Below, piece after piece: positions 1-55,503 of a DNA stretch of 55,503 nucleotides. The notes below the pieces were generated by a model that was not told the origin of the DNA, searched no databases, and worked only from the letters and a program-made list of their open reading frames with translations. The DNA is from an uncultured Coriobacteriaceae bacterium. Its GTDB lineage: Bacteria > Actinomycetota > Coriobacteriia > Coriobacteriales > Atopobiaceae. Every line of letters begins with the position of its first letter. Positions within the stretch are counted from its first letter, which is position 1. The DNA is taken from positions 147,227-202,729 of the forward strand of contig CADAUA010000005.1 of NCBI GenBank assembly GCA_902791035.1, in the 5' to 3' direction. The position numbers and the translations under genes are program-made.

Positions 1-172
1 GTTAGCACCGCGGGACCGCACGTTTGCCCGCCGCCGGAGCACGTTTGCGGCCCACAAACGGGCAGCCGCCACCGCTGCCCTTATGTCCCGCAAGGCTGCA
101 CGTTTGCCTGTCCCAGCTCCAGCGGCCAGCCCGACAGACCACTGCCCACGTGCGCCAATGTGGTCATCCCAC
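1..172. other. Gene-free start of window with GCACGTTTGC repeats
   Basis: No convincing gene is visible. The decamer GCACGTTTGC occurs three times (18-27, 39-48, 98-107), and an opposing CACAAACG lies near 53. This resembles the other short-repeat intergenic regions of the window. The function is unknown. Confidence 0.5.
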
Positions 173-201
173 GTGACGTGCTCGTCTGCGCACTATATAC
201 T
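173..201 (+). promoter_or_regulatory. Candidate sigma70-type promoter for the DUF4430/ECF operon
   Basis: GTGACG (173-178) and TATACT (196-201) are separated by 17 bp and lie about 200 bp before the first gene. The long leader (about 205-400) contains small hairpins such as GGTGGC/GCCACC near 341-357. I could not match it to a cobalamin riboswitch because no B12 box is visible. The promoter call rests only on hexamer similarity. Confidence 0.35.
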
Positions 202-400
202 CAAGCCGAACTGAAGACGCGAGGGCACGGTTCCAAGCTGCAAGCCTAGGAAAAGGATTCCGGTTCTACTCCGGACGCAAGAGCTGTGTTCGCGGCACGT
301 GGCATCACGGGGATTCTGTCCCGAGACGTCCACAGCTGGGTGGTGGCGCGCAGCCACCGTTCCTGCCTGCCCTCCCGGACTCGAAGAGAGGCGGGCAAAC

Positions 401-3247
401 ATGACGAGAAGACATGACATGCTGGCCAAGCTGCTGGCGGCCACCCTGAGCATCGCGATGGCGCTCTCGGGCATCCCCACGCAGGCGCTCGCGGAGGCCG
501 CGAACCAGCTTGCGACAGCGGCGGCTGACCAGACGGCGGCTGACCAGACGGCGGCTGACCAGACGGACCTTGTTGCCGGGGGCACTGCCGACGCCCCCTC
601 GGACGGGGCCTCCCAGGTTTCGGGCGAGGACGGCACAAACAAGACCATCCAGCCGGTGACCAGCGCGGCGGACGGGGCAAAGGCAGACTCCACTTCAACC
701 ACTGATGCATCGCTGCAGGATTCCGGTGCGAGTGCGTCGGCGGCCCTTCCCCAGGACGTGGCCACCGATTCCTCCGAGGCCCCGGTGCCGCAGGTTTCGG
801 CCAGCGTGTCCGTGGTGGGCGTGGACGCCTTCGGCTCGGCGCAGACCTGGGCCACCGGCACCTACACGGTGGATGAGGGCACCAGCGCCACCGTGGCCAG
901 CAAACAGCTCTTCTCGGCCTCCGGCCTCACCGTCAACGGCTACGACACGGACTACGGCTACTACCTGGACTCCATCGTCTCGCCTGCCACGGGCGAGACC
1001 CTTGGCTGGGACTCCTCCACCGGCCGCTACTGGCAGCTCTTCGTGAACGGCCAGGTGGCCTCGACCGGCGCCGACGGCGTCCTCCTCAAGGACGGCGACT
1101 CCGTGGTCTGGTGCTACTCGGCATGGGGCGAGGCCCTGCCCACGACCGACCAGCGCACCGTCACGGCCAGGATCCGCGTGGTGGGACCCGACGCCGCGAA
1201 CAAGGACTCCAACTGGCTGGCCCTGACCGAGCTCTCGGTCCCCGAGGGCACCACGGCTGCCGACCTCACCGAGCAGGTGCTCTCCGCCGCTGGCCTGGCC
1301 CATGAGTCCAGCAACACCGCCTATGGCTACTACCTCTCCACCATCACCTCGCCCGTCACGGGCGCCGCGCTCGGCTGGGACGAGGCCACGGGCCGCTACT
1401 GGCAACTCTTCGTCAACGGCCAGAGCTCCGACGTGGGTGCCAGCTCCGTGGTTCTCAAGGCCGGCGACGTGATCTCCTGGCAGTACAGCCCCTACGGCGC
1501 CTCCGTCTCCACGCCCACGGACGTGGCCACCAACCCCGACGCCCCCAGGCCCAGCTACGACGCCGCCTGGCCCAGCTACAGGGGTCCCGACGACGGCACC
1601 ACCACCGCGGCCACGCCCACCAAGGGTGCCGAGGCAACCTGGACGCAGTCCATGAACCCGGCCTCCTCCGGCATGGACTGGGCCAACTGCTCCGATCCCA
1701 TCGTCGTGAACGGCAACGTCTACCTGGCCGTGAACGACCAGCTCCAGATCCGCGACGGAGCGACCGGCGAGGTCAAGGCCACGGCCCAGCTCGCGGGATC
1801 CATCGGGTACTTCTCGCGCATCGCCTACGCTGGGGGCCTGGTGCTGGTGCCGCTCGAGGACGGGCGCCTGCAGGCCATCACCGCCACGACGGACAAGCCC
1901 GAGACCGTCTGGGTCACGGGCTCGCTCACGGCGGACGCCGAGAACCCCCAGCACTCCTTCTCGACCATCCTGGTGCGCAACAACCACGCCTACCTCGGCA
2001 CCACCACGTCCGCGCCCGGCGAGGGCGGCTGGCTCCTGTCGGTGGACCTGGCCGACGGCGCCTCGGCCCGCGTGGCCAGCGGTTCCGGCTACTACTGGGC
2101 CGGCCTGGCCTCCGTCGGTACTAACGTCGTGGTGGCCGAGGAGTCCGGTCGCGTGACGGTGAGAAGTGCCGCCACGCTGGCCGAGCTGGGCCACCTGGAC
2201 CTGGGCGCCGAGGTGCGCAGCGGCGTGGCCGCGGGTGGCGACGGTGCCACGGCCTACGTGGTCACGCTCGACGGCACCCTCCACAAGCTGGCCGTCGGTG
2301 CGGACGGCTCGCTCTCCGAGCTGGGCAGCGTGCGCTTTGCCAACTATTCCACGAGCACGCCCACGGTGGCCGACGGCAAGGTCTACGTGGGTGGTGGCTC
2401 CAAGAGCTTTGCCGGCGAGGGCGGCATCTACGTGATCGACGCCCAGACCATGACCGTGACCTCCAGCGCGACCAAGCTGGCCTCCGGCGAGTCCCTGCCG
2501 GGCGACGTCAAGAGCGCGCCGCTCGTGGCCACGGGCGAGGGTGGCGTGCGGGTCTACTTCACCAGCAACGGCAAGCCGGGCGGCGTGTACGCTTGGAAGC
2601 CGGGTGACGCCACGGTGACCCTCATGTACCTGCCCGAGGCGGCCGCGCAGAACTACTCGACCTCCTCGGTGGCCGCGGACGCGGACGGCTCGCTCTACTA
2701 CACCAACGACTCGGGCACCCTCTTCAAGCTGGCCGCGAAAGACAAGACCCCGCCGCAGGAGCTCCCCAAGGACGGCGGGGACGACACACCGGACAACCCC
2801 GACACGCCGGATGGGCCCGATACCCCCATTGACCCCTCGAACGGCAACGGCGGCGCGACCAACGACGGCAACGGCGCTACCCCGCGTCGCGACCTGCCCA
2901 GCTGGGCCAAGGCCGGCACGAGCACCCCTTCCCAGGTGACCACCGCCACTCCCGCCGGCAACGGCTCTGATGCTGGTGCGGGTGACGCCGGCTCCGGCGA
3001 TGCCACCACTCCCGTGGCAACCACGACGACCACCACGCCCGAGGCCACCACGACGACCACCACGACGACCACCTCGAACGGCGGCGGAACCACCACGACC
3101 GAGGCGACGACCACCGGTGCCGACGTGGCCACCGCAGAGGACGGCGGGCTTCCCGTCTGGCCCATCGTGGGCATGGTGCTGGCAGCGGCCCTCATCCTCT
3201 TCCTGATCCTGGCCAAGCGCCGTCGCAACAAGGACGAGGAGGCATAG
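401..3247 (+). CDS. Surface-anchored DUF4430 / PQQ-like beta-propeller protein
   Basis: An exported 948-residue protein. I chose ATG 401 because it begins a clear signal peptide (charged MTRRHDM, hydrophobic core, cleavage near ALAEA); an in-frame GTG at 299 gives an implausible N-terminus. After a low-complexity stretch with a triplicated ADQTA repeat come two DUF4430-like domains (about residues 137-245 and 254-365, each with a GRYWQLFVNGQ motif), then PQQ-like beta-propeller repeats (about 410-780). A Pro/Asp linker and a Thr-rich stalk follow, then one membrane helix (about 916-937) ending KRRRNKDEEA. DUF4430 is the transcobalamin C-terminal-like domain, known from cobalamin carriers and ECF-linked surface proteins. 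It is probably a wall- or membrane-tethered ligand-capture protein for the ECF importer encoded next. Ligand identity is inferred. Confidence 0.75.
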   Translation: MTRRHDMLAKLLAATLSIAMALSGIPTQALAEAANQLATAAADQTAADQTAADQTDLVAGGTADAPSDGASQVSGEDGTNKTIQPVTSAADGAKADSTSTTDASLQDSGASASAALPQDVATDSSEAPVPQVSASVSVVGVDAFGSAQTWATGTYTVDEGTSATVASKQLFSASGLTVNGYDTDYGYYLDSIVSPATGETLGWDSSTGRYWQLFVNGQVASTGADGVLLKDGDSVVWCYSAWGEALPTTDQRTVTARIRVVGPDAANKDSNWLALTELSVPEGTTAADLTEQVLSAAGLAHESSNTAYGYYLSTITSPVTGAALGWDEATGRYWQLFVNGQSSDVGASSVVLKAGDVISWQYSPYGASVSTPTDVATNPDAPRPSYDAAWPSYRGPDDGTTTAATPTKGAEATWTQSMNPASSGMDWANCSDPIVVNGNVYLAVNDQLQIRDGATGEVKATAQLAGSIGYFSRIAYAGGLVLVPLEDGRLQAITATTDKPETVWVTGSLTADAENPQHSFSTILVRNNHAYLGTTTSAPGEGGWLLSVDLADGASARVASGSGYYWAGLASVGTNVVVAEESGRVTVRSAATLAELGHLDLGAEVRSGVAAGGDGATAYVVTLDGTLHKLAVGADGSLSELGSVRFANYSTSTPTVADGKVYVGGGSKSFAGEGGIYVIDAQTMTVTSSATKLASGESLPGDVKSAPLVATGEGGVRVYFTSNGKPGGVYAWKPGDATVTLMYLPEAAAQNYSTSSVAADADGSLYYTNDSGTLFKLAAKDKTPPQELPKDGGDDTPDNPDTPDGPDTPIDPSNGNGGATNDGNGATPRRDLPSWAKAGTSTPSQVTTATPAGNGSDAGAGDAGSGDATTPVATTTTTTPEATTTTTTTTTSNGGGTTTTEATTTGADVATAEDGGLPVWPIVGMVLAAALILFLILAKRRRNKDEEA

Positions 3248-4108
3248 GTGGCTGCCAGCCAGAACCATGGCAGTCCGAACGGAGCCCGGGGCCCATGGCG
3301 TCCCGGGCGCGTCGTACTTGTCGCCGTGGCGGCGCTCGTCTTCGCCTTCTGTGCCTGGGCGGAGTCCCGCTACCTGGCGGGGGAGGACCCGCTCGCGCTT
3401 GTCTCGGGGTCGGGCGCGCTCGCCACTACCGAGGAGGCCCAGGCCGCAGGCGACGCGGCAGATGGTGCGGAGGACGATGCCGAGCCGACGGAGGAAGGAG
3501 CGACCGGGGCCGAGACAGGCGACGCGGAGGCCGACGCGACGGCGGACTCTGCCACGACCGATACCGCCGCGGAAGACGCGCCCTCCACGTCTACGGATGC
3601 GGAGACCTCGGACAACAAGGACGGGACTGCCGCGAGCTCGCCGACCAGTCCCGGTCCCGGCAGCTCGGCTCCGTCGGGCACCGGTGGCTCTGGGAGCGCA
3701 GGCTCCGGTGGCGGGTCCGGGTCGGGCGGCTCGGGTGCCGGTTCGAGCTCCGGCTCGGGTTCAGACACCGGCTCCTCCAGCACGGGTACCGGCTCGGGCT
3801 CTTCGGGTTCGAGCGCTTCTCACCAGTCCTCAACCATCACGGTCACGGTCAGCGTGAACGGGGCGAGCCGCAGCGTCTCTGTGCCCAAGGGGTCGAGCGC
3901 CCTCACCGCCACGTGCGCGGGCTTCTCGGTGACCGCTACTGCCAACCCCTATGGGAGCGGCAGCTGGGTCTGGGTGATCGACGGCACGGGCACGGTGGAC
4001 GAGAGGTCCCACGGCTGGGTCTACACCGTGGACGGGGTCAGTCCCAGCGTGATGAGCGACGAGTACCCGGTGTCGGACGGGTCGACCGTGGTGTGGACCT
4101 ATGTCTAG
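3248..4108 (+). CDS. Membrane-anchored DUF4430 protein
   Basis: 286 residues starting at GTG 3248, with GAGGAGG ideally placed just upstream and only the preceding stop between. An N-terminal hydrophobic helix (about 22-40) should anchor it outside the membrane. A very long acidic and then Ser/Gly-rich linker (about 55-195) leads to one C-terminal DUF4430 domain (about 198-286), with the paired motifs GSWVWVIDGTG and HGWVYTVDG. The layout, a tether plus a small ligand-binding head, fits a substrate-delivery protein working with the larger DUF4430 protein upstream and the ECF genes downstream. Its last 8 bases overlap the ecfT start, so translational coupling is likely. The cobalamin-type ligand is inferred from the domain family. 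Confidence 0.7.
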   Translation: MAASQNHGSPNGARGPWRPGRVVLVAVAALVFAFCAWAESRYLAGEDPLALVSGSGALATTEEAQAAGDAADGAEDDAEPTEEGATGAETGDAEADATADSATTDTAAEDAPSTSTDAETSDNKDGTAASSPTSPGPGSSAPSGTGGSGSAGSGGGSGSGGSGAGSSSGSGSDTGSSSTGTGSGSSGSSASHQSSTITVTVSVNGASRSVSVPKGSSALTATCAGFSVTATANPYGSGSWVWVIDGTGTVDERSHGWVYTVDGVSPSVMSDEYPVSDGSTVVWTYV

Positions 4109-5054
4109 GGTCGCGACTCCCGACGCGGTGGCTGGGACCTGCGCGGAGGACCCTTGCGAGGGCGGTGGCGTCCGCCCGGCCGAGGACGCCCGTGCGCTCT
4201 TTCTGGACACCGTGCACCCCGCCGCGTCCGCCGTGCTCGTGTGCGGCGTGGTGCTGGCCACCATGCTGGTGGTGCAGCCCGTATGTGTGGGGCTCTCGCT
4301 CGTAGGGGCGCTTGCCTGCTCGCTCGTGGTGCGGGGTGCGGCAGCCACGCTCCGCGGCCTGCGCTGGCAGCTCCCCCTGCTGGCTCTCGTGTGTCTGGCC
4401 AACCCCCTCTTCGTGGGACAGGGCACGACGCTCCTGGCCCAGTGGGGGCCGGTCAGCGTGTATGCGGAGAGCCTGGCCTACGGCGCCACCATGGGCTGCC
4501 TCATGGTGGCCTCGGTGCTCTGGCTCGAGTGCGCGGCGCGCATCCTCACCCAGGATCGCCTGTGGGACCTCTCGGCCCGAAGCCTGCCGGTCACGGCACT
4601 CGTGGCATCCATGGCGGCGCACCTGGTGCCGCAGCTCATGCGCCGGTCCCAGACGGTGCGCCAGACGCTCGCCGCCTGCACGGCCTCGGGGCAGACGGCG
4701 CCCCAGGGCCAGGCGGGGCGCGTGGCCGTGTCGGGCGTCCTTCTGGGCTGGGCCCTGGAGGACTCGCTCGAGCGGTCGGATGCCATGCGGGCCCGCGGCT
4801 GGGGCGCGCGGGAGGTGCGGACGCGCTACCGGCGGGTGCGCATGGGCGCAGGCGACGTGGCTGCGCTCGTGGTCCTGGTGCCCCTGGTCGTGGTCGCGCT
4901 TGCCCTGGGGCTGGTGGCCGCGGGACAGTGGGCCTTCTATCCCACCATGCCGCACCTGGTGGCTTGGTGGGGCTACGTGCCCTACGGGCTCCTCATGGCC
5001 CTCCCGGCTGTGGCGGAGCTCGTGGGCTGGCTGCGCTGGGAGGTGCTGCGATGA
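4101..5054 (+). CDS. ecfT: ECF transporter transmembrane subunit EcfT
   Basis: 317 residues. It is the energy-coupling membrane subunit that links the two ATPase domains to the substrate-binding S component. Several hydrophobic helices are visible, and the coupling-helix region carries the family signature SDAMRARGWGA (about residues 226-236), matching the Ala-Arg-Gly motifs of EcfT proteins. The start ATG 4101 overlaps the previous stop by 8 bp, and its stop overlaps the next ATG (ATGA), so this is a tight operon. The N-terminus is about 40 residues longer than usual and polar; an internal start is possible. Confidence 0.85.
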   Translation: MSRVATPDAVAGTCAEDPCEGGGVRPAEDARALFLDTVHPAASAVLVCGVVLATMLVVQPVCVGLSLVGALACSLVVRGAAATLRGLRWQLPLLALVCLANPLFVGQGTTLLAQWGPVSVYAESLAYGATMGCLMVASVLWLECAARILTQDRLWDLSARSLPVTALVASMAAHLVPQLMRRSQTVRQTLAACTASGQTAPQGQAGRVAVSGVLLGWALEDSLERSDAMRARGWGAREVRTRYRRVRMGAGDVAALVVLVPLVVVALALGLVAAGQWAFYPTMPHLVAWWGYVPYGLLMALPAVAELVGWLRWEVLR

Positions 5055-6520
5055 GGGCTGACGCGCGGGGCAACGAGGGCAACAAGGTCGACCTCGCCCT
5101 GGAGGTCTCGCACCTGTCCTTCTCGTATGCGGCGGCCTTGCCGGCCGAGAACGCGGACGGCCGTGCCTCGGCCGCGTTGCCGGAGGTTCTGCACGACGTG
5201 AGCCTGACCGTGCCCCGTGGTGCCTTCTGCCTCCTGGTGGGACCCACGGGCTGCGGCAAGACGACCCTCCTGCGTCTCTGCAAGCCCGAGCTGGCTCCGG
5301 TGGGGGAGCGCTTGGGCGAGATCCGCGTGCTGGGACGGGACGTGGACGAGCTTGCGCGCGACCCCGTCCGGTCCGCGACCAGCGTGGGCTACGTGGCCCA
5401 GGACCCCGAGAACCAGATAGTGTGCGACACCGTATGGCGCGAGATGGCCTTCGGCCTGGAGAGCGTGGGCATCCCGGAGCCCGAGATGCGCCGTCGCGTG
5501 GCCGAGACCTGCTACTACCTGGGCATGGAGCCCTGGTTCCGCGCCAGCACGTCCGAGCTCTCGGGCGGGCGCAAGCAGGTGCTGGCCCTGGCCTCGGCGC
5601 TGGCCATGCGACCTGGGCTGCTCCTCTTGGACGAGCCCACGTCCATGCTGGACCCGGTGGCCGAGCGGACCTTCCTCTCGCTCCTGGAGCACGCCAACCG
5701 CGAGCTGGGCGTCACCGTGGTCGTGGCCACCCACCGCCCTGACCCCATGGCCCCCTACGCCACCCAGACCCTCTCGCTGCCCGGCCTGGCTGGCACGGAG
5801 GTGCCGGGGCGGGGGCACGACGCGCCCCTGCCCTCCGCTGCGGGCGTCTCTGGGGCGGATGACGTGGTGGAGCTGCGCGACGTGTGGTACCGCTACGCGA
5901 GGACGGCCCCCTGGGTCCTACGCGGCGCCAGCCTCGACCTGCACGCGGGCCAGGTCCGCGCCATGATCGGTGGCAACGGGTCGGGCAAGTCCACCCTCCT
6001 GCGCCTGGCGGCCGGCGTGGCGCGGCCCCAGCGGGGCCGGGTGCGCAACCTCGCGGCGGCAAGCCAGGCCCTCCTGCCCCAGGAGCCCAAGGCCCTTCTC
6101 TCCAAGGAGACGGTGCGCGACGAGCTCATGGCCTGGTCGGCAACCGCGGGATACGCAGACAAGGACGCGCGTGCCGCCATGGAGCGCCTGCGTCTGGGTC
6201 CTGAGCTCCTGGACCGCCATCCCTACGACCTCTCGGGAGGCCAGCAGCAGCTCCTGGCCCTGGCCAAGCTCCTGCTGGCCCGCCCGCGCCTGCTCCTGCT
6301 CGACGAGCCCACCAAGGGGCTGGACGCGGCGGCGCGAGACGCCGCAGCGCAGGCCATCCGCCAGGCGGCAGCCTCAGGCGCGGCCGTCCTTATCGCCACG
6401 CACGACATGGACCTCGTGCGCGCCACGGCCCACGAGGTCACCATGCTCTTTGACGGACAGGACCAGGTGAGCGAGCCCACGACGGACTTCCTGGCCGCCT
6501 CCTGGCTCTGGCGGGGGTGA
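5051..6520 (+). CDS. ecfA: ECF transporter fused ATPase (EcfA-EcfA' in one chain)
   Basis: 489 residues containing two complete ABC ATPase domains. Domain 1 has Walker A GPTGCGKTT (about residue 64), signature LSGGR (about 170) and Walker B LLLLDEPTS. Domain 2 has GGNGSGKST (about 307), LSGGQ (about 393) and LLLLDEPTK. ECF transporters normally use two separate ATPases (EcfA1/EcfA2); here they are joined by a roughly 35-residue linker rich in Gly/Ala/Pro. ATG 5051 overlaps the ecfT stop. A longer in-frame opening upstream (from 4154) is ecfT read in another frame. It powers uptake through EcfT together with the EcfS encoded at 7133. Confidence 0.9.
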   Translation: MRADARGNEGNKVDLALEVSHLSFSYAAALPAENADGRASAALPEVLHDVSLTVPRGAFCLLVGPTGCGKTTLLRLCKPELAPVGERLGEIRVLGRDVDELARDPVRSATSVGYVAQDPENQIVCDTVWREMAFGLESVGIPEPEMRRRVAETCYYLGMEPWFRASTSELSGGRKQVLALASALAMRPGLLLLDEPTSMLDPVAERTFLSLLEHANRELGVTVVVATHRPDPMAPYATQTLSLPGLAGTEVPGRGHDAPLPSAAGVSGADDVVELRDVWYRYARTAPWVLRGASLDLHAGQVRAMIGGNGSGKSTLLRLAAGVARPQRGRVRNLAAASQALLPQEPKALLSKETVRDELMAWSATAGYADKDARAAMERLRLGPELLDRHPYDLSGGQQQLLALAKLLLARPRLLLLDEPTKGLDAAARDAAAQAIRQAAASGAAVLIATHDMDLVRATAHEVTMLFDGQDQVSEPTTDFLAASWLWRG

Positions 6521-6600
6521 GGGGCGTGCAGACAAGCCCCCTCCGGTCCCGACCCGTGGTGGCGCGGCACGTGCGCCCCGAGCTCCCGGCCCCTGCGGCC

Positions 6601-7026
6601 CTAGAACTCCAGGAAGGGCTGCTCCACGTAGCCGGCATCCTCGAGCTCGTCCTCGTCGGGGTCATCGAGCAGGACGTCCTCGCCGTCCACCTGGTCGGCC
6701 CAGGAGTAGGCGGTGGCGGCGTCGGCCTCGTCGCTCTCGGGCAGGGCGGCCGTGATGGAGCAGAGGCCGTCCACGGCGGGGACGATCTTCTGCCACTGCA
6801 CGAGCACGGGCTCGGTGGGCGTGCCCTCGAACTCGGCCAGGGAGTCCAGGTAGATCTTGCCCGCACCGTCCAGGAGGTCGCCCTCGGTGCGGATCTGCTC
6901 GAACATGTCGGCGAACTTGGCCAGTGCCTCGTCGGCGTCCTCGGCCTCCACCACGCAGGGCATGAGGCAGAAGTTGTCCTTGGAGTCGGTGTCGTCGTTG
7001 TAGCTGAAGTTGCCGATGTACAGCAT
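6601..7026 (-). CDS. Small acidic conserved-type hypothetical protein
   Basis: 141 residues on the reverse strand between the ATPase and the S component of the ECF system, interrupting the operon. It starts MLYIGNFSYNDD and has a strongly acidic C-terminal third ending VEQPFLEF, with no membrane segment or signal peptide. Codon use is like the neighbouring genes and the frame is cleanly open, so it is probably real. I do not recognise a family. A regulatory or moonlighting role near the transporter is possible but nothing in the sequence shows it. Confidence 0.6.
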   Translation of the reverse strand: MLYIGNFSYNDDTDSKDNFCLMPCVVEAEDADEALAKFADMFEQIRTEGDLLDGAGKIYLDSLAEFEGTPTEPVLVQWQKIVPAVDGLCSITAALPESDEADAATAYSWADQVDGEDVLLDDPDEDELEDAGYVEQPFLEF

Positions 7027-7132
7027 GCGTGCTCCTCACCTCGTGGACGCAGGGCCCCAACGCCTAGACTGTACCGCGTGGCGCGGCGGTCGGGCCGGGG
7101 TTTGCCGCGAGCGGCCGGAGGGAGGGCGTGCG

Positions 7133-7906
7133 TTGGGTGCTAGGACGCGACGGGTGGCAGACAAGCGCAACAACGAGCGCGACGATAGGCCCGCCGGCAA
7201 GCCCACCAACGAGCCCGCTAGCCCCTGGCGGATGGCGGAGCCCCTCGCCCTCGCGGGCGTCCCGGCGGCCCTTCTCGCCTGCGCCGCGACCGGTACGGAC
7301 GCGGCCGGCGGCCTCACGCTGTTCGCCACCGTGGCCTGCGTGCTCCTCATGCTGGTGGGCTTCGAGCGGGAGCGGCCGGCGCTGCGCCAGGTCATGCCCA
7401 CGGCGGTGCTCTCGGCCATGGCGGCAGCGGGGCGGATCCTCTTTGCTCCGATACCGGACGTCAAGCCTGTCTCGGCCATAGCCATCGTGGCGGGCGCCAC
7501 GCTGGGGCGGCGGTCGGGCTTCGTCGTGGGGGCGCTCGCGGCCCTTCTCTCCAACGCCTTCTTTGGCCAGGGGGCTTGGACGCCCTGGCAGATGTACGGC
7601 TGGGGCATGGTGGGCTGGCTGGGTGGCGTGCTGGCCGAGCGGGGCTGGCTGGCCGACGGGCCGCACCTGGGCGCGCGGCTCTCCGCCCTGGGTGTGGCCA
7701 GCGGGCTCTTCTACGGGCTGGTGCTCAACGGCTGGTACGTGATCGCCTACGTGCGGCCGCTTGCGTGGCCGGGGGTCCTTGCGGCCTTTGCTGCGGGGCT
7801 CCCGCTGGACCTGGTGCACGGGGTGGCCACGGCCGGTTTTCTCGCTGCCATCTGGTTGCCATGGCGACGCCAGATCCGTCGCGTCGTGGGAAAGTACGGG
7901 CTGTAG
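7133..7906 (+). CDS. ECF transporter S component (substrate-binding membrane subunit), probably corrinoid-type
   Basis: 257 residues from TTG 7133, chosen because GGAGGGAGGG (7117-7126) sits 6 bp upstream; GTG 7154 is an alternative. A polar N-terminus of about 30 residues is followed by six or so hydrophobic helices. The core PTAVLSAMAAAGRILF...PDVKPVSAIAIVAG and GQGAWTPWQMYGWG are typical of the ECF S-component branch often found next to DUF4430 proteins and includes CbrT-like cobalamin binders. It completes the EcfT/EcfA module upstream despite the intervening reverse-strand gene. The substrate is inferred, not shown. Confidence 0.75.
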   Translation: MGARTRRVADKRNNERDDRPAGKPTNEPASPWRMAEPLALAGVPAALLACAATGTDAAGGLTLFATVACVLLMLVGFERERPALRQVMPTAVLSAMAAAGRILFAPIPDVKPVSAIAIVAGATLGRRSGFVVGALAALLSNAFFGQGAWTPWQMYGWGMVGWLGGVLAERGWLADGPHLGARLSALGVASGLFYGLVLNGWYVIAYVRPLAWPGVLAAFAAGLPLDLVHGVATAGFLAAIWLPWRRQIRRVVGKYGL

Positions 7907-8033
7907 GGCCTTATCTTACTTGGAGCACGGGCGCTCTTGGGCGTCACACGTGAAGAATGGCGCCGACACTTCCATTTGGGCCGGAGATTTTGTATCGTAA
8001 TAACGTTTTCGGCACAGAAACGAAGGGGTACCA

Positions 8034-8837
<804 letters not shown>

Positions 8838-8871
8838 TCCTCGCAGCTCGCGTCTCATAGGCTGGCACATG

Positions 8872-8901
8872 GGCGGCACCCCAATGGGGTGCCGCCTTTT
8901 T
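8872..8901 (+). terminator. Intrinsic terminator of yebC
   Basis: A perfect 11-bp stem, GGCGGCACCCC (8872-8882) with GGGGTGCCGCC (8886-8896), a 3-nt loop, then five T. A near copy of the hairpin without a T-run lies at 9019-9046 (GGGCGGCATCCC/GGGGTGCCGCCC). Confidence 0.85.
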
Positions 8902-8916
8902 CTTCGCAGGGGGGTC

Positions 8917-8992
8917 AACACAGGGGGTACTCCCCTGTGTTTCCCCCCTGTGTTGCGGGGGGTCCGGAACACAGGGGAGTACCCCCTGTGTT
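8917..8992. repeat. Paired GGTACTCCC palindromes (inverted pair)
   Basis: Two 25-bp near-palindromes with core GGGGGTACTCCCC, at 8917-8941 and 8968-8992. The second is the exact reverse complement of the first, spaced by 26 bp, so the whole can fold into one long hairpin. The same architecture recurs between leuA and leuC (18884-18939). The 8838-9146 gap otherwise holds the yebC terminator, its second hairpin copy and the amaP ribosome-binding site. Confidence 0.8.
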
Positions 8993-9146
8993 TGCTTGTG
9001 ACATGGATCGACGCATGAGGGCGGCATCCCATTCGGGGTGCCGCCCTTGTCCACAGGCGCCCTCGCACTGATTCATGTCCCGTCCAAGGGGTATCCTCAC
9101 TCTTAGTCACAGGGCCTCAAGGGCCACGTAGACGGGAGGCCTTCGG

Positions 9147-9971
9147 ATGTCCGGATTCAGGCGGTTCTTCACGGGAGTGTTCGCGCTGGTGGGGCTCTTT
9201 GCCACCGCGGCCTGCGCGCTCACCATCTTCGGGCCCTGGCGCGACCAGGCCATGGTCCTCTTCGCCATCAGCGAGTACGCCCAGGCAGTCGAGGCCTGCC
9301 TCCTCGTGCTGGCCGTAGGGCTTCTTGCCATGCTGCTCCGCGCGATCTTCTCGCGCCAGGTCAAGGTCGTGGAGGTAGGCACCGTGGATGGGGGCACCAT
9401 CAGCGTCACGCGCGACGCCATCGCGGCCCAGGCCACCCACATCGTGGAGAAGGACGGCACCTGCTCGGCCAGCAAGGTGCGTGTGAAGGCGAAGAAGCGC
9501 GGCAACGTGCGCGTGTACGTGCGCGTGCTGCCGCATTCCACCGTGGACGTGGTGACCAAGGGCGAGCAGCTCCACGCGGAGCTGGCCGAGGGCCTGCGCG
9601 CCGTCTGCGGCGACAAGGTCCGCGACGTGAGCCTGGAGTTCGTGGAGCCCGAGGCCGTGACCACGGCCATCGTGGCGCCGGATGCCACGGCTTCGGGCGA
9701 GGTCTCGGTGCCGGTCGCCCCGGCGCCGACGCCGGCGGCGTACGAGCCCGAGGGCCACGAGCCTGAGGACTCTGGGTCCGAGGACTATGCACCCGAGGGC
9801 TACGAGCCTGGTGAGGCGCCCACCGAGGTCCTGGGCGTGCCCGCAGGGGAGCCCGAGGACGTCCGCTCCTCCGAGATCACGGTCCCCATGGGCGGGACGC
9901 AGCGCATGGCGGTTCCCGTGGACGACGTGAGCGATGCAGACGCAGCCACCCCCGATGGTGAGGAGGCCTAG
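9147..9971 (+). CDS. amaP: Alkaline shock response membrane anchor protein AmaP-like
   Basis: 274 residues. Two N-terminal transmembrane helices (about 7-29 and 45-68) are followed by a cytoplasmic alpha/beta domain with a conserved region VKVRVKAKKRGNVRVYVRV and a long acidic Pro/Glu-rich tail (about 185-274) with EPEGHEPE/YAPEGYEPG repeats. In Gram-positives AmaP tethers the Asp23 protein to the membrane during envelope or alkaline stress. GGGAGG precedes ATG 9147. Next come DUF2273 and asp23, the usual partners, which supports the call. The repetitive acidic tail is longer than the family norm. Confidence 0.82.
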   Translation: MSGFRRFFTGVFALVGLFATAACALTIFGPWRDQAMVLFAISEYAQAVEACLLVLAVGLLAMLLRAIFSRQVKVVEVGTVDGGTISVTRDAIAAQATHIVEKDGTCSASKVRVKAKKRGNVRVYVRVLPHSTVDVVTKGEQLHAELAEGLRAVCGDKVRDVSLEFVEPEAVTTAIVAPDATASGEVSVPVAPAPTPAAYEPEGHEPEDSGSEDYAPEGYEPGEAPTEVLGVPAGEPEDVRSSEITVPMGGTQRMAVPVDDVSDADAATPDGEEA

Positions 9972-9973
9972 CC

Positions 9974-10411
9974 ATGGCAGACGACCGCAGCAAGGCCCCG
10001 CGCCCCAAGATCGTGACCGAGCAGACCCAGGGGGAGGCACCCCAGCAGGCGACGCCTCACCTGCAGGCCGCGAGCGCCCCGCGTGACACGAGCTCCGACC
10101 CCGTGTCCCACGCCCCGCGTGACACGAGCTCCGACCCCGTGTCCCACGACGCGGCGCAGCACGGGAGCTTCAGGCAGGGGGTCGACGCGGCCCGCAGCTG
10201 GGTGTCACGCACCTTCCCCGGCAACGAGAACGCCTTTCTCGGTGGGGTCCTGGGCTTCCTCGTGGCCATCCTCATCTTTGCCATCGGCTTCTGGCGCACG
10301 CTCTTCGTCATCGTGCTGGTAACGGTGGGCGTATGCGTGGGCCAGCAGATGGACGGGGATCCCAAGCTCTGGAACGCAGTACGCAAGCTCTTCTCGTCGC
10401 GCGACCGATAG
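9974..10411 (+). CDS. DUF2273-type small membrane protein with in-frame repeat insertion
   Basis: 145 residues. The C-terminal half has two hydrophobic segments around GFLVAILIFAIGFWRTLFVIVLV, typical of the short DUF2273 protein encoded between amaP and asp23. The N-terminal extension (about residues 1-65) is unusual: a 12-residue unit APRDTSSDPVSH is present twice in tandem (36-bp DNA unit, 10077-10148). This DNA matches the GAGCTCCGACCCC/CGTGACA repeat found in intergenic regions of the window, so an intergenic repeat appears to have expanded inside a gene without breaking its frame. It starts 2 bp after amaP ends. Confidence 0.75.
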   Translation: MADDRSKAPRPKIVTEQTQGEAPQQATPHLQAASAPRDTSSDPVSHAPRDTSSDPVSHDAAQHGSFRQGVDAARSWVSRTFPGNENAFLGGVLGFLVAILIFAIGFWRTLFVIVLVTVGVCVGQQMDGDPKLWNAVRKLFSSRDR

Positions 10412-10477
10412 CCGGGGCCGCGCACCGGTGCGCTCGCACCACATTACCCGCAGACACACTCGAGGCAAGGAGCACAC

Positions 10478-11020
10478 ATGAGCAGCCAGAAAGAGACCAC
10501 TCCCAAGGACGCGGCCAAGGAGCCCGAGGGCATCCCCGAGGGGCAGGACATCGAGACCACGCTCGACGAGGACGACTCCGACTCCGAGGACTCCCTGACC
10601 TTCTCCAACGGCGTCATAGAGAAGATCGTGGCGCTCTCGATGCGCGAGGTGCCCGGCGTGGTGGGCATGAAGGGCAGCTGGTTCAACCGCGTGCAGGAGA
10701 CCTTTGGCACCACCGACACCCGCAAGGGCGTGACGGTGGAGGTCACGCCCGAGAGCGCGGTGCGGGTGAACATCTCCGTCTTCATCGAGTACGGTGCCTA
10801 TGCCCCGCAGGTCTTCGAGGACGTGAAGAAGGCCGTGGTCAAGAACGTCACGGGCATGACGGGTCTGGAGGTCGCGGGCGTCAACCTGCGCATCGAGGAC
10901 GTGCTCACCCCCGAGGAGTACGACCGCACCAAGCGCGGCATGGACGCCGCTGCCGACGAGCCCGCCCCAGCCCTGGACGCGCCGGCGGCCGAGGTCGAGC
11001 CCGAGCCTGCCGTCGAGTAG
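10478..11020 (+). CDS. asp23: Asp23/Gls24 family envelope stress protein
   Basis: 180 residues. The Asp23 fold spans roughly residues 38-145 and contains the typical VIEKIVALSMREVPGVVGM and VEVTPESAVRVNISVFIEYG segments. An acidic N-terminus and an Ala/Glu/Pro-rich tail flank it. The family forms filaments near the membrane and supports envelope homeostasis; AmaP is the anchor. The order amaP-DUF2273-asp23 is the classic arrangement. AGGCAAGGAG precedes ATG 10478, and ribokinase follows 21 bp later. Confidence 0.9.
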   Translation: MSSQKETTPKDAAKEPEGIPEGQDIETTLDEDDSDSEDSLTFSNGVIEKIVALSMREVPGVVGMKGSWFNRVQETFGTTDTRKGVTVEVTPESAVRVNISVFIEYGAYAPQVFEDVKKAVVKNVTGMTGLEVAGVNLRIEDVLTPEEYDRTKRGMDAAADEPAPALDAPAAEVEPEPAVE

Positions 11021-11041
11021 CCACGAGGGGATGGAGCCCGC

Positions 11042-11965
11042 ATGTCCAAGGTCGTGATCTTCGGCTCCCTCAACATGGACCTCTCCATGGAGTGCGAGCA
11101 CGCGCCTGCCGAGGCCGAGACGGTCATGGGGTCGCACTTCGTGACCACGCCTGGCGGCAAGGGCGCGAACCAGGCCGTCGCGTCGGCGCACATGGGGGCG
11201 GAGACGCACCTCATCGGCGCTGTGGGCAAAGACGAGTTCGGCGTGCGCCTCACGCGCAACCTCAACCAGGCGGGGGTCGTGTGCGGTGCCGTGAGGTCGT
11301 GCGACTGCCATCCCACGGGATGTGCTCTCATCCTGCGCTCGGGCGGGGTCAGCCGCATAGTGGTGGACCCCGGTGCCAACGTAATGACCACGGCCGACGA
11401 CGTGTGCGCCGTGCTCGACAGGATCGCGGAGCCCGGGGACATCTACCTCTCGCAGCTGGAGTGCAACGTCGATGCTGCCGTGGATGCCATCGCGTACGCG
11501 CGCGAGTCGGGCCTCTACACCATGCTCAACGCTGCGCCGGCGCGCAAGCTCCCGCCCGACGTCTACCAGTCCATCGACCTTCTCTGTGTGAACGAGCGGG
11601 AGTGTGAGGCGCTCTGTGGCGTGTGGCCGCAGGACGAGCCCTCCGCCATGCGGGCCATGCTCATGCTCTCGGCCATGGGGGCGGCCACGGTCGTGGTGAC
11701 CATGGGACGCAACGGCTGCGCCGCGCTCATCGCGGGTGACCCCCTCTTCCTGCCGGCGGTCCCGCTGGACGTGGTGGACTCCACGGCCGCGGGCGACGCC
11801 TTCCTGGGCACCCTGGCGGCGGAGCTCTCCGCCGGGCGAGACATAGACGAGGGGCTGGTCACGGCCAGCGCGGCCGGTGCCATAGCCTGCACCCGCGTGG
11901 GTGCGCAGGACGCCATGCCCACCGAGGGGGAGGTCAGGGCGCTCCTGGCGAGGTTGAGGCCGTAG
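11042..11965 (+). CDS. rbsK: Ribokinase
   Basis: 307 residues of the PfkB sugar kinase family, phosphorylating D-ribose to ribose 5-phosphate. N-terminal signature GSLNMDL, substrate-lid motif TPGGKGANQA (about residue 37) and the catalytic anion-hole/Asp motif STAAGDAF (about residue 246) are intact. The length is normal. AGGGGATGG precedes ATG 11042. It is followed by a nucleoside hydrolase, so the pair would free ribose from nucleosides and feed it to the pentose phosphate pathway, a natural partner of the purine island 13 kb downstream. Confidence 0.9.
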   Translation: MSKVVIFGSLNMDLSMECEHAPAEAETVMGSHFVTTPGGKGANQAVASAHMGAETHLIGAVGKDEFGVRLTRNLNQAGVVCGAVRSCDCHPTGCALILRSGGVSRIVVDPGANVMTTADDVCAVLDRIAEPGDIYLSQLECNVDAAVDAIAYARESGLYTMLNAAPARKLPPDVYQSIDLLCVNERECEALCGVWPQDEPSAMRAMLMLSAMGAATVVVTMGRNGCAALIAGDPLFLPAVPLDVVDSTAAGDAFLGTLAAELSAGRDIDEGLVTASAAGAIACTRVGAQDAMPTEGEVRALLARLRP

Positions 11966-11978
11966 GCCACCAGCACAG

Positions 11979-12009
11979 TGTCACAAAAGTGTCAGACACT
12001 TCTGTGACA
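11979..12009. repeat. TGTCACAAAAGTGT REP-like palindrome
   Basis: Arms TGTCACAAAAGTGT and ACACTTCTGTGACA around a 3-nt centre, one mismatch, lying between ribokinase and nucleoside hydrolase. The same palindrome with a slightly different centre occurs at 50879-50909 and 52473-52503. It could be a transcript-stabilising or pausing hairpin. Confidence 0.75.
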
Positions 12010-12028
12010 GGCGCGAGGGGAGAGGACC

Positions 12029-12967
12029 ATGGGAGACAAGCGCATCCCGCTGATCATCGACACGGACCCGGGCATAGACGACGCGGCGGCGCTCTCGCTC
12101 GCGCTCTTCTCGCCGGCGGTGGACGTCCGCCTGATCGCCACCGTGGCGGGCAACGTGGGGATCGAGAAGACCACCCGCAACGCCCTGCGCCTGGAGTCCT
12201 TCATGGGTACGGACGTGCCCGTGGCGCGCGGTGCGGCGGGGCCGCTCGCCGGCTCGGCCATTGTGGCGGATGCGGTGCACGGCAAGTCGGGTCTGGGCAA
12301 CTGGGGATACGAGGGCGAGGCCACGGAGCTCCTGATTGACACGCCCGCGGCCCAGGTCATTTGGGACGAGCTCCTGGCCTGCGAGGCCGAGGGGTGCAAG
12401 GCCACCATCCTCACCCTGGGTCCCCTCACGAACATCGCCATCCTCCTTCGCGAGCACCCCGACCTGGCGGACCACGTGGAGTGCCTGGTGGGCATGGGAG
12501 CCGGGATCACCCACGGCAACGTGGGCCCGCTCGCCGAGTTCAACATCGCGGCCGACCCCCTGGCTGCCTGCGAGGTGGTGGAGTCCGCCCTCGACGTGAC
12601 CTTCGTCCCGCTCGAGGTGGCAGACAACGCGCTCCTGTCGCCGGCCGACCTGGGCGAGCTGGCCTCGGCCAGCAGGACTGGGGCTGCCGTGGCCGAGATG
12701 ATGGATGCCTACGCCTCGAGTACGGAGCTTGCGGGCGGCAAGCAGGTCTACGACCCCACGGCCTTCTGCTACGTGGTGGAGCCGCAGATGTTCCAGGTGG
12801 CCACCTGCCACCTGGACGTGACCACAGAACCCGGCGAGGATTGGGGCGGCACCCACTTCGACCTGGAGGGGAGTCGCGGCCTGCTCGCAAACGTGCACGT
12901 GGCCACGGGCGTGGATGCCGACGCCTTCCGGCGGTGGTTCCTGGACGGCTTCAGGCTCTGCTCCTAG
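12029..12967 (+). CDS. Nucleoside hydrolase (inosine-uridine type, RihC-like)
   Basis: 312 residues. It hydrolyses nucleosides to base plus ribose in the cytoplasm. The calcium-binding motif DTDPGIDDAAAL (residues 11-22) is perfect, and VHGKSGLGNWG and NIAADPLAA segments match the family. Length is normal. GAGGGGAGAGG precedes ATG 12029. With ribokinase immediately upstream this forms a nucleoside-salvage pair. Base specificity cannot be read from the sequence. Confidence 0.88.
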   Translation: MGDKRIPLIIDTDPGIDDAAALSLALFSPAVDVRLIATVAGNVGIEKTTRNALRLESFMGTDVPVARGAAGPLAGSAIVADAVHGKSGLGNWGYEGEATELLIDTPAAQVIWDELLACEAEGCKATILTLGPLTNIAILLREHPDLADHVECLVGMGAGITHGNVGPLAEFNIAADPLAACEVVESALDVTFVPLEVADNALLSPADLGELASASRTGAAVAEMMDAYASSTELAGGKQVYDPTAFCYVVEPQMFQVATCHLDVTTEPGEDWGGTHFDLEGSRGLLANVHVATGVDADAFRRWFLDGFRLCS

Positions 12968-13110
12968 GAGACGGTGGGCTGCGGGGCGCAGGGTGCGGAG
13001 CCCGACGACCTTCTCGACAAGCTCGACGAGTCGCCCCTCCTCTCTATGAGGCGGTTCGGCTTTGCTACCATGGGTGACCGCACGGTCAGTACGTTGGATT
13101 GGAAGTTCCC

Positions 13111-13836
13111 TTGGTAGTGCTTGGCGCTCTCATAAACGGCCTCGAGGCCTCGGCCGGCGGCGTTTTGGGGCTTGTCCTCAAGCGTCGCATGCGGCAGGAC
13201 CTGGGCGACTTCCTCCTCAAGGCCATGGGTCTCTGCGTGGTCATGATCGCCGTGCAGGGCTTTGCGGGCGGTGGCTCTGCCATCGACGTCACGCTGGCCT
13301 TGGCGCTGGGCGGCGTCCTGGGCTTCTGGTTGGACATCGACGGCCGCGTGCGTCGTATGGGCGACAAGATCCAGGCCCGCCTCGATGCCCGCAGCTCGGG
13401 CGACGGCCCCAGCCCCCTGGGTGACTTCTCGCAGGGGTTCGTGTCGGCCAGCCTCTTCATCTGCACGGGGGCCATGGCCATAGTGGGATCCCTTCAGGCC
13501 GGCATGCTGGGAGACATGGCCACCCTCGTGACCAAGGGCCTCATCGACCTGGTGGTCTGCGTCGTCATGGCAGCCTCCATGGGGGTGGGCGTGCCCTTCG
13601 CGGGCGTCTGCGTGTTCGTCTACGAGGCGGCGCTCTCGCTGCTGGCCAGCTTCCTCGCGCCCATCCTCTCCGACCTGGTGATCGAGGAGATGACAGCCGC
13701 GGGGTCCCTGCTCCTGCTGACCGTGGGCCTCCACATGATGGGCGTCACCGACATCAAGGTCGCGAACCTCCTGCCCGCGGCCTTCCTGCCCATCGTCCTC
13801 GTGCCCATGCTGGCGGCTCTGGGCGTGGCACTCTAG
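13111..13836 (+). CDS. DUF554 family membrane protein (YqgA/YdfK-like)
   Basis: About 241 residues, nearly all hydrophobic (six to seven helices), starting VVLGALINGLEASAGGVLG, the usual N-terminus of DUF554 proteins; the conserved GLHMMGVTDIKVANLLPA lies near the C-terminus. The function of the family is unknown; a transport role has been suggested. Start is uncertain: TTG 13111 has GGAAG 5 bp upstream; TTG 13099 and GTG 13117 are in-frame alternatives. The 140 bp before it hold no other gene. Confidence 0.8.
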   Translation: MVVLGALINGLEASAGGVLGLVLKRRMRQDLGDFLLKAMGLCVVMIAVQGFAGGGSAIDVTLALALGGVLGFWLDIDGRVRRMGDKIQARLDARSSGDGPSPLGDFSQGFVSASLFICTGAMAIVGSLQAGMLGDMATLVTKGLIDLVVCVVMAASMGVGVPFAGVCVFVYEAALSLLASFLAPILSDLVIEEMTAAGSLLLLTVGLHMMGVTDIKVANLLPAAFLPIVLVPMLAALGVAL

Positions 13837-13849
13837 CCCTCTCCGGGGG

Positions 13850-14050
13850 CACCTCGGTCCTGCCTGTCACGCCACCTCGGTCCTGGCCTGTCACGCCACC
13901 TCGGTCCTGCCTGTCACTGCCTGTCACGCCACCTCGGTCCTGCCTGTCACTGCCTGTCACGCCACCTCACGCACCTCCGGGGGCACCTCGGTCCTGCCTG
14001 TCACGCCACCTCGGTCCTGTCACGCCACCTCGGTCCTGGGTGGCACATTC
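13850..14050 (+). repeat. Tandem CACCTCGGTCCTG / CCTGTCACGC repeats
   Basis: About seven copies of a 22-24-bp unit built from CACCTCGGTCCTG and CCTGTCACGC, with some partial units. The reverse-complement version (GTGACACCCAGGACCGAGGT) appears at 14498-14640. The unit carries TGTCA, as do most repeat families here. No coding potential beyond chance. Confidence 0.85.
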
Positions 14051-14497
14051 CGGCTGGCGTAGCCGTTCGTCGTGGAGTCTTACGGTCGGGAGTGACATCC
14101 GCGCCTTGCGCCGGTCGATTTGTACGGTGCGCGGGCCAATCGACTGCCTGCGACTGGCAAAGATAGCTAGAATATGCAAACCGATTTCATATTCATGCAT
14201 TACATGAGGGCGCTACTGTGAGGGTCGGAAATAAGCCCGAATCGTACGCGTTTAAGTTCACGAATGCCCAGATAATCATTTAAATAACAGCGTTCCGTTT
14301 GGACTTTTTCAGGGTACCTCGAGTAGCCTATGCAAAGATATTCGCTTCATGCGTGAGAGGTCTTACGTCGAGCGGCGTCAGTCCCATAGGACCCGCCATC
14401 TTGGATGCATCTCGCATGTTGCGACACGGGATTTGGCGGCATTTGTGCGTGGGCAAGGCCTGTGAGAAGATGGTTTCGCGCGGAAGTGGCTGCTTGA
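14051..14497. other. Less GC-rich gene-free segment between inverted repeat arrays
   Basis: About 450 bp with visibly lower GC than the surroundings, especially 14160-14350. Short open frames exist (for example 14299-14505, 68 codons) but none has a ribosome-binding site or recognisable family. An inverted repeat GAATATG/CATATTC lies near 14169-14193. The segment is bounded by inverted copies of the same repeat family, so it may be a remnant of an acquired element or a regulatory island. No function can be assigned. Confidence 0.5.
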
Positions 14498-14640
14498 GAC
14501 CGTGACACCCAGTGACACCCAGGACCGAGGTGCCGCGCTTACACCCAGGACCGTGACACCCAGGACCGAGGTGCCGCGCTTCGAGGTGCCGCGCTTCGGT
14601 GCCGCGCTTCGTGACCGAGGTGCCGCGCTTCCGCGTGTGC
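14498..14640 (+). repeat. Tandem GTGACACCCAGGACCGAGGTGCCGCGCTT-type repeats (inverted relative to 13850 array)
   Basis: Repeated GTGACACCCAGGACCGAGGT and GGTGCCGCGCTT(C) units immediately before the HAD gene. They are the reverse complement of the 13850-14050 family with an added GCCGCGCTT part. They stay open in the HAD frame but are not likely to be translated, since the ribosome-binding site is downstream of them. Confidence 0.75.
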
Positions 14641-14660
14641 CGTACGAAGAAGGGACCCGC

Positions 14661-15494
14661 ATGTACCGCATCATCGCTTCCGACCTCGACGAGACGCTGC
14701 TCTCCTCGGATACCCACGTGTGCCAGCGCAACGTCGAGGCAATCCATGCGGCGCGCGCAAAGGGCGCCCACTTCGTGCCCTGCACGGGCCGCCCCTTCGA
14801 CTCGGTGGGTGGGACGCTGGAGGAGCTGGGGCTCGCCGGCGCAGCGGGGGAGTATGTGATCTCCTTCAACGGCGGTGCCGTGAACGAGATCTCCAAACCC
14901 GAGCCCCTCTGCCTGCGCGACCTGGACTTCGACCTTGCCGACGACCTCTACCGGCGCGGGGTTGCCTACGGGATGTGCATGCACCTCTATACGGTCCATG
15001 ACGTCTGGGTCTACGGCCTCAACGATGACGAGCGGGCCTATGCGGGCCCGCGCATGACCCTCACCGAGACCCACGAGCCCACCCTGGACTTCCTACGCGG
15101 CCAGACCGTCATGAAGATCCTCTACGAGGACACGGACATGAACCATCTGCGCGGCATCCACCAGGAGCTCGCGCCGTACCTGGACGACGTCTTCGTCACC
15201 TACTCCTCCAACCGCTACCTGGAGTTCTGTCCCAAGGGTGTGGACAAGGGCTCGGGCCTGCGCTGGCTGGCGGACTACCTGGGTGTTCCCTACGGCGAGA
15301 CCATCGGCATCGGCGACTCCCTCAACGACCTGGCCATGGTGGAGGACTCCGGTCTGGGCTGCGTGGTGGCCAATGCGGTGGGCGAGATCCGCGATGCTGC
15401 GGACTACATTTGCGAGGCCACGAACGACCAGGGCGGCGTGGGCGAGGTCATCGAGAGGTTCGTGCTGTCGTTCGAGAGAGGGGACGTCCTATGA
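14661..15494 (+). CDS. Cof-type HAD-IIB phosphatase
   Basis: 277 residues starting at ATG 14661, preceded by GAAGAAGGG; the longer upstream frame runs through repeats and is rejected. Motif I IASDLDETLL (nucleophile Asp8) and motif IV GIGDSLNDLAMVE (about residue 216), followed by GCVVANAVGEIRDAADYI, are typical of Cof/YidA-like sugar-phosphate phosphatases. The cap is the IIB type. It overlaps the following glycosidase start by ATGA, so the two are co-translated; a sugar-phosphate substrate linked to arabinoside or xyloside use is plausible but inferred. Confidence 0.88.
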   Translation: MYRIIASDLDETLLSSDTHVCQRNVEAIHAARAKGAHFVPCTGRPFDSVGGTLEELGLAGAAGEYVISFNGGAVNEISKPEPLCLRDLDFDLADDLYRRGVAYGMCMHLYTVHDVWVYGLNDDERAYAGPRMTLTETHEPTLDFLRGQTVMKILYEDTDMNHLRGIHQELAPYLDDVFVTYSSNRYLEFCPKGVDKGSGLRWLADYLGVPYGETIGIGDSLNDLAMVEDSGLGCVVANAVGEIRDAADYICEATNDQGGVGEVIERFVLSFERGDVL

Positions 15495-16966
15495 CCCGTG
15501 TTGCCTACAATCCCTATCTGCCCAGCTGGGAGTACACGCCCGACTGCGAGCCCCATGTCTTTGGCGACCGCGTGTACGTGTACGGCAGCCACGACAGCGC
15601 CCGTGGTCCCCACTACTGCGTGGGCGACTACGTGTGCTGGTCCGCACCGGTGGACGACCTCAAGACCTGGACCTACGAGGGCGTCATCTACACCCGCTGG
15701 GACGACCCCACAAACACGGACCGTCTCACCTACGCCGCGCCCGACGTGTGCCAGGGCCCGGACGGCCGCTTCTACCTGTACTACTTCTATGGCATGGGCA
15801 CCAGCATCAACGTGGCCGTCTGCGACGAGCCGGCGGGCCGCTATCGCTACCTGGGGCAGGTCTCCCTCCCGTCCGGAGAGGTGCTGGGCATCACCTCCGG
15901 CTACGGCAACCCCTTCGACCCTGCCGTGTACGTCGAGGCCGGCCGCACGTGGCTGTGGTGGGGCTTCTCGATGCGCGCTAGCGACGCAACGGGCGCGCTT
16001 GTCGGACGGGAGATCCCTCCCACCCTGCTGCAGGGCTCGTTTGGGACCGAGCTGGGACCGGACATGTGCACCATGGTCGGGGAGCCGGTGCCCTTCGTGC
16101 CGGGCAGCTCCACCGCGGCTGGCACCCCCTTTGCGGGGCATCCCTTCCTGGAGGCGTCCAGCTTCCGCAAGATCGGTGGGCGCTACTACTACCTGTACAG
16201 CAGCGCGCAGGGGCACGAGCTGTGCTACGCCCTGTGCCAGAACCCCTGGACGCCGCCCACGGCGCTTGGGGGCGTGGTGATCAGCAACGGGGACGTGGGC
16301 ATGCCCGGTGTGCCCACGGAGGAAGACGCCCACTACTACCTGGGCAACAACCACGGCAGCATAGAGCGCATCGCAGGCCAGGACTACGTGTTCTACCACC
16401 GCCACACCCACGGCGTGCAGTACGCGCGGCAGGACTGCGCGGAGCCCATCGCCATCCTGCCAGACGGCAGCATCCCGCAGGTGGAGGTCACGAGCTGCGG
16501 CCTCAACGGCGGCCCCCTGCCCGCCGCGCGCGAGACGCCCGCTCACGCCTGCTGCCACCTGCGCAGCGCGGAGGGGACGCTCCACATATCCAGCCACGTG
16601 CACTGGAACGAGGCGCACCCCTACGTGGGCGACGAGGACGCGGACTGCGTGCCCACGGGCAACCGTGGCTTCGTGGCAAACCTGCGGGACGGGGCCCAGG
16701 TGGGCTACAAGTACCTGGCCTTCGCGGGCGAGGGGCGCGTGCGGCTGGAGCTGCGCGGCACCTTTGCCGGCCGGGTGCGCGTGCTGCTGGATGCGCCCTC
16801 GGGCAGCGGCGCGCGCGAGGCGGGGACCGTGGACGTCGCCCCGTCTGCCGCGTGGACAGAAGTCTCCGCACGGCTCGCTGGCCCCGTGGACGGGACCCAT
16901 GCCGTGTACTTCGTCCCGGAGGGCGAGGGGGCGCTCGACCTCGTGGCGTTCTCCTTCTGTCGCTAG
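15491..16966 (+). CDS. Glycoside hydrolase family 43, intracellular
   Basis: 491 residues. The N-terminal five-bladed propeller begins [20 protein letters not shown], where the Asp near residue 17 is the expected catalytic base, followed by [24 protein letters not shown] and the conserved Glu/His segments lie later. A C-terminal beta-sandwich (about 370-491, CBM6-like, starting [16 protein letters not shown]) is attached. The family includes beta-xylosidases and alpha-L-arabinofuranosidases. No signal peptide, so it should act on imported oligosaccharides. ATG 15491 overlaps the HAD stop. Confidence 0.85.
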
Positions 16967-17071
16967 GGGGCGGCTTTTGTTACGCCTGTGAAACGACACC
17001 GACATACGGCGCTCGCCTGTGCCACACTCACCACCAACGAGAAGCCCGGCCACCAGAAAGGGGAGCATCAC

Positions 17072-17149
17072 ATGGCAACTGCCCAGCGCACCATGAGCAT
17101 CACGCTCTCCGGGGCCCCTCTCTCCAACCTCCTCCTCAACCTAGCGTAG
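17072..17149 (+). CDS. leuL: leu operon leader peptide
   Basis: A 25-codon frame, too short for ordinary gene finding, with AAAGGGGAG 6 bp before ATG 17072. It reads [14 protein letters not shown]...NLLLNLA: six leucines, including a run of three CTC codons followed by AAC and the rare CTA just before the stop. It lies 173 bp upstream of leuA and is followed by alternative hairpins and an intrinsic terminator. This is the standard layout of a leucine attenuator: ribosome stalling at Leu codons when leucyl-tRNA is scarce would favour read-through into leuACDB. The peptide itself is unlikely to have another role. Confidence 0.8.
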
Positions 17150-17156
17150 GCGCGCA

Positions 17157-17238
17157 GGCCCAAGGGCCGGCGGTTCCGCACCGCCACGCCCAGCCTCGCG
17201 CGCTTCATGACGGCGGTCGCAGCAGCGGCCGCTGTTTT
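17157..17238 (+). promoter_or_regulatory. leuA attenuator with alternative hairpins
   Basis: GGCGGT (17169-17174) can pair with ACCGCC (17180-17185) across a 5-nt loop. The same ACCGCC can instead pair with GGCGGT at 17212-17217, which is part of the terminator stem, so the two structures exclude each other. An extra hairpin GGCCC/GGGCC lies at 17158-17168. This is read from base complementarity only. Confidence 0.65.
17211..17238 (+). terminator. Intrinsic terminator of the leu attenuator
   Basis: Ten-pair stem CGGCGGTCGC (17211-17220) with GCGGCCGCTG (17225-17234), including two G-U pairs, loop AGCA, then TTTT (17235-17238). It lies 85 bp before leuA. The remainder of the 16967-17322 gap holds the leader peptide and no other gene. 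Confidence 0.7.
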
Positions 17239-17322
17239 CGTACGTGCCGCACGAGCACGAACGCACTTGTCACCGCGCACTTGTTGCCACGCCACGCACC
17301 GCACCACCGAGAGGAGCACCCC

Positions 17323-18858
17323 ATGACCCGCAAGATCGACATCTTCGACACCACCCTGCGCGACGGCGAGCAGAGCCCCGGCGCCTCCATGAACACCGAG
17401 GAGAAGCTCGTCATAGCCCAGGAGCTCCTCCGCATGCACGTGGATGTGATCGAGGCGGGCTTCCCCATCTCCAGCCCGGGCGACTTCCGCTCCGTGCAGG
17501 AGATAGGCCGCCTGGCCGGCGACGACGCCGTGGTCGTGGGGCTCACCCGCGCCGTTGACAAGGACATCGACCGCGCGGCCGAGGCGCTGGCCTGCGCAAA
17601 GCGCCCCCGCATCCACACAGGCATAGGCGTCTCCCCCCAGCATCTCAAGGAGAAGCTCCGCATCACCGAGGACCAGTGCATAGAGCGCGCCATCCACTGC
17701 GTGGAGTACGCCAAGAAGTACGTGGACGACGTGGAGTTCTACGCCGAGGACGCGGGCCGCGCCGACCAGGACTTCCTCATCCGGGTGATCCAGGCCGTCG
17801 TGAACGCGGGCGCCACCGTGGTCAACATCCCCGACACCACGGGCTACCAGATGCCCGAGGACTTCGGCCGGCGCATCAAGGGTCTGGTAGACAACGTCAT
17901 CGGCATCGAGAACGTAAAGATCTCCGTCCACACCCACAACGACCTGGGCATGGCCACGGCCCTGGCCCTGGCCGGCGTGCGCAACGGCGCCCGCCAGGTG
18001 GAGTGCACCATCAACGGCCTGGGCGAGCGCGCCGGCAACACCGCGCTCGAGGAGGTCGTGATGGCCATCCGCATGCACGGCGACGAGCTGGACGCACACA
18101 CGGACGTCGTGACCACCGAGCTCACCCGTGCGAGCCACCTCGTGAGCCGCATCACGGGCATGAGCGTGCAGGCCAACAAGGCCATCGTGGGCGCCAACGC
18201 CTTCGCCCACAGCTCCGGCATCCACCAGGACGGCGTCCTCAAGGCCCGCGACACCTACGAGATCATCGACCCCGCAGACGTGGGCGCCGCCGGCTCGGAG
18301 ATCATCCTCTCCGCGAGAAGCGGCCACGCCGCCCTGCGCCACCGGCTGGCGGAGCTGGGCTATACCTTCCCGGATGCGGAGTTCGACGACGTCTACGAGC
18401 GCTTCCTGGAGATCGCGGACCAGAAGAAGGAGGTTTACGACGAGGACCTGGAGTCCATGGTGCAGGAGCGCCAGCGCGACGTCACGGCCGTCTACCAGCT
18501 GGACTCCGTCCAGGTCCTCTGCGGCGACCCGGCCGTACCCACGGCCACGGTCCGCATGACCGACGAGGTGGGCGCCCAGCACGTGGTGGCCGCCATCGGC
18601 ACCGGCCCCGTGGACGCGGCCTACAAGGCCATCGACCAGGTGGTCTCAGTCCACGGCGACCTGCAGGAGTTCTCCGTCAAGGCCATCACCCGCGGCATCG
18701 ACGCCATCGGCGAGGTCACGGTGCGCATAACGGCCGAGGACGGCAAGGTCTACACCGGCCGCGGGTCCGACACGGACATCGTGGTCTCCTCCGCCAAGGC
18801 CTACGTCAACGCCATCAACCGCATGATCACCACGACGCGCTCGCGCGCCGGCAAGTAG
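17323..18858 (+). CDS. leuA: 2-isopropylmalate synthase
   Basis: 511 residues. First committed step of leucine synthesis: acetyl-CoA plus 2-oxoisovalerate to 2-isopropylmalate. The TIM-barrel catalytic domain starts [14 protein letters not shown] (residues 5-18) and contains the metal-binding HTHNDLGMA (about residue 205) and NGLGERAGN. The C-terminal LeuA dimer/allosteric domain is complete (about 390-505), so leucine feedback inhibition is expected. GAGAGGAG precedes ATG 17323. First gene of leuACDB. Confidence 0.95.
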
Positions 18859-18883
18859 GTAGCAGAGATGCGGGAAACAGCGG

Positions 18884-18939
18884 AAACACCGGGGGTACTC
18901 CCCCTTGTTTCCAAACACGGGGGAGTACCCCCGGCGTTT
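18884..18939. repeat. Paired GGTACTCCC palindromes between leuA and leuC
   Basis: Two 27-bp near-palindromes (18884-18910 and 18913-18939), reverse complements of each other apart from two positions, with core GGGGGTACTCCCCC. Same family as 8917-8992. They sit in the leuA-leuC spacer, could form a stable hairpin in the mRNA, and lie in the open frame upstream of leuC but before its ribosome-binding site. Confidence 0.8.
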
Positions 18940-18963
18940 CCCGAGGAAGAGAAGGAGAGCGCA

Positions 18964-20226
18964 ATGCCGCGTCCCATGACCATGGCCGAGAAGATCCTCG
19001 CCGCCCACGCGGGCCTGGCGGAGGTCGTCCCCGGCCAGCTGATAGAGTGCGACCTCGACGGGGTTCTCGCCAACGACATCACGGCCCCCATCGCCATCAA
19101 GACCGTGCGCGAGATCGGCGCGGGCGTGTGGGATCCCGAAAGGATCTTCCTGGTGCCCGACCACTACTCGCCCAACAAGGACATCAAGTCCGCCGAGCAG
19201 ACCAAGGTCACGCGCGACTTTGCCCACCAGATGGGGATCACCCACTACTGGGAGCAGGGCTGCATGGGCATCGAGCATGCGCTTCTCCCCGAGCAGGGCG
19301 TGGTGCTGCCGGGCGACCTGGTGATAGGCGCGGACTCCCATACCTGCACCTACGGCGGCATCGGGGCCTTCTCCACGGGCGTGGGCTCCACGGACGCCGG
19401 CGTGGGCATGGCCACCGGACGGGCCTGGTTCAAGGTGCCCGAGACCATCCGCATCGTGGTGGACGGCGAGCTGCCGGCCGGCGCGACCGCCAAGGACGTG
19501 ATCCTGCACGTCATCGGCATGATCGGCGTGGACGGTGCCCTCTATCGGGCCATCGAGTTCGCGGGGTCCACCATAGAGGCGCTCAGCGTGGAGGGGCGTC
19601 TGACCATTGCCAACATGGCCATCGAGGCCGGCGGCAAGGCGGGGCTCTTCGAGGTGGACGACAAGTGCCGCACCTACGTGGACCTGCGCGCCAAGCGGCC
19701 CTACGTGGAGTACCACCCCGACGCGGACGCCCAGTACCTCCAGGTCATCCACATCGACGCCGCGGACATCCAGCCCTGCGTGGCCTGGCCCCATCTGCCC
19801 AGCAACACCCATCCCGTCTCCGAGAGCCGCCACATAAGGATCGACCAGGCGGTCATCGGAAGCTGCACCAACGGCCGCATCGAGGACATGCGGGCCGCCG
19901 CCGAGGTCCTGCGCGGGCGCACCGTGGCCGACGGCGTGCGCTGCATCGTGATACCTGCCACCCAGGCGGTGTGGAAGCAGTGCGTGCACGAGGGCCTCAT
20001 GGACGTCTTTATCGATGCGCACTGCGTGGTCTCCACCCCCACCTGCGGCCCCTGCCTGGGCGGCTACATGGGTATCCTGGCTGCGGGGGAGCGCTGCGTG
20101 AGCTCGACGAACCGCAACTTCGTCGGCCGCATGGGCGACCCCACATCCGAGGTCTACCTGGCTAGCCCGGCCGTGGCTGCGGCGAGCGCTGTGGCGGGCC
20201 ACATCGAGCTGCCGGGGAACCTGTAG
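18964..20226 (+). CDS. leuC: 3-isopropylmalate dehydratase large subunit
   Basis: 420 residues, the short HacA/LeuC2 form. It isomerises 2- to 3-isopropylmalate with LeuD using a [4Fe-4S] cluster. Cluster cysteines are visible in IGSCTNGR (about residue 300) and in TPTCGPCLGG (about 358-365, two Cys). The substrate region GADSHTCTYGG is present. I chose ATG 18964, preceded by GAAGGAGAG; an in-frame ATG at 18868 would translate the palindromic repeat and is unlikely. Confidence 0.95.
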   Translation: MPRPMTMAEKILAAHAGLAEVVPGQLIECDLDGVLANDITAPIAIKTVREIGAGVWDPERIFLVPDHYSPNKDIKSAEQTKVTRDFAHQMGITHYWEQGCMGIEHALLPEQGVVLPGDLVIGADSHTCTYGGIGAFSTGVGSTDAGVGMATGRAWFKVPETIRIVVDGELPAGATAKDVILHVIGMIGVDGALYRAIEFAGSTIEALSVEGRLTIANMAIEAGGKAGLFEVDDKCRTYVDLRAKRPYVEYHPDADAQYLQVIHIDAADIQPCVAWPHLPSNTHPVSESRHIRIDQAVIGSCTNGRIEDMRAAAEVLRGRTVADGVRCIVIPATQAVWKQCVHEGLMDVFIDAHCVVSTPTCGPCLGGYMGILAAGERCVSSTNRNFVGRMGDPTSEVYLASPAVAAASAVAGHIELPGNL

Positions 20227-20536
20227 GTGGCAGGCGGGGATGACCTTCTATGCTGCTCAGACAACTGCTACGCAGGACTCGCGCGGCGAGAAGGACCAAC
20301 CGCCTTCGACCTGCTGTGACCACGCTGTTGAGATTGCCACGGCGGGCAGCCACTACCGGAGGATCTTGGTGCCGCAGTTTTTTCTCTTGCATTTCTTGCG
20401 GTTAGGAGGGAGACGCCTCGGCCGCCAGTGGGTTTGAGTGGATTCTCATGTGCAGGACAGGGTGTTTGTCCCGCGCACAGTTCGCGAAGCGTTGTTTGAG
20501 CACGGGGCAAACACCCTGCCCCTCAAGGGAGCAACC
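20227..20536 (+). other. 310-bp leuC-leuD spacer with long inverted repeat
   Basis: No gene is supported. CAGGGTGTTTGTCCCG (20458-20473) pairs with CGGGGCAAACACCCTG (20503-20518) with one wobble, giving a 16-bp stem just before leuD's ribosome-binding site. A 57-codon frame from ATG 20250 begins MLLRQLLRR but lacks a good ribosome-binding site and family. Such a gap inside leuCD, normally tightly coupled, is unusual. Confidence 0.6.
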
Positions 20537-21076
20537 ATGCAGTTCAGGGGCAACGTCTTCAGATACGGTCGCGACGTGGACACGGACGTCATCATTCCTG
20601 CCCGCTACCTCAACACCTCGGACCCGGCGGAGCTGGCCAAGCACTGCCTCGAGGACCTGGACGTGACCTTCCGCGACCGCGTGCGGCCCGGCGACATCAT
20701 CGTGGCCGACGAGAACTTCGGCTGCGGGTCCAGCCGCGAGCACGCGCCGGTGGCCATCAAGGCGGCGGGCGTCTCCTGCGTGGTGGCCAAGTCCTTCGCG
20801 CGCATCTTCTACCGCAACTCCATCAACGTGGGACTTCCCATCTTCGAGTGCGCGGAGGCCGTGGACGCCATACACGACGGCGACGCTGTGTTCGTGGACG
20901 CCGACACCGGTACCATCAAGGACGAAACGACCGGACAGACCTTCCAGGCCCAGCCGCTCCCGCCCTTCATCCAGGAGATCGTGAACGACGGGGGTCTCGT
21001 GGCACGCACCAAGCGCATCATGGGCCAGAAGGCAGCCGCGGCGGCGGGCGACGCGAGCAAGAAGGACGGCGAGTAG
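20537..21076 (+). CDS. leuD: 3-isopropylmalate dehydratase small subunit
   Basis: 179 residues. Swivel domain of isopropylmalate isomerase. Family start [20 protein letters not shown] and the active-site loop [15 protein letters not shown] (about residues 60-74) are intact. AAGGGAGC precedes ATG 20537; an upstream in-frame extension to 20438 does not resemble LeuD and is rejected. The C-terminal 15 residues are a low-complexity [11 protein letters not shown] tail. leuB begins 2 bp after the stop. Confidence 0.94.
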
Positions 21077-21078
21077 GC

Positions 21079-22209
21079 ATGGCATCTAAGATGTATGCGA
21101 TCTGCACCCTCCCCGGCGACGGCATCGGCCCGGAGATCATGGCCGAGGGCAAGAAGGTCCTGGCCGCCATCGGCGCCAGGCACGACGTCGAGTTCCGCTG
21201 CCAGGACCAGCTCATAGGCGGCGCGGCCATCGACGCCACGACCGCGCGCGGCCAGAAGCCCACGGCCCTGCCCGAGGCCACCCTCCAGGCGGCCCAGGCG
21301 GCCGACGCCGTCCTTCTCTCCGCCGTGGGCGGCCCCAAGTGGACGAACACCGAGGCCGGGGCCGCCCGTCCCGAGCAGGGGCTCCTGGCCATCCGCAAGG
21401 GCCTGGGCCTCTACCTCAACCTTCGTCCGGTCCGCATGTACGACGCCCTGCGCGCGGCCTCGCCGCTCAAGCCGGAGCTGCTCGAGGGCGTGGACCTTCT
21501 CATCGTGCGCGAGCTCACGGGCGGCCTCTACTTCGGCAAGCACGAGCGCGAGTGGGGCGTGGAGGGCGCCGGCGTGGGCGGCACCCGCGGAGAGCACGCC
21601 TGCGACACCATGGACTACTCCGAGTACGAGGTCGAGCGCGTGGTGCGCTGGGCCTTCGAGGCGGCGGCGCGCAGGCGCGGTCGGCTCTGCTCCGTGGACA
21701 AGGCCAACGTGCTCGAGACGTCGCGTATGTGGCGCGAGGTCGCGCATCGCATCGGCGAGGAGTTCCCCACGGTCGAGGCCTGCGACATGTACGTGGACAA
21801 CGCCTCCATGCAGCTGGTGGCCAACCCCGGCCAGTTCGACGTCATCGTGACCGAGAACACCTTCGGCGACATCCTCTCCGACGAGGCCTCCATGCTCACG
21901 GGCTCGCTCGGCATGCTGGCCTCGGCCTCGCTGGGGTCGGGCACGGCCCTCTACGAACCCAGCCACGGCTCGGCGCCGGACATCGCGGGGAAGGGCATCG
22001 CCAACCCGCTGGCCCAGATCCTCTCCGTGGAGCTCATGCTGCGCTACAGCTTCCAGATGGACGAGGCCGCCAACGAGCTGGCCGCTGCCGTGCAGAGGAC
22101 GCTCGACGAGGGCTGGCGCACCGTGGACATTGCGGACGACTCCACCCCTGCCGACCACGTGCTGGGTACCGCCGCCATGGGCGACAAGGTCGTCGAGTTT
22201 CTCGGCTGA
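21079..22209 (+). CDS. leuB: 3-isopropylmalate dehydrogenase
   Basis: 376 residues. NAD-dependent oxidative decarboxylation of 3-isopropylmalate, third step of leucine synthesis. Motifs: GDGIGPEIM at the start, [11 protein letters not shown] (about residue 140), the metal/substrate Asp motif [16 protein letters not shown] (about 258-273) and [18 protein letters not shown] (about 295). All four leu genes are therefore present. Its last codons and stop (CTCGGCTGA) lie in the first unit of the 35-bp tandem repeat that follows. Confidence 0.95.
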
Positions 22210-22308
22210 CGCGGGGTCGGAGTTCCTGTCACGCTCACGGCTGACGCGGGGTCGGAGTTCCTGTCACGCTCAAGGCTGACGCGGGGTCGGAGTTCCTGTC
22301 ACGCTCAC
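22204..22308 (+). repeat. 35-bp tandem repeat, three copies, starting inside leuB
   Basis: Units begin at 22204, 22239 and 22274 (GGCTGACGCGGGGTCGGAGT...CTGTCACGCTC), exactly 35 bp apart and nearly identical. The first unit includes the leuB stop codon. The GCGGGGTCGGAG...TGTCACG core is the reverse complement of the 22-bp family seen at 38592, 40761 and 54941. Confidence 0.9.
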
Positions 22309-22313
22309 GAAGT

Positions 22314-22434
22314 GTCAGTTACAGGTGCCCCCAAGTGGTGCCCGGCAGCAGAGACAGGGCATTTACCTGCGGATATATGATATGCAATCAGGACGAGGGC
22401 ACCTGTAAGTGACATGTCAGTTACAGGTGCCCCT
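22314..22434. repeat. TGTCAGTTACAGGTGCCC palindromic repeats
   Basis: Three copies of TGTCAGTTACAGGTGCCC: forward at about 22315, inverted at about 22396 (GGGCACCTGTAAGTGACA) and forward again at about 22415. The last two abut to form a roughly 36-bp near-perfect palindrome. REP-like. It separates leuB from the convergent M20 hydrolase and could act as a bidirectional transcription barrier. No other feature is seen in 22210-22486. Confidence 0.75.
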
Positions 22435-22486
22435 CTCTTGGCGCCGTGCGGGTAAGCCCAACCGGGTCTTGGCCCCTTGTTTCCTG

Positions 22487-23728
22487 CTAGGGCCAGAGGA
22501 CATCGGCAACCAGGTGCGAGAGCACTGCGCGCACGCGGGCCAGGTCCTCCAGGGGAACGTACTCGTTAGGCTTGTGGGCCATCTCCAGGTTGCCGGGGCC
22601 GTACGAGAGGCAGTTCTTGTTGCCACAGATCCCGGCGACCACGGCCGAGTCGGTGTAGCCGGTAAAGACGCCCGTGCCGCAGGCCTCGCCCCAGGCCTCG
22701 CGGCTCGCGGCGCGCAGCGCGGCCAAGACCGGCGCCTCAGGGTCCAGCTCCACGGGAGGGCGGTCGCCGGTGCAGGCGAGCTCCCCGCGCGTGCCGGGAA
22801 TCGCCGCCTCGGCTCCGGCGACCGCCTGGCGCACGAGCTTCTCGGCGGTTGCCGTGCTCGCGGGCGGGACCAGCCGCATGTCGATCGTCGCCTTGCACTC
22901 GTCTGGCACCACATAGGGGCTGTATCCGCCGCTGACCTGCCCGAACGTCACCGTGGACACTCCCAGATCGGGGTGCTCGGGCAGCGCCGCAACGGCTCTG
23001 CGGATGCGGCAGATGGCCTCTGCCATGCCGGCGATTGCGTCGGCGCCCCGCCAGGGGGTGCTGGCATGGGCCGTCGTGCCGCGCATCGTGAGCTCGAACC
23101 AGGTGCGGCCCTTGTGTGACCCGCGGGCGCAGCCGTCCGTGGGCTCCGTGTCGAGCACCCAGCCGGTGGGGCCCAGCCAGCCTGCGCGGATGGCGGCCTC
23201 GGCGCCGCGCATGAGGTCCTCCTCGTCGACGGTGCACAGGAGCGAGACCGAGCGCGCGGGTGCGCGCCCTTGTCTCTGGGCGGTGGCCAGTGCGTCGGCG
23301 AAGGCGAGCATGGCGCAGGCCAGACCGCCCTTCATGTCGCAGGTGCCACGGCCGTACATGCGGTCGTCGCGGATCACGGCGCCAAAGGGCGGGGTGGTGT
23401 CGTCCCATCCCGCGCCCACGACCACCGTGTCCAGGTGGCAAAGGAGGGTCAGGTCGGAGGGGCGGGTGGCGCGCGGGCCTGCCGCGAGGTCCGCAGCTGC
23501 GGGGATGGTCGCCCGCAGGCAGGTGCGACCCGGCAGTGCTTCGAGCTCCTCGACCCTCGCGTGAGCAGCCGGCGCCGCGGCGATGCGCTCTGCCAGCCAG
23601 GAGCGGACGAGCTTCTCGATGCTCCCCTCGTAGGCGCCGGGGTCGGTGCTGGGCACGCGGACGAGCGCGGCAAGAAGGTCCTCCGCCTCGGGGTCGCGGG
23701 CAGAGTTGCGCGGTGTGGTTGCGGGCAT
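22487..23728 (-). CDS. M20 family metallopeptidase (ArgE/DapE-like deacylase or carboxypeptidase)
   Basis: 413 residues from ATG at 23728 (reverse); a longer frame upstream only reads through the 31-bp repeat array. Zinc-site motifs are visible: LLCHLDTVVVG (His/Asp), YGRGTCDMKGGLA, VDEEDLMRGAEA, and the late HKPNEYV. The conserved dimerisation domain occupies the middle. The family hydrolyses N-acyl amino acids or dipeptides. Substrate is unknown. It is transcribed away from the purine island, downstream of the regulator gene and separated from it by the repeat array. Confidence 0.85.
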   Translation of the reverse strand: MPATTPRNSARDPEAEDLLAALVRVPSTDPGAYEGSIEKLVRSWLAERIAAAPAAHARVEELEALPGRTCLRATIPAAADLAAGPRATRPSDLTLLCHLDTVVVGAGWDDTTPPFGAVIRDDRMYGRGTCDMKGGLACAMLAFADALATAQRQGRAPARSVSLLCTVDEEDLMRGAEAAIRAGWLGPTGWVLDTEPTDGCARGSHKGRTWFELTMRGTTAHASTPWRGADAIAGMAEAICRIRRAVAALPEHPDLGVSTVTFGQVSGGYSPYVVPDECKATIDMRLVPPASTATAEKLVRQAVAGAEAAIPGTRGELACTGDRPPVELDPEAPVLAALRAASREAWGEACGTGVFTGYTDSAVVAGICGNKNCLSYGPGNLEMAHKPNEYVPLEDLARVRAVLSHLVADVLWP

Positions 23729-23805
23729 GAGTGGTCGCCTCGATACTGGCCGGTTGCTGTCCAGCCACATGATAGACGCCACGCTCCATGGGTTCAGGCG
23801 AGGAC

Positions 23806-24061
23806 GCACAAGTCGGGTTTGGGCCGCGGGTCCGCCGCACAGGTCAGGTTTGCGCCGCGGGTCCGCCGCACAAGTCGGGTTTGCGCCGCGGGTCCGCCGC
23901 ACAAGTCGGGTTTGGGTCGCGGGTCCGCCGCACAAGTCGGGTTTGCGCCGCGGGTCCGCCGCACAAGTCGGGTTTGCGCCGCGGGTCCGCCGCACAAGTC
24001 GGGTTTGCGCCGCTGGTCCGCCCGCCTCCCGCACAAGTCAGGTTTGCGCCGCCCGCCCGCC
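23806..24061. repeat. 31-bp tandem array, eight copies (array 1)
   Basis: Units start at 23806, 23837, 23868, 23899, 23930, 23961 and 23992, exactly 31 bp apart, with a last copy at 24031. Each begins GCACAAGTCGGGTTTG and continues with a GC-rich half around CGCGGGTCCGCC. Because 31 is not a multiple of three the array cannot encode a protein repeat. It fills the spacer between the regulator's 3' end and the M20 gene. The rest of 23729-24067 is featureless. Confidence 0.92.
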
Positions 24062-24067
24062 CGCAGT

Positions 24068-24745
24068 CTACGCGCCCTGGCCCGCCGCCTGCTGCTTGGC
24101 CTCGTCCATGTAGCTGTACATGGTGTACTTGCTGATGCCAAAGAAGCTGCAGACCTTCTGGCCGCTCTTGGTGATGAGGAAGGCCCCGGCGTCGTTCAGG
24201 AAGCCGATCGCGCGGACCTTGTCGTCCTTGTTCATGAGCTCCACGGGCTTGCCCACCAGCTTGACGCTCTCCTGGATCAGCTCGTCGAGCAGGTCGTTCA
24301 CGTTGTGGGGGATGGGCTCCGCGGATGCGGGGGTGGACTCCGCCTCGCTGCCCAGGGCCGTGAAGTCCTCCAGGTAGTCCTTGAAGGCCATCATGAGCGA
24401 CGTGTCGTAGTTGATGGCAAAGATCGCGCTGGGCATGCCGTCCGCGTCGCGGAAGAAGATCGTGGAGCTGCGCAGGACCTTGCCGTCCTCGGTCTTGGTG
24501 AGGTAGGCCAGCTTGTCGTGCAGCTTGGCCGGGTCGGTCCGCAGGGCCTTGAGGACCACGTTGGAGGGGCCGTCGCCCACCTTGCGGCCGCTTATCTGCC
24601 CGTTCTCGATGGCCACGATGGTGCTCGTGGGGTCGGGGGAGCGCAGGTCGTGCACCACGACCTCGCACCGGCTGCCAAACTGGGCCGCCACGCCCTTGGC
24701 CAGGCGCTTGAGGAACTCGATTTGCATCTCGTGTTGGCTTGGCAT
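24068..24745 (-). CDS. YheO-like PAS / HTH transcription regulator
   Basis: 225 residues. An N-terminal YheO-like PAS domain (about 5-115, LAKGVAAQFGSRCEVVVHDL) is joined to a C-terminal helix-turn-helix of the HTH_22 type (about 180-220, KVCSFFGISKYTMYSYMDE). Family members are ligand-sensing DNA-binding regulators. It is divergent from ssnA, first gene of the purine island, with AT-rich palindromic sites between, so it is the best local candidate for island regulator (inference). Start: ATG 24745 has GGGGG 6 bp upstream; ATG 24757 is an in-frame alternative. Confidence 0.82.
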   Translation of the reverse strand: MPSQHEMQIEFLKRLAKGVAAQFGSRCEVVVHDLRSPDPTSTIVAIENGQISGRKVGDGPSNVVLKALRTDPAKLHDKLAYLTKTEDGKVLRSSTIFFRDADGMPSAIFAINYDTSLMMAFKDYLEDFTALGSEAESTPASAEPIPHNVNDLLDELIQESVKLVGKPVELMNKDDKVRAIGFLNDAGAFLITKSGQKVCSFFGISKYTMYSYMDEAKQQAAGQGA

Positions 24746-24765
24746 GTGTGCCCCCATCTGTTGCC

Positions 24766-24810
24766 CACCACAAACTATTTTGGCTGATAACAAACTCTTT
24801 GTGTTGTTAA
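24766..24810 (-). promoter_or_regulatory. AT-rich operator-like sites before the YheO-like regulator
   Basis: CAAACTCTTTGTGTTG (24791-24806), inside a wider AACAA...TTGTT palindrome, and CACAAACTATTTTGGC (24769-24784) resemble the island palindrome GCCAAACAATTTGTTTGGC. They lie 20-60 bp upstream of the regulator start, consistent with autoregulation. Confidence 0.45.
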
Positions 24811-24855
24811 ATCCCAGCAAACACGTGGTGCTATCGGCGAGTGGGCGTCCGCCAC

Positions 24856-25072
24856 ACAAGTCGGGTTTGGGTCGCAGGTACGACGCACAAGTCAGGTTTG
24901 CGCCGCGGGCCCGCCACACAAGTCAGGTTTGCGCCGCGGGCCCGCCCCACAAGTCAGGTTTGGGTCGCAGGTACGACGCAAAGGTCGGTTATGGGCCGGG
25001 AGCTCGCCCCACAAGTCAGGTTTGCGCCGCGAGCCCGCCCCACAAGTCGGGTTTGCGCCGCCGGCCCGCCCG
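24856..25072. repeat. 31-bp tandem array, seven copies (array 2)
   Basis: Units beginning ACAAGTC(A/G)GGTTTG start at 24856, 24887, 24918, 24949, 24980, 25011 and 25042, period exactly 31. The first half is conserved; the second half exists in at least two versions (GGTCGCAGGTACGACG and CGCCGCGGGCCCGCC), with unit 5 diverged. Together with array 1 it brackets the regulator gene. Confidence 0.9.
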
Positions 25073-25178
25073 CCCGCGCGTCAGCCCTGCCGCCAGCCGC
25101 CGTCAACGACCGTTCACACCCAGAAATCGCCGGTTGCCGAGGATGCAACCCACGTGCAACCCACCAAACTCTATGAGT

Positions 25179-25221
25179 GGCAAAATAACTTTTAGTAAGT
25201 TGGGCTAAAAATCTGTTAGGT
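25179..25221 (+). promoter_or_regulatory. Candidate operators upstream of ssnA
   Basis: GGCTAAAAATCTGTTAGGT (25203-25221) matches the island palindrome at 12 of 19 positions; a weaker site GGCAAAATAACTTTTAGTA begins near 25179. They are AT-rich in a GC-rich surrounding and lie about 140 bp before the ssnA start. Confidence 0.5.
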
Positions 25222-25235
25222 TTTTGGTGACACAA

Positions 25236-25350
25236 CGGTCTAGCGGGGAAACAGGGTCGCCGGGTGCCCCAAGCCCGGCCGGCGCGGCAAGAGAGGGCCG
25301 CAGCCGCACATATGCCTGCCGTAGCTGATCTGCGGCGCGTAGCTGGGAGG
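25236..25350 (+). other. Structured GC-rich 5' leader before ssnA
   Basis: About 115 bp with several potential hairpins: GCCGGG/CCCGGC (near 25258-25278), GCGGC/GCCGC (near 25282-25304) and GTAGCT/AGCT-containing arms towards 25345, ending at the ribosome-binding site GGGAGGG. Such a leader could be a cis-regulatory RNA. I could not match it to a known purine, xanthine or molybdenum-cofactor riboswitch. Confidence 0.35.
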
Positions 25351-25356
25351 GATCCT

Positions 25357-26663
25357 ATGCTGCTGGTAACGAACGGTCGAGTCGTAACGCGCGACGACGC
25401 CAACCCCTTCGTGGAGGACGGCGCGGTCCTCGTGGATGGCGAGAAGGTCGTGGAGGTGGGGCCGCGTGCCACGCTGGCCGCCGCCCATCCTGAGGCGGAG
25501 GTCGTGGACGCCCACGGCGGCGTGATCATGCCGGGCCTCATCAACTGCCACACCCACATCTATTCCGGCCTGGCCCGCGGCCTGGCCATCAAGGGCTGCA
25601 ACCCCACCAACTTCCTGGAGAACCTGGAGCAGCAGTGGTGGGCCATCGACCGCAAGCTCTACTGGAGTCCCTGCGCGACGGCGTCACGACCATCTTCGAC
25701 CACCACGCCAGCTACGCGGAGATCCCGGGCTCCCTCTTTGCCATCAAGGACGTGACCACCGAGTGCGGCATCCGCGCCAACCTCTGCTATGAGGTCTCCG
25801 ACCGCGACGGCCAGGAAAAGTGCGACCAGGCCATAAAGGAGAACGCCGACTTCGCCCGCTGGGCTGCCAAGCAGGACACGGGCATGATCGCCGCCATGTT
25901 CGGCGGGCACGCCACCTTCACCCTCTCCGACGCCACCATGGACAAGATGGCCGAGGCCAACGACGGCCTCACCGGCTTCCACATCCACGTGTGCGAGGGC
26001 ATGAACGACGTCTACGACTCGCTGGACAACCAGTGCGGCATCCGCCCGGTGGAGCGCCTGCTCAACCATGGCCTCCTGGGCAACAGGACCATGCTGGGCC
26101 ACTGCATCCACATCACCCCGGCCGAGATGGACATCGTGCTCGAGCAGGGCACCTCCATCGTGAACAACCCCGGGTCCAACATGAACAACGCGGTGGGCTG
26201 CGCGCCCGTGCTGGAGTTCATGCGCCGCGGCATCCCCGTGTGCATGGGCACCGACGCCTACACCCACGACATGCTGGAGTCCCTCAAGACCTTCATCCTG
26301 GTTCAGCGCCACAACGCCGCCAAGCCCAACGTGGCCTGGGGCGAGGACTTCCAGATGCTCTTCAGGAACAATGCGGCCATGGCCTCGCGCTACTTCAAGC
26401 GCGACCTGGGGGTCCTGCGCCCGGGCGCCGCGGCCGACATCGCCATCTTCGACTACCACCCCTTCACGCCCTTCTCGGCCGAGAACATCGACGGCCACAT
26501 CCTCTTTGGCTTCGAGGGGCGCCAGTGCCGCACCACCATCGTCAACGGCAAGGTGCTCTACCGCGACCGCGAGTTCACCCAGCTCGACGAGGAGCGCGCC
26601 AACGCCTACATGCTGGAGCAGTCCAAGGCGCTCTGGGGCGACCTCAACGGCCGCGAGTACTAG
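25357..26663 (+). pseudogene. ssnA: ssnA, putative aminohydrolase, frameshifted
   Basis: SsnA-type amidohydrolase of the anaerobic purine island, read in two frames. ATG 25357 with GGGAGGG upstream begins MLLVTNGRVVTRDD; the metal motif NCHTHIYSG is present, and the frame is good to WWAIDRKL near 25658. From about 25661 the correct sequence continues in another frame (LLESLRDGVTTIFDHHAS) to 26663, with HIHVCEG, GHCIHI and MGTDAYTHDM intact. Compared with E. coli SsnA, roughly a dozen residues are missing at the junction, so a small non-triplet deletion is likely rather than a simple one-base slip. Either a recent inactivation or a sequence error. Confidence 0.85.
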
Positions 26664-26780
26664 CGCGCCAGCGCTGACGGCCGCCCGGATCAGGGCCGGG
26701 CGGCCTGACGCGCGAGGATCCCGTGGCGCCTCGCGCGGACACGTTCCCACGGAAAAGCACCTCCAGGAGAGGAAAGCACC

Positions 26781-29768
26781 ATGAGCGACGTCATGCATCC
26801 CATCCCCTTTGCCCAGCTGATGACCTGGGCGCTCGACGAGTACCACCAGCAGGGGACCGTCTTCGGCTGCCGCAAGCTCCACCACCACGAGGGCGGCGCC
26901 CGTCCCATCTTCAAGGAGCGGGTGGAGGAGCCCTTCGGCCCGGCCGCAGGCCCCAACACCCAGCTCGCGCAGAACATCATCGCCGCCTACGTCTGTGGAG
27001 CGCGCTTCTTCGAGCTCAAGACCGTCCAGAAGATGGACGGAGCCGAGCTTGCCGCCTGCGTAAACAAGCCCTGCATCCTGGCCTCCGACGAGGGCTACAA
27101 CTGCGAGTGGTCCACCGAGCTCACCGTGGCCGACGCCTTCGGCGAGTACGTAAAGGCCTGGGTGGCCTGCAAGCTCCTGGCCCAGGAGCTTGGTCTGGGC
27201 GACCCGGACGGCTTCGTGTTCAACATGTCCGTGGGCTACGACCTGGAGGGCATCAAGACCCCCAAGGTGGACGGCTTTATCAACAAGATGAAGGACGCCT
27301 CGGCCACGCCCGAGTTCCGGGAGGCCATCGCCTGGGCGCACGCCAACCTAGGCCGCTTCGAGCACGTGGACGCCGCCTTCGTAGACTCCATCACCCCGCA
27401 CGTGTCCGACTCCATCACCGAGTCTACGCTGCACGGTTGCCCGCCCGACGAGATCGAGCGCATCGCCACCCACCTCATTACCGAGAAGGGCCTCAACACC
27501 TACATCAAGTGCAACCCCACGCTCCTGGGCTACCGCACGGCGCGCGACCTGCTCGACGGCCTGGGCTTCGACTACATCGTCTTCGACGAGCACCACTTCC
27601 TGGAGGACCTCCAGTGGGCGGACGCCGTTCCCATGTTCCACCGCCTGCAGGCCCTCTGCGACGAGCGCGGCCTGGAGTTCGGCCTCAAGCTCACCAACAC
27701 CTTCCCCGTGGACGTGACCCGCTCCGAGCTCCCCAGCGAGGAGATGTACATGTCTGGCCGGGCGCTCTACCCTCTCACCGTCACCCTGGCCGGCCGCATC
27801 GCCCGCGAGTTCGACGGCAGGCTCCGCACCTCCTACTCCGGTGGTGCCGACGCCCTGAACATCCGGGGCCTCGTGGGCGCGGGCATCTGGCCCGTGACCA
27901 TGGCGACGAACATCCTCAAGCCCGGCGGCTACGACCGCCTGGCCCAGGTGGCCCAGGCCCTCGAGGGTGCGGGTTACGAGCCCTTCTCGGGCGTGGACCC
28001 CGATGCCGTGGACGCGCTCGTGGCCGCCGTGCCGACAGACGCCCGCCTGCAGCACGGGCTCAAGCCCACGCCTGAGCGCCACGTGGAGGGCGCGCTGCCC
28101 CTGCTCGACTGCTTCACCGCGCCCTGCGCGGACGACTGCCCCATCCACCAGGACATCCCCGGCTACCTGCGCGCCCACAACGAGGGCCGCGACGCCGACG
28201 CCCTGCGCGTGATCCTGGAGAGGAACGCCCTGCCCTTCATGACGGGCACCCTCTGCCCCCACACCTGCGGCAACTCCTGCATGCGCAACTACTACGAGGG
28301 GCACGTCCTCATCCGTGAGGCCAAGCTTGCGGCCGCCCAGGCCGCCTACGGCGAGGTCCTGCCCACGCTGGCGGCGCGCGCCGCGAGCAAGAAGCGCGTG
28401 GCCGTGGTGGGCGCCGGCCCTGCCGGCCTTGCTGCCGCGGCCTTCCTGTCCCGCCAGGGCGCGGCAGTGACGGTGCTCGAGCGCACGGACCGCGCGGGCG
28501 GCGTGCCGCGCCACGTAATCCCGGGCTTCCGCATCGCCGACGACGCCATCGAGCGTGACGTGGCGCTGGCGTGCGCCTATGGCGCCCGCATCGAGTACGG
28601 CCGCGAGGTGGCCGACGTGCGCGAGCTCCTCTCCGAGGGCTACACGGACGTCGTGGTGGCTGTGGGCGCCTGGGCCAAGGGTGCGAGCGTGCTGGGTGGC
28701 CAGGACCTGGACGCCCTGGAGTTCCTGCGCGACTTCAAGGCCGACCCCGCCTCGCTCCACCTGGGGACCGACGTCGTGGTCGTGGGCGGCGGCAACACCG
28801 CCATGGACGTGGCCCGCGCGGCCCTTCGCGTGCCGGGCGTGGAGCACGTGCGGCTCGTATACCGTCGCGACCAGCACAACATGCCGGCCGACGAGGAGGA
28901 GCTGCAGGAGGCCGTGGCCGAGGGCGTGGAGTTCTGCGAGCTCCTGGCGCCCGCGTCTCTGGCCGACGGGCTCCTGACCTGCGACGTCATGGTGCTGGGC
29001 GCGCCCGACGAGTCCGGTCGCCGTCGCCCGGAGGCCACGGGCGAGCAGCGCACGGTGCCCGCCACCACGGTGATCTCTGCCGTGGGCGAGCGCGTGGAGC
29101 AGGACGTCTTCGCGGCCTCCGGTATCCAGGTGGACCGCAAGGGCCGTCCGGTGGTGGACGACCAGCTCCAGACCAGCCTGCCTCACGTGTACGCCGCAGG
29201 CGATGCCCGCCGCGGCCCGGCCACGATCGTCAAGGCCGAGGCCGATGCGCAGGTGGTGGCCACGGCCATCCTCGACGCGCGCTTCGACGGCGCCGCCCAG
29301 GCGAACGTGGCCCCCGACTACGACGCCGTGCTCGACAAGCGCGCCGTCCTCGCCGAGGCGGACGCCCTTCTTGCCGGCTCGCGCTGCCTGGGCTGCCCCA
29401 CGGTGTGCGAGACCTGCGTGGAGGTCTGCCCCAACCGCGCGAACGTGGCCATCCGCGTGCCCGGCATGCGGGAGCGCCAGATCGTGCACGTGGACGTCAT
29501 GTGCAACGAGTGCGGCAACTGCGCTGTCTTCTGCCCCTACTCCGAGGGCCGGCCGTATCGCGACAAGCTCACCGTCTTCTGGACGCAGGCGGACCTGGAC
29601 GCCAGCACGAACGACGGCTTCCTGGCCACCGAGGACGGCTTCCTGGTGCGCCTGGGCGGCGAGTCGGCCGTCTACGACGTGGACGACGAGGCCTGCGGCC
29701 TGCCCGAGGGGGTGCGCCGCACCATCGTGGCCGTCCGGGACGACTACGCCTACCTGCTGGGTCGCTAG
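26781..29768 (+). CDS. ygfK: YgfK family Fe-S flavoprotein (putative selenate reductase subunit)
   Basis: 995 residues. N-terminal part (about 1-430) resembles dihydroorotate dehydrogenase/PreA-like barrels; a Cys-rich GltD-like cluster region follows (APCADDCPIHQDIPGYLR, about 448). Then FAD- and NAD(P)-binding Rossmann motifs VVGAGPAGLAAA (about 541) and VVGGGNTAMDVARAA (about 667), and C-terminal ferredoxin motifs CLGCPTVCETCVEVCP and CNECGNCAVFCP (about 869-920). In anaerobic purine clusters YgfK is thought to reduce a purine-ring intermediate or pass electrons between NAD(P)H and ferredoxin; the selenate name is historical. It lies 117 bp after ssnA and begins with AGGAGAGG upstream of ATG 26781. 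Confidence 0.9.
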   Translation: MSDVMHPIPFAQLMTWALDEYHQQGTVFGCRKLHHHEGGARPIFKERVEEPFGPAAGPNTQLAQNIIAAYVCGARFFELKTVQKMDGAELAACVNKPCILASDEGYNCEWSTELTVADAFGEYVKAWVACKLLAQELGLGDPDGFVFNMSVGYDLEGIKTPKVDGFINKMKDASATPEFREAIAWAHANLGRFEHVDAAFVDSITPHVSDSITESTLHGCPPDEIERIATHLITEKGLNTYIKCNPTLLGYRTARDLLDGLGFDYIVFDEHHFLEDLQWADAVPMFHRLQALCDERGLEFGLKLTNTFPVDVTRSELPSEEMYMSGRALYPLTVTLAGRIAREFDGRLRTSYSGGADALNIRGLVGAGIWPVTMATNILKPGGYDRLAQVAQALEGAGYEPFSGVDPDAVDALVAAVPTDARLQHGLKPTPERHVEGALPLLDCFTAPCADDCPIHQDIPGYLRAHNEGRDADALRVILERNALPFMTGTLCPHTCGNSCMRNYYEGHVLIREAKLAAAQAAYGEVLPTLAARAASKKRVAVVGAGPAGLAAAAFLSRQGAAVTVLERTDRAGGVPRHVIPGFRIADDAIERDVALACAYGARIEYGREVADVRELLSEGYTDVVVAVGAWAKGASVLGGQDLDALEFLRDFKADPASLHLGTDVVVVGGGNTAMDVARAALRVPGVEHVRLVYRRDQHNMPADEEELQEAVAEGVEFCELLAPASLADGLLTCDVMVLGAPDESGRRRPEATGEQRTVPATTVISAVGERVEQDVFAASGIQVDRKGRPVVDDQLQTSLPHVYAAGDARRGPATIVKAEADAQVVATAILDARFDGAAQANVAPDYDAVLDKRAVLAEADALLAGSRCLGCPTVCETCVEVCPNRANVAIRVPGMRERQIVHVDVMCNECGNCAVFCPYSEGRPYRDKLTVFWTQADLDASTNDGFLATEDGFLVRLGGESAVYDVDDEACGLPEGVRRTIVAVRDDYAYLLGR

Positions 29769-29787
29769 AAAACGCTGCCGTGCCAAT

Positions 29788-29812
29788 GGCCAGGGCACGC
29801 CGTGCCCTGGCC
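29788..29812 (+). other. Strong hairpin between ygfK and polyferredoxin gene
   Basis: Perfect 11-bp stem GGCCAGGGCAC / GTGCCCTGGCC with loop GCC. There is no T-run, so this looks like an mRNA processing or stabilising hairpin, not a terminator, and could tune expression between ygfK and the following genes. Confidence 0.6.
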
Positions 29813-29855
29813 CAGACACTCTGGGCACGGCCTTCGTACGAAGGGTTTGTTTGTG

Positions 29856-30329
29856 ATGGCGCGGAGAGTCAAGAAGGTGGCTGTCGTGAGGTGCGCGGGA
29901 GGTCCCGCGCCCGACGACCGCTGCGAATACGGATGCGTGGGCTGCGGTGCCTGCATGGCCGCCTGCCGCAAGGGCGCGATCGACTTCGACGCCAACGGCG
30001 TGGCGCGCGTGGACCGGGGCAAGTGCGTGGGCTGCGGCCTGTGCGCCAAGGCCTGCCCGCAGGGGATCATAGACCTCGTCCCCACCACGCAGCGCATCCT
30101 GGAGCTCTGCTCCAACCCGGAGGAGGGCAAGGTGGCTCGCAAGTCCTGCCATGCCTCCTGCATAGCCTGCGGCGCCTGCGAGCGGGCCTGCACCTGCGGG
30201 GCCGCCCACGTGGTCGGCAACCACCTGGTCATCGACACCGAGGCCTGCGTGTCCTGCGGCATGTGCGCCACCAAGTGCCCGCGCGGTGTCATCCACGACG
30301 TCTACGGCATCGTTGCCGCCGGTCTCTAG
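29856..30329 (+). CDS. RnfB-like polyferredoxin
   Basis: 157 residues with four CxxCxxCxxxC clusters: CVGCGACMAAC, CVGCGLCAKAC, CIACGACERAC (followed by CGAAH) and CVSCGMCATKC. It matches the C-terminal iron-sulfur part of RnfB without a membrane anchor, so it is a soluble electron carrier. Placement between ygfK and the molybdenum hydroxylase suggests it carries electrons from purine hydroxylation to YgfK or reverse. ATG 29856 is chosen; GTG 29853 directly before it is possible, and GAAGGG lies about 10 bp upstream. xdhD follows after 12 bp. Confidence 0.85.
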   Translation: MARRVKKVAVVRCAGGPAPDDRCEYGCVGCGACMAACRKGAIDFDANGVARVDRGKCVGCGLCAKACPQGIIDLVPTTQRILELCSNPEEGKVARKSCHASCIACGACERACTCGAAHVVGNHLVIDTEACVSCGMCATKCPRGVIHDVYGIVAAGL

Positions 30330-30341
30330 GGAGGGGGCAAG

Positions 30342-33128
30342 ATGGGCAAGTACAGCTTTACCGTAAACGGCCAGCTCGTCTCCACCGACGAGAACAAGTC
30401 CCTCCTGCGCTACCTGCGTGACGACCTCCACCTCACCTCTGTGAAGGACGGCTGCTCCGAGGGCGCCTGCGGCACCTGCACCGTGGTCATCGACGGCATA
30501 GCCACCAAGGGCTGCGTGATGACGACCAAGCTGGCCCAGGGACGCGCGATCGAGACCGTGGAGGGCCTCTCCCAAGCCGAGAAGGACGCCTTCGTCTATG
30601 CCTTTGGCGCCGTGGGCGCCGTGCAGTGCGGCTTCTGCATCCCGGGCATGGTCATGAGCGGGGCGGCCCTCGTGCGCCGCAACCCCAACCCCACGGAGGA
30701 CGAGGTCAAGCAGGCCATCCGCGGCAACATCTGCCGCTGCACCGGATACAAGAAGATCATCGAGGGCATCCAGCTGGCGGCCAAGGTCCTGCGCGGCGAG
30801 GCCGAGATCGACCCCGACCTGGAGCGCGGCGACAGGTACGGCGTGGGCGAGCGGGCCTTCCGCGTGGACGTGCGCCGCAAGGTCCTGGGCTATGGCAAGT
30901 ACCCGGACGACCTGGACGAGCGCGACTTCCCCGGCCTTCTCCACGGCTCCTGCGTGAGGTCGCCCTATGCGCGCGCCCGCGTGGTCAAGATCGACGCCAC
31001 CAAGGCCCTGGCCCTGCCCGGCGTGGTGGGCGTGCTCACGGCCAAGGACGTGCCCGTGAACCAGGTGGGCCATCTGATCCGAGACTGGGACGTCTTTATC
31101 GCCGAGGGCGACATCACCCGCTTTGTGGGTGACGCCGTCTGCATGGTGGTGGCCGAGGACGAGAAGACCCTCGAGAAGGCCAAGAAGCTCGTAAAGGTCA
31201 CTTGGGAGCCACTGGAGCCCGTGCGCAACATCGACGAGGCGGCCGCCCCCGGCGCGCCCATCATCCACGAGTTCTTCAACGCCTTTGGCAACCACGTGGT
31301 CCTGAAGGACAACGTGTGCCAGAGCCGCCACGTGACCCGCGGCAACGCCGCCGAGGCCCTGGCCCACTCCGCCCACGTGGTCACCCGCACCTTCGAGACC
31401 CCCTTCACGGAGCACGCCTTCCTGGAGCCCGAGTGTGCCGTCTCCATCCCATACAAGGACGGCGTCAAGATCTTCTCCACCGACCAGGGCGCCTACGACA
31501 CGCGCCAGGAGGTCGCCCACATGTTTGGCTGGGACGACCAGAAGGACCGCGTGGTGGTCCAGACCATGCTGGTGGGCGGCGGCTTTGGCGGCAAGGAGGA
31601 CGTGACCACCCAGCACATCTCGGCCCTGGCGGCCTACATCTACCAGAGGCCCGTCAAGTGCAGGTTCACGCGGCAGGAGTCCATCGACTTCCACCCCAAG
31701 CGCCACTACATGCGGGGCACCTTCACCCTGGGCTGCGACGACGAGGGCAACTTCACCGGCCTGGACTGCGAGATAAACTTCGACACGGGCGCCTACGCGA
31801 GCCTCTGTGGGCCTGTCCTGGAGCGCGCCTGCACCCACGCCGTGGGCCCCTACACCTACCAGAACACCGACATCCGCGGCTACGGCTACTACACGAACAA
31901 CCCTCCTGCCGGCGCCTTCCGCGGCTTCGGCGTGTGCCAGAGCCAGTTCGCGCTGGAGAGCCTCATAGACCTCCTGGCCGACGAGGTGGGCATCAGCCCC
32001 TGGGAGATCCGCTACAGGAACGCCATCGAGCCCGGTGCGGTCCTTCCCAACGGCCAGATAGCCGACTGCTCCACGGCCCTCAAGGAGACCCTGCTCGCGG
32101 TGCGGGACGAGTACGAGAAGAACGCCGACCACGCGGGGCTGGCCTGCGCCATGAAGAACTCCGGCGTGGGCGTGGGCCTGCCGGATGCCGGGCGGGCAAA
32201 CATCCGCGTGGAGGGCGGCCGGGCCGTGATCTACTCGGCCACCTCCGACATCGGCCAGGGCTGCAACACCGTATTCCAGCAGGACGTGGCCGAGGCCACG
32301 GGCCTGCCCAAGCGCTGCATAGAGAACGGCGAGTGCTCCACCGAGGCCGCGCCGGACTCCGGCACCACCTCCGGCTCGCGCCAGACCGTGATCACGGGCG
32401 AGGCCGTGCGCGGCGTGGCCTTCCTCCTGCGCGACGCCATGCTGGCCGTGGAGCGTGGGGAGGCCGTGCCCGAGGGTCCCGTGTGCGCCCATGGCGACGG
32501 CCAGACCGTGGAGTACGACGACGGCTCGCCCTACGTGGACGGGCAGCGGGACGACCTTGTTGCCGGGCACGGCGCCTGGCCGGCAGACCCCGTGGCGGCC
32601 CTTGCCGCCTTGGAGGGCCACGAGTTCCGCTACGTCTACTTCGAGCCCACCGACAAGCTGGGGGCAAACAAGCCCAACCCCAAGAGCCACGTGTGCTATG
32701 GCTTCTCGACAACCCTCGTGGTGCTCGACAAGAACCGCCGCATCTCCGAGATCTGGGCCGCGCACGACTCTGGCAAGGTCGTGAACCCCATCGCCATCCA
32801 GGGGCAGATCGAGGGCGGCGTGCTCATGAGCATGGGCTACGCCCTCACCGAGGACTTCCCGCTCAAGGATGGCGTGCCCCAGGCCAAGTACGGCACGCTG
32901 GGGCTCCTGCGCGCCACGGACATCCCGAACATCCACGCCGTCTACGTGGAGAAGGAACACCTCCTGCCCGTGGCCTTTGGCGGCAAGGGCATAGGCGAGA
33001 TCGCCACGATCGGCACGGCCCCGGCCATCCAGAACGCCTACCACCGGGTGGATGGGGTCCTGCGTACCAAGCTGCCCCTGGAGGGCACGCCCTACTCGCG
33101 GGGACCGCAGCCCAAGGCGGGTGAGTGA
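30342..33128 (+). CDS. xdhD: Fused [2Fe-2S]/molybdopterin hydroxylase, selenium-type xanthine dehydrogenase (XdhD-like)
   Basis: 928 residues. Plant-type [2Fe-2S] motif CSEGACGTC and the second cluster GAVQCGFC...CRCTGY occupy about residues 1-150; no FAD domain follows. The rest is the molybdopterin domain, with GGGFGGKED, the MPT-contact AFRGFGVCQSQFALE and the catalytic Glu in GKGIGEIATIGTAPA. This fusion is the XdhD/YgfN architecture, commonly called selenium-dependent xanthine dehydrogenase or hypoxanthine oxidase, in which selenium is a labile ligand rather than selenocysteine. It would hydroxylate purines. GGGAGGGGG precedes ATG 30342. Confidence 0.9.
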   Translation: MGKYSFTVNGQLVSTDENKSLLRYLRDDLHLTSVKDGCSEGACGTCTVVIDGIATKGCVMTTKLAQGRAIETVEGLSQAEKDAFVYAFGAVGAVQCGFCIPGMVMSGAALVRRNPNPTEDEVKQAIRGNICRCTGYKKIIEGIQLAAKVLRGEAEIDPDLERGDRYGVGERAFRVDVRRKVLGYGKYPDDLDERDFPGLLHGSCVRSPYARARVVKIDATKALALPGVVGVLTAKDVPVNQVGHLIRDWDVFIAEGDITRFVGDAVCMVVAEDEKTLEKAKKLVKVTWEPLEPVRNIDEAAAPGAPIIHEFFNAFGNHVVLKDNVCQSRHVTRGNAAEALAHSAHVVTRTFETPFTEHAFLEPECAVSIPYKDGVKIFSTDQGAYDTRQEVAHMFGWDDQKDRVVVQTMLVGGGFGGKEDVTTQHISALAAYIYQRPVKCRFTRQESIDFHPKRHYMRGTFTLGCDDEGNFTGLDCEINFDTGAYASLCGPVLERACTHAVGPYTYQNTDIRGYGYYTNNPPAGAFRGFGVCQSQFALESLIDLLADEVGISPWEIRYRNAIEPGAVLPNGQIADCSTALKETLLAVRDEYEKNADHAGLACAMKNSGVGVGLPDAGRANIRVEGGRAVIYSATSDIGQGCNTVFQQDVAEATGLPKRCIENGECSTEAAPDSGTTSGSRQTVITGEAVRGVAFLLRDAMLAVERGEAVPEGPVCAHGDGQTVEYDDGSPYVDGQRDDLVAGHGAWPADPVAALAALEGHEFRYVYFEPTDKLGANKPNPKSHVCYGFSTTLVVLDKNRRISEIWAAHDSGKVVNPIAIQGQIEGGVLMSMGYALTEDFPLKDGVPQAKYGTLGLLRATDIPNIHAVYVEKEHLLPVAFGGKGIGEIATIGTAPAIQNAYHRVDGVLRTKLPLEGTPYSRGPQPKAGE

Positions 33129-33136
33129 CGAGGGAG

Positions 33137-33174
33137 CAAACGGATTGTTGCGGGGAGCTTACGATTTGTTAGGC
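33137..33174 (+). promoter_or_regulatory. Two operator-like sites before the nucleoside ABC operon
   Basis: AGCTTACGATTTGTTAGGC (33156-33174) matches the island palindrome at 13 of 19 positions, with a perfect TTTGTTAGGC right half. CAAACGGATTGTTGC (33137-33151) lies just before it. Confidence 0.55.
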
Positions 33175-33239
33175 ATCGGGGAAAAGTGCAAAGTTCTCGA
33201 TCCGCTCGGCGTTATGTAGTGAGACAAAGGTAGTTGGGC

Positions 33240-33268
33240 GTGCCAAAGGTGTCAGGCACCCTTGGCAC
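33240..33268. repeat. GTGCCAAAGGTG palindrome
   Basis: Arms GTGCCAAAGGTG and CACCCTTGGCAC with one mismatch around TCAGG. The centre GTGTCAGGCAC resembles the TGTCA palindromes elsewhere. It lies 29 bp before the ABC ATPase start in the leader. Confidence 0.7.
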
Positions 33269-33296
33269 GGGGTTCGCGACTCAGGAAGGTTGCCAC

Positions 33297-34808
33297 ATGG
33301 CTGAACTGCTGCGGATGGAGGGCATAAGCAAGCGCTTCGGTTCGTTCTATGCGAACCAGGACGTGTCGCTCCAGGTGGAGGAGGGCGAGGTCCACACCCT
33401 CCTGGGCGAGAACGGCGCCGGCAAGTCCACCCTCATGAACATCCTCATAGGCCTCTACCAGCCCACCGAGGGCAAGGTCTACATGCGGGGGCAGGAGGTG
33501 GAGATCTCATCGCCCGGCGTGGCCGTGGCCCACGGCATTGGCATGGTGCACCAGCACTTCATGCTCATCGACGACATGACCGGCCTCGAGAACATCATCC
33601 TAGGCGACAAGCGCCACAAGTCCGCCCGCCTGCAGCTTGCCGAGGACCGCAAGACCGTGGAGGAGATCCAGGAGCGCTACGGCCTGGAGATAGACCTCGA
33701 CGAGAAGGTCTCCGACATGTCCATAGGCATGCAGCAGCGCGTGGAGATCATGAAGGTCCTCTTCCGCGGCGCCGACCTGCTGATCCTGGACGAGCCCACG
33801 GCCGTCCTCACCGACCTGGAGGTCCAGGGCCTCTTCGACATCATGCGGTCGCTCACGGCCGAGGGCAAGTCCATCATCTTCATCTCCCACAAGATGCGCG
33901 AGGTCATGGCCATCTCCGACCGCGTGACGGTCCTGCGCCGCGGCCGCTCCATCCAGACCCTGCGCGTGGCCGACACCACCGAGCAGGAGCTGGCCGACCT
34001 CATGATCGGCCAGAAGTTCCAGGAGAACACCTACCAGAAGGTCTCCGCCCCCGGCGCCCCCGAGCTCACGCTCAAGGACGTGTCCTGGCACCCCGAGGTC
34101 AAGCACGGCGGCCTCAAGGACGTCTCCCTCACGCTCCACAAGGGCGAGGTCCTGGGCGTGGCCGGCATCGACGGCAACGGACAGTCGGCGCTGGCCCAGC
34201 TGGTCACGGGCCTCATCTCGCCCGACTCCGGCGAGGTGGAGGGCCCCGACGGCTCCAAGATCGCGGTCTTCTCGCCCCAGTCCTTCATCGACGCCGGCCT
34301 GGGCAACATCCCCGAGGACCGCAACAAGATGGGCCTCGTGGGTGGCATGAGCGTGGCCGAGAACCTCGTGCTCAAGCAGACGGCCTCCGACCGCTTCTCC
34401 AGCGGGCACGGCGCCTGGCTCAAGATGGGTGCCATCAACGACTTTGCCGAGCAGATGCGCGAGCAGAACGACATCCGCTGCACCTCCGTCAACCAGACTG
34501 CTTCCAGCCTCTCCGGCGGCAACCAGCAGAAGGTCATCTTGGCCCGCGAGCTGGAGAGCCACCCCAAGCTGCTCCTGGCCGTCTATCCCACGCGCGGCCT
34601 GGACATCGGCGCCACCGAGTTCATCCACAACCAGATAATCGCCCAGCGCGACGCGGGCTGCGCGGTGCTTCTCATCTCGGCCGACTTCGACGAGGTGCTC
34701 AAGCTCTCCGACCGCATCACGGTGCTCTTCGAGGGCCAGATCATGGGCACGTATACCGGCGCGAATCCCCCCATCAAGGAGATCTCGCTCGCCATGGCAG
34801 GAAAGTAG
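33297..34808 (+). CDS. Nucleoside/sugar ABC importer ATPase (NupO/YufO-like)
   Basis: 503 residues with two ABC domains in one chain, as in BMP-linked nucleoside importers. Domain 1 has Walker A GENGAGKST (about 38) and Walker B LLILDEPTAVL; domain 2 has the degenerate P-loop GIDGNGQSAL and signature LSGGN (about 408). One degenerate site is normal for this family. CAGGAAGG precedes ATG 33297. The following two permeases and BMP lipoprotein complete the importer, so purine nucleosides or bases are the probable substrates. Confidence 0.92.
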   Translation: MAELLRMEGISKRFGSFYANQDVSLQVEEGEVHTLLGENGAGKSTLMNILIGLYQPTEGKVYMRGQEVEISSPGVAVAHGIGMVHQHFMLIDDMTGLENIILGDKRHKSARLQLAEDRKTVEEIQERYGLEIDLDEKVSDMSIGMQQRVEIMKVLFRGADLLILDEPTAVLTDLEVQGLFDIMRSLTAEGKSIIFISHKMREVMAISDRVTVLRRGRSIQTLRVADTTEQELADLMIGQKFQENTYQKVSAPGAPELTLKDVSWHPEVKHGGLKDVSLTLHKGEVLGVAGIDGNGQSALAQLVTGLISPDSGEVEGPDGSKIAVFSPQSFIDAGLGNIPEDRNKMGLVGGMSVAENLVLKQTASDRFSSGHGAWLKMGAINDFAEQMREQNDIRCTSVNQTASSLSGGNQQKVILARELESHPKLLLAVYPTRGLDIGATEFIHNQIIAQRDAGCAVLLISADFDEVLKLSDRITVLFEGQIMGTYTGANPPIKEISLAMAGK

Positions 34809-34820
34809 GGGGGAGGACAA

Positions 34821-35906
34821 GTGGCAAAGAAGGAACTCAGCGCCGAGGAGCGCCAGGAGCGAACGCTCTCCATCCTCACGCCGGTCGTCTCGGTGCTGCT
34901 CGCGCTCGTCATAGGCGCCATCATCGTGGCCTGCCTGGGCAAGAACCCGCTCCAGGGCTACGGGGCCATGCTCCAGGGCTCCTGGGGCGACGCGTCCAAG
35001 ATCTCCAAGACCCTCGAGCGGTCGTGCCCGCTCATCTTCACGGGCCTGTGCGCCACCTTCGCCTACAAGTGCGGCGTCTTCAACCTGGGCGGCGAGGGCC
35101 AGTTCATCATGGGCGGCTGCGCCACGGCCTGCGTGATCCTGGGGGGCGGCATCGAGGGGCCCGCGGGCCTCGCGCTCGGGCTCCTCGCCGGCATCGTGGT
35201 CGGCGGCATCTGGGCGCTCATCCCGGGCATCATGAAGATCACCCGCGGCCTCAACGAGATGATCACCACGATCATGCTCAACTACATAGCCCTGTACTTC
35301 ATGGAGTACGTGTACAAGATGATGTACTCCGACCAGGGCCTGCCCAAGACCGTGGCCATGCCCAAGTCGGCCCGTCTGGCCGACCTCGCCGGCACCCACG
35401 TGGGCGTCCTTCTGGCCGTGGTCCTGGGCGTCGTGGTGTGGTACGTGATCTTCCGCACGTCCTTCGGCTTCAAGATCCGCGCCGTGGGCATGAACCCCGT
35501 GGCCTCGCGCGTGAACGGCTTCCCCGTCAAGCGCCTGGTCCTTCTGGCCTTCGTGATCTCGGGCGCCATCGCGGGCCTGGGCGGGTCGGTGGAGCTCCTG
35601 GGCCGCACCCCCTACCGCCTGGCCGACGGCTTTGGCTCGGGCTTCGGCTTCGACGGCGTGGCCATCGCCCTCATCGCCCAGCTCAACCCCATCGCGGCGG
35701 TCGTGGTGGCAATCCTCTTCGGCACGCTCTCCACGGGCGGCACCATGATGCAGTCGGTCATCGGCGTGCCCACGGCCATCATGGACATCATCCGCGGCCT
35801 CATCATCATCTTCGCCGTGGCCGGCATGGCCATGATCAAGCTGCCCAAGATAAGGGCCTTCCTCACCAACCGCAAGCAGAGCAAGAAGACGGAGGCGAGC
35901 GCTTAA
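34821..35906 (+). CDS. Nucleoside ABC importer permease 1 (NupP/YufP-like)
   Basis: 361 residues, about ten hydrophobic helices, with the family segment FAYKCGVFNLGGEGQFIMGG and the EAA-like region RAVGMNPVASRVNGF. A cytoplasmic charged N-terminus precedes helix 1. Start GTG 34821 follows GGGGGGAGG at proper spacing, 12 bp after the ATPase stop. Its stop shares a base with the next ATG (TAATG), so it is coupled to the second permease. Confidence 0.92.
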   Translation: MAKKELSAEERQERTLSILTPVVSVLLALVIGAIIVACLGKNPLQGYGAMLQGSWGDASKISKTLERSCPLIFTGLCATFAYKCGVFNLGGEGQFIMGGCATACVILGGGIEGPAGLALGLLAGIVVGGIWALIPGIMKITRGLNEMITTIMLNYIALYFMEYVYKMMYSDQGLPKTVAMPKSARLADLAGTHVGVLLAVVLGVVVWYVIFRTSFGFKIRAVGMNPVASRVNGFPVKRLVLLAFVISGAIAGLGGSVELLGRTPYRLADGFGSGFGFDGVAIALIAQLNPIAAVVVAILFGTLSTGGTMMQSVIGVPTAIMDIIRGLIIIFAVAGMAMIKLPKIRAFLTNRKQSKKTEASA

Positions 35907-36841
35907 TGGACGTCTTTCTCATGTCGCTCCCCACGATCCTCAAGACCATGGTCATGGGTGCCGTGCCGATCCTTTTGGCATCCCTCGGCGAGGTCTTCTC
36001 GGAGCGTGCGGGTCTCGTGAACATCGGCCTCGAGGGCGTCATGGCCATCGGTGCCTTCGTGGGCTTCGCCATCGGCAAGATGACGGGCAACCTCTGGCTG
36101 GGCCTCGTGGTGGGCATGCTGGCGGGCATCGCGGTGAACCTGCTCTATGGCTTCTGCACCGTAACCCTCTGCGCCGACCAGGTGGTCACCGGCATGGCCA
36201 TAAACATCCTGGCCCCGGCCATCGCCCTCTTTGGGTACAACCTCTTCGTGGGCTCCAACCCGGCCAACGCCACGGGCGACCAGATGGCGAGCCTCGCCAT
36301 CCCGGGCCTGGCGAACATACCCTTCGTGGGCAACGCCTTCTTCAACCAGACCCTCATGGGCTACCTGGCCTTCGTCCTGGTGCCCCTGGTGTGGTACTTC
36401 TTCAAGAACTTCCGCTTCGGCCTGTCGTTCCGCTCTGTGGGCGAGAACCCGCAGGCGGCCGAGACCCTGGGCATCAACGTCGTGCGCGTCAAGTACCTGG
36501 CCTGCGTGCTCTGCGGCGCGCTGGCCGCGGCGGGCGGTGCCTTCCTCACCCTGTGCTACACGCCCATCTACACCGACGGCATCGTCATGGGCCGTGGCTT
36601 CATCGCCCTGGCCACGGTGATCTTCGGGCGCTGGAGCGCGGTGGGCGTCCTGGGCGCGAGCCTGCTCTTCGGCTTCTTCGACGGCCTCAACGTGGCCCTG
36701 CAGGCCCAGTTCCAGGCGGCGCCGGTCATGTTCTTCAAGATGATCCCCTACGCCTTCACCATCGTGGCGCTGCTCTTCTTCGGCTCCAAGCACGCCGGCC
36801 CCAAGGCCAACGGCAAGCCCTACTTCCGGGAGATGCGCTAG
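35906..36841 (+). CDS. Nucleoside ABC importer permease 2 (NupQ/YufQ-like)
   Basis: 311 residues, mostly membrane helices. It begins at ATG 35906 overlapping the previous stop and carries SERAGLVNIGLEGVMAIGAF, typical of the second permease of BMP-type importers, and the conserved RSVGENPQAAETLGINV loop. The longer frame upstream to 35024 is permease 1 read out of frame. Confidence 0.92.
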   Translation: MDVFLMSLPTILKTMVMGAVPILLASLGEVFSERAGLVNIGLEGVMAIGAFVGFAIGKMTGNLWLGLVVGMLAGIAVNLLYGFCTVTLCADQVVTGMAINILAPAIALFGYNLFVGSNPANATGDQMASLAIPGLANIPFVGNAFFNQTLMGYLAFVLVPLVWYFFKNFRFGLSFRSVGENPQAAETLGINVVRVKYLACVLCGALAAAGGAFLTLCYTPIYTDGIVMGRGFIALATVIFGRWSAVGVLGASLLFGFFDGLNVALQAQFQAAPVMFFKMIPYAFTIVALLFFGSKHAGPKANGKPYFREMR

Positions 36842-36954
36842 GGGCGCCGGGCTGCGGGCACACCGGACGGCGGGTGCCTGGCGGACTGCACACCGTGGCG
36901 GACGCCGCCCATCGGGCAACGCTGGCAGGAGCGGACGGGCTTCTTGACGTAAGC

Positions 36955-36973
36955 CACGAACGTTTTGTTAGGC
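36955..36973 (+). promoter_or_regulatory. Operator-like site before the first BMP lipoprotein
   Basis: CACGAACGTTTTGTTAGGC matches the island palindrome at 13 of 19 positions with a perfect TTTGTTAGGC half. A TTGACG hexamer lies at 36944-36949. The start codon is 51 bp downstream, so the BMP gene probably has its own regulated promoter. Confidence 0.55.
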
Positions 36974-37023
36974 TAGTGTAAGGTGCCCGCCGGAGGGCGG
37001 GCCAGACAGAAGGGAAGGGCGCT

Positions 37024-38151
37024 ATGGCAGAGAACAAGGACCTCACCCAGATGATGATGAGCAGGCGTCAGGTGCTCGGGCTTGGCGCGGCCGGCGCTGC
37101 GGCGCTGACGCTCGCGGCCTGCGGTGGCGGCTCCAGCGACTCCGGCTCCGAGGCGGGCTCCGACTCCGGTGCCGGCGACGCCGAGGCCAAGGACTCCTAC
37201 AAGGTCGCCATGATCATGTCGGGCATCATTACCGACGGTGGCTGGGACCAGGCGCACTACGAGTCGCTCCAGCGCGCGCTCAAGGACCACGGCAAGTGGG
37301 AGATGCTCGAGCCCCACGAGAACACCGCCGATGCCGATGCCGCCACCGCGGCCCAGGCCTACGTGGACCAGGACGTCGACCTCATCATCGGCAACGGCAA
37401 CCAGTTCGCCTCCGACTGGATGGAGGTCGTAGCCGACGCCGCCGAGAACCACCCCGGCGTCCACTTCCTCATCACCAACACCGACCCCACGGCCGAGATG
37501 GGCGACTACGACACCCTTGACCCGGTGGAGACGGTCCTGCCCGACTTCAAGCAGACCGGCGCCCTGGCGGGCGTGGTCGCCGGCCTCATGACCCAGACCA
37601 AGTCCATCGGCTTCATCGGCGGCATGAAGCTGCCGTCCACCCTGGCCAAGTACTCGGCCTACCTGGCTGCTGCCCAGAAGATCGACCCCTCGATCCAGGG
37701 TCAGTACAACTTCGAGGCCGGCTTCACCGATGCCTCCTTTGGCACCAACCTGGCCCAGCAGTGGATAAACACGAACAACGTCGACGTCATGTGGGGCGAC
37801 GCCTCCGCGGTCGACAACGGCGTGCGCCAGGCCCTCGAGGCCGCCGGTGCCGACACGCACTTCGACATCGCGCAGCCCATCGACATCGTGGGCGACGACC
37901 AGCCCACCGTCGTGACCTCCACCGTGACCGACTGGATGATCGGCCAGGCCATGGACGAGATTGAGTCCGGCAGCTTCGGCGGCGGCAAGGCCATCACGGC
38001 CGACATGTCCAACGGCGGCATCACGCTGGGCAAGTTCTCCGACAAGGTCCCGGCCGACGTCCAGGACAAGGTCAACGAGTACGTCGAGGAGATCAAGGCC
38101 GGTACCTTCCTCACCGACGACGAGGTCTCCAAGATCCAGGATACGCTGTAG
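37024..38151 (+). CDS. BMP family nucleoside-binding lipoprotein 1
   Basis: 375 residues. Lipoprotein signal MMMSRRQVLGLG...LTLAAC with acylated Cys33; a twin-arginine-like pair precedes the hydrophobic core. A Ser/Gly/Asp linker leads to the BMP (Med/PnrA) ligand domain with DGGWDQAHYESL and TGALAGVVAGLMTQTKSIGFIGG. It captures nucleosides outside the membrane for the ABC importer encoded just before. A strong terminator follows, separating it from downstream genes. Confidence 0.92.
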   Translation: MAENKDLTQMMMSRRQVLGLGAAGAAALTLAACGGGSSDSGSEAGSDSGAGDAEAKDSYKVAMIMSGIITDGGWDQAHYESLQRALKDHGKWEMLEPHENTADADAATAAQAYVDQDVDLIIGNGNQFASDWMEVVADAAENHPGVHFLITNTDPTAEMGDYDTLDPVETVLPDFKQTGALAGVVAGLMTQTKSIGFIGGMKLPSTLAKYSAYLAAAQKIDPSIQGQYNFEAGFTDASFGTNLAQQWINTNNVDVMWGDASAVDNGVRQALEAAGADTHFDIAQPIDIVGDDQPTVVTSTVTDWMIGQAMDEIESGSFGGGKAITADMSNGGITLGKFSDKVPADVQDKVNEYVEEIKAGTFLTDDEVSKIQDTL

Positions 38152-38188
38152 TCGCGAGTGGGCGGGCTTGTTGCTAGCTAGCTCTGCC

Positions 38189-38218
38189 GGGGCGCCCCTC
38201 CCGGGGCGCCCCTCTTTT
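38189..38218 (+). terminator. Intrinsic terminator after BMP lipoprotein 1
   Basis: GGGGCGCCCC (38189-38198) pairs with GGGGCGCCCC (38203-38212) across a 4-nt loop, followed by TCTTTT. Confidence 0.85.
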
Positions 38219-38222
38219 CGCG

Positions 38223-38288
38223 GTCACGCGGGGTCGGAGCTCGTGTCACGCGGGGTCGGAGCTCGTGTCACGCAGGGTCGGAGCTGCT
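38223..38288 (-). repeat. 22-bp tandem repeat, three copies
   Basis: Units start at 38223, 38245 and 38267; each is GTCACGCGGGGTCGGAGCTC plus two bases, period exactly 22. This is the reverse complement of the GACCCCGCGTGAC family at 38592 and 54941. Confidence 0.9.
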
Positions 38289-38352
38289 GTCACATTTCCG
38301 GCGGTTGTCCGCACCCTAGTGTGCTTCTGCTGAGCCTCGAATCGCTTGGACG

Positions 38353-38537
38353 ACCGATAGGGTGCAAGAGACGCTGCCTTGGGCTGCAATGGTGCACCCT
38401 ACTTGGGACCCCGACCGGATTTGGCTCACTCGAATGCCGATAGGGTGCAAGAAGGTGCTCTCGAGGCTTCCTTTCTGCACCCCAACGGGCTGCAGGAGAT
38501 GGAAAGGCGCTCGGGCGACCCGATGGGGTGCATGTGC
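38353..38537. repeat. Alternating TAGGGTGCA / TGCACCCTA array, locus A (period 83)
   Basis: The 9-mer core appears at 38358 (+), 38393 (-), 38441 (+), 38476 (-) and 38524 (+, TGGGGTGCA). Steps are 35, 48, 35, 48. With flanks the motif is about TGCACCCTAACGGG. The 26-bp and roughly 29-bp stretches between copies differ from each other. No gene is present. See the finding on this system. Confidence 0.85.
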
Positions 38538-38591
38538 CCCTTTCCCGTGGCAAGAGCTGACAAAAGGTCAGACTCCGGCGGCACTTTCACT

Positions 38592-38704
38592 CGACCCCGC
38601 GTGACAGCAACTCCGACCCCGCGTGACAGCAACTCCGACCCCGCGTGACAGCAACTCCGACCCCGCGTGACAGCAACTCCGACCCCGCGTCAACTCCGAC
38701 CCCA
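38592..38704 (+). repeat. 22-bp tandem repeat, four full copies plus a shortened one
   Basis: Units CGACCCCGCGTGACAGCAAC plus two bases start at 38592, 38614, 38636 and 38658; the fifth (38680) lacks five bases. It abuts the ribosome-binding region of the deaminase gene. TGACAAAAGGTCAGACTCC at 38568-38586 just before is another recurrent motif (also near 40461 inverted and 47521). Confidence 0.9.
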
Positions 38705-38746
38705 TGGAGGCACGTCGCCGACAAGCCGTATTCAAGGAGGATGGAA

Positions 38747-39244
38747 ATGACTCGCAAGCAGTTCACACGCGAGGAGGACGTGGCCTACCTGCGCCGCGCC
38801 ATCGAGGTCTCACGCCATGCGCGCGAGCACGGCAACACGCCCTTCGGGGCGATCCTGGTGGGGCCCCAGGGCGAGGTCCTGATCGAGCAGGAGAACATCG
38901 AGGTCACGACCGGCCATTGCACGGGCCACGCCGAGACCACCTGCATCGACCGCGCCTCGCAGGTCTACAGCAAGGCCTTCTTGGCCGACTGCTCGCTCTA
39001 CACAACGGCCGAGCCCTGCGCCATGTGCTCGGGTGCCCTCTACTGGGCCGGCGTCGGTCGTGTCGTCTATGCCATGACGGAGCGCCAGCTCCTGTCCATG
39101 ACCGGGGCCAACGAGCAGAACCCCACCTTCGACCTGCCCTGCCGCTACGTGTTCTCGCGCGGGCAGAAGCCGATCGAGGTCGTGGGCCCCTTCGACGATA
39201 TTGCCCCCGAGGCTGCGGCCGTCCACGAGGGCTACTGGGGCTAG
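38747..39244 (+). CDS. CDA-fold nucleoside/guanine deaminase
   Basis: 165 residues. Zinc-site motifs HAETTCID (His and catalytic Glu) and PCAMCSGALYW (two Cys) are intact, with NTPFGAILV before them. The family includes guanine, cytosine and adenosine-type deaminases; the surrounding purine genes favour guanine or another aminopurine. ATG 38747 follows AAGGAGG at 6 bp; an in-frame opening upstream runs into the repeats. A BMP lipoprotein gene follows after 73 bp, so deamination may be coupled to uptake. Confidence 0.85.
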   Translation: MTRKQFTREEDVAYLRRAIEVSRHAREHGNTPFGAILVGPQGEVLIEQENIEVTTGHCTGHAETTCIDRASQVYSKAFLADCSLYTTAEPCAMCSGALYWAGVGRVVYAMTERQLLSMTGANEQNPTFDLPCRYVFSRGQKPIEVVGPFDDIAPEAAAVHEGYWG

Positions 39245-39317
39245 ATGCGCTGCTTGCCGTCCGCGGACGTGGACGGTGTGACATGCCCGCCCATGCGGGC
39301 AAGGGAAGGAGAGCAAC

Positions 39318-40400
39318 ATGAGCAGGAACATCACGCGCAGGGACCTTCTGGCCATGGGAACCGCGGCGGCGGGCGCGCTCGCGCTCGCGGGTTGCGGTGG
39401 GAGCGAGTCGGGCTCCGGCTCCGGTGGCGGTGAGGCCAAGTCCAGCTACAAGGTGGCCATGGTCATCAGCGGCCCCAAGAACGATGGCGGCTGGGGCCAG
39501 GGGCACTACGAGTCCCTCAAGAAGGCCATCGAAAGCCACGGCAACTGGGAGATGCTGGAGCCCAAGGAGAACACTGCCTCCGCCGATGCGGCCTCGGCGG
39601 CCCAGAGCTACGTTGACCAGGACGTGGACCTCATCATCGCGGCAGGCAACGAGTTCGTGTCCGAGTGGGGCGACGTGGTGGCCGAGGCGGCCGAGTCCAA
39701 CCCCAACGTCCACTTCCTCATGACCAACACCGACCCCACGACCGACCTCGCCGACTACGAGACCCTGGACAACCTGGAGTGCGTGCAGGTCAACCTGGTC
39801 CAGACGGGCGCGCTTGCCGGCGTGGTCGCGGGCCTCATGACCCAGACCAAGTCCATCGGCTTCATCGGTGGCATGCGCCTTCCCACGACGCTCACCAAGT
39901 ACGCGGCCTACGAGCTTGCGGCAAACAAGGTCAATCCCGGCGTGGAGGGCCACTACAACTTCGAGGCCGGGTTCACGGACGCGTCGTTCGGCGCGAACAT
40001 CACCGAGCAGTGGATAAACACGAACAAGGTCGACGTGATGTGGGGCGACGCCTCGGCCGTGGACAACGGCGCGCGGCAGGCCCTCGAGGCCGCAGGTGCC
40101 GAAACCCACTTCGACATCGCGCAGCCCATCGACTCCGTGGGCCCCGACCAGCCGACCGTGGTGACCTCGACCGTGACGGACTGGATGTTCGGCGAGGCCA
40201 TGGATGCCGTGGAGCAGGGGAACTTCGGCGGCGGCGCCGTGATCGAGGCCAACATGGAGAACGGCGGCGTCTATCTGGGGTCCTTCTCGGATGCCGTGAG
40301 CGCCGACGTCCAGGCAAAGATCGAGGAGTATGCGGAGCAGGTCAAGGACGGCTCGCTCGTGAGCGAGGACGAGGTCGAAAAGAAGAAGGCCGAGCTCTAG
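39318..40400 (+). CDS. BMP family nucleoside-binding lipoprotein 2
   Basis: 360 residues, clearly paralogous to lipoprotein 1 (shared TGALAGVVAGLMTQTKSIGF and FEAGFTDASFG). Lipobox LALAGC with Cys26 after a twin-Arg-like TRRDLLAMG. No permease or ATPase genes accompany it, so it probably feeds the single importer at 33297-36841, giving the system two substrate ranges. AAGGAGAG precedes ATG 39318. Differences in the ligand pocket could not be assessed here. Confidence 0.92.
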   Translation: MSRNITRRDLLAMGTAAAGALALAGCGGSESGSGSGGGEAKSSYKVAMVISGPKNDGGWGQGHYESLKKAIESHGNWEMLEPKENTASADAASAAQSYVDQDVDLIIAAGNEFVSEWGDVVAEAAESNPNVHFLMTNTDPTTDLADYETLDNLECVQVNLVQTGALAGVVAGLMTQTKSIGFIGGMRLPTTLTKYAAYELAANKVNPGVEGHYNFEAGFTDASFGANITEQWINTNKVDVMWGDASAVDNGARQALEAAGAETHFDIAQPIDSVGPDQPTVVTSTVTDWMFGEAMDAVEQGNFGGGAVIEANMENGGVYLGSFSDAVSADVQAKIEEYAEQVKDGSLVSEDEVEKKKAEL

Positions 40401-40504
40401 CCGACTGGGGTCGGGTCCGCCGCCGTGGGGTGCCGCCATGGGGTCCGTGGGGTGCCGCCATGGGGTCTGTCCTTTTGTCACCAAGGTCTGGTGCGGGTGT
40501 CATC

Positions 40505-40749
40505 GAGGTGCCAGGCGGCTGCACCCTACTCGGGGCTCTGCCTCGCTGCATAGTGTCAAGTGGCCCGTTAGGGTGCAAGGTTGGCCCTATGGGAGGGTCA
40601 GCATGCACCCTACTTGGGGTTGACACCAGGTCTTTTGCGAGAATGCCCCGGTAGGGTGCAGAAAGCCGCTCGTGAGGCCGTTTCTCTGCACCCTACTGGG
40701 CGAATTCCTAGTGCAGGCCACCCCCAATCGTCCGTTGGGGTGCATCGGC
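40505..40749. repeat. Alternating TAGGGTGCA / TGCACCCTA array, locus B
   Basis: Core copies at 40520 (-), 40569 (+), 40604 (-), 40652 (+), 40687 (-) and 40736 (+, TGGGGTGCA). Steps are 49, 35, 48, 35, 49. The DNA between motifs is different in each interval and different from loci A and C. A TGTCC/TTTTGTCACC motif precedes it at 40461-40480. Most of the 40401-41012 gap is made of this array, the 22-bp repeats after it and the xdhA control region. Confidence 0.87.
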
Positions 40750-40760
40750 ACGCCGGCGGC

Positions 40761-40830
40761 GTGACACGGGACCCGACCCCGCGTGGCACCGGACCCGACC
40801 CCGCGTTGCGTAACCCCGCGTTGCGTATTC
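40761..40830 (+). repeat. 22-bp repeats next to locus B
   Basis: GTGACACGGGACCCGACCCC plus two bases (40761-40782), a variant GTGGCACCGGACCCGACCCC (40783-40804) and two shortened units (GTTGCGTAACCCCGC, GTTGCG). Same family as 38592 and 54941. Confidence 0.8.
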
Positions 40831-40934
40831 ACATCAATAACGCCCAGCTCACGGGCGGTATGCGAACATAGACACAACGGTCGGGCACGCTTTGTGCCCA
40901 CTCGCCGCGCCGCCCCGTCGGCGCCCCGCCGGAA

Positions 40935-41000
40935 GGCTAAAGTTTTGTCTTGTAGACAGAAAGTTTTCTAGGGAAGTTTTCTAGGGGAGTTTTCTAGGAG
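40935..41000 (+). promoter_or_regulatory. xdhA control region: operator-like site and three AAGTTTTCTAGGG repeats
   Basis: GGCTAAAGTTTTGTCTTGT (40935-40953) resembles the island palindrome at 11 of 19 positions. It is followed by three tandem 13-14-bp units AAGTTTTCTAGGG (40961, 40974, 40988) ending 12 bp before ATG 41013. The repeats abut the ribosome-binding site (GAGAGGGAGAG) and could affect initiation or binding of a regulator. Confidence 0.5.
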
Positions 41001-41012
41001 AGGGAGAGCGTC

Positions 41013-43355
41013 ATGGAACAGCTGAGGGAGGTCGGTAAGCCCGAGAAGCGCGTCGACGCGTTCGACAAGGTCACGGGCCGCGCCATGTTCACCGACGACC
41101 TCTGCCCCAAGCCCTGCCTTGAGGCGAGGGTCCTCCACGCCACGATCGGCAACGGGCGGGTGGTGAGCATCGACACCTCGGAGGCCCGGAAGGTCCCCGG
41201 CGTGGTGGGTGTCTTCACCTGCTTCGACACGCCGGACTGGGCCTACCCCGTGGCCGGCCACCCCTGGTACGCGGACTCCAAGGCCGCCAAGCGCGACCTG
41301 GCGGACCGCAAGCTGCTGGACTCCCGCGTGCGCATGTACGGCGACAACATCGCTGCCGTCGTGGCCGAGGACACCGTGGCCTGCGACCGTGCGCTCCGCA
41401 AGATCAAGGTGGAGTACGAGGAGTGGCCCGTGGTCTACGATCCCGTGGAGTCGCTCAAGGGCACGGAGCACCCCGTCCAGGACATCAAGCCCGACAACCT
41501 GGTTGCCCACACCTGCGCCCTCACCAGCCCCGAGAAGCTGGCCGAGCACGGCTACGAGACCGTGGATGACGCCCTCAACGACCCCGCCTACCACCACATA
41601 GCCATCCACACCGAGACCGGTGAGCAGTCCCAGGTCCACATAGAGACCTGCGTCTCCTACTGCTACATGGAGGGCAAGAAGATCGTCTGCGTGGCTTCCA
41701 CCCAGATCCCCCACATCATGCGTCGCGTGATCGGCCAGGCCCTGGGCATCCCTTGGGGCGACGTCCGCGTGATCAAGCCCTACATCGGTGGCGGCTTTGG
41801 CACCAAGCAGGACATCCACTTCGAGCCCCTCAACGCCTGGCTCTGCCAGCAGGTGGGCGGTCGCTGCGTGCGCTTGGAGCTCTCCCGAGAGGAGCTCTTC
41901 TGGGACACCTCGGGTCGCCAGCCCAAGTCCTTCGACGTGGAGGCCTCCTACGGCGACGACATGCTCCTCCACGCCCGCTCCATCCGCGGCATCTCCAACA
42001 CCGGCGCCTACATCCACCACGGCCACGCCCTCGTGCTCAACTCCGTGAACACCTTCCGCTGGCTCTACCACACCAACGAGGTGGCCTCCCGCTCTGAGGC
42101 CTGGACCGTGCTCACCAACGGCCCGCACACGGGCGCCATGCGCGCCTACGGCGTGCCCGAGGGCGTGTGGACGGCCGAGTGCCTCATGGGCGACATCGCC
42201 TACGACAACGGCTGGGACGGCCTGGAGTTCCGCCTCAAGAACTGCATCCGCGAGGGGTTTGTCGACGAGTTCACGCCCGGCGGCGCAGTGGCGGCCCACA
42301 CCTGCACCCTTCCCGAGTGCGCGGCCAAGGGCGCCGAGTGGATCCGCTGGGACCAGAAGAAGCGCGAGTACGCAAACGAGACCGGTCCCATCCGCCACGG
42401 CGTGGGTGTGGCCTTCTTCGTGTACAAGACCGCCGTGGCCCCCTTCGCCCTGGAGACGGCCACCGCGCGCGTGACCCTCAACCAGGACGGCTCCGTCCAG
42501 CTCCAGATGGGTGCCACGGAGATCGGCCAGGGGGCGGACACCGTCTTCACCCAGATGGCGGCCGAGGCCATCGGCATCGACTTCGCCGACGTCCACATCG
42601 TGAGCTTCCAGGACACCGACGTGACCCCCTACGACGCGGGCGCCTACGCCTCGCGCCAGACCTACGTCTCCGGCACCGCCGTGAAGAAGGCCGGCGAGGA
42701 GCTGCGGGCCAAGATCCTGGCCTTCGCCCAGCGCCTCTTCCCCGAGGCACCGGCCCCGCTCGACCTGCGCGACCACATGATCTTCGACGCCACGGGGGCG
42801 GAGGTCACCACGCTGGCCAACGTTGCCCTGGAGGCCTTCTACAACACCGAGGAGAACGATGCCCTCTCGGCCTACGCCACGGCAAACATCCACACGAACA
42901 CGATCGCCACGGGCTGCACCTTTGCCGACGTTACGGTGGACATGCCGCTGGGACAAGTGACGGTCAACCGCATCATCTCGGTCCAGGACAACGGCCGCCT
43001 GATCAACCCCAAGCTGGTGGAGCAGCAGGTGCACGGCGGCATGGGCCAGTCCATAGGCTTCGCCCTCTCCGAGGAGGTGCTCGTGGACCCCAAGACCAGC
43101 CGTGTCCTCAACGACACCCTGCTGGACTACAAGGTCCCCACCTTCATGGACGTGCCCGACCTCAAGGCCGACTTCGTGGAGTCCGACGACCCCACCGGCC
43201 CCTATGGGAACAAGGCCGTCGGCGAGACGCCCATCATCTCGCCCGCGCCCGCCATCCGCGACGCCATCCTCGACGCCACCGGCGTGAAGTTCTACCACAT
43301 GCCCATGACGCCCCAGCGCCTGGTCGAGGGCTTCAAGAGGGAGGGGCTGATCTGA
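41013..43355 (+). CDS. xdhA: Xanthine dehydrogenase molybdopterin subunit
   Basis: 780 residues. XdhA-type large subunit with PMT-binding motifs GGGFGTKQD, AMRAYGVPEGVWTAE and the late GETPIISPAPAIRDA containing the catalytic Glu. It hydroxylates purine carbon atoms using a molybdenum centre. Second molybdenum hydroxylase of the island, in separate-subunit form, unlike the fused XdhD upstream. The stop overlaps xdhB ATG. The electron acceptor via XdhB is probably NAD. Confidence 0.92.
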   Translation: MEQLREVGKPEKRVDAFDKVTGRAMFTDDLCPKPCLEARVLHATIGNGRVVSIDTSEARKVPGVVGVFTCFDTPDWAYPVAGHPWYADSKAAKRDLADRKLLDSRVRMYGDNIAAVVAEDTVACDRALRKIKVEYEEWPVVYDPVESLKGTEHPVQDIKPDNLVAHTCALTSPEKLAEHGYETVDDALNDPAYHHIAIHTETGEQSQVHIETCVSYCYMEGKKIVCVASTQIPHIMRRVIGQALGIPWGDVRVIKPYIGGGFGTKQDIHFEPLNAWLCQQVGGRCVRLELSREELFWDTSGRQPKSFDVEASYGDDMLLHARSIRGISNTGAYIHHGHALVLNSVNTFRWLYHTNEVASRSEAWTVLTNGPHTGAMRAYGVPEGVWTAECLMGDIAYDNGWDGLEFRLKNCIREGFVDEFTPGGAVAAHTCTLPECAAKGAEWIRWDQKKREYANETGPIRHGVGVAFFVYKTAVAPFALETATARVTLNQDGSVQLQMGATEIGQGADTVFTQMAAEAIGIDFADVHIVSFQDTDVTPYDAGAYASRQTYVSGTAVKKAGEELRAKILAFAQRLFPEAPAPLDLRDHMIFDATGAEVTTLANVALEAFYNTEENDALSAYATANIHTNTIATGCTFADVTVDMPLGQVTVNRIISVQDNGRLINPKLVEQQVHGGMGQSIGFALSEEVLVDPKTSRVLNDTLLDYKVPTFMDVPDLKADFVESDDPTGPYGNKAVGETPIISPAPAIRDAILDATGVKFYHMPMTPQRLVEGFKREGLI

Positions 43356-44236
43356 TGTACGACATCGAATCGCTCTACGAGGCCACGAGCGTGGCCGATG
43401 CCTGCCGGGCCCTGGCCGAGGATCCCCAGGCCATGGTCATAGCCGGCGGCACGGACGTCCTCGTGAAGGTTCGCTCCGGCAAGTTCGCGGGCGCCCACCT
43501 GGTGAGCATCCACGGGCTCCACGACGAGCTCGACGGCGTGGAGCTCGCCCCCGATGGCACGGTGGAGATCGGCCCCATCACCTGGTTCCACCACGTGACC
43601 ACGAGCCCCGTCGCACGCGAGCGCGTCCTCACGCTGGCCGAGGCCTGCGACACCCCGGGCGGCCCGCAGCTGCGCGTGTCCGGCACTATCGGCGGCAACG
43701 TGTGCAACGCCGCCACCTCGGCCGACACCGCCTCCACCCTGGTGGCCTACGGTGCCCTCCTGGACTTGCAGTCCGTGCGCGGCACCCGCACGGTGCCCAT
43801 CACCGAGTGGTACACGGGCCCCGGCCGCTGCGTGCGCGAGCGCGACGAGGTGCTGGTGAAGATCCGCATCCCGCGCGAGAACTACGAGGGCTTTACCGGG
43901 CACTACTTCAAGTACGGCAAGCGCCGCGCCCTGGAGATCGCCACCATGGGCTGCTGCTGCCTGGTCAAGCTGGCGGACGACAGACGCACCATCGACGACA
44001 TCCGCCTGGCCTTTGGCGTGGCGGCGCCCACGCCCATCCGCACCCGCGGGGCCGAGGACGCCGTGCGCGGCATGGACGTGGCCGAGGCGGCAGAGAAGGT
44101 CGGCGAGCTGGCCCTTGCCGAGTGCCACCCGCGCGACTCCTGGCGTGCCAGCAAGGAGTTCCGCGAGCAGCTGATCAGGGAGATGTCGCGCCGGTCGCTC
44201 CTGGAGGCCGCGCGCAAGGGAGGGGCTGAGGTCTGA
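43355..44236 (+). CDS. xdhB: Xanthine dehydrogenase FAD subunit
   Basis: 293 residues. FAD-binding CO-dehydrogenase flavoprotein fold: MVIAGGTDVLVKVRSG near the N-terminus (PP-loop) and TIGGNVCNAATSADTAS (about 111-127) around the flavin; a C-terminal domain (CO_deh_flav_C) follows. ATG 43355 overlaps the xdhA stop (TGATG), and its own stop overlaps xdhC ATG, giving strict A-B-C coupling. Confidence 0.93.
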   Translation: MYDIESLYEATSVADACRALAEDPQAMVIAGGTDVLVKVRSGKFAGAHLVSIHGLHDELDGVELAPDGTVEIGPITWFHHVTTSPVARERVLTLAEACDTPGGPQLRVSGTIGGNVCNAATSADTASTLVAYGALLDLQSVRGTRTVPITEWYTGPGRCVRERDEVLVKIRIPRENYEGFTGHYFKYGKRRALEIATMGCCCLVKLADDRRTIDDIRLAFGVAAPTPIRTRGAEDAVRGMDVAEAAEKVGELALAECHPRDSWRASKEFREQLIREMSRRSLLEAARKGGAEV

Positions 44237-44787
44237 TGGACATGAGGATCCTCAAGTGCACCATCAACGGCAAGCCCGTACAGGTGGGCTACGACCCGCG
44301 CGAGAGCCTGCTGGACACGCTGCGCAACCGCCTGCACCTCACCAGCGTCAAGCGCGGCTGCGAGGTGGGGGAGTGCGGGGCCTGCACGGTGTTGATCGAC
44401 GGCGTGGCCACGGACTCCTGTCTCTACCTCACCGACTGGGCCCAGGGCACGACCATCCTCACCTGCGAGGGCCTGCAGGCGGCGGACGGCTCGCTCAACC
44501 CCGTGCAGCAGGCCTTCGTGGACGACTTTGCCGTGCAGTGCGGCTTCTGCATTCCGGGCATCATCATGAGCGCGGTGGAGATAGTGGGCACGGGCAAGAC
44601 CTACACCCGCGACGAGCTGCGCAAGATGCTCTCCGGCCACCTCTGCCGCTGCACCGGCTACCAGAACATCGTGGGTGCCGTGGAGGACGTGGTCGAGGAG
44701 ATCAACGGTACCGGCGCCTGCTCCGAGGAGGCGCGCGCGGCCTTCGCCGCGGTGGCCCAGAAGGCCAGGCTGGTGGCGGAGGAGTAG
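44236..44787 (+). CDS. xdhC: Xanthine dehydrogenase [2Fe-2S] subunit
   Basis: 183 residues. First cluster motif CEVGECGACTVLIDG and second cluster QCGFCIPG...CRCTGYQN are complete. It moves electrons from the molybdenum centre in XdhA to FAD in XdhB. A tail of about 25 residues beyond the family core is Ala-rich. Last gene of xdhABC. Confidence 0.93.
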   Translation: MDMRILKCTINGKPVQVGYDPRESLLDTLRNRLHLTSVKRGCEVGECGACTVLIDGVATDSCLYLTDWAQGTTILTCEGLQAADGSLNPVQQAFVDDFAVQCGFCIPGIIMSAVEIVGTGKTYTRDELRKMLSGHLCRCTGYQNIVGAVEDVVEEINGTGACSEEARAAFAAVAQKARLVAEE

Positions 44788-44830
44788 GTACGAGCGCGCC
44801 TTGGCTCGCATGGACGCATCGACCGTTCGG

Positions 44831-44864
44831 GGGCGCGTCGGCTTGGGCCGGCGCGCCTTTCTTC
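44831..44864 (+). terminator. Probable terminator of xdhABC
   Basis: GGCGCGTCGGC (44832-44842) pairs with GGCCGGCGCGCC region (44847-44856) with a bulge, followed by TTTCTTCTT. Confidence 0.65.
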
Positions 44865-44881
44865 TTGTGGTTGGCTTGGAG

Positions 44882-45196
44882 GGTGGTCCCCCGGGGAGGA
44901 CTACCGATCCGACCAGAGGAGGGTGGTCCCCTGGGGAGGACTACCGATCCGACGGATCCACCGAGGAACCCCGGAATCCCCGGTTTTTGTCGTTACATAA
45001 GAAGTGGGTGGTCCCCCGGAGAGGACTACCTTGTCCGACCGGAAGGGGTGGTCCCCCGGGGAGGACTACCGATCCGACGGATCCACCGAGAAACCCCGGA
45101 ATCCCCGGTTCTAGTCGTCACATAAGAAGTGGGTGGTCCCCCAAGGAGGACTACCTTGTCCGACCGGAGGACGGTAGTCCCCCGGGGAGGACTACC
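44882..45196. repeat. GGTGGTCCCCCGGGGAGGACTACC palindrome array, period 125
   Basis: Six 24-bp near-palindromes start at 44882, 44932, 45007, 45047, 45132 and 45173; copies one, three and five are exactly 125 bp apart. Between them a stretch with CTACCGATCCGACGGATCC and CCCGGAATCCCCGGTT is duplicated at 44941 and 45066. It fills the gap between xdhC and guanine deaminase. No gene is seen. Confidence 0.88.
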
Positions 45197-45304
45197 GTCT
45201 CGTGATGGGGAAGACTGGTTTCGACCTTGGGGCTACCTTGGGGTCACGCGCTGGCTTGTCGTATTGTTTGAGAAGGAGGGCCGCCTGGGCAAGGAGGTTC
45301 CATC

Positions 45305-46678
45305 ATGGGCGAGAGCCAGACAAGGTCGTTCGTCCTCAGGGGTGACGTCTGCTACAACAGGAGCCTGACCGAGTTCGACGCGCGCCGCGATGCCTATGTG
45401 GTCTGCGTAGATGGTGTCTCGCAGGGTGTCTTCGACGAGCTGCCCGACCGCTACCAGGGGCTGCCGGTCGTGGACTGCGCGGGGCGTCTGGTCGTCCCCG
45501 GTCTCGTCGACCTCCACGTGCATGCGCCCCAGTACACCTTCCGCGGGATCGCCATGGACCTGGAGCTCCTCGACTGGCTCAACACCTACACCTTCCCGGA
45601 GGAGTCCAAGTACGCCGACCTTGCTTATGCGGACGAGGCCTATGGGTACTTCGCCCAGGACCTGCGCGCCTCGGCCACCACGCGGGCCGCGATCTTCGCC
45701 AGCCTGCACGTGCCGGCGACCGCGCTCCTCATGGACAAGCTCGAGGCCACTGGCCTCAAGACCTACGTGGGCAAGGTCAACATGGACCGCAACAGCCCAG
45801 ATAGCCTCACCGACGGTTCGGCCCAGGCGTCTCTGGCGGCCACGTGCGCGTGGCTGGACCAGGTGGACGGCGCCTACAGGAACACGCGCCCCATCATCAC
45901 CCCACGCTTCACTCCCAGCTGCACCGACGCGCTCATGGAGGGCCTGGGTGCCCTCGCGGGCGAGCGCGGCCTGCCCGTGCAGTCCCACCTCTCGGAGAAC
46001 CTGACGGAGATCGCCTGGGTCGGGGAGCTCTGTCCCTGGGCCGCCTGCTACGGCGAGACCTACGACCGCTGGGGGCTCCTGGGCGGCGCGGACAAGGGTG
46101 CGCGCAAGGGCGGCGCGGACAAGGGCGGCGCGACCGAGCGCGGCACAGGTCCGGGCGTGACCGAGCGCGGCGCGAGCAAGGCCATCATGGCCCACTGCAA
46201 CTACTCCAGCCCGGAGGAGGTCGAGCTCCTGCGCGCCCGCGGCACCTACGTGGCCCACTGCCCCCAGAGCAACGCGAACGTCGCCTCCGGCATCGCGCCC
46301 GTCCGCCGCTACCTCGACCTTGGCATGGACGTGGGCCTGGGAACCGACGTTGCGGGCGGTGCCAGCCTGAGCATGTTCCGCGGGGTGACGGATGCCGTCA
46401 TGGCCTCCAAGCTGCGCTGGCGCTGCGTGGACCAGTCGCTCGCGCCGCTCACCATCCAGGAGGCCTTCTACCTGGCCACGCTGGGCGGCGGGTCCTTCTT
46501 CGGCAGGGTGGGGAGCCTGGCGGCGGGCTACGACTTCGACGCCCTGGTGCTGGACGACTCCGGCATCCGCAGCCCGCGCCAACTCGGCGTGGAGCAGCGG
46601 CTGGAGCGCTTCTGCTACCTGCATGGCGAGGGCGGGCGCATCGAGCACAAGTACGTGGCCGGCAATAAGGTCTTCTAG
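45305..46678 (+). CDS. guaD: Guanine deaminase (amidohydrolase type)
   Basis: 457 residues. Converts guanine to xanthine, feeding the two molybdenum hydroxylases. Motifs: PGLVDLHVHAPQ (HxH), the SHLSEN segment, AHCNYSSPEE and GTDVAGGASLSM with the metal Asp. An unusual 25-30-residue low-complexity insertion built on GGADKG and TERG repeats (about residues 258-290) lies between WGLLG and KAIMAHC. It keeps the frame and sits at a surface loop in the family. AAGGAGG precedes ATG 45305. A TTGTTTGAG half-site lies about 40 bp upstream. Confidence 0.9.
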   Translation: MGESQTRSFVLRGDVCYNRSLTEFDARRDAYVVCVDGVSQGVFDELPDRYQGLPVVDCAGRLVVPGLVDLHVHAPQYTFRGIAMDLELLDWLNTYTFPEESKYADLAYADEAYGYFAQDLRASATTRAAIFASLHVPATALLMDKLEATGLKTYVGKVNMDRNSPDSLTDGSAQASLAATCAWLDQVDGAYRNTRPIITPRFTPSCTDALMEGLGALAGERGLPVQSHLSENLTEIAWVGELCPWAACYGETYDRWGLLGGADKGARKGGADKGGATERGTGPGVTERGASKAIMAHCNYSSPEEVELLRARGTYVAHCPQSNANVASGIAPVRRYLDLGMDVGLGTDVAGGASLSMFRGVTDAVMASKLRWRCVDQSLAPLTIQEAFYLATLGGGSFFGRVGSLAAGYDFDALVLDDSGIRSPRQLGVEQRLERFCYLHGEGGRIEHKYVAGNKVF

Positions 46679-46775
46679 TCGTTCTTGTCCCGCCAAGCGG
46701 AGGCGGACGACAAGTGCGGCAGCCCCCGCGGGGTGGCCCGCCGAACGGGGGTGGCCCCGCAGGCCGCCCGCAGCC

Positions 46776-47279
46776 CTACCAGCTCACGACCACCGTGCTG
46801 TTGTCGTGCGTGCCCTCGGCAGCCAGCTCCTCGCCGGCCCGCACCTCATAGCCCGCGCGCTTGAGCCGGCGCAGGAAGGCCACCAGCTTGGCGTTGTACT
46901 CGTTGAGGAGGCGCATCTCCTGCAGGGGGGAGATGAGCGCCTGCTCCCGCCCGTGGATGATGTTTGATATGGCGTCCGCCACCAGGACGTTGCTGTTTGC
47001 CACCAGGTCGTTGTAGAAGGCGTTGCCCTCGCCGGCGCAGTCGTCCTCGCCGGGGGCGAACTTGAGCATGAGCGAGCGACGGCCGTACTTGGCGTAGGTG
47101 CGGATGCGGGTGCTGGTCTGGCCCTCGGCGTTGTGCATGGCCCAGCGCAGGGCGTTCGCGGCCAGGGTGTCGGCCTCGGCCTGGGCGCGGCCGGGCTGGG
47201 CCGCCTCCGCGAGCGCGCGTGCCTCGTCGGCGCCGATGAGCTCCGTCGCTGGCGGAATCTTGGTCTGTATCTCGTTCAT
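46776..47279 (-). CDS. Unrecognised helical protein in the purine island
   Basis: 167 residues on the reverse strand, start ATG 47279 with GGGAG 6 bp upstream; a longer frame to 47381 is unlikely. It looks soluble and mostly helical, with an RTYAKYGRRSLMLKF segment and a middle Asn-rich part (NAFYNDLVANSNVLVADAI). No motif is recognised. It is convergent with guanine deaminase and divergent from the permease, sharing the permease control region with its operator-like sites, which suggests co-regulation with purine use. Confidence 0.6.
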   Translation of the reverse strand: MNEIQTKIPPATELIGADEARALAEAAQPGRAQAEADTLAANALRWAMHNAEGQTSTRIRTYAKYGRRSLMLKFAPGEDDCAGEGNAFYNDLVANSNVLVADAISNIIHGREQALISPLQEMRLLNEYNAKLVAFLRRLKRAGYEVRAGEELAAEGTHDNSTVVVSW

Positions 47280-47391
47280 GCGTGCTCCCATCCCAGCGGT
47301 CCTTGCCCCCGCAGTCCCGCGCTGATGATATCCGATTGCCCGTACCGCCCGCGCACCAGTCGCGGCCGTCAGCCGGAACAATCATTAGGTG

Positions 47392-47410
47392 AACAAACAA
47401 TTCGTTAGCA
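47392..47410. promoter_or_regulatory. Operator-like site between unknown gene and permease
   Basis: AACAAACAATTCGTTAGCA: shares CAAACAATT and GTTAG with the island palindrome. It is 113 bp upstream of the reverse-strand gene. The rest of 47280-47715 holds a TGACAAAGGGTCAGACCCC motif (47521-47539), GGGGGTGCC repeats and the palindrome below; no gene. Confidence 0.5.
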
Positions 47411-47610
47411 TCTTCTATCGTCAGCGTTGTGCACGCAAACACATAACGGTGAGCGTGCGCCAAGGTCCCGTCAGGGGGACCGCACGGCAGGCAGAACGGG
47501 AGAGCTCGGGGCGAAAAAGGATGACAAAGGGTCAGACCCCAAAGGGGGGTGCCCCAAAGGGGGTGCCGCCTGCGGCGTCATTCCGACCGTCTGGTGCCTC
47601 TCCTGAGAAT

Positions 47611-47650
47611 GCCAAACAATTTGTTTGGCAAACAGAATATTGTTTAGTAT
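47611..47650 (+). promoter_or_regulatory. Perfect operator-like palindrome and promoter of the purine permease
   Basis: GCCAAACAATTTGTTTGGC (47611-47629) has perfect 9-bp arms around one base. A second site CAAACAGAATATTGTTTAG follows (47629-47647). TTGTTT (47621-47626) and TAGTAT (47645-47650), 18 bp apart, form a possible promoter whose -35 region lies inside the palindrome, suiting repression. Confidence 0.6.
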
Positions 47651-47715
47651 CGTAGGGAGACAAGGACGGGTGACGCAGACTCGGGGCGCCCGTCCAGCAT
47701 GGGATGGGGGACACG

Positions 47716-49578
47716 ATGGCAGAAGCCACACAGACGGCCACGGCCGAGGACTCGCACCTCTCGGACGTCCTCTTCAGGCGGGACGGCCTGCCGCCCGCGG
47801 GCGACCTCATCCCCCTCTCGCTCCAGCACGTGCTGGCCAGCTTCGCGGGCATCATCGCCCCGGCCATCATCATCGCGAGCGTCTGCAACTTCACGGAGCA
47901 GGAGGAGACGGCCATCATCCAGGTGGCGCTCATCCTCTCCGCCATAGACACCCTGCTCCAGCAGTTCCCCCTCTTCGGCCGCGTGGGGTCTGGCCTGCCC
48001 ATCCTCTCCGGCGTGTCCTTTGCCTTCCTGCCCGCCTTCCAGGCCCTGGGCATGGAGTTCGGCTTCCCCACGCTGCTTGGGGCGGAGCTTGTGGGCGGGG
48101 CCGTGGCCATGGCCTTCGGCTCCGTGTACCCCAAGGTCAAGGCCGCCTTCCCGCCGCTCGTCACGGGCACGGTGATCTTCACCATCGGTGTGTCGCTCTA
48201 TCCCACGGCAATTCGCTACATCGCGGGTGGTGCGGGCACCCCCATGTTCGGCTCGGCGCAGAACTGGCTCGTGGGCCTCATCACCTTCGCCGTGGTCTTC
48301 GGCCTCACAAACTTTGCCAAGGGCACCCTCAAGCTGGGTTCGATCTTCTTTGGCATCATCATCGGTTGCGTCATCTCCATACCCTTTGGGATGGTGGACC
48401 CCTCGGGCGTGGCCAGCGCGTCGTGGTTCTCGCTGCCCCGCCTCATGCCCTTTGCCATAGAGTTCAACCCCGCGGCCTGCCTCACTCTCTCGGTCGTCTA
48501 CGTCATGGTCAACGTCCAGCTCATCGGCGACCTGTCCGCCGCCACCATGGGCGGCATGGACCGCATGCCCACCGAGCACGAGCTGGGCGGCGCCCTCAAG
48601 GCCCAGGGTCTCACCTCCATCGTGTCGGCTTTCCTGGGCGGGCTTCCCACCAGCGCCTTTGGCCAGAACGTGGGCATCATCGTGTCCACCCGCGTGGTCA
48701 ACAAGTGGGTCTTTGCCAGCTCCGCCTTCGTCTTCCTCCTGGCCGGGCTCTGCCCCAAGCTCTCCGCCGTGCTCACCATGATCCCTCAGCCCGTGATCGG
48801 TGGCGCGACCATCAGCGTCTTTGGCACCATCACCCTGAACGGCATCCGCATCCTGGTGCGCGACGGCCTCACGCCGCGCTCCTGCACGGTCTTCGGCATC
48901 TCGGTGGCCTTTGGACTGGGCATCGCGGAGGTCACGGGGTCTCTGGCCGGTCCCGGCATGCCCGCCTGGCTTACCACCATCCTTGGCACCTCGGCCATCA
49001 CGCCCTGCGCCGTCATGGCCATCGCGCTCAACACGATCCTCCCGCCCGACCGCCAGCGCGACAAGGACGCCGAGGCCGCCCGTGCCGACGCCGCGCTGGC
49101 CGAGCACGAGGGCCGTGCCGCAACCCCGGTGCCGGGAAATGAGGCCGCCCAGCCTGCGGGCGGCATGGCGGCCGCTGCCGCCGGGGCCGAGCCCGCGGTG
49201 ACCCGCGCCGGCGTGGCGCATGAGCTCGCATCCGTGGACGTGGGCCACTTCGAGTCGCAGATCCTGGAGGGCGAGCGGGCCGCGCAGGAGGCGGGGACGC
49301 CGGTCCGGGAGTCCCAAGCGGCCATCCGTGCGGCGGCGGAGGCTGCGCGCGCGGCGACCTCCGCCGCCCAGGCCGCCACTGCTGCGGCTCAGGCGGCAGC
49401 GCAGGTGGCGGCTGCGGCGGCGAGCCTCATCGGCACGGTGGGTACGGCCGCGCCGGGGGACGAGCCGGTTGTCGGGGACGTGTCGGCCACCGGGAACCTG
49501 CCCGCCACCGGGGATGCGCCGGCCACCGGAGACGCGCCGGCCGCCCAGCCGGGAGGCAACGGCCCCGCAAGGGACTAG
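47716..49578 (+). CDS. NCS2 family uracil/xanthine/urate permease with long C-terminal tail
   Basis: About 620 residues. Twelve or more membrane helices, with the NCS2 signature region GLPTSAFGQNVGIIVSTRVVN, where Gln-Asn matches xanthine/urate transporters. Start ATG 47716 follows GGGGG; ATG 47704 is an alternative. After the last helix (about residue 440) comes an unusual tail of about 175 residues rich in Ala, Glu and Pro, with a coiled-coil-like AAEAARAATSAAQAATAAAQ segment and an ATGDAPATGDAP repeat. Typical family members end near 450-480. Imports oxidised purines for the island. Confidence 0.9.
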   Translation: MAEATQTATAEDSHLSDVLFRRDGLPPAGDLIPLSLQHVLASFAGIIAPAIIIASVCNFTEQEETAIIQVALILSAIDTLLQQFPLFGRVGSGLPILSGVSFAFLPAFQALGMEFGFPTLLGAELVGGAVAMAFGSVYPKVKAAFPPLVTGTVIFTIGVSLYPTAIRYIAGGAGTPMFGSAQNWLVGLITFAVVFGLTNFAKGTLKLGSIFFGIIIGCVISIPFGMVDPSGVASASWFSLPRLMPFAIEFNPAACLTLSVVYVMVNVQLIGDLSAATMGGMDRMPTEHELGGALKAQGLTSIVSAFLGGLPTSAFGQNVGIIVSTRVVNKWVFASSAFVFLLAGLCPKLSAVLTMIPQPVIGGATISVFGTITLNGIRILVRDGLTPRSCTVFGISVAFGLGIAEVTGSLAGPGMPAWLTTILGTSAITPCAVMAIALNTILPPDRQRDKDAEAARADAALAEHEGRAATPVPGNEAAQPAGGMAAAAAGAEPAVTRAGVAHELASVDVGHFESQILEGERAAQEAGTPVRESQAAIRAAAEAARAATSAAQAATAAAQAAAQVAAAAASLIGTVGTAAPGDEPVVGDVSATGNLPATGDAPATGDAPAAQPGGNGPARD

Positions 49579-49653
49579 GCCATCGCCACCCCTTCGTGCC
49601 AAGATTGCGTCAGCAAGCGGACGACCTTGTCGCCCTAGGAGAAAGGATCAGCC

Positions 49654-50868
49654 ATGGAGCCAATCAAGTGGGTCACCAACCAGATGCCCAAGGACGATGA
49701 CAAGAACCTGCCTATCATGAGCTGCGAGAACGTGGAGAAGGCCCGCGCCTTCCACCGCAGCTTCCCCCAGTACTCGGTTACGCCACTGGCCGACTTGGCC
49801 GGCATGGCCGAGCGCCTGGGCCTGGGCGGCCTCTACGTCAAGGACGAGAGCTACCGCTTTGGCCTCAACGCCTTCAAGGTGCTGGGCGGCTCCTTTGCCA
49901 TGGCGCGCTACATCGCGCAGGAGACGGGCCGCGACGTCTCCGACATGACCTACGACTACCTGACCTCCGACGAGCTCCAGCGCGACTTCGGCCAGGCGAC
50001 CTTCTTTACCGCCACGGACGGCAACCACGGCCGCGGCGTGGCCTGGGCGGCCCACAAGCTGGGCCAGAAGGCCGTCGTGCACATGCCCAAGGGGTCCACG
50101 AAGACCCGCTTCGACAACATCGCACGCGAGGGCGCCCAGGTGACGATCGAGGAGCTCAACTACGACGACTGCGTGCGCCTGGCGGCCAAGGAGGCGGGCG
50201 AGACCGAACACGGCGTGATCGTGCAGGACACCGCCTGGGACGGCTACGAGGACATCCCCTCCTGGATCATGCAGGGCTACGGCACCATGGCCAACGAGGC
50301 GGCCGAGCAGCTGCGGGCCCTCGAGGTCAACCGTCCCACGCACGTCTTCGTGCAGGCCGGCGTGGGCTCGCTCGCGAGCTCCATGGTGGGCTACTTCGCG
50401 AACCTCTTCCCCACCTGCCCGCCCAAGTTCGTGATCATGGAGGCGGAGGCCGCGGCCTGCCTGTACAAGGGAGCCGTGGCTGCTGACGGCGCGCCCCGCA
50501 TCGTGGGCGGCGACCTGCAGACGATCATGGCGGGCCTGGCCTGCGGCGAGCCCAACACCATCGGCTGGGACATCCTGCGCAACCACGCGGACGCCTTCCT
50601 GGCCTGCCCCGACTGGGTGAGCGCGCGCGGCATGCGCATGCTGGCCGCACCGGTCAAGGGCGACCCGGCCGTGACGTCCGGCGAGTCCGGCGCCGTGGGC
50701 ATGGGCGTGGTGGCGTCCATCATGACCGACCCGGCCTACGCCGGGCTCCGCGACGCGCTGGAGCTGGGACCCGACAGCCAGGTCCTGCTCTTCTCGACCG
50801 AGGGCGACACCGACCCCGAGCGCTACCGCAAGGTGGTGTGGGAGGGCGCCTGGTCCAGCGAGGCCTAG
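49654..50868 (+). CDS. ygeX: Diaminopropionate ammonia-lyase YgeX
   Basis: 404 residues. PLP enzyme converting 2,3-diaminopropionate to pyruvate and ammonia. The Schiff-base lysine is in GLNAFKVLGG (about residue 77), ATDGNHGRGVAWAA is the phosphate/substrate loop, and AGVGSLASSM binds PLP phosphate. ygeX is a constant member of anaerobic purine clusters, where diaminopropionate-like fragments are believed to arise from ring opening. AGGAGAAAGG precedes ATG 49654. Its last 10 bp belong to the 100-bp direct repeat. Confidence 0.93.
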   Translation: MEPIKWVTNQMPKDDDKNLPIMSCENVEKARAFHRSFPQYSVTPLADLAGMAERLGLGGLYVKDESYRFGLNAFKVLGGSFAMARYIAQETGRDVSDMTYDYLTSDELQRDFGQATFFTATDGNHGRGVAWAAHKLGQKAVVHMPKGSTKTRFDNIAREGAQVTIEELNYDDCVRLAAKEAGETEHGVIVQDTAWDGYEDIPSWIMQGYGTMANEAAEQLRALEVNRPTHVFVQAGVGSLASSMVGYFANLFPTCPPKFVIMEAEAAACLYKGAVAADGAPRIVGGDLQTIMAGLACGEPNTIGWDILRNHADAFLACPDWVSARGMRMLAAPVKGDPAVTSGESGAVGMGVVASIMTDPAYAGLRDALELGPDSQVLLFSTEGDTDPERYRKVVWEGAWSSEA

Positions 50869-50958
50869 TGCCGCGTGTGTCACAAAAGTGTCAGTCACTT
50901 CTGTGACATTCGAGATTTGATGAGGCGGCCCCGCGCGGCGTGCGTGCGGGGCCGCCTT
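50859..50958. repeat. 100-bp direct repeat, left copy (includes terminator)
   Basis: Identical to 52453-52552 except one base. It contains the last codons GAGGCCTAG of ygeX, the TGTCACAAAAGTG palindrome (50879-50909) and a strong hairpin GGCGGCCCCGC/GCGGGGCCGCC (50924-50956). The two copies frame the SDR/TetR pair. Confidence 0.95.
50924..50958. terminator. Bidirectional terminator between ygeX and SDR gene
   Basis: 11-bp stem GGCGGCCCCGC (50924-50934) and GCGGGGCCGCC (50946-50956) between convergent genes. T-run is short (TT on the plus side), so strength is uncertain. The identical hairpin ends tetR at 52518-52550, apart from one base. Confidence 0.65.
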
Positions 50959-50984
50959 CGTGCGATTCCTGCTCGGGACGGGTC

Positions 50985-51725
50985 CTAGAGGGAGATGCCG
51001 CCGTCCACCACGACCTGGGCGCCCGTCATGTAGGACGCCTCGTCGGAGGCTAGGAAGGCCGCTGCCTCGCCGATCTCCTCGGGCTCGCCGCCGCGCTTCA
51101 TGGGGATGAGCGAGAGGGTGTACTCGGTGAACTTGCCATCGCGCGGCATCATCTCGGAGAAGATCGTGCCGGGCAGGATGGCGTTCACGCGGATGCCCAG
51201 GGCGGCGAGCTCCTTGGCGGCGGTCTTGGTGAAGGAGATCACGGCGGCCTTGCTCATGGCGTAGCTGCTCAGGGTGGGGGAGGCGCCGAGGCCACCAACG
51301 GAGGCCATGTTCACGATGCTGCCGCCGTGGTCCTTCATGAGGTTACCGAAGACCTTGGTGGCATACACGTAGCTGCGCAGGTTGAGGTCCATGACCTGGC
51401 CGTAGTCGCGGTCCATGTCCATGTCCAGGATCTGGAAGCTGCGCATGATGCCGGCGTTGTTCACGAGGACGTCCACGTGTCCGTAGGCGGCGACGGCCTC
51501 TTGGGCCAGGCAGTCCACGTCGGCGTCCTTGGTCATGTCGGCCTGCACGAAGGTAGCGTCATAGCCCTGGGCGCGCAGGTCCTCCTGGATCCTCTTGCCC
51601 TTCTCGGCACGCCGCCCGCAGAAGACCACCTTGGCACCGTGCTTGAGGAAGACCCTCACCACGCCTGCGCCGATTCCCGCCGTCGCGCCAGTTACCACTG
51701 CCACCTTGCCGTCGAGCTTGCCCAT
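50985..51725 (-). CDS. SDR family NAD(P)-dependent oxidoreductase
   Basis: 246 residues, classical short-chain dehydrogenase. Cofactor motif TGATAGIG (residues 13-20), NNAG, catalytic Ser in VNMASVGG and YxxxK as SYAMSKAA, ending MTGAQVVVDGG. The FCGRRAEKG segment after strand two (Arg-Arg) fits an NADP preference. Substrate unknown; a hydroxysteroid or sugar alcohol are options known in gut bacteria. Divergent from the TetR gene, which probably regulates it. Confidence 0.9.
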   Translation of the reverse strand: MGKLDGKVAVVTGATAGIGAGVVRVFLKHGAKVVFCGRRAEKGKRIQEDLRAQGYDATFVQADMTKDADVDCLAQEAVAAYGHVDVLVNNAGIMRSFQILDMDMDRDYGQVMDLNLRSYVYATKVFGNLMKDHGGSIVNMASVGGLGASPTLSSYAMSKAAVISFTKTAAKELAALGIRVNAILPGTIFSEMMPRDGKFTEYTLSLIPMKRGGEPEEIGEAAAFLASDEASYMTGAQVVVDGGISL

Positions 51726-51760
51726 GCTGGTTCCCCTTCTGATGGAATGACCTTATCGCG

Positions 51761-51787
51761 GTTCGTTTTATCGCAGTAAAACTGAAC
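51761..51787. promoter_or_regulatory. Candidate TetR operator
   Basis: Inverted repeat GTTCGTTTTA and TAAAACTGAAC (one bulged base) around TCGCAG, midway in the 140-bp gap between the divergent SDR and TetR genes. Confidence 0.55.
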
Positions 51788-51865
51788 ACACAATGGATAA
51801 ATTCGGACGATATGTATAGTTATGCTTTGTCCTGAGAAGTGCGCGACATCCGTTGGGAGTTGCCT

Positions 51866-52462
51866 ATGGGTAGGGCGGGGACGTCTAGAGCGCGTGGGGC
51901 CTTCAAGCAGGCCTTTGTGGCGCTGGTGCTCGAGCGGGGATTCGCGGCCACCACGGCGACCGAGGTCATGCGGCGCGCGGGCTACAGCCGCGGGAGCTTC
52001 TACACCCACTTTGAGGACAAGTACGACCTGGCCCAGCAGGTGGTGGAAGACGAGGCCGCCTGGTTCGTGCGGCACGTCCTGTCCTGGGACGAGGAGGCTG
52101 CGGCAGCCAGCTCGGACGAGCGCGGGTACTCGTATTTGGTATCGCTCCGGGAGTTCGAGCACGTGTACCAGGAGCGGGATACCTACCGGTTGATCCTGGG
52201 GTCGCTCGTGCCGGGCGCGGGGTTCGAGGAGTTCTGCCGCCTCATCCAGATGCCCGAAGAAGACGAGGGGCCCGTGCTCGTGGGCGGGGTGGAGGTGAAC
52301 CGGGACCTCTTTGCCTGGTCGGTCTCGCGGCTGTCCATGAACTACGTGCGCTACTGGGCGGAGCGCGACTTCGCCGGTGGCCCCGAGCCCATGGCGCGCC
52401 AGGTGGCCGCCCTCAGTAGCACCAGTCTGGTGCAGACGGTGCGGGGGCTCTTCGAGGCCTAG
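51866..52462 (+). CDS. TetR family transcription regulator
   Basis: 198 residues from ATG 51866 with GGGAG upstream; GTG 51839 is an in-frame alternative. The N-terminal helix-turn-helix reads TEVMRRAGYSRGSFYTHFEDKYDL (about residues 32-55), standard for TetR. The C-terminal ligand domain is unclassified. Divergent from and probably controlling the SDR gene via the inverted repeat between them. Its final 10 bp lie in the right copy of the 100-bp repeat. Confidence 0.9.
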   Translation: MGRAGTSRARGAFKQAFVALVLERGFAATTATEVMRRAGYSRGSFYTHFEDKYDLAQQVVEDEAAWFVRHVLSWDEEAAAASSDERGYSYLVSLREFEHVYQERDTYRLILGSLVPGAGFEEFCRLIQMPEEDEGPVLVGGVEVNRDLFAWSVSRLSMNYVRYWAERDFAGGPEPMARQVAALSSTSLVQTVRGLFEA

Positions 52463-52552
52463 TGCCGCGTGTGTCACAAAAGTGTCAGTCACTTCTGTGA
52501 CATTCGAGATTTGATGAAGCGGCCCCGCGCGGCGTGCGTGCGGGGCCGCCTT
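52453..52552. repeat. 100-bp direct repeat, right copy
   Basis: One mismatch to 50859-50958, 1,594 bp away. It carries the last codons of tetR, the TGTCA palindrome (52473-52503) and the terminator hairpin (about 52519-52550), and ends one base before the stop codon of the next, convergent gene. Confidence 0.95.
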
Positions 52553-52553
52553 G

Positions 52554-54446
52554 CTAGCTGACCCAGCGGCACCGGTCGACGGCGGCATGGACCTCCTGCG
52601 GGCGCACCATGGCGAGGTTGCCGGGAATGCGCCTGCCGCACACGGCCTCGAAGCCCCCGCGGTCGAGCTCGGCCATGAGGTCGGCCACGAGTGTGCGGAG
52701 TGGGGTCCGGCCGTCCATGCGACGGCTCAGCTCCACCACCAGGAGGGCCAGGAGCTCGGTCTGCTCGGGGTCCACCAGCTGCTCGACCGCGCGCAGGTCC
52801 ACGTCCTCGCGGTTAACGGAGAAGCCTTCGCGGCCGTCCGTGCGCAGCTTGGGGCGGCCATGGGGACCGTCCAGCACCCGGAGGTCCGCGTGCGGCCTCC
52901 GGGTAGAGAAGTCCAGGTGCGGGAAGCCTGCGGGCTGCGCGGGCTTGTCGCCCGGCGTGTGGCTCTCGGCTTCCCCGTCCCTCTCGCCGGTCTCGTCCCT
53001 CTCGCCGGCGCTGTCCTTCTCACCCGGTGCGTCCTTCATGCCGGCACCGTCCTTCTGGCCTGGTGCGTCCTTCATGCCGGCACCGTCCTTCTGGCCCGGC
53101 GTGCCGGTGCCCCCTGCGCTGGCCAGCACCTCGCGCACCCGTGCCGTCACGTCGCGCGGCTCGTAGCGGTCCATCTGGATCACGTGGTCGGCGCTTGCGA
53201 AGAAGGCCCCCGAACTCCCCGCCACCAGGATCGTGGCCACACCGCACGCGTCGTAGAGCCCCCGCATGAGGCTGCTGTAAGGCACGATCGGCTCGTCCGC
53301 GGCGGCCACGACCTGGGCCATGAGGTCGTCGCGGACCATGAGGTTGGTGGCGCAGGTGTCCTCGTCCATCAGGAGCACGCGGGCGTCCGCCTCCACGGCC
53401 TCCACGATGCCCGCGGCCTGCGAGGTGGAGCCGCTTGCGTTTGCGCTGGTAAAGTGGCGGGTGTCCGCCCCGCTGGGGAGGTTGCGCACGAAGGGCGAGA
53501 TGTCCGCGTCCCAGATGGCGCGGCCGTCCTCGGCGCGGACCTTGGTGGCCGTGGGGTCCGTGGCCACAAGCTCGCGACCGTCGCCCGACACGTGGTCGTA
53601 GACACCTCGCTGCAGCGCGTCGAGCAGGGTCGACTTGCCGTGGTAGCCGCCGCCCACGATCACGGTGACGCCCGGACGGATGCCCATACCGGACACGGCC
53701 CCGGCATGCGGGAGCTGGAAGGTCACGCGGTCCTCGTCGGGCGAGCGGAAGGGGAGGGCGCCCTCGAGCGGTCGCTGGGACACGCCGGACGCGCGCGGCA
53801 GGACGGCGCCGTCGGCCACGAAGGCGATGAGGCCCCGCTCGCGCATCTGGGCGCGCAGGCTGGTCTGGTCCTCGGCAAGGTCCGCCACGTCGCGGAGCTC
53901 GGCCGGCGGGTAGGCGGCACAGAGGAGGCTCGCGCGCACGCAGCCGGGCAGGATGTCGAAGAGGATGCGGTCGAGCTCGCCCGCGAGCACGGTGCGGCCC
54001 GCCGCGGGGAAGCCCACCTGGAAGCGGGCGGTCAGGTTGCCCTTGTTGTCGAAGGCGCAGGCGGAGCGGGCGAGGACCTCCTCGCCGGGGCAGCTGCAGG
54101 CAAGAAGCCCGCTCTTGCCCGACCCGCGCGTCTGGTGGGAGTGGGCCGCGAGCTCCTCGTGGAAGGCGTAGAGCAGGTGGTCCGCCAGGGCGATGGAGTT
54201 GCGGCTGGTCTCGGGACGGGCGGGGTCGGCCAGGAGGGCGCGTGGGAAGCCGGCGGTCGCGGCCGGGATGCGGAGGCTGAGCGACGACGGTGCGGCGAAG
54301 GGATCGCCCTGCACGTGGTCGATGGAGAGGACGTAGTCGGGGAAGCGCCAGCTGCCCTGGAGGTCGCGGTAGGCGGGGTAGGGGCGGCGCTCGATGGCGC
54401 GCAGGCGTGCGCGGAGGTCGTCCGCGGTGGGGGTGGTGTCTCGCAT
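52554..54446 (-). CDS. ABC-class predicted ATPase (COG3044 type) with internal repeats
   Basis: 630 residues from ATG 54446 (GAAGGA upstream). P-loop VGGGYHGKSTLLDAL (about residue 264) and Walker B-like VLLMDEDTCATN (about 350) fit the ABC_ATPase family of soluble, single-chain predicted ATPases with no known transport partner; function unknown. A 50-residue insertion (about 445-495) consists of imperfect 11-12-residue repeats GQKDGAGMKDAP and GERDETG, encoded by 33-36-bp DNA repeats near 52980-53105. It stands in the island between TetR and ygeY but is on the other strand. Confidence 0.85.
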   Translation of the reverse strand: MRDTTPTADDLRARLRAIERRPYPAYRDLQGSWRFPDYVLSIDHVQGDPFAAPSSLSLRIPAATAGFPRALLADPARPETSRNSIALADHLLYAFHEELAAHSHQTRGSGKSGLLACSCPGEEVLARSACAFDNKGNLTARFQVGFPAAGRTVLAGELDRILFDILPGCVRASLLCAAYPPAELRDVADLAEDQTSLRAQMRERGLIAFVADGAVLPRASGVSQRPLEGALPFRSPDEDRVTFQLPHAGAVSGMGIRPGVTVIVGGGYHGKSTLLDALQRGVYDHVSGDGRELVATDPTATKVRAEDGRAIWDADISPFVRNLPSGADTRHFTSANASGSTSQAAGIVEAVEADARVLLMDEDTCATNLMVRDDLMAQVVAAADEPIVPYSSLMRGLYDACGVATILVAGSSGAFFASADHVIQMDRYEPRDVTARVREVLASAGGTGTPGQKDGAGMKDAPGQKDGAGMKDAPGEKDSAGERDETGERDGEAESHTPGDKPAQPAGFPHLDFSTRRPHADLRVLDGPHGRPKLRTDGREGFSVNREDVDLRAVEQLVDPEQTELLALLVVELSRRMDGRTPLRTLVADLMAELDRGGFEAVCGRRIPGNLAMVRPQEVHAAVDRCRWVS

Positions 54447-54791
54447 GGGTCGTCCTTCTCGATGGTTGGACCGGGCGATTGGGTTGGTGAGGGTCACGCT
54501 TGGTGAGGGTCGCCGACTACCTTACCGCAGGTCGCGAGCGCGGAGGGACGTACTGGGGTTGTGACGAGGACGCCCCATCGGGACTGCCGACCTCGGAGTC
54601 AGTACGCCCGCCGCAGCGTTTCCCCAGGTAGCCGCCGAGAGGGGCGTACTGGGATTGCGGCTGACGAGCCAGTCTCCTCCGCTGGGCTCAACCCTAGTAC
54701 GTTCATCGTTGCCGTGGCTTGCGAATGACGCTTGCAGCCAGCACTTCCTGCTGCATGGACCCGACGAGGGGCGGATTGTGGTGCTACGCGG
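54447..54791. other. Gene-free upstream region of the ATPase gene
   Basis: No gene is supported. Two related stretches containing CGTACTGGG(G/A)TTG and TGACGAG occur near 54548 and 54646. Nothing else is recognised before the array at 54792. Confidence 0.5.
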
Positions 54792-54936
54792 TGCACCCTA
54801 TCGGGCGGTTTTCGGTCCGGGCACCGCGGAGATGGCCAGTAGGGTGCACGAATCGCGGGTTTTGCCGTGTTTCTTGCACCCTAACGGGGCTTTGGCACCC
54901 CTGAGCTCTCCGAGCCAGCAGGTAGGGTGCGCCGTA
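54787..54936. repeat. Alternating TAGGGTGCA / TGCACCCTA array, locus C
   Basis: Core copies at 54792 (-), 54840 (+), 54875 (-) and 54923 (+, TAGGGTGCG): steps 48, 35, 48. Intervening DNA differs between intervals. It abuts a 22-bp tandem array at 54941, as at the other two loci. Confidence 0.85.
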
Positions 54937-54940
54937 AGGC

Positions 54941-55006
54941 ACGAGCTCCGACCCCGCGTGACACGAGCTCCGACCCCGCGTGACACGAGCTCCGACCCCG
55001 CGTGAC
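54941..55006 (+). repeat. 22-bp tandem repeat, three copies, next to locus C
   Basis: Units ACGAGCTCCGACCCCGCGTG plus AC start at 54941, 54963 and 54985, identical and exactly 22 bp apart; a diverged partial unit follows. Confidence 0.92.
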
Positions 55007-55118
55007 AACGGACCCGACCTCCGTGCCGCCCACCCGCCCATTCGCGCCGTCTGCGACAATCCAAAAAAGAACTGTGTTAGACCCTTGCATCCGCCGTCCC
55101 ACGTGCTTTAATAGCATT

Positions 55119-55137
55119 GTCAAACAAAAAGTTTGGC
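55119..55137 (+). promoter_or_regulatory. Operator-like palindrome before ygeY
   Basis: GTCAAACAAAAAGTTTGGC matches the perfect palindrome at 47611 at 15 of 19 positions and lies 58 bp upstream of the ygeY start in an AT-rich stretch. Confidence 0.6.
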
Positions 55138-55194
55138 TAGCAGACACAAAGTAAGTCGCTGTGAGCGCGGAGCGCGTGAGTACGGAGGATCATC

Positions 55195-55503
55195 ATGAAG
55201 CAGCTCGACTACGAGGCAATCAAGGACGCCGCCAACAAGTACAACAAGGACATGGTCGCCTTCCTGCGCGCCATGATCTCGCACCCCAGCGAGTCCTGCG
55301 AGGAGGGCGAGGTCGTGGCCTGCATCAAGGCCGAGATGGAGAAGCTCGGCTTCGACCAGGTGGAGGTCGACGGCCTGGGCAACGTGATCGGCTTCATGGG
55401 CACCGGCGACAAGATCATCGCCATCGACGGCCACATCGACACCGTGGGCATCGGCAACCGCGACAACTGGGACTTCGACCCCTACGAGGGCTTCGAGGAC
55501 GAC
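55195..55503 (+). CDS. ygeY: YgeY family M20 hydrolase, 5' part (runs off the window)
   Basis: The first 103 residues, from ATG 55195 with CGGAGGAT upstream, reading MKQLDYEAIKDAANKYNKDM and later IIAIDGHIDTVGIGNRDNWD, where His and Asp are M20 zinc-site residues. This matches the N-terminus of the selenium-metabolism-linked YgeY hydrolases that accompany ygeX, ssnA and ygfK. The frame is open to the end of the window. Substrate is unknown; in the purine pathway it is thought to act on an amino-acid-like ring-opened intermediate. Confidence 0.85.
   Translation, partial: MKQLDYEAIKDAANKYNKDMVAFLRAMISHPSESCEEGEVVACIKAEMEKLGFDQVEVDGLGNVIGFMGTGDKIIAIDGHIDTVGIGNRDNWDFDPYEGFEDD

Follow-up and report, generated by a model that had tools for sequence, protein, structure and literature searches.

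The window, a stretch of 55,503 nucleotides, carries three arrays of a short motif that alternates in orientation at helically phased spacing, and arrays of this kind lie beside nuclease-like genes in two phyla. At roughly even odds (a probability of about 0.5), we read the arrays as operator or target arrays, the cis part of nuclease-array genetic elements that would work in a RAYT-REP-like way with a different enzyme and with duplex, helix-phased sites. Taken together, the arrays and the nuclease-like genes suggest an undescribed kind of repeat-and-nuclease genetic element. They could be assigned to no known family, and their working logic is nearest to that of RAYT-REP.

Array geometry in the window and across its genome

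The window lies within contig C5 of a 2.69-Mb draft genome (G000; 68% GC) and contains three arrays of TAGGGTGCA/TGCACCCTA in alternating orientation, none assigned a strand as a whole. Array 1 (38310..38532) has six motif sites (- 38310, + 38358, - 38393, + 38441, - 38476, + 38524) at steps of 48/35/48/35/48 bp. Array 2 (40520..40744) also has six (- 40520, + 40569, - 40604, + 40652, - 40687, + 40736), at steps of 49/35/48/35/49, and array 3 (54792..54931) has four (- 54792, + 54840, - 54875, + 54923) at steps of 48/35/48, leaving interiors of 26 and 39 bp between motifs. Allowing up to one mismatch, we counted 20 motif matches against 8.9 +/- 2.9 expected, with no shuffle as high as 20. Every alternating site listed in an earlier note on this DNA is present, and all three arrays fit the steps of 35 and 48-49 bp given there; the five sites it counted in array 1 stand, but a sixth, CGCACCCTA at 38310, had been overlooked and completes the array.

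About 20 TGCACCC arrays are found in the genome (16 or more, and some 4 others whose outer motif is a variant), and a variant array set carries TGCACCCGCG. The genome-wide pair search that the earlier note had proposed as a check yielded 27 forward 35-bp pairs (up to 3 mismatches) against 8 in a reversed-pattern control. All 16 scored arrays are intergenic; two are called as overlapping genes, and these calls we read as 5′-extended reading frames. The reversed motif comes first and the forward motif last in 15 of the 16 (p about 1e-8 if ends were random). Since these arrays start with TGCACCC and finish with GGGTGCA, the 48-step module is the complete unit and the 35-step segment is the joiner of modules, so that the 35-bp inverted pair is not the element it had been taken for. 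One array on contig C5 of this genome (L073:1440-1613) has outer steps of 59 and 71 rather than 48 bp, roughly one and two extra helical turns.

The motif is conserved at an identity of about 0.89. The DNA between motifs, which had been called unrelated, is indeed mostly variable but not wholly unrelated: interior identity is 0.34-0.35 where composition would give 0.27-0.28, and the A/T content is dyad-symmetric and phased at 10.4 bp. An identical copy of array 2 occurs in the rumen MAG contig OMUP01000089.1 (L028), labelled Lachnospiraceae hRUG884; because of its 67% GC and its identity to the window around array 2, this contig is probably misbinned. The copy in a rumen contig, along with the 68% GC of the window's genome, would point to a Coriobacteriia species of the rumen as the window's source. 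Among 139 other genomes of the window's family, none has the motif pair at up to one mismatch, and a single chance-like 7-mer match was seen.

Helical phasing of the arrays

With the dyads as centre, the A/T content of both interiors oscillates with a period of 10-10.5 bp (z = 9.7 and 7.1 in the window's genome). The same phasing is seen in every module type and again, with z about 4, in 14 independent arrays from RUI397 and RUG11188. The dyad-to-dyad distance of 41.5 bp corresponds to four helical turns and the 83-bp period to eight. With the A/T oscillation in phase with the dyads and 83 bp equal to eight turns, the TGCACCC arrays look like duplex DNA that is protein-held or wrapped on one face. 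A dimer or filament-binding array, one of several options raised in the earlier note, is thus the best supported of them. Helical quantisation extends beyond this motif: in 21 arrays from Lachnospiraceae and 5 families from Coriobacteriia, periods sit at n x 10.55 bp with phase 0 and an R of 0.81, a value reached in 0 of 5000 draws from the null, while control arrays give R of about 0.2.

Structured small RNAs, another of those options, found no support. In mirror register, the interiors pair no better when matched inside their own module than when matched across modules (permutation p = 0.27 and 0.97), and they are therefore not hairpin stems. The 9-bp motif alone contains no internal hairpin. 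Fitting orientation by flipping arrays did no better than a symmetric null (p = 0.27), revealing no preferred strand, and the window has no Rfam match.

Array families beside nuclease-like genes in Coriobacteriia

When 400 kb of the window's genome was scanned de novo and without bias for alternating arrays of four sites, several further families emerged: GTTGCCYAC with a 64-bp period, TCAGTACG with 95 bp, CGCAGACGT and GCAGCCATT with 96 bp, and CACCTGCAAG with about 103 bp. TGCACCC arrays appeared in the same scan with periods of 83-85, 95 and 106 bp. Two TCAGTACG arrays bracket a single gene, which has 12 matches in the genome counting itself and 14 by profile. Most of these paralogues, here termed A1, are flanked by a repeat family of their own; left and right flanks have repeats in common at 10 of 12 A1 paralogues compared with 18 of 203 control genes (Fisher p = 1.6e-8). 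One Collinsella homologue lacks a clear array. Repeats of this sort reach into the window as well. Palindromic GGTGGTCC..GGACTACC units form an unstranded 125-bp tandem array at 44878..45197, and these repeats also flank the paralogue L128 (contig C6). Unstranded 31-bp tandem repeats at 23805..24064, with a second block of the same family at 24849..25071, likewise flank paralogue L126 (contig C2). In the window, a gene is enclosed between the two 31-bp repeat blocks.

The Pfam matches of the A1 proteins, to DUF559 / MTES_1575, are weak. Of the 12 paralogues, L129 alone reaches the gathering score, with 42.3 bits where 20.6 are required; the matches of L126-L128 fall short of it, and the others have no match. 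An AlphaFold model of A1 (pLDDT 81.5) has as its best structural neighbour the I-Bth0305I homing endonuclease domain, at a middling Z of 8.1 over 92 residues, and matches Vsr at Z 5.9. The N-terminus of the model resembles the AbiEi antitoxin (6y8q, Z 5.5) and Rv2827c (1zel, Z 4.1), and one member has a PADLOC AbiEi match (E 0.004). These comparisons point to a predicted C-terminal nuclease domain of the Vsr/EDxHD type (PD-(D/E)XK fold) joined to an AbiEi-like N-terminus.

A second nuclease-like family in Lachnospiraceae

Scanning GTDB genome contigs for the 35/36-bp motif pair returned mostly single hairpins of unrelated phyla, together with the Lachnospiraceae/Eubacterium MAG RUI397. This MAG holds about 14 arrays with the same 8-mer at steps of 36/27, giving a period of 63 bp, or six turns; their interiors are similar inside one array and unrelated across arrays. 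Between two of its TGCACCC arrays lies a gene for a 280-residue protein of a different family, A2. No profile-profile match was found between A1 and A2, and the idea of a single sequence family was rejected.

Homologues of A2 occur in 42 of 120 Lachnospiraceae genomes. At 30 homologue loci, chosen on protein similarity alone, a tandem array lies no more than 600 bp from the gene in 22 cases, and 24 arrays were found against about 1.8 expected from 400 kb of control DNA. The arrays stand upstream only at 16 genes, on both sides at 3 and downstream only at 2. The adjacent array units that were inspected carry species-specific motifs as inverted pairs, but only 9 of 19 Lachnospiraceae array consensuses, or about half, have inverted arms above shuffles (p <= 0.05). 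Motif similarity does not significantly track protein similarity (Mantel r = 0.10, p = 0.13), leaving motif-protein co-evolution unsupported. A model of A2 (pLDDT 89.8) combines a coiled coil with an I-Bth0305I-like domain (Z 8.7 over 89 residues, a middling score). This domain matches PADLOC PDC-S68 at E 7e-30, and its residues of catalytic type (SxxE, PD, EH) are invariant; PDC-S68 is matched by 25 of 25 aligned members. A2 proteins likely carry a C-terminal Vsr/EDxHD-type nuclease domain (PD-(D/E)XK fold, as modelled) behind a coiled-coil N-terminus. The nuclease-like proteins do not look plasmid- or phage-borne, because plasmid and viral collections are nearly empty of them (the viral scan used A2). 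Among viral contigs, a relative of the nuclease domain from Lachnospiraceae turned up once, at 41% identity, on IMGVR_UViG_2799112682_000001 (L220).

In the window's genome, where proteins neighbouring the arrays were screened with the nuclease profiles, no nuclease gene was found adjacent to TGCACCC arrays and no cognate protein for the motif was found; the 1.25 Mb examined for an A2-like protein contained none. Because its own genome yielded no protein tied to TGCACCC, the window is linked to nucleases through RUI397 and through the other array families.

How the elements might work

Within each array family, an asymmetric motif of about 9 bp particular to that family alternates in orientation, and successive dyads, of both kinds of inverted pair, would be separated by whole helical turns. 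Such geometry could be read by a sequence-specific protein or its oligomer that occupies the inverted motif pairs on a single helical face and bends or wraps the A/T-phased stretches in between. The reader in most families is likely encoded beside one copy of the array, as a protein of the Vsr/EDxHD type, and the reader of the window's TGCACCC motif may be of this type. The closest fold to the nuclease domains of both A1 and A2, I-Bth0305I, dimerises on a target almost 60 bp long (PMC3943268), a length similar to that of the 57-bp module of the TGCACCC arrays; it differs in being a phage intron enzyme for which no arrays are described. An array adjacent to the gene would probably serve as both operator and target site, and the dispersed arrays would most likely be copies spread or maintained by the gene-linked protein, in the way that RAYTs act on REPs; tandem units would afterwards be gained and lost locally.

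A more specific version of this proposal we hold only tentatively and consider somewhat doubtful: that gut Actinomycetota and Bacillota harbour a class of selfish elements in which a Vsr/EDxHD-fold nuclease reads dispersed, helically phased inverted-motif arrays and cuts or copies there, spreading both gene and arrays, with specificity shifting rapidly between species. If the proposal is true, large orphan nuclease-like families of gut bacteria would gain a recognisable DNA target, and inverted motifs at n x 10.5 bp beside a gene would be a simple rule revealing the specificity of each protein. The elements would then represent a repeat-mobilising or operator logic distinct from RAYT-REP, CRISPR and classical homing.

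Alternative explanations

The arrays could instead be host-serving architectural or regulatory sites, bound by a nucleoid protein, gyrase or a global regulator and causally independent of the nuclease genes. Their dispersed, intergenic placement would fit such a role, as would A/T phasing suited to wrapping, and E. coli BIME-2 is bound by gyrase (PMC2817692); the failure to find a cognate nuclease for TGCACCC in the window's genome also counts in its favour. We nevertheless think it somewhat unlikely. The pair, at up to one mismatch, is missing from the 139 other family genomes, unlike a conserved host function, and array families are strongly tied to nuclease genes.

A second possibility is a REP origin: RAYT (Y1/HUH) transposases, acting through single-stranded DNA hairpins, would have produced the arrays and moved them as non-autonomous REP arrays. 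The genome has five Y1_Tnp genes, and RAYT-type repeats lie beside about half of the TGCACCC arrays, often 15-17 bp from the first motif. In the window, tandem repeats of 22 bp (GTCACGCGGGGTCGGAGCTCGT), whose cognate enzyme is a RAYT-type Y1 transposase (L052), lie left of array 1 on the plus strand (38223..38293), with inverted minus-strand copies to its right (38592..38690) and further minus-strand copies right of array 3 (54940..55007). These 22-bp repeats are a separate repeat family from the TGCACCC arrays, and the two are associated only. BIMEs likewise consist of REPs at regular spacing in alternating orientation (PMC2817692), and the TGCACCC arrays are similarly extragenic, alternating and regularly spaced. 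The motif alone is, however, not a hairpin and its unit is no imperfect palindrome forming one; the interiors show no covariation; the 5′-GTAG tag is not conserved; and single-stranded hairpins would not predict helical-turn quantisation or A/T phasing. The repeats beside the five RAYT genes are of other kinds, with TGCACCC absent from the flanks of all five, and a RAYT is accordingly rejected as owner of the arrays. We regard the REP explanation as unlikely. Our preferred reading of nuclease-array elements nonetheless borrows much from RAYT-REP: a gene of nuclease type with repeats of its own on either flank, numerous copies dispersed between genes, and species-specific units of alternating orientation and regular spacing. 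Dispersal near housekeeping genes with one gene-linked copy is a further resemblance (PMC2817692). The two part in the enzyme, which has a predicted Vsr/EDxHD fold rather than being an HUH Y1 protein, and in the units, which are not hairpins and have spacing set by duplex helical turns with interiors free to vary.

As a separate observation, the 22-bp repeat GGGGTCGGAGCTCGTGTCACGC occurs 261 times genome-wide at up to 3 mismatches and flanks the Y1 transposase gene (L052). Several arrays have it inverted on their two sides; in the window it is found at 38223-38690, 40759-40806 and 54940-55007.

Improbable, in our estimate, is that the arrays are duplicated AbiEi-type autoregulatory operators and the protein a regulator or antitoxin whose nuclease domain is dead. 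Besides the AbiEi and Rv2827c likeness of the A1 N-terminus, this idea draws on the arrays upstream of A2 genes and on AbiEi itself, which binds inverted repeats cooperatively and bends DNA (PMC7319586). The promoter of rv2827c, an AbiEi-family gene, has four alternating inverted repeats whose gaps of 13 and 4 bp give a 63-bp period (PMC7319586). Our literature searches found no description of a system with the geometry of these arrays, in agreement with the earlier note, but this promoter comes near it. AbiEi-family operators (the abiE and rv2827c promoters) share with our arrays alternating inverted repeats upstream of their own gene. They differ in having at most four 23-bp repeats at one promoter, no dispersed arrays and a partner toxin gene; an unsystematic look beside the genes examined noticed no toxin partner. 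About 20 dispersed arrays distant from the gene would be left unexplained, and the invariant catalytic-type residues of A2 argue against a dead domain.

A series of RNA hairpins, or guide arrays like those of CRISPR or TIGR, is very improbable. Conserved spacing with variable contents invites this comparison, and TIGR arrays, like the arrays here, alternate short repeats (8-12 nt) beside their gene (PMC12045711). TIGR-Tas, however, uses two different repeats with 9-nt spacers that yield guide RNAs and a Nop-domain protein, whereas the motifs here are inverted copies of one another. The TGCACCC arrays have neither unique, guide-like spacers with one transcribed strand nor the compensatory base pairs or Rfam match of a structured RNA; covariation and strand preference are absent. 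The CRISPR-like acquisition once entertained for them fails on the interiors, which have a common symmetric consensus and in RUI397 recur nearly unchanged inside one array. Hardly credible at all is a relic or neutral minisatellite with no present function: the interiors have decayed and copies within RUI397 arrays resemble slippage products, but neutral decay should erode motif and spacing like the interiors, and the motif is about 89% identical with steps held within about 1 bp.
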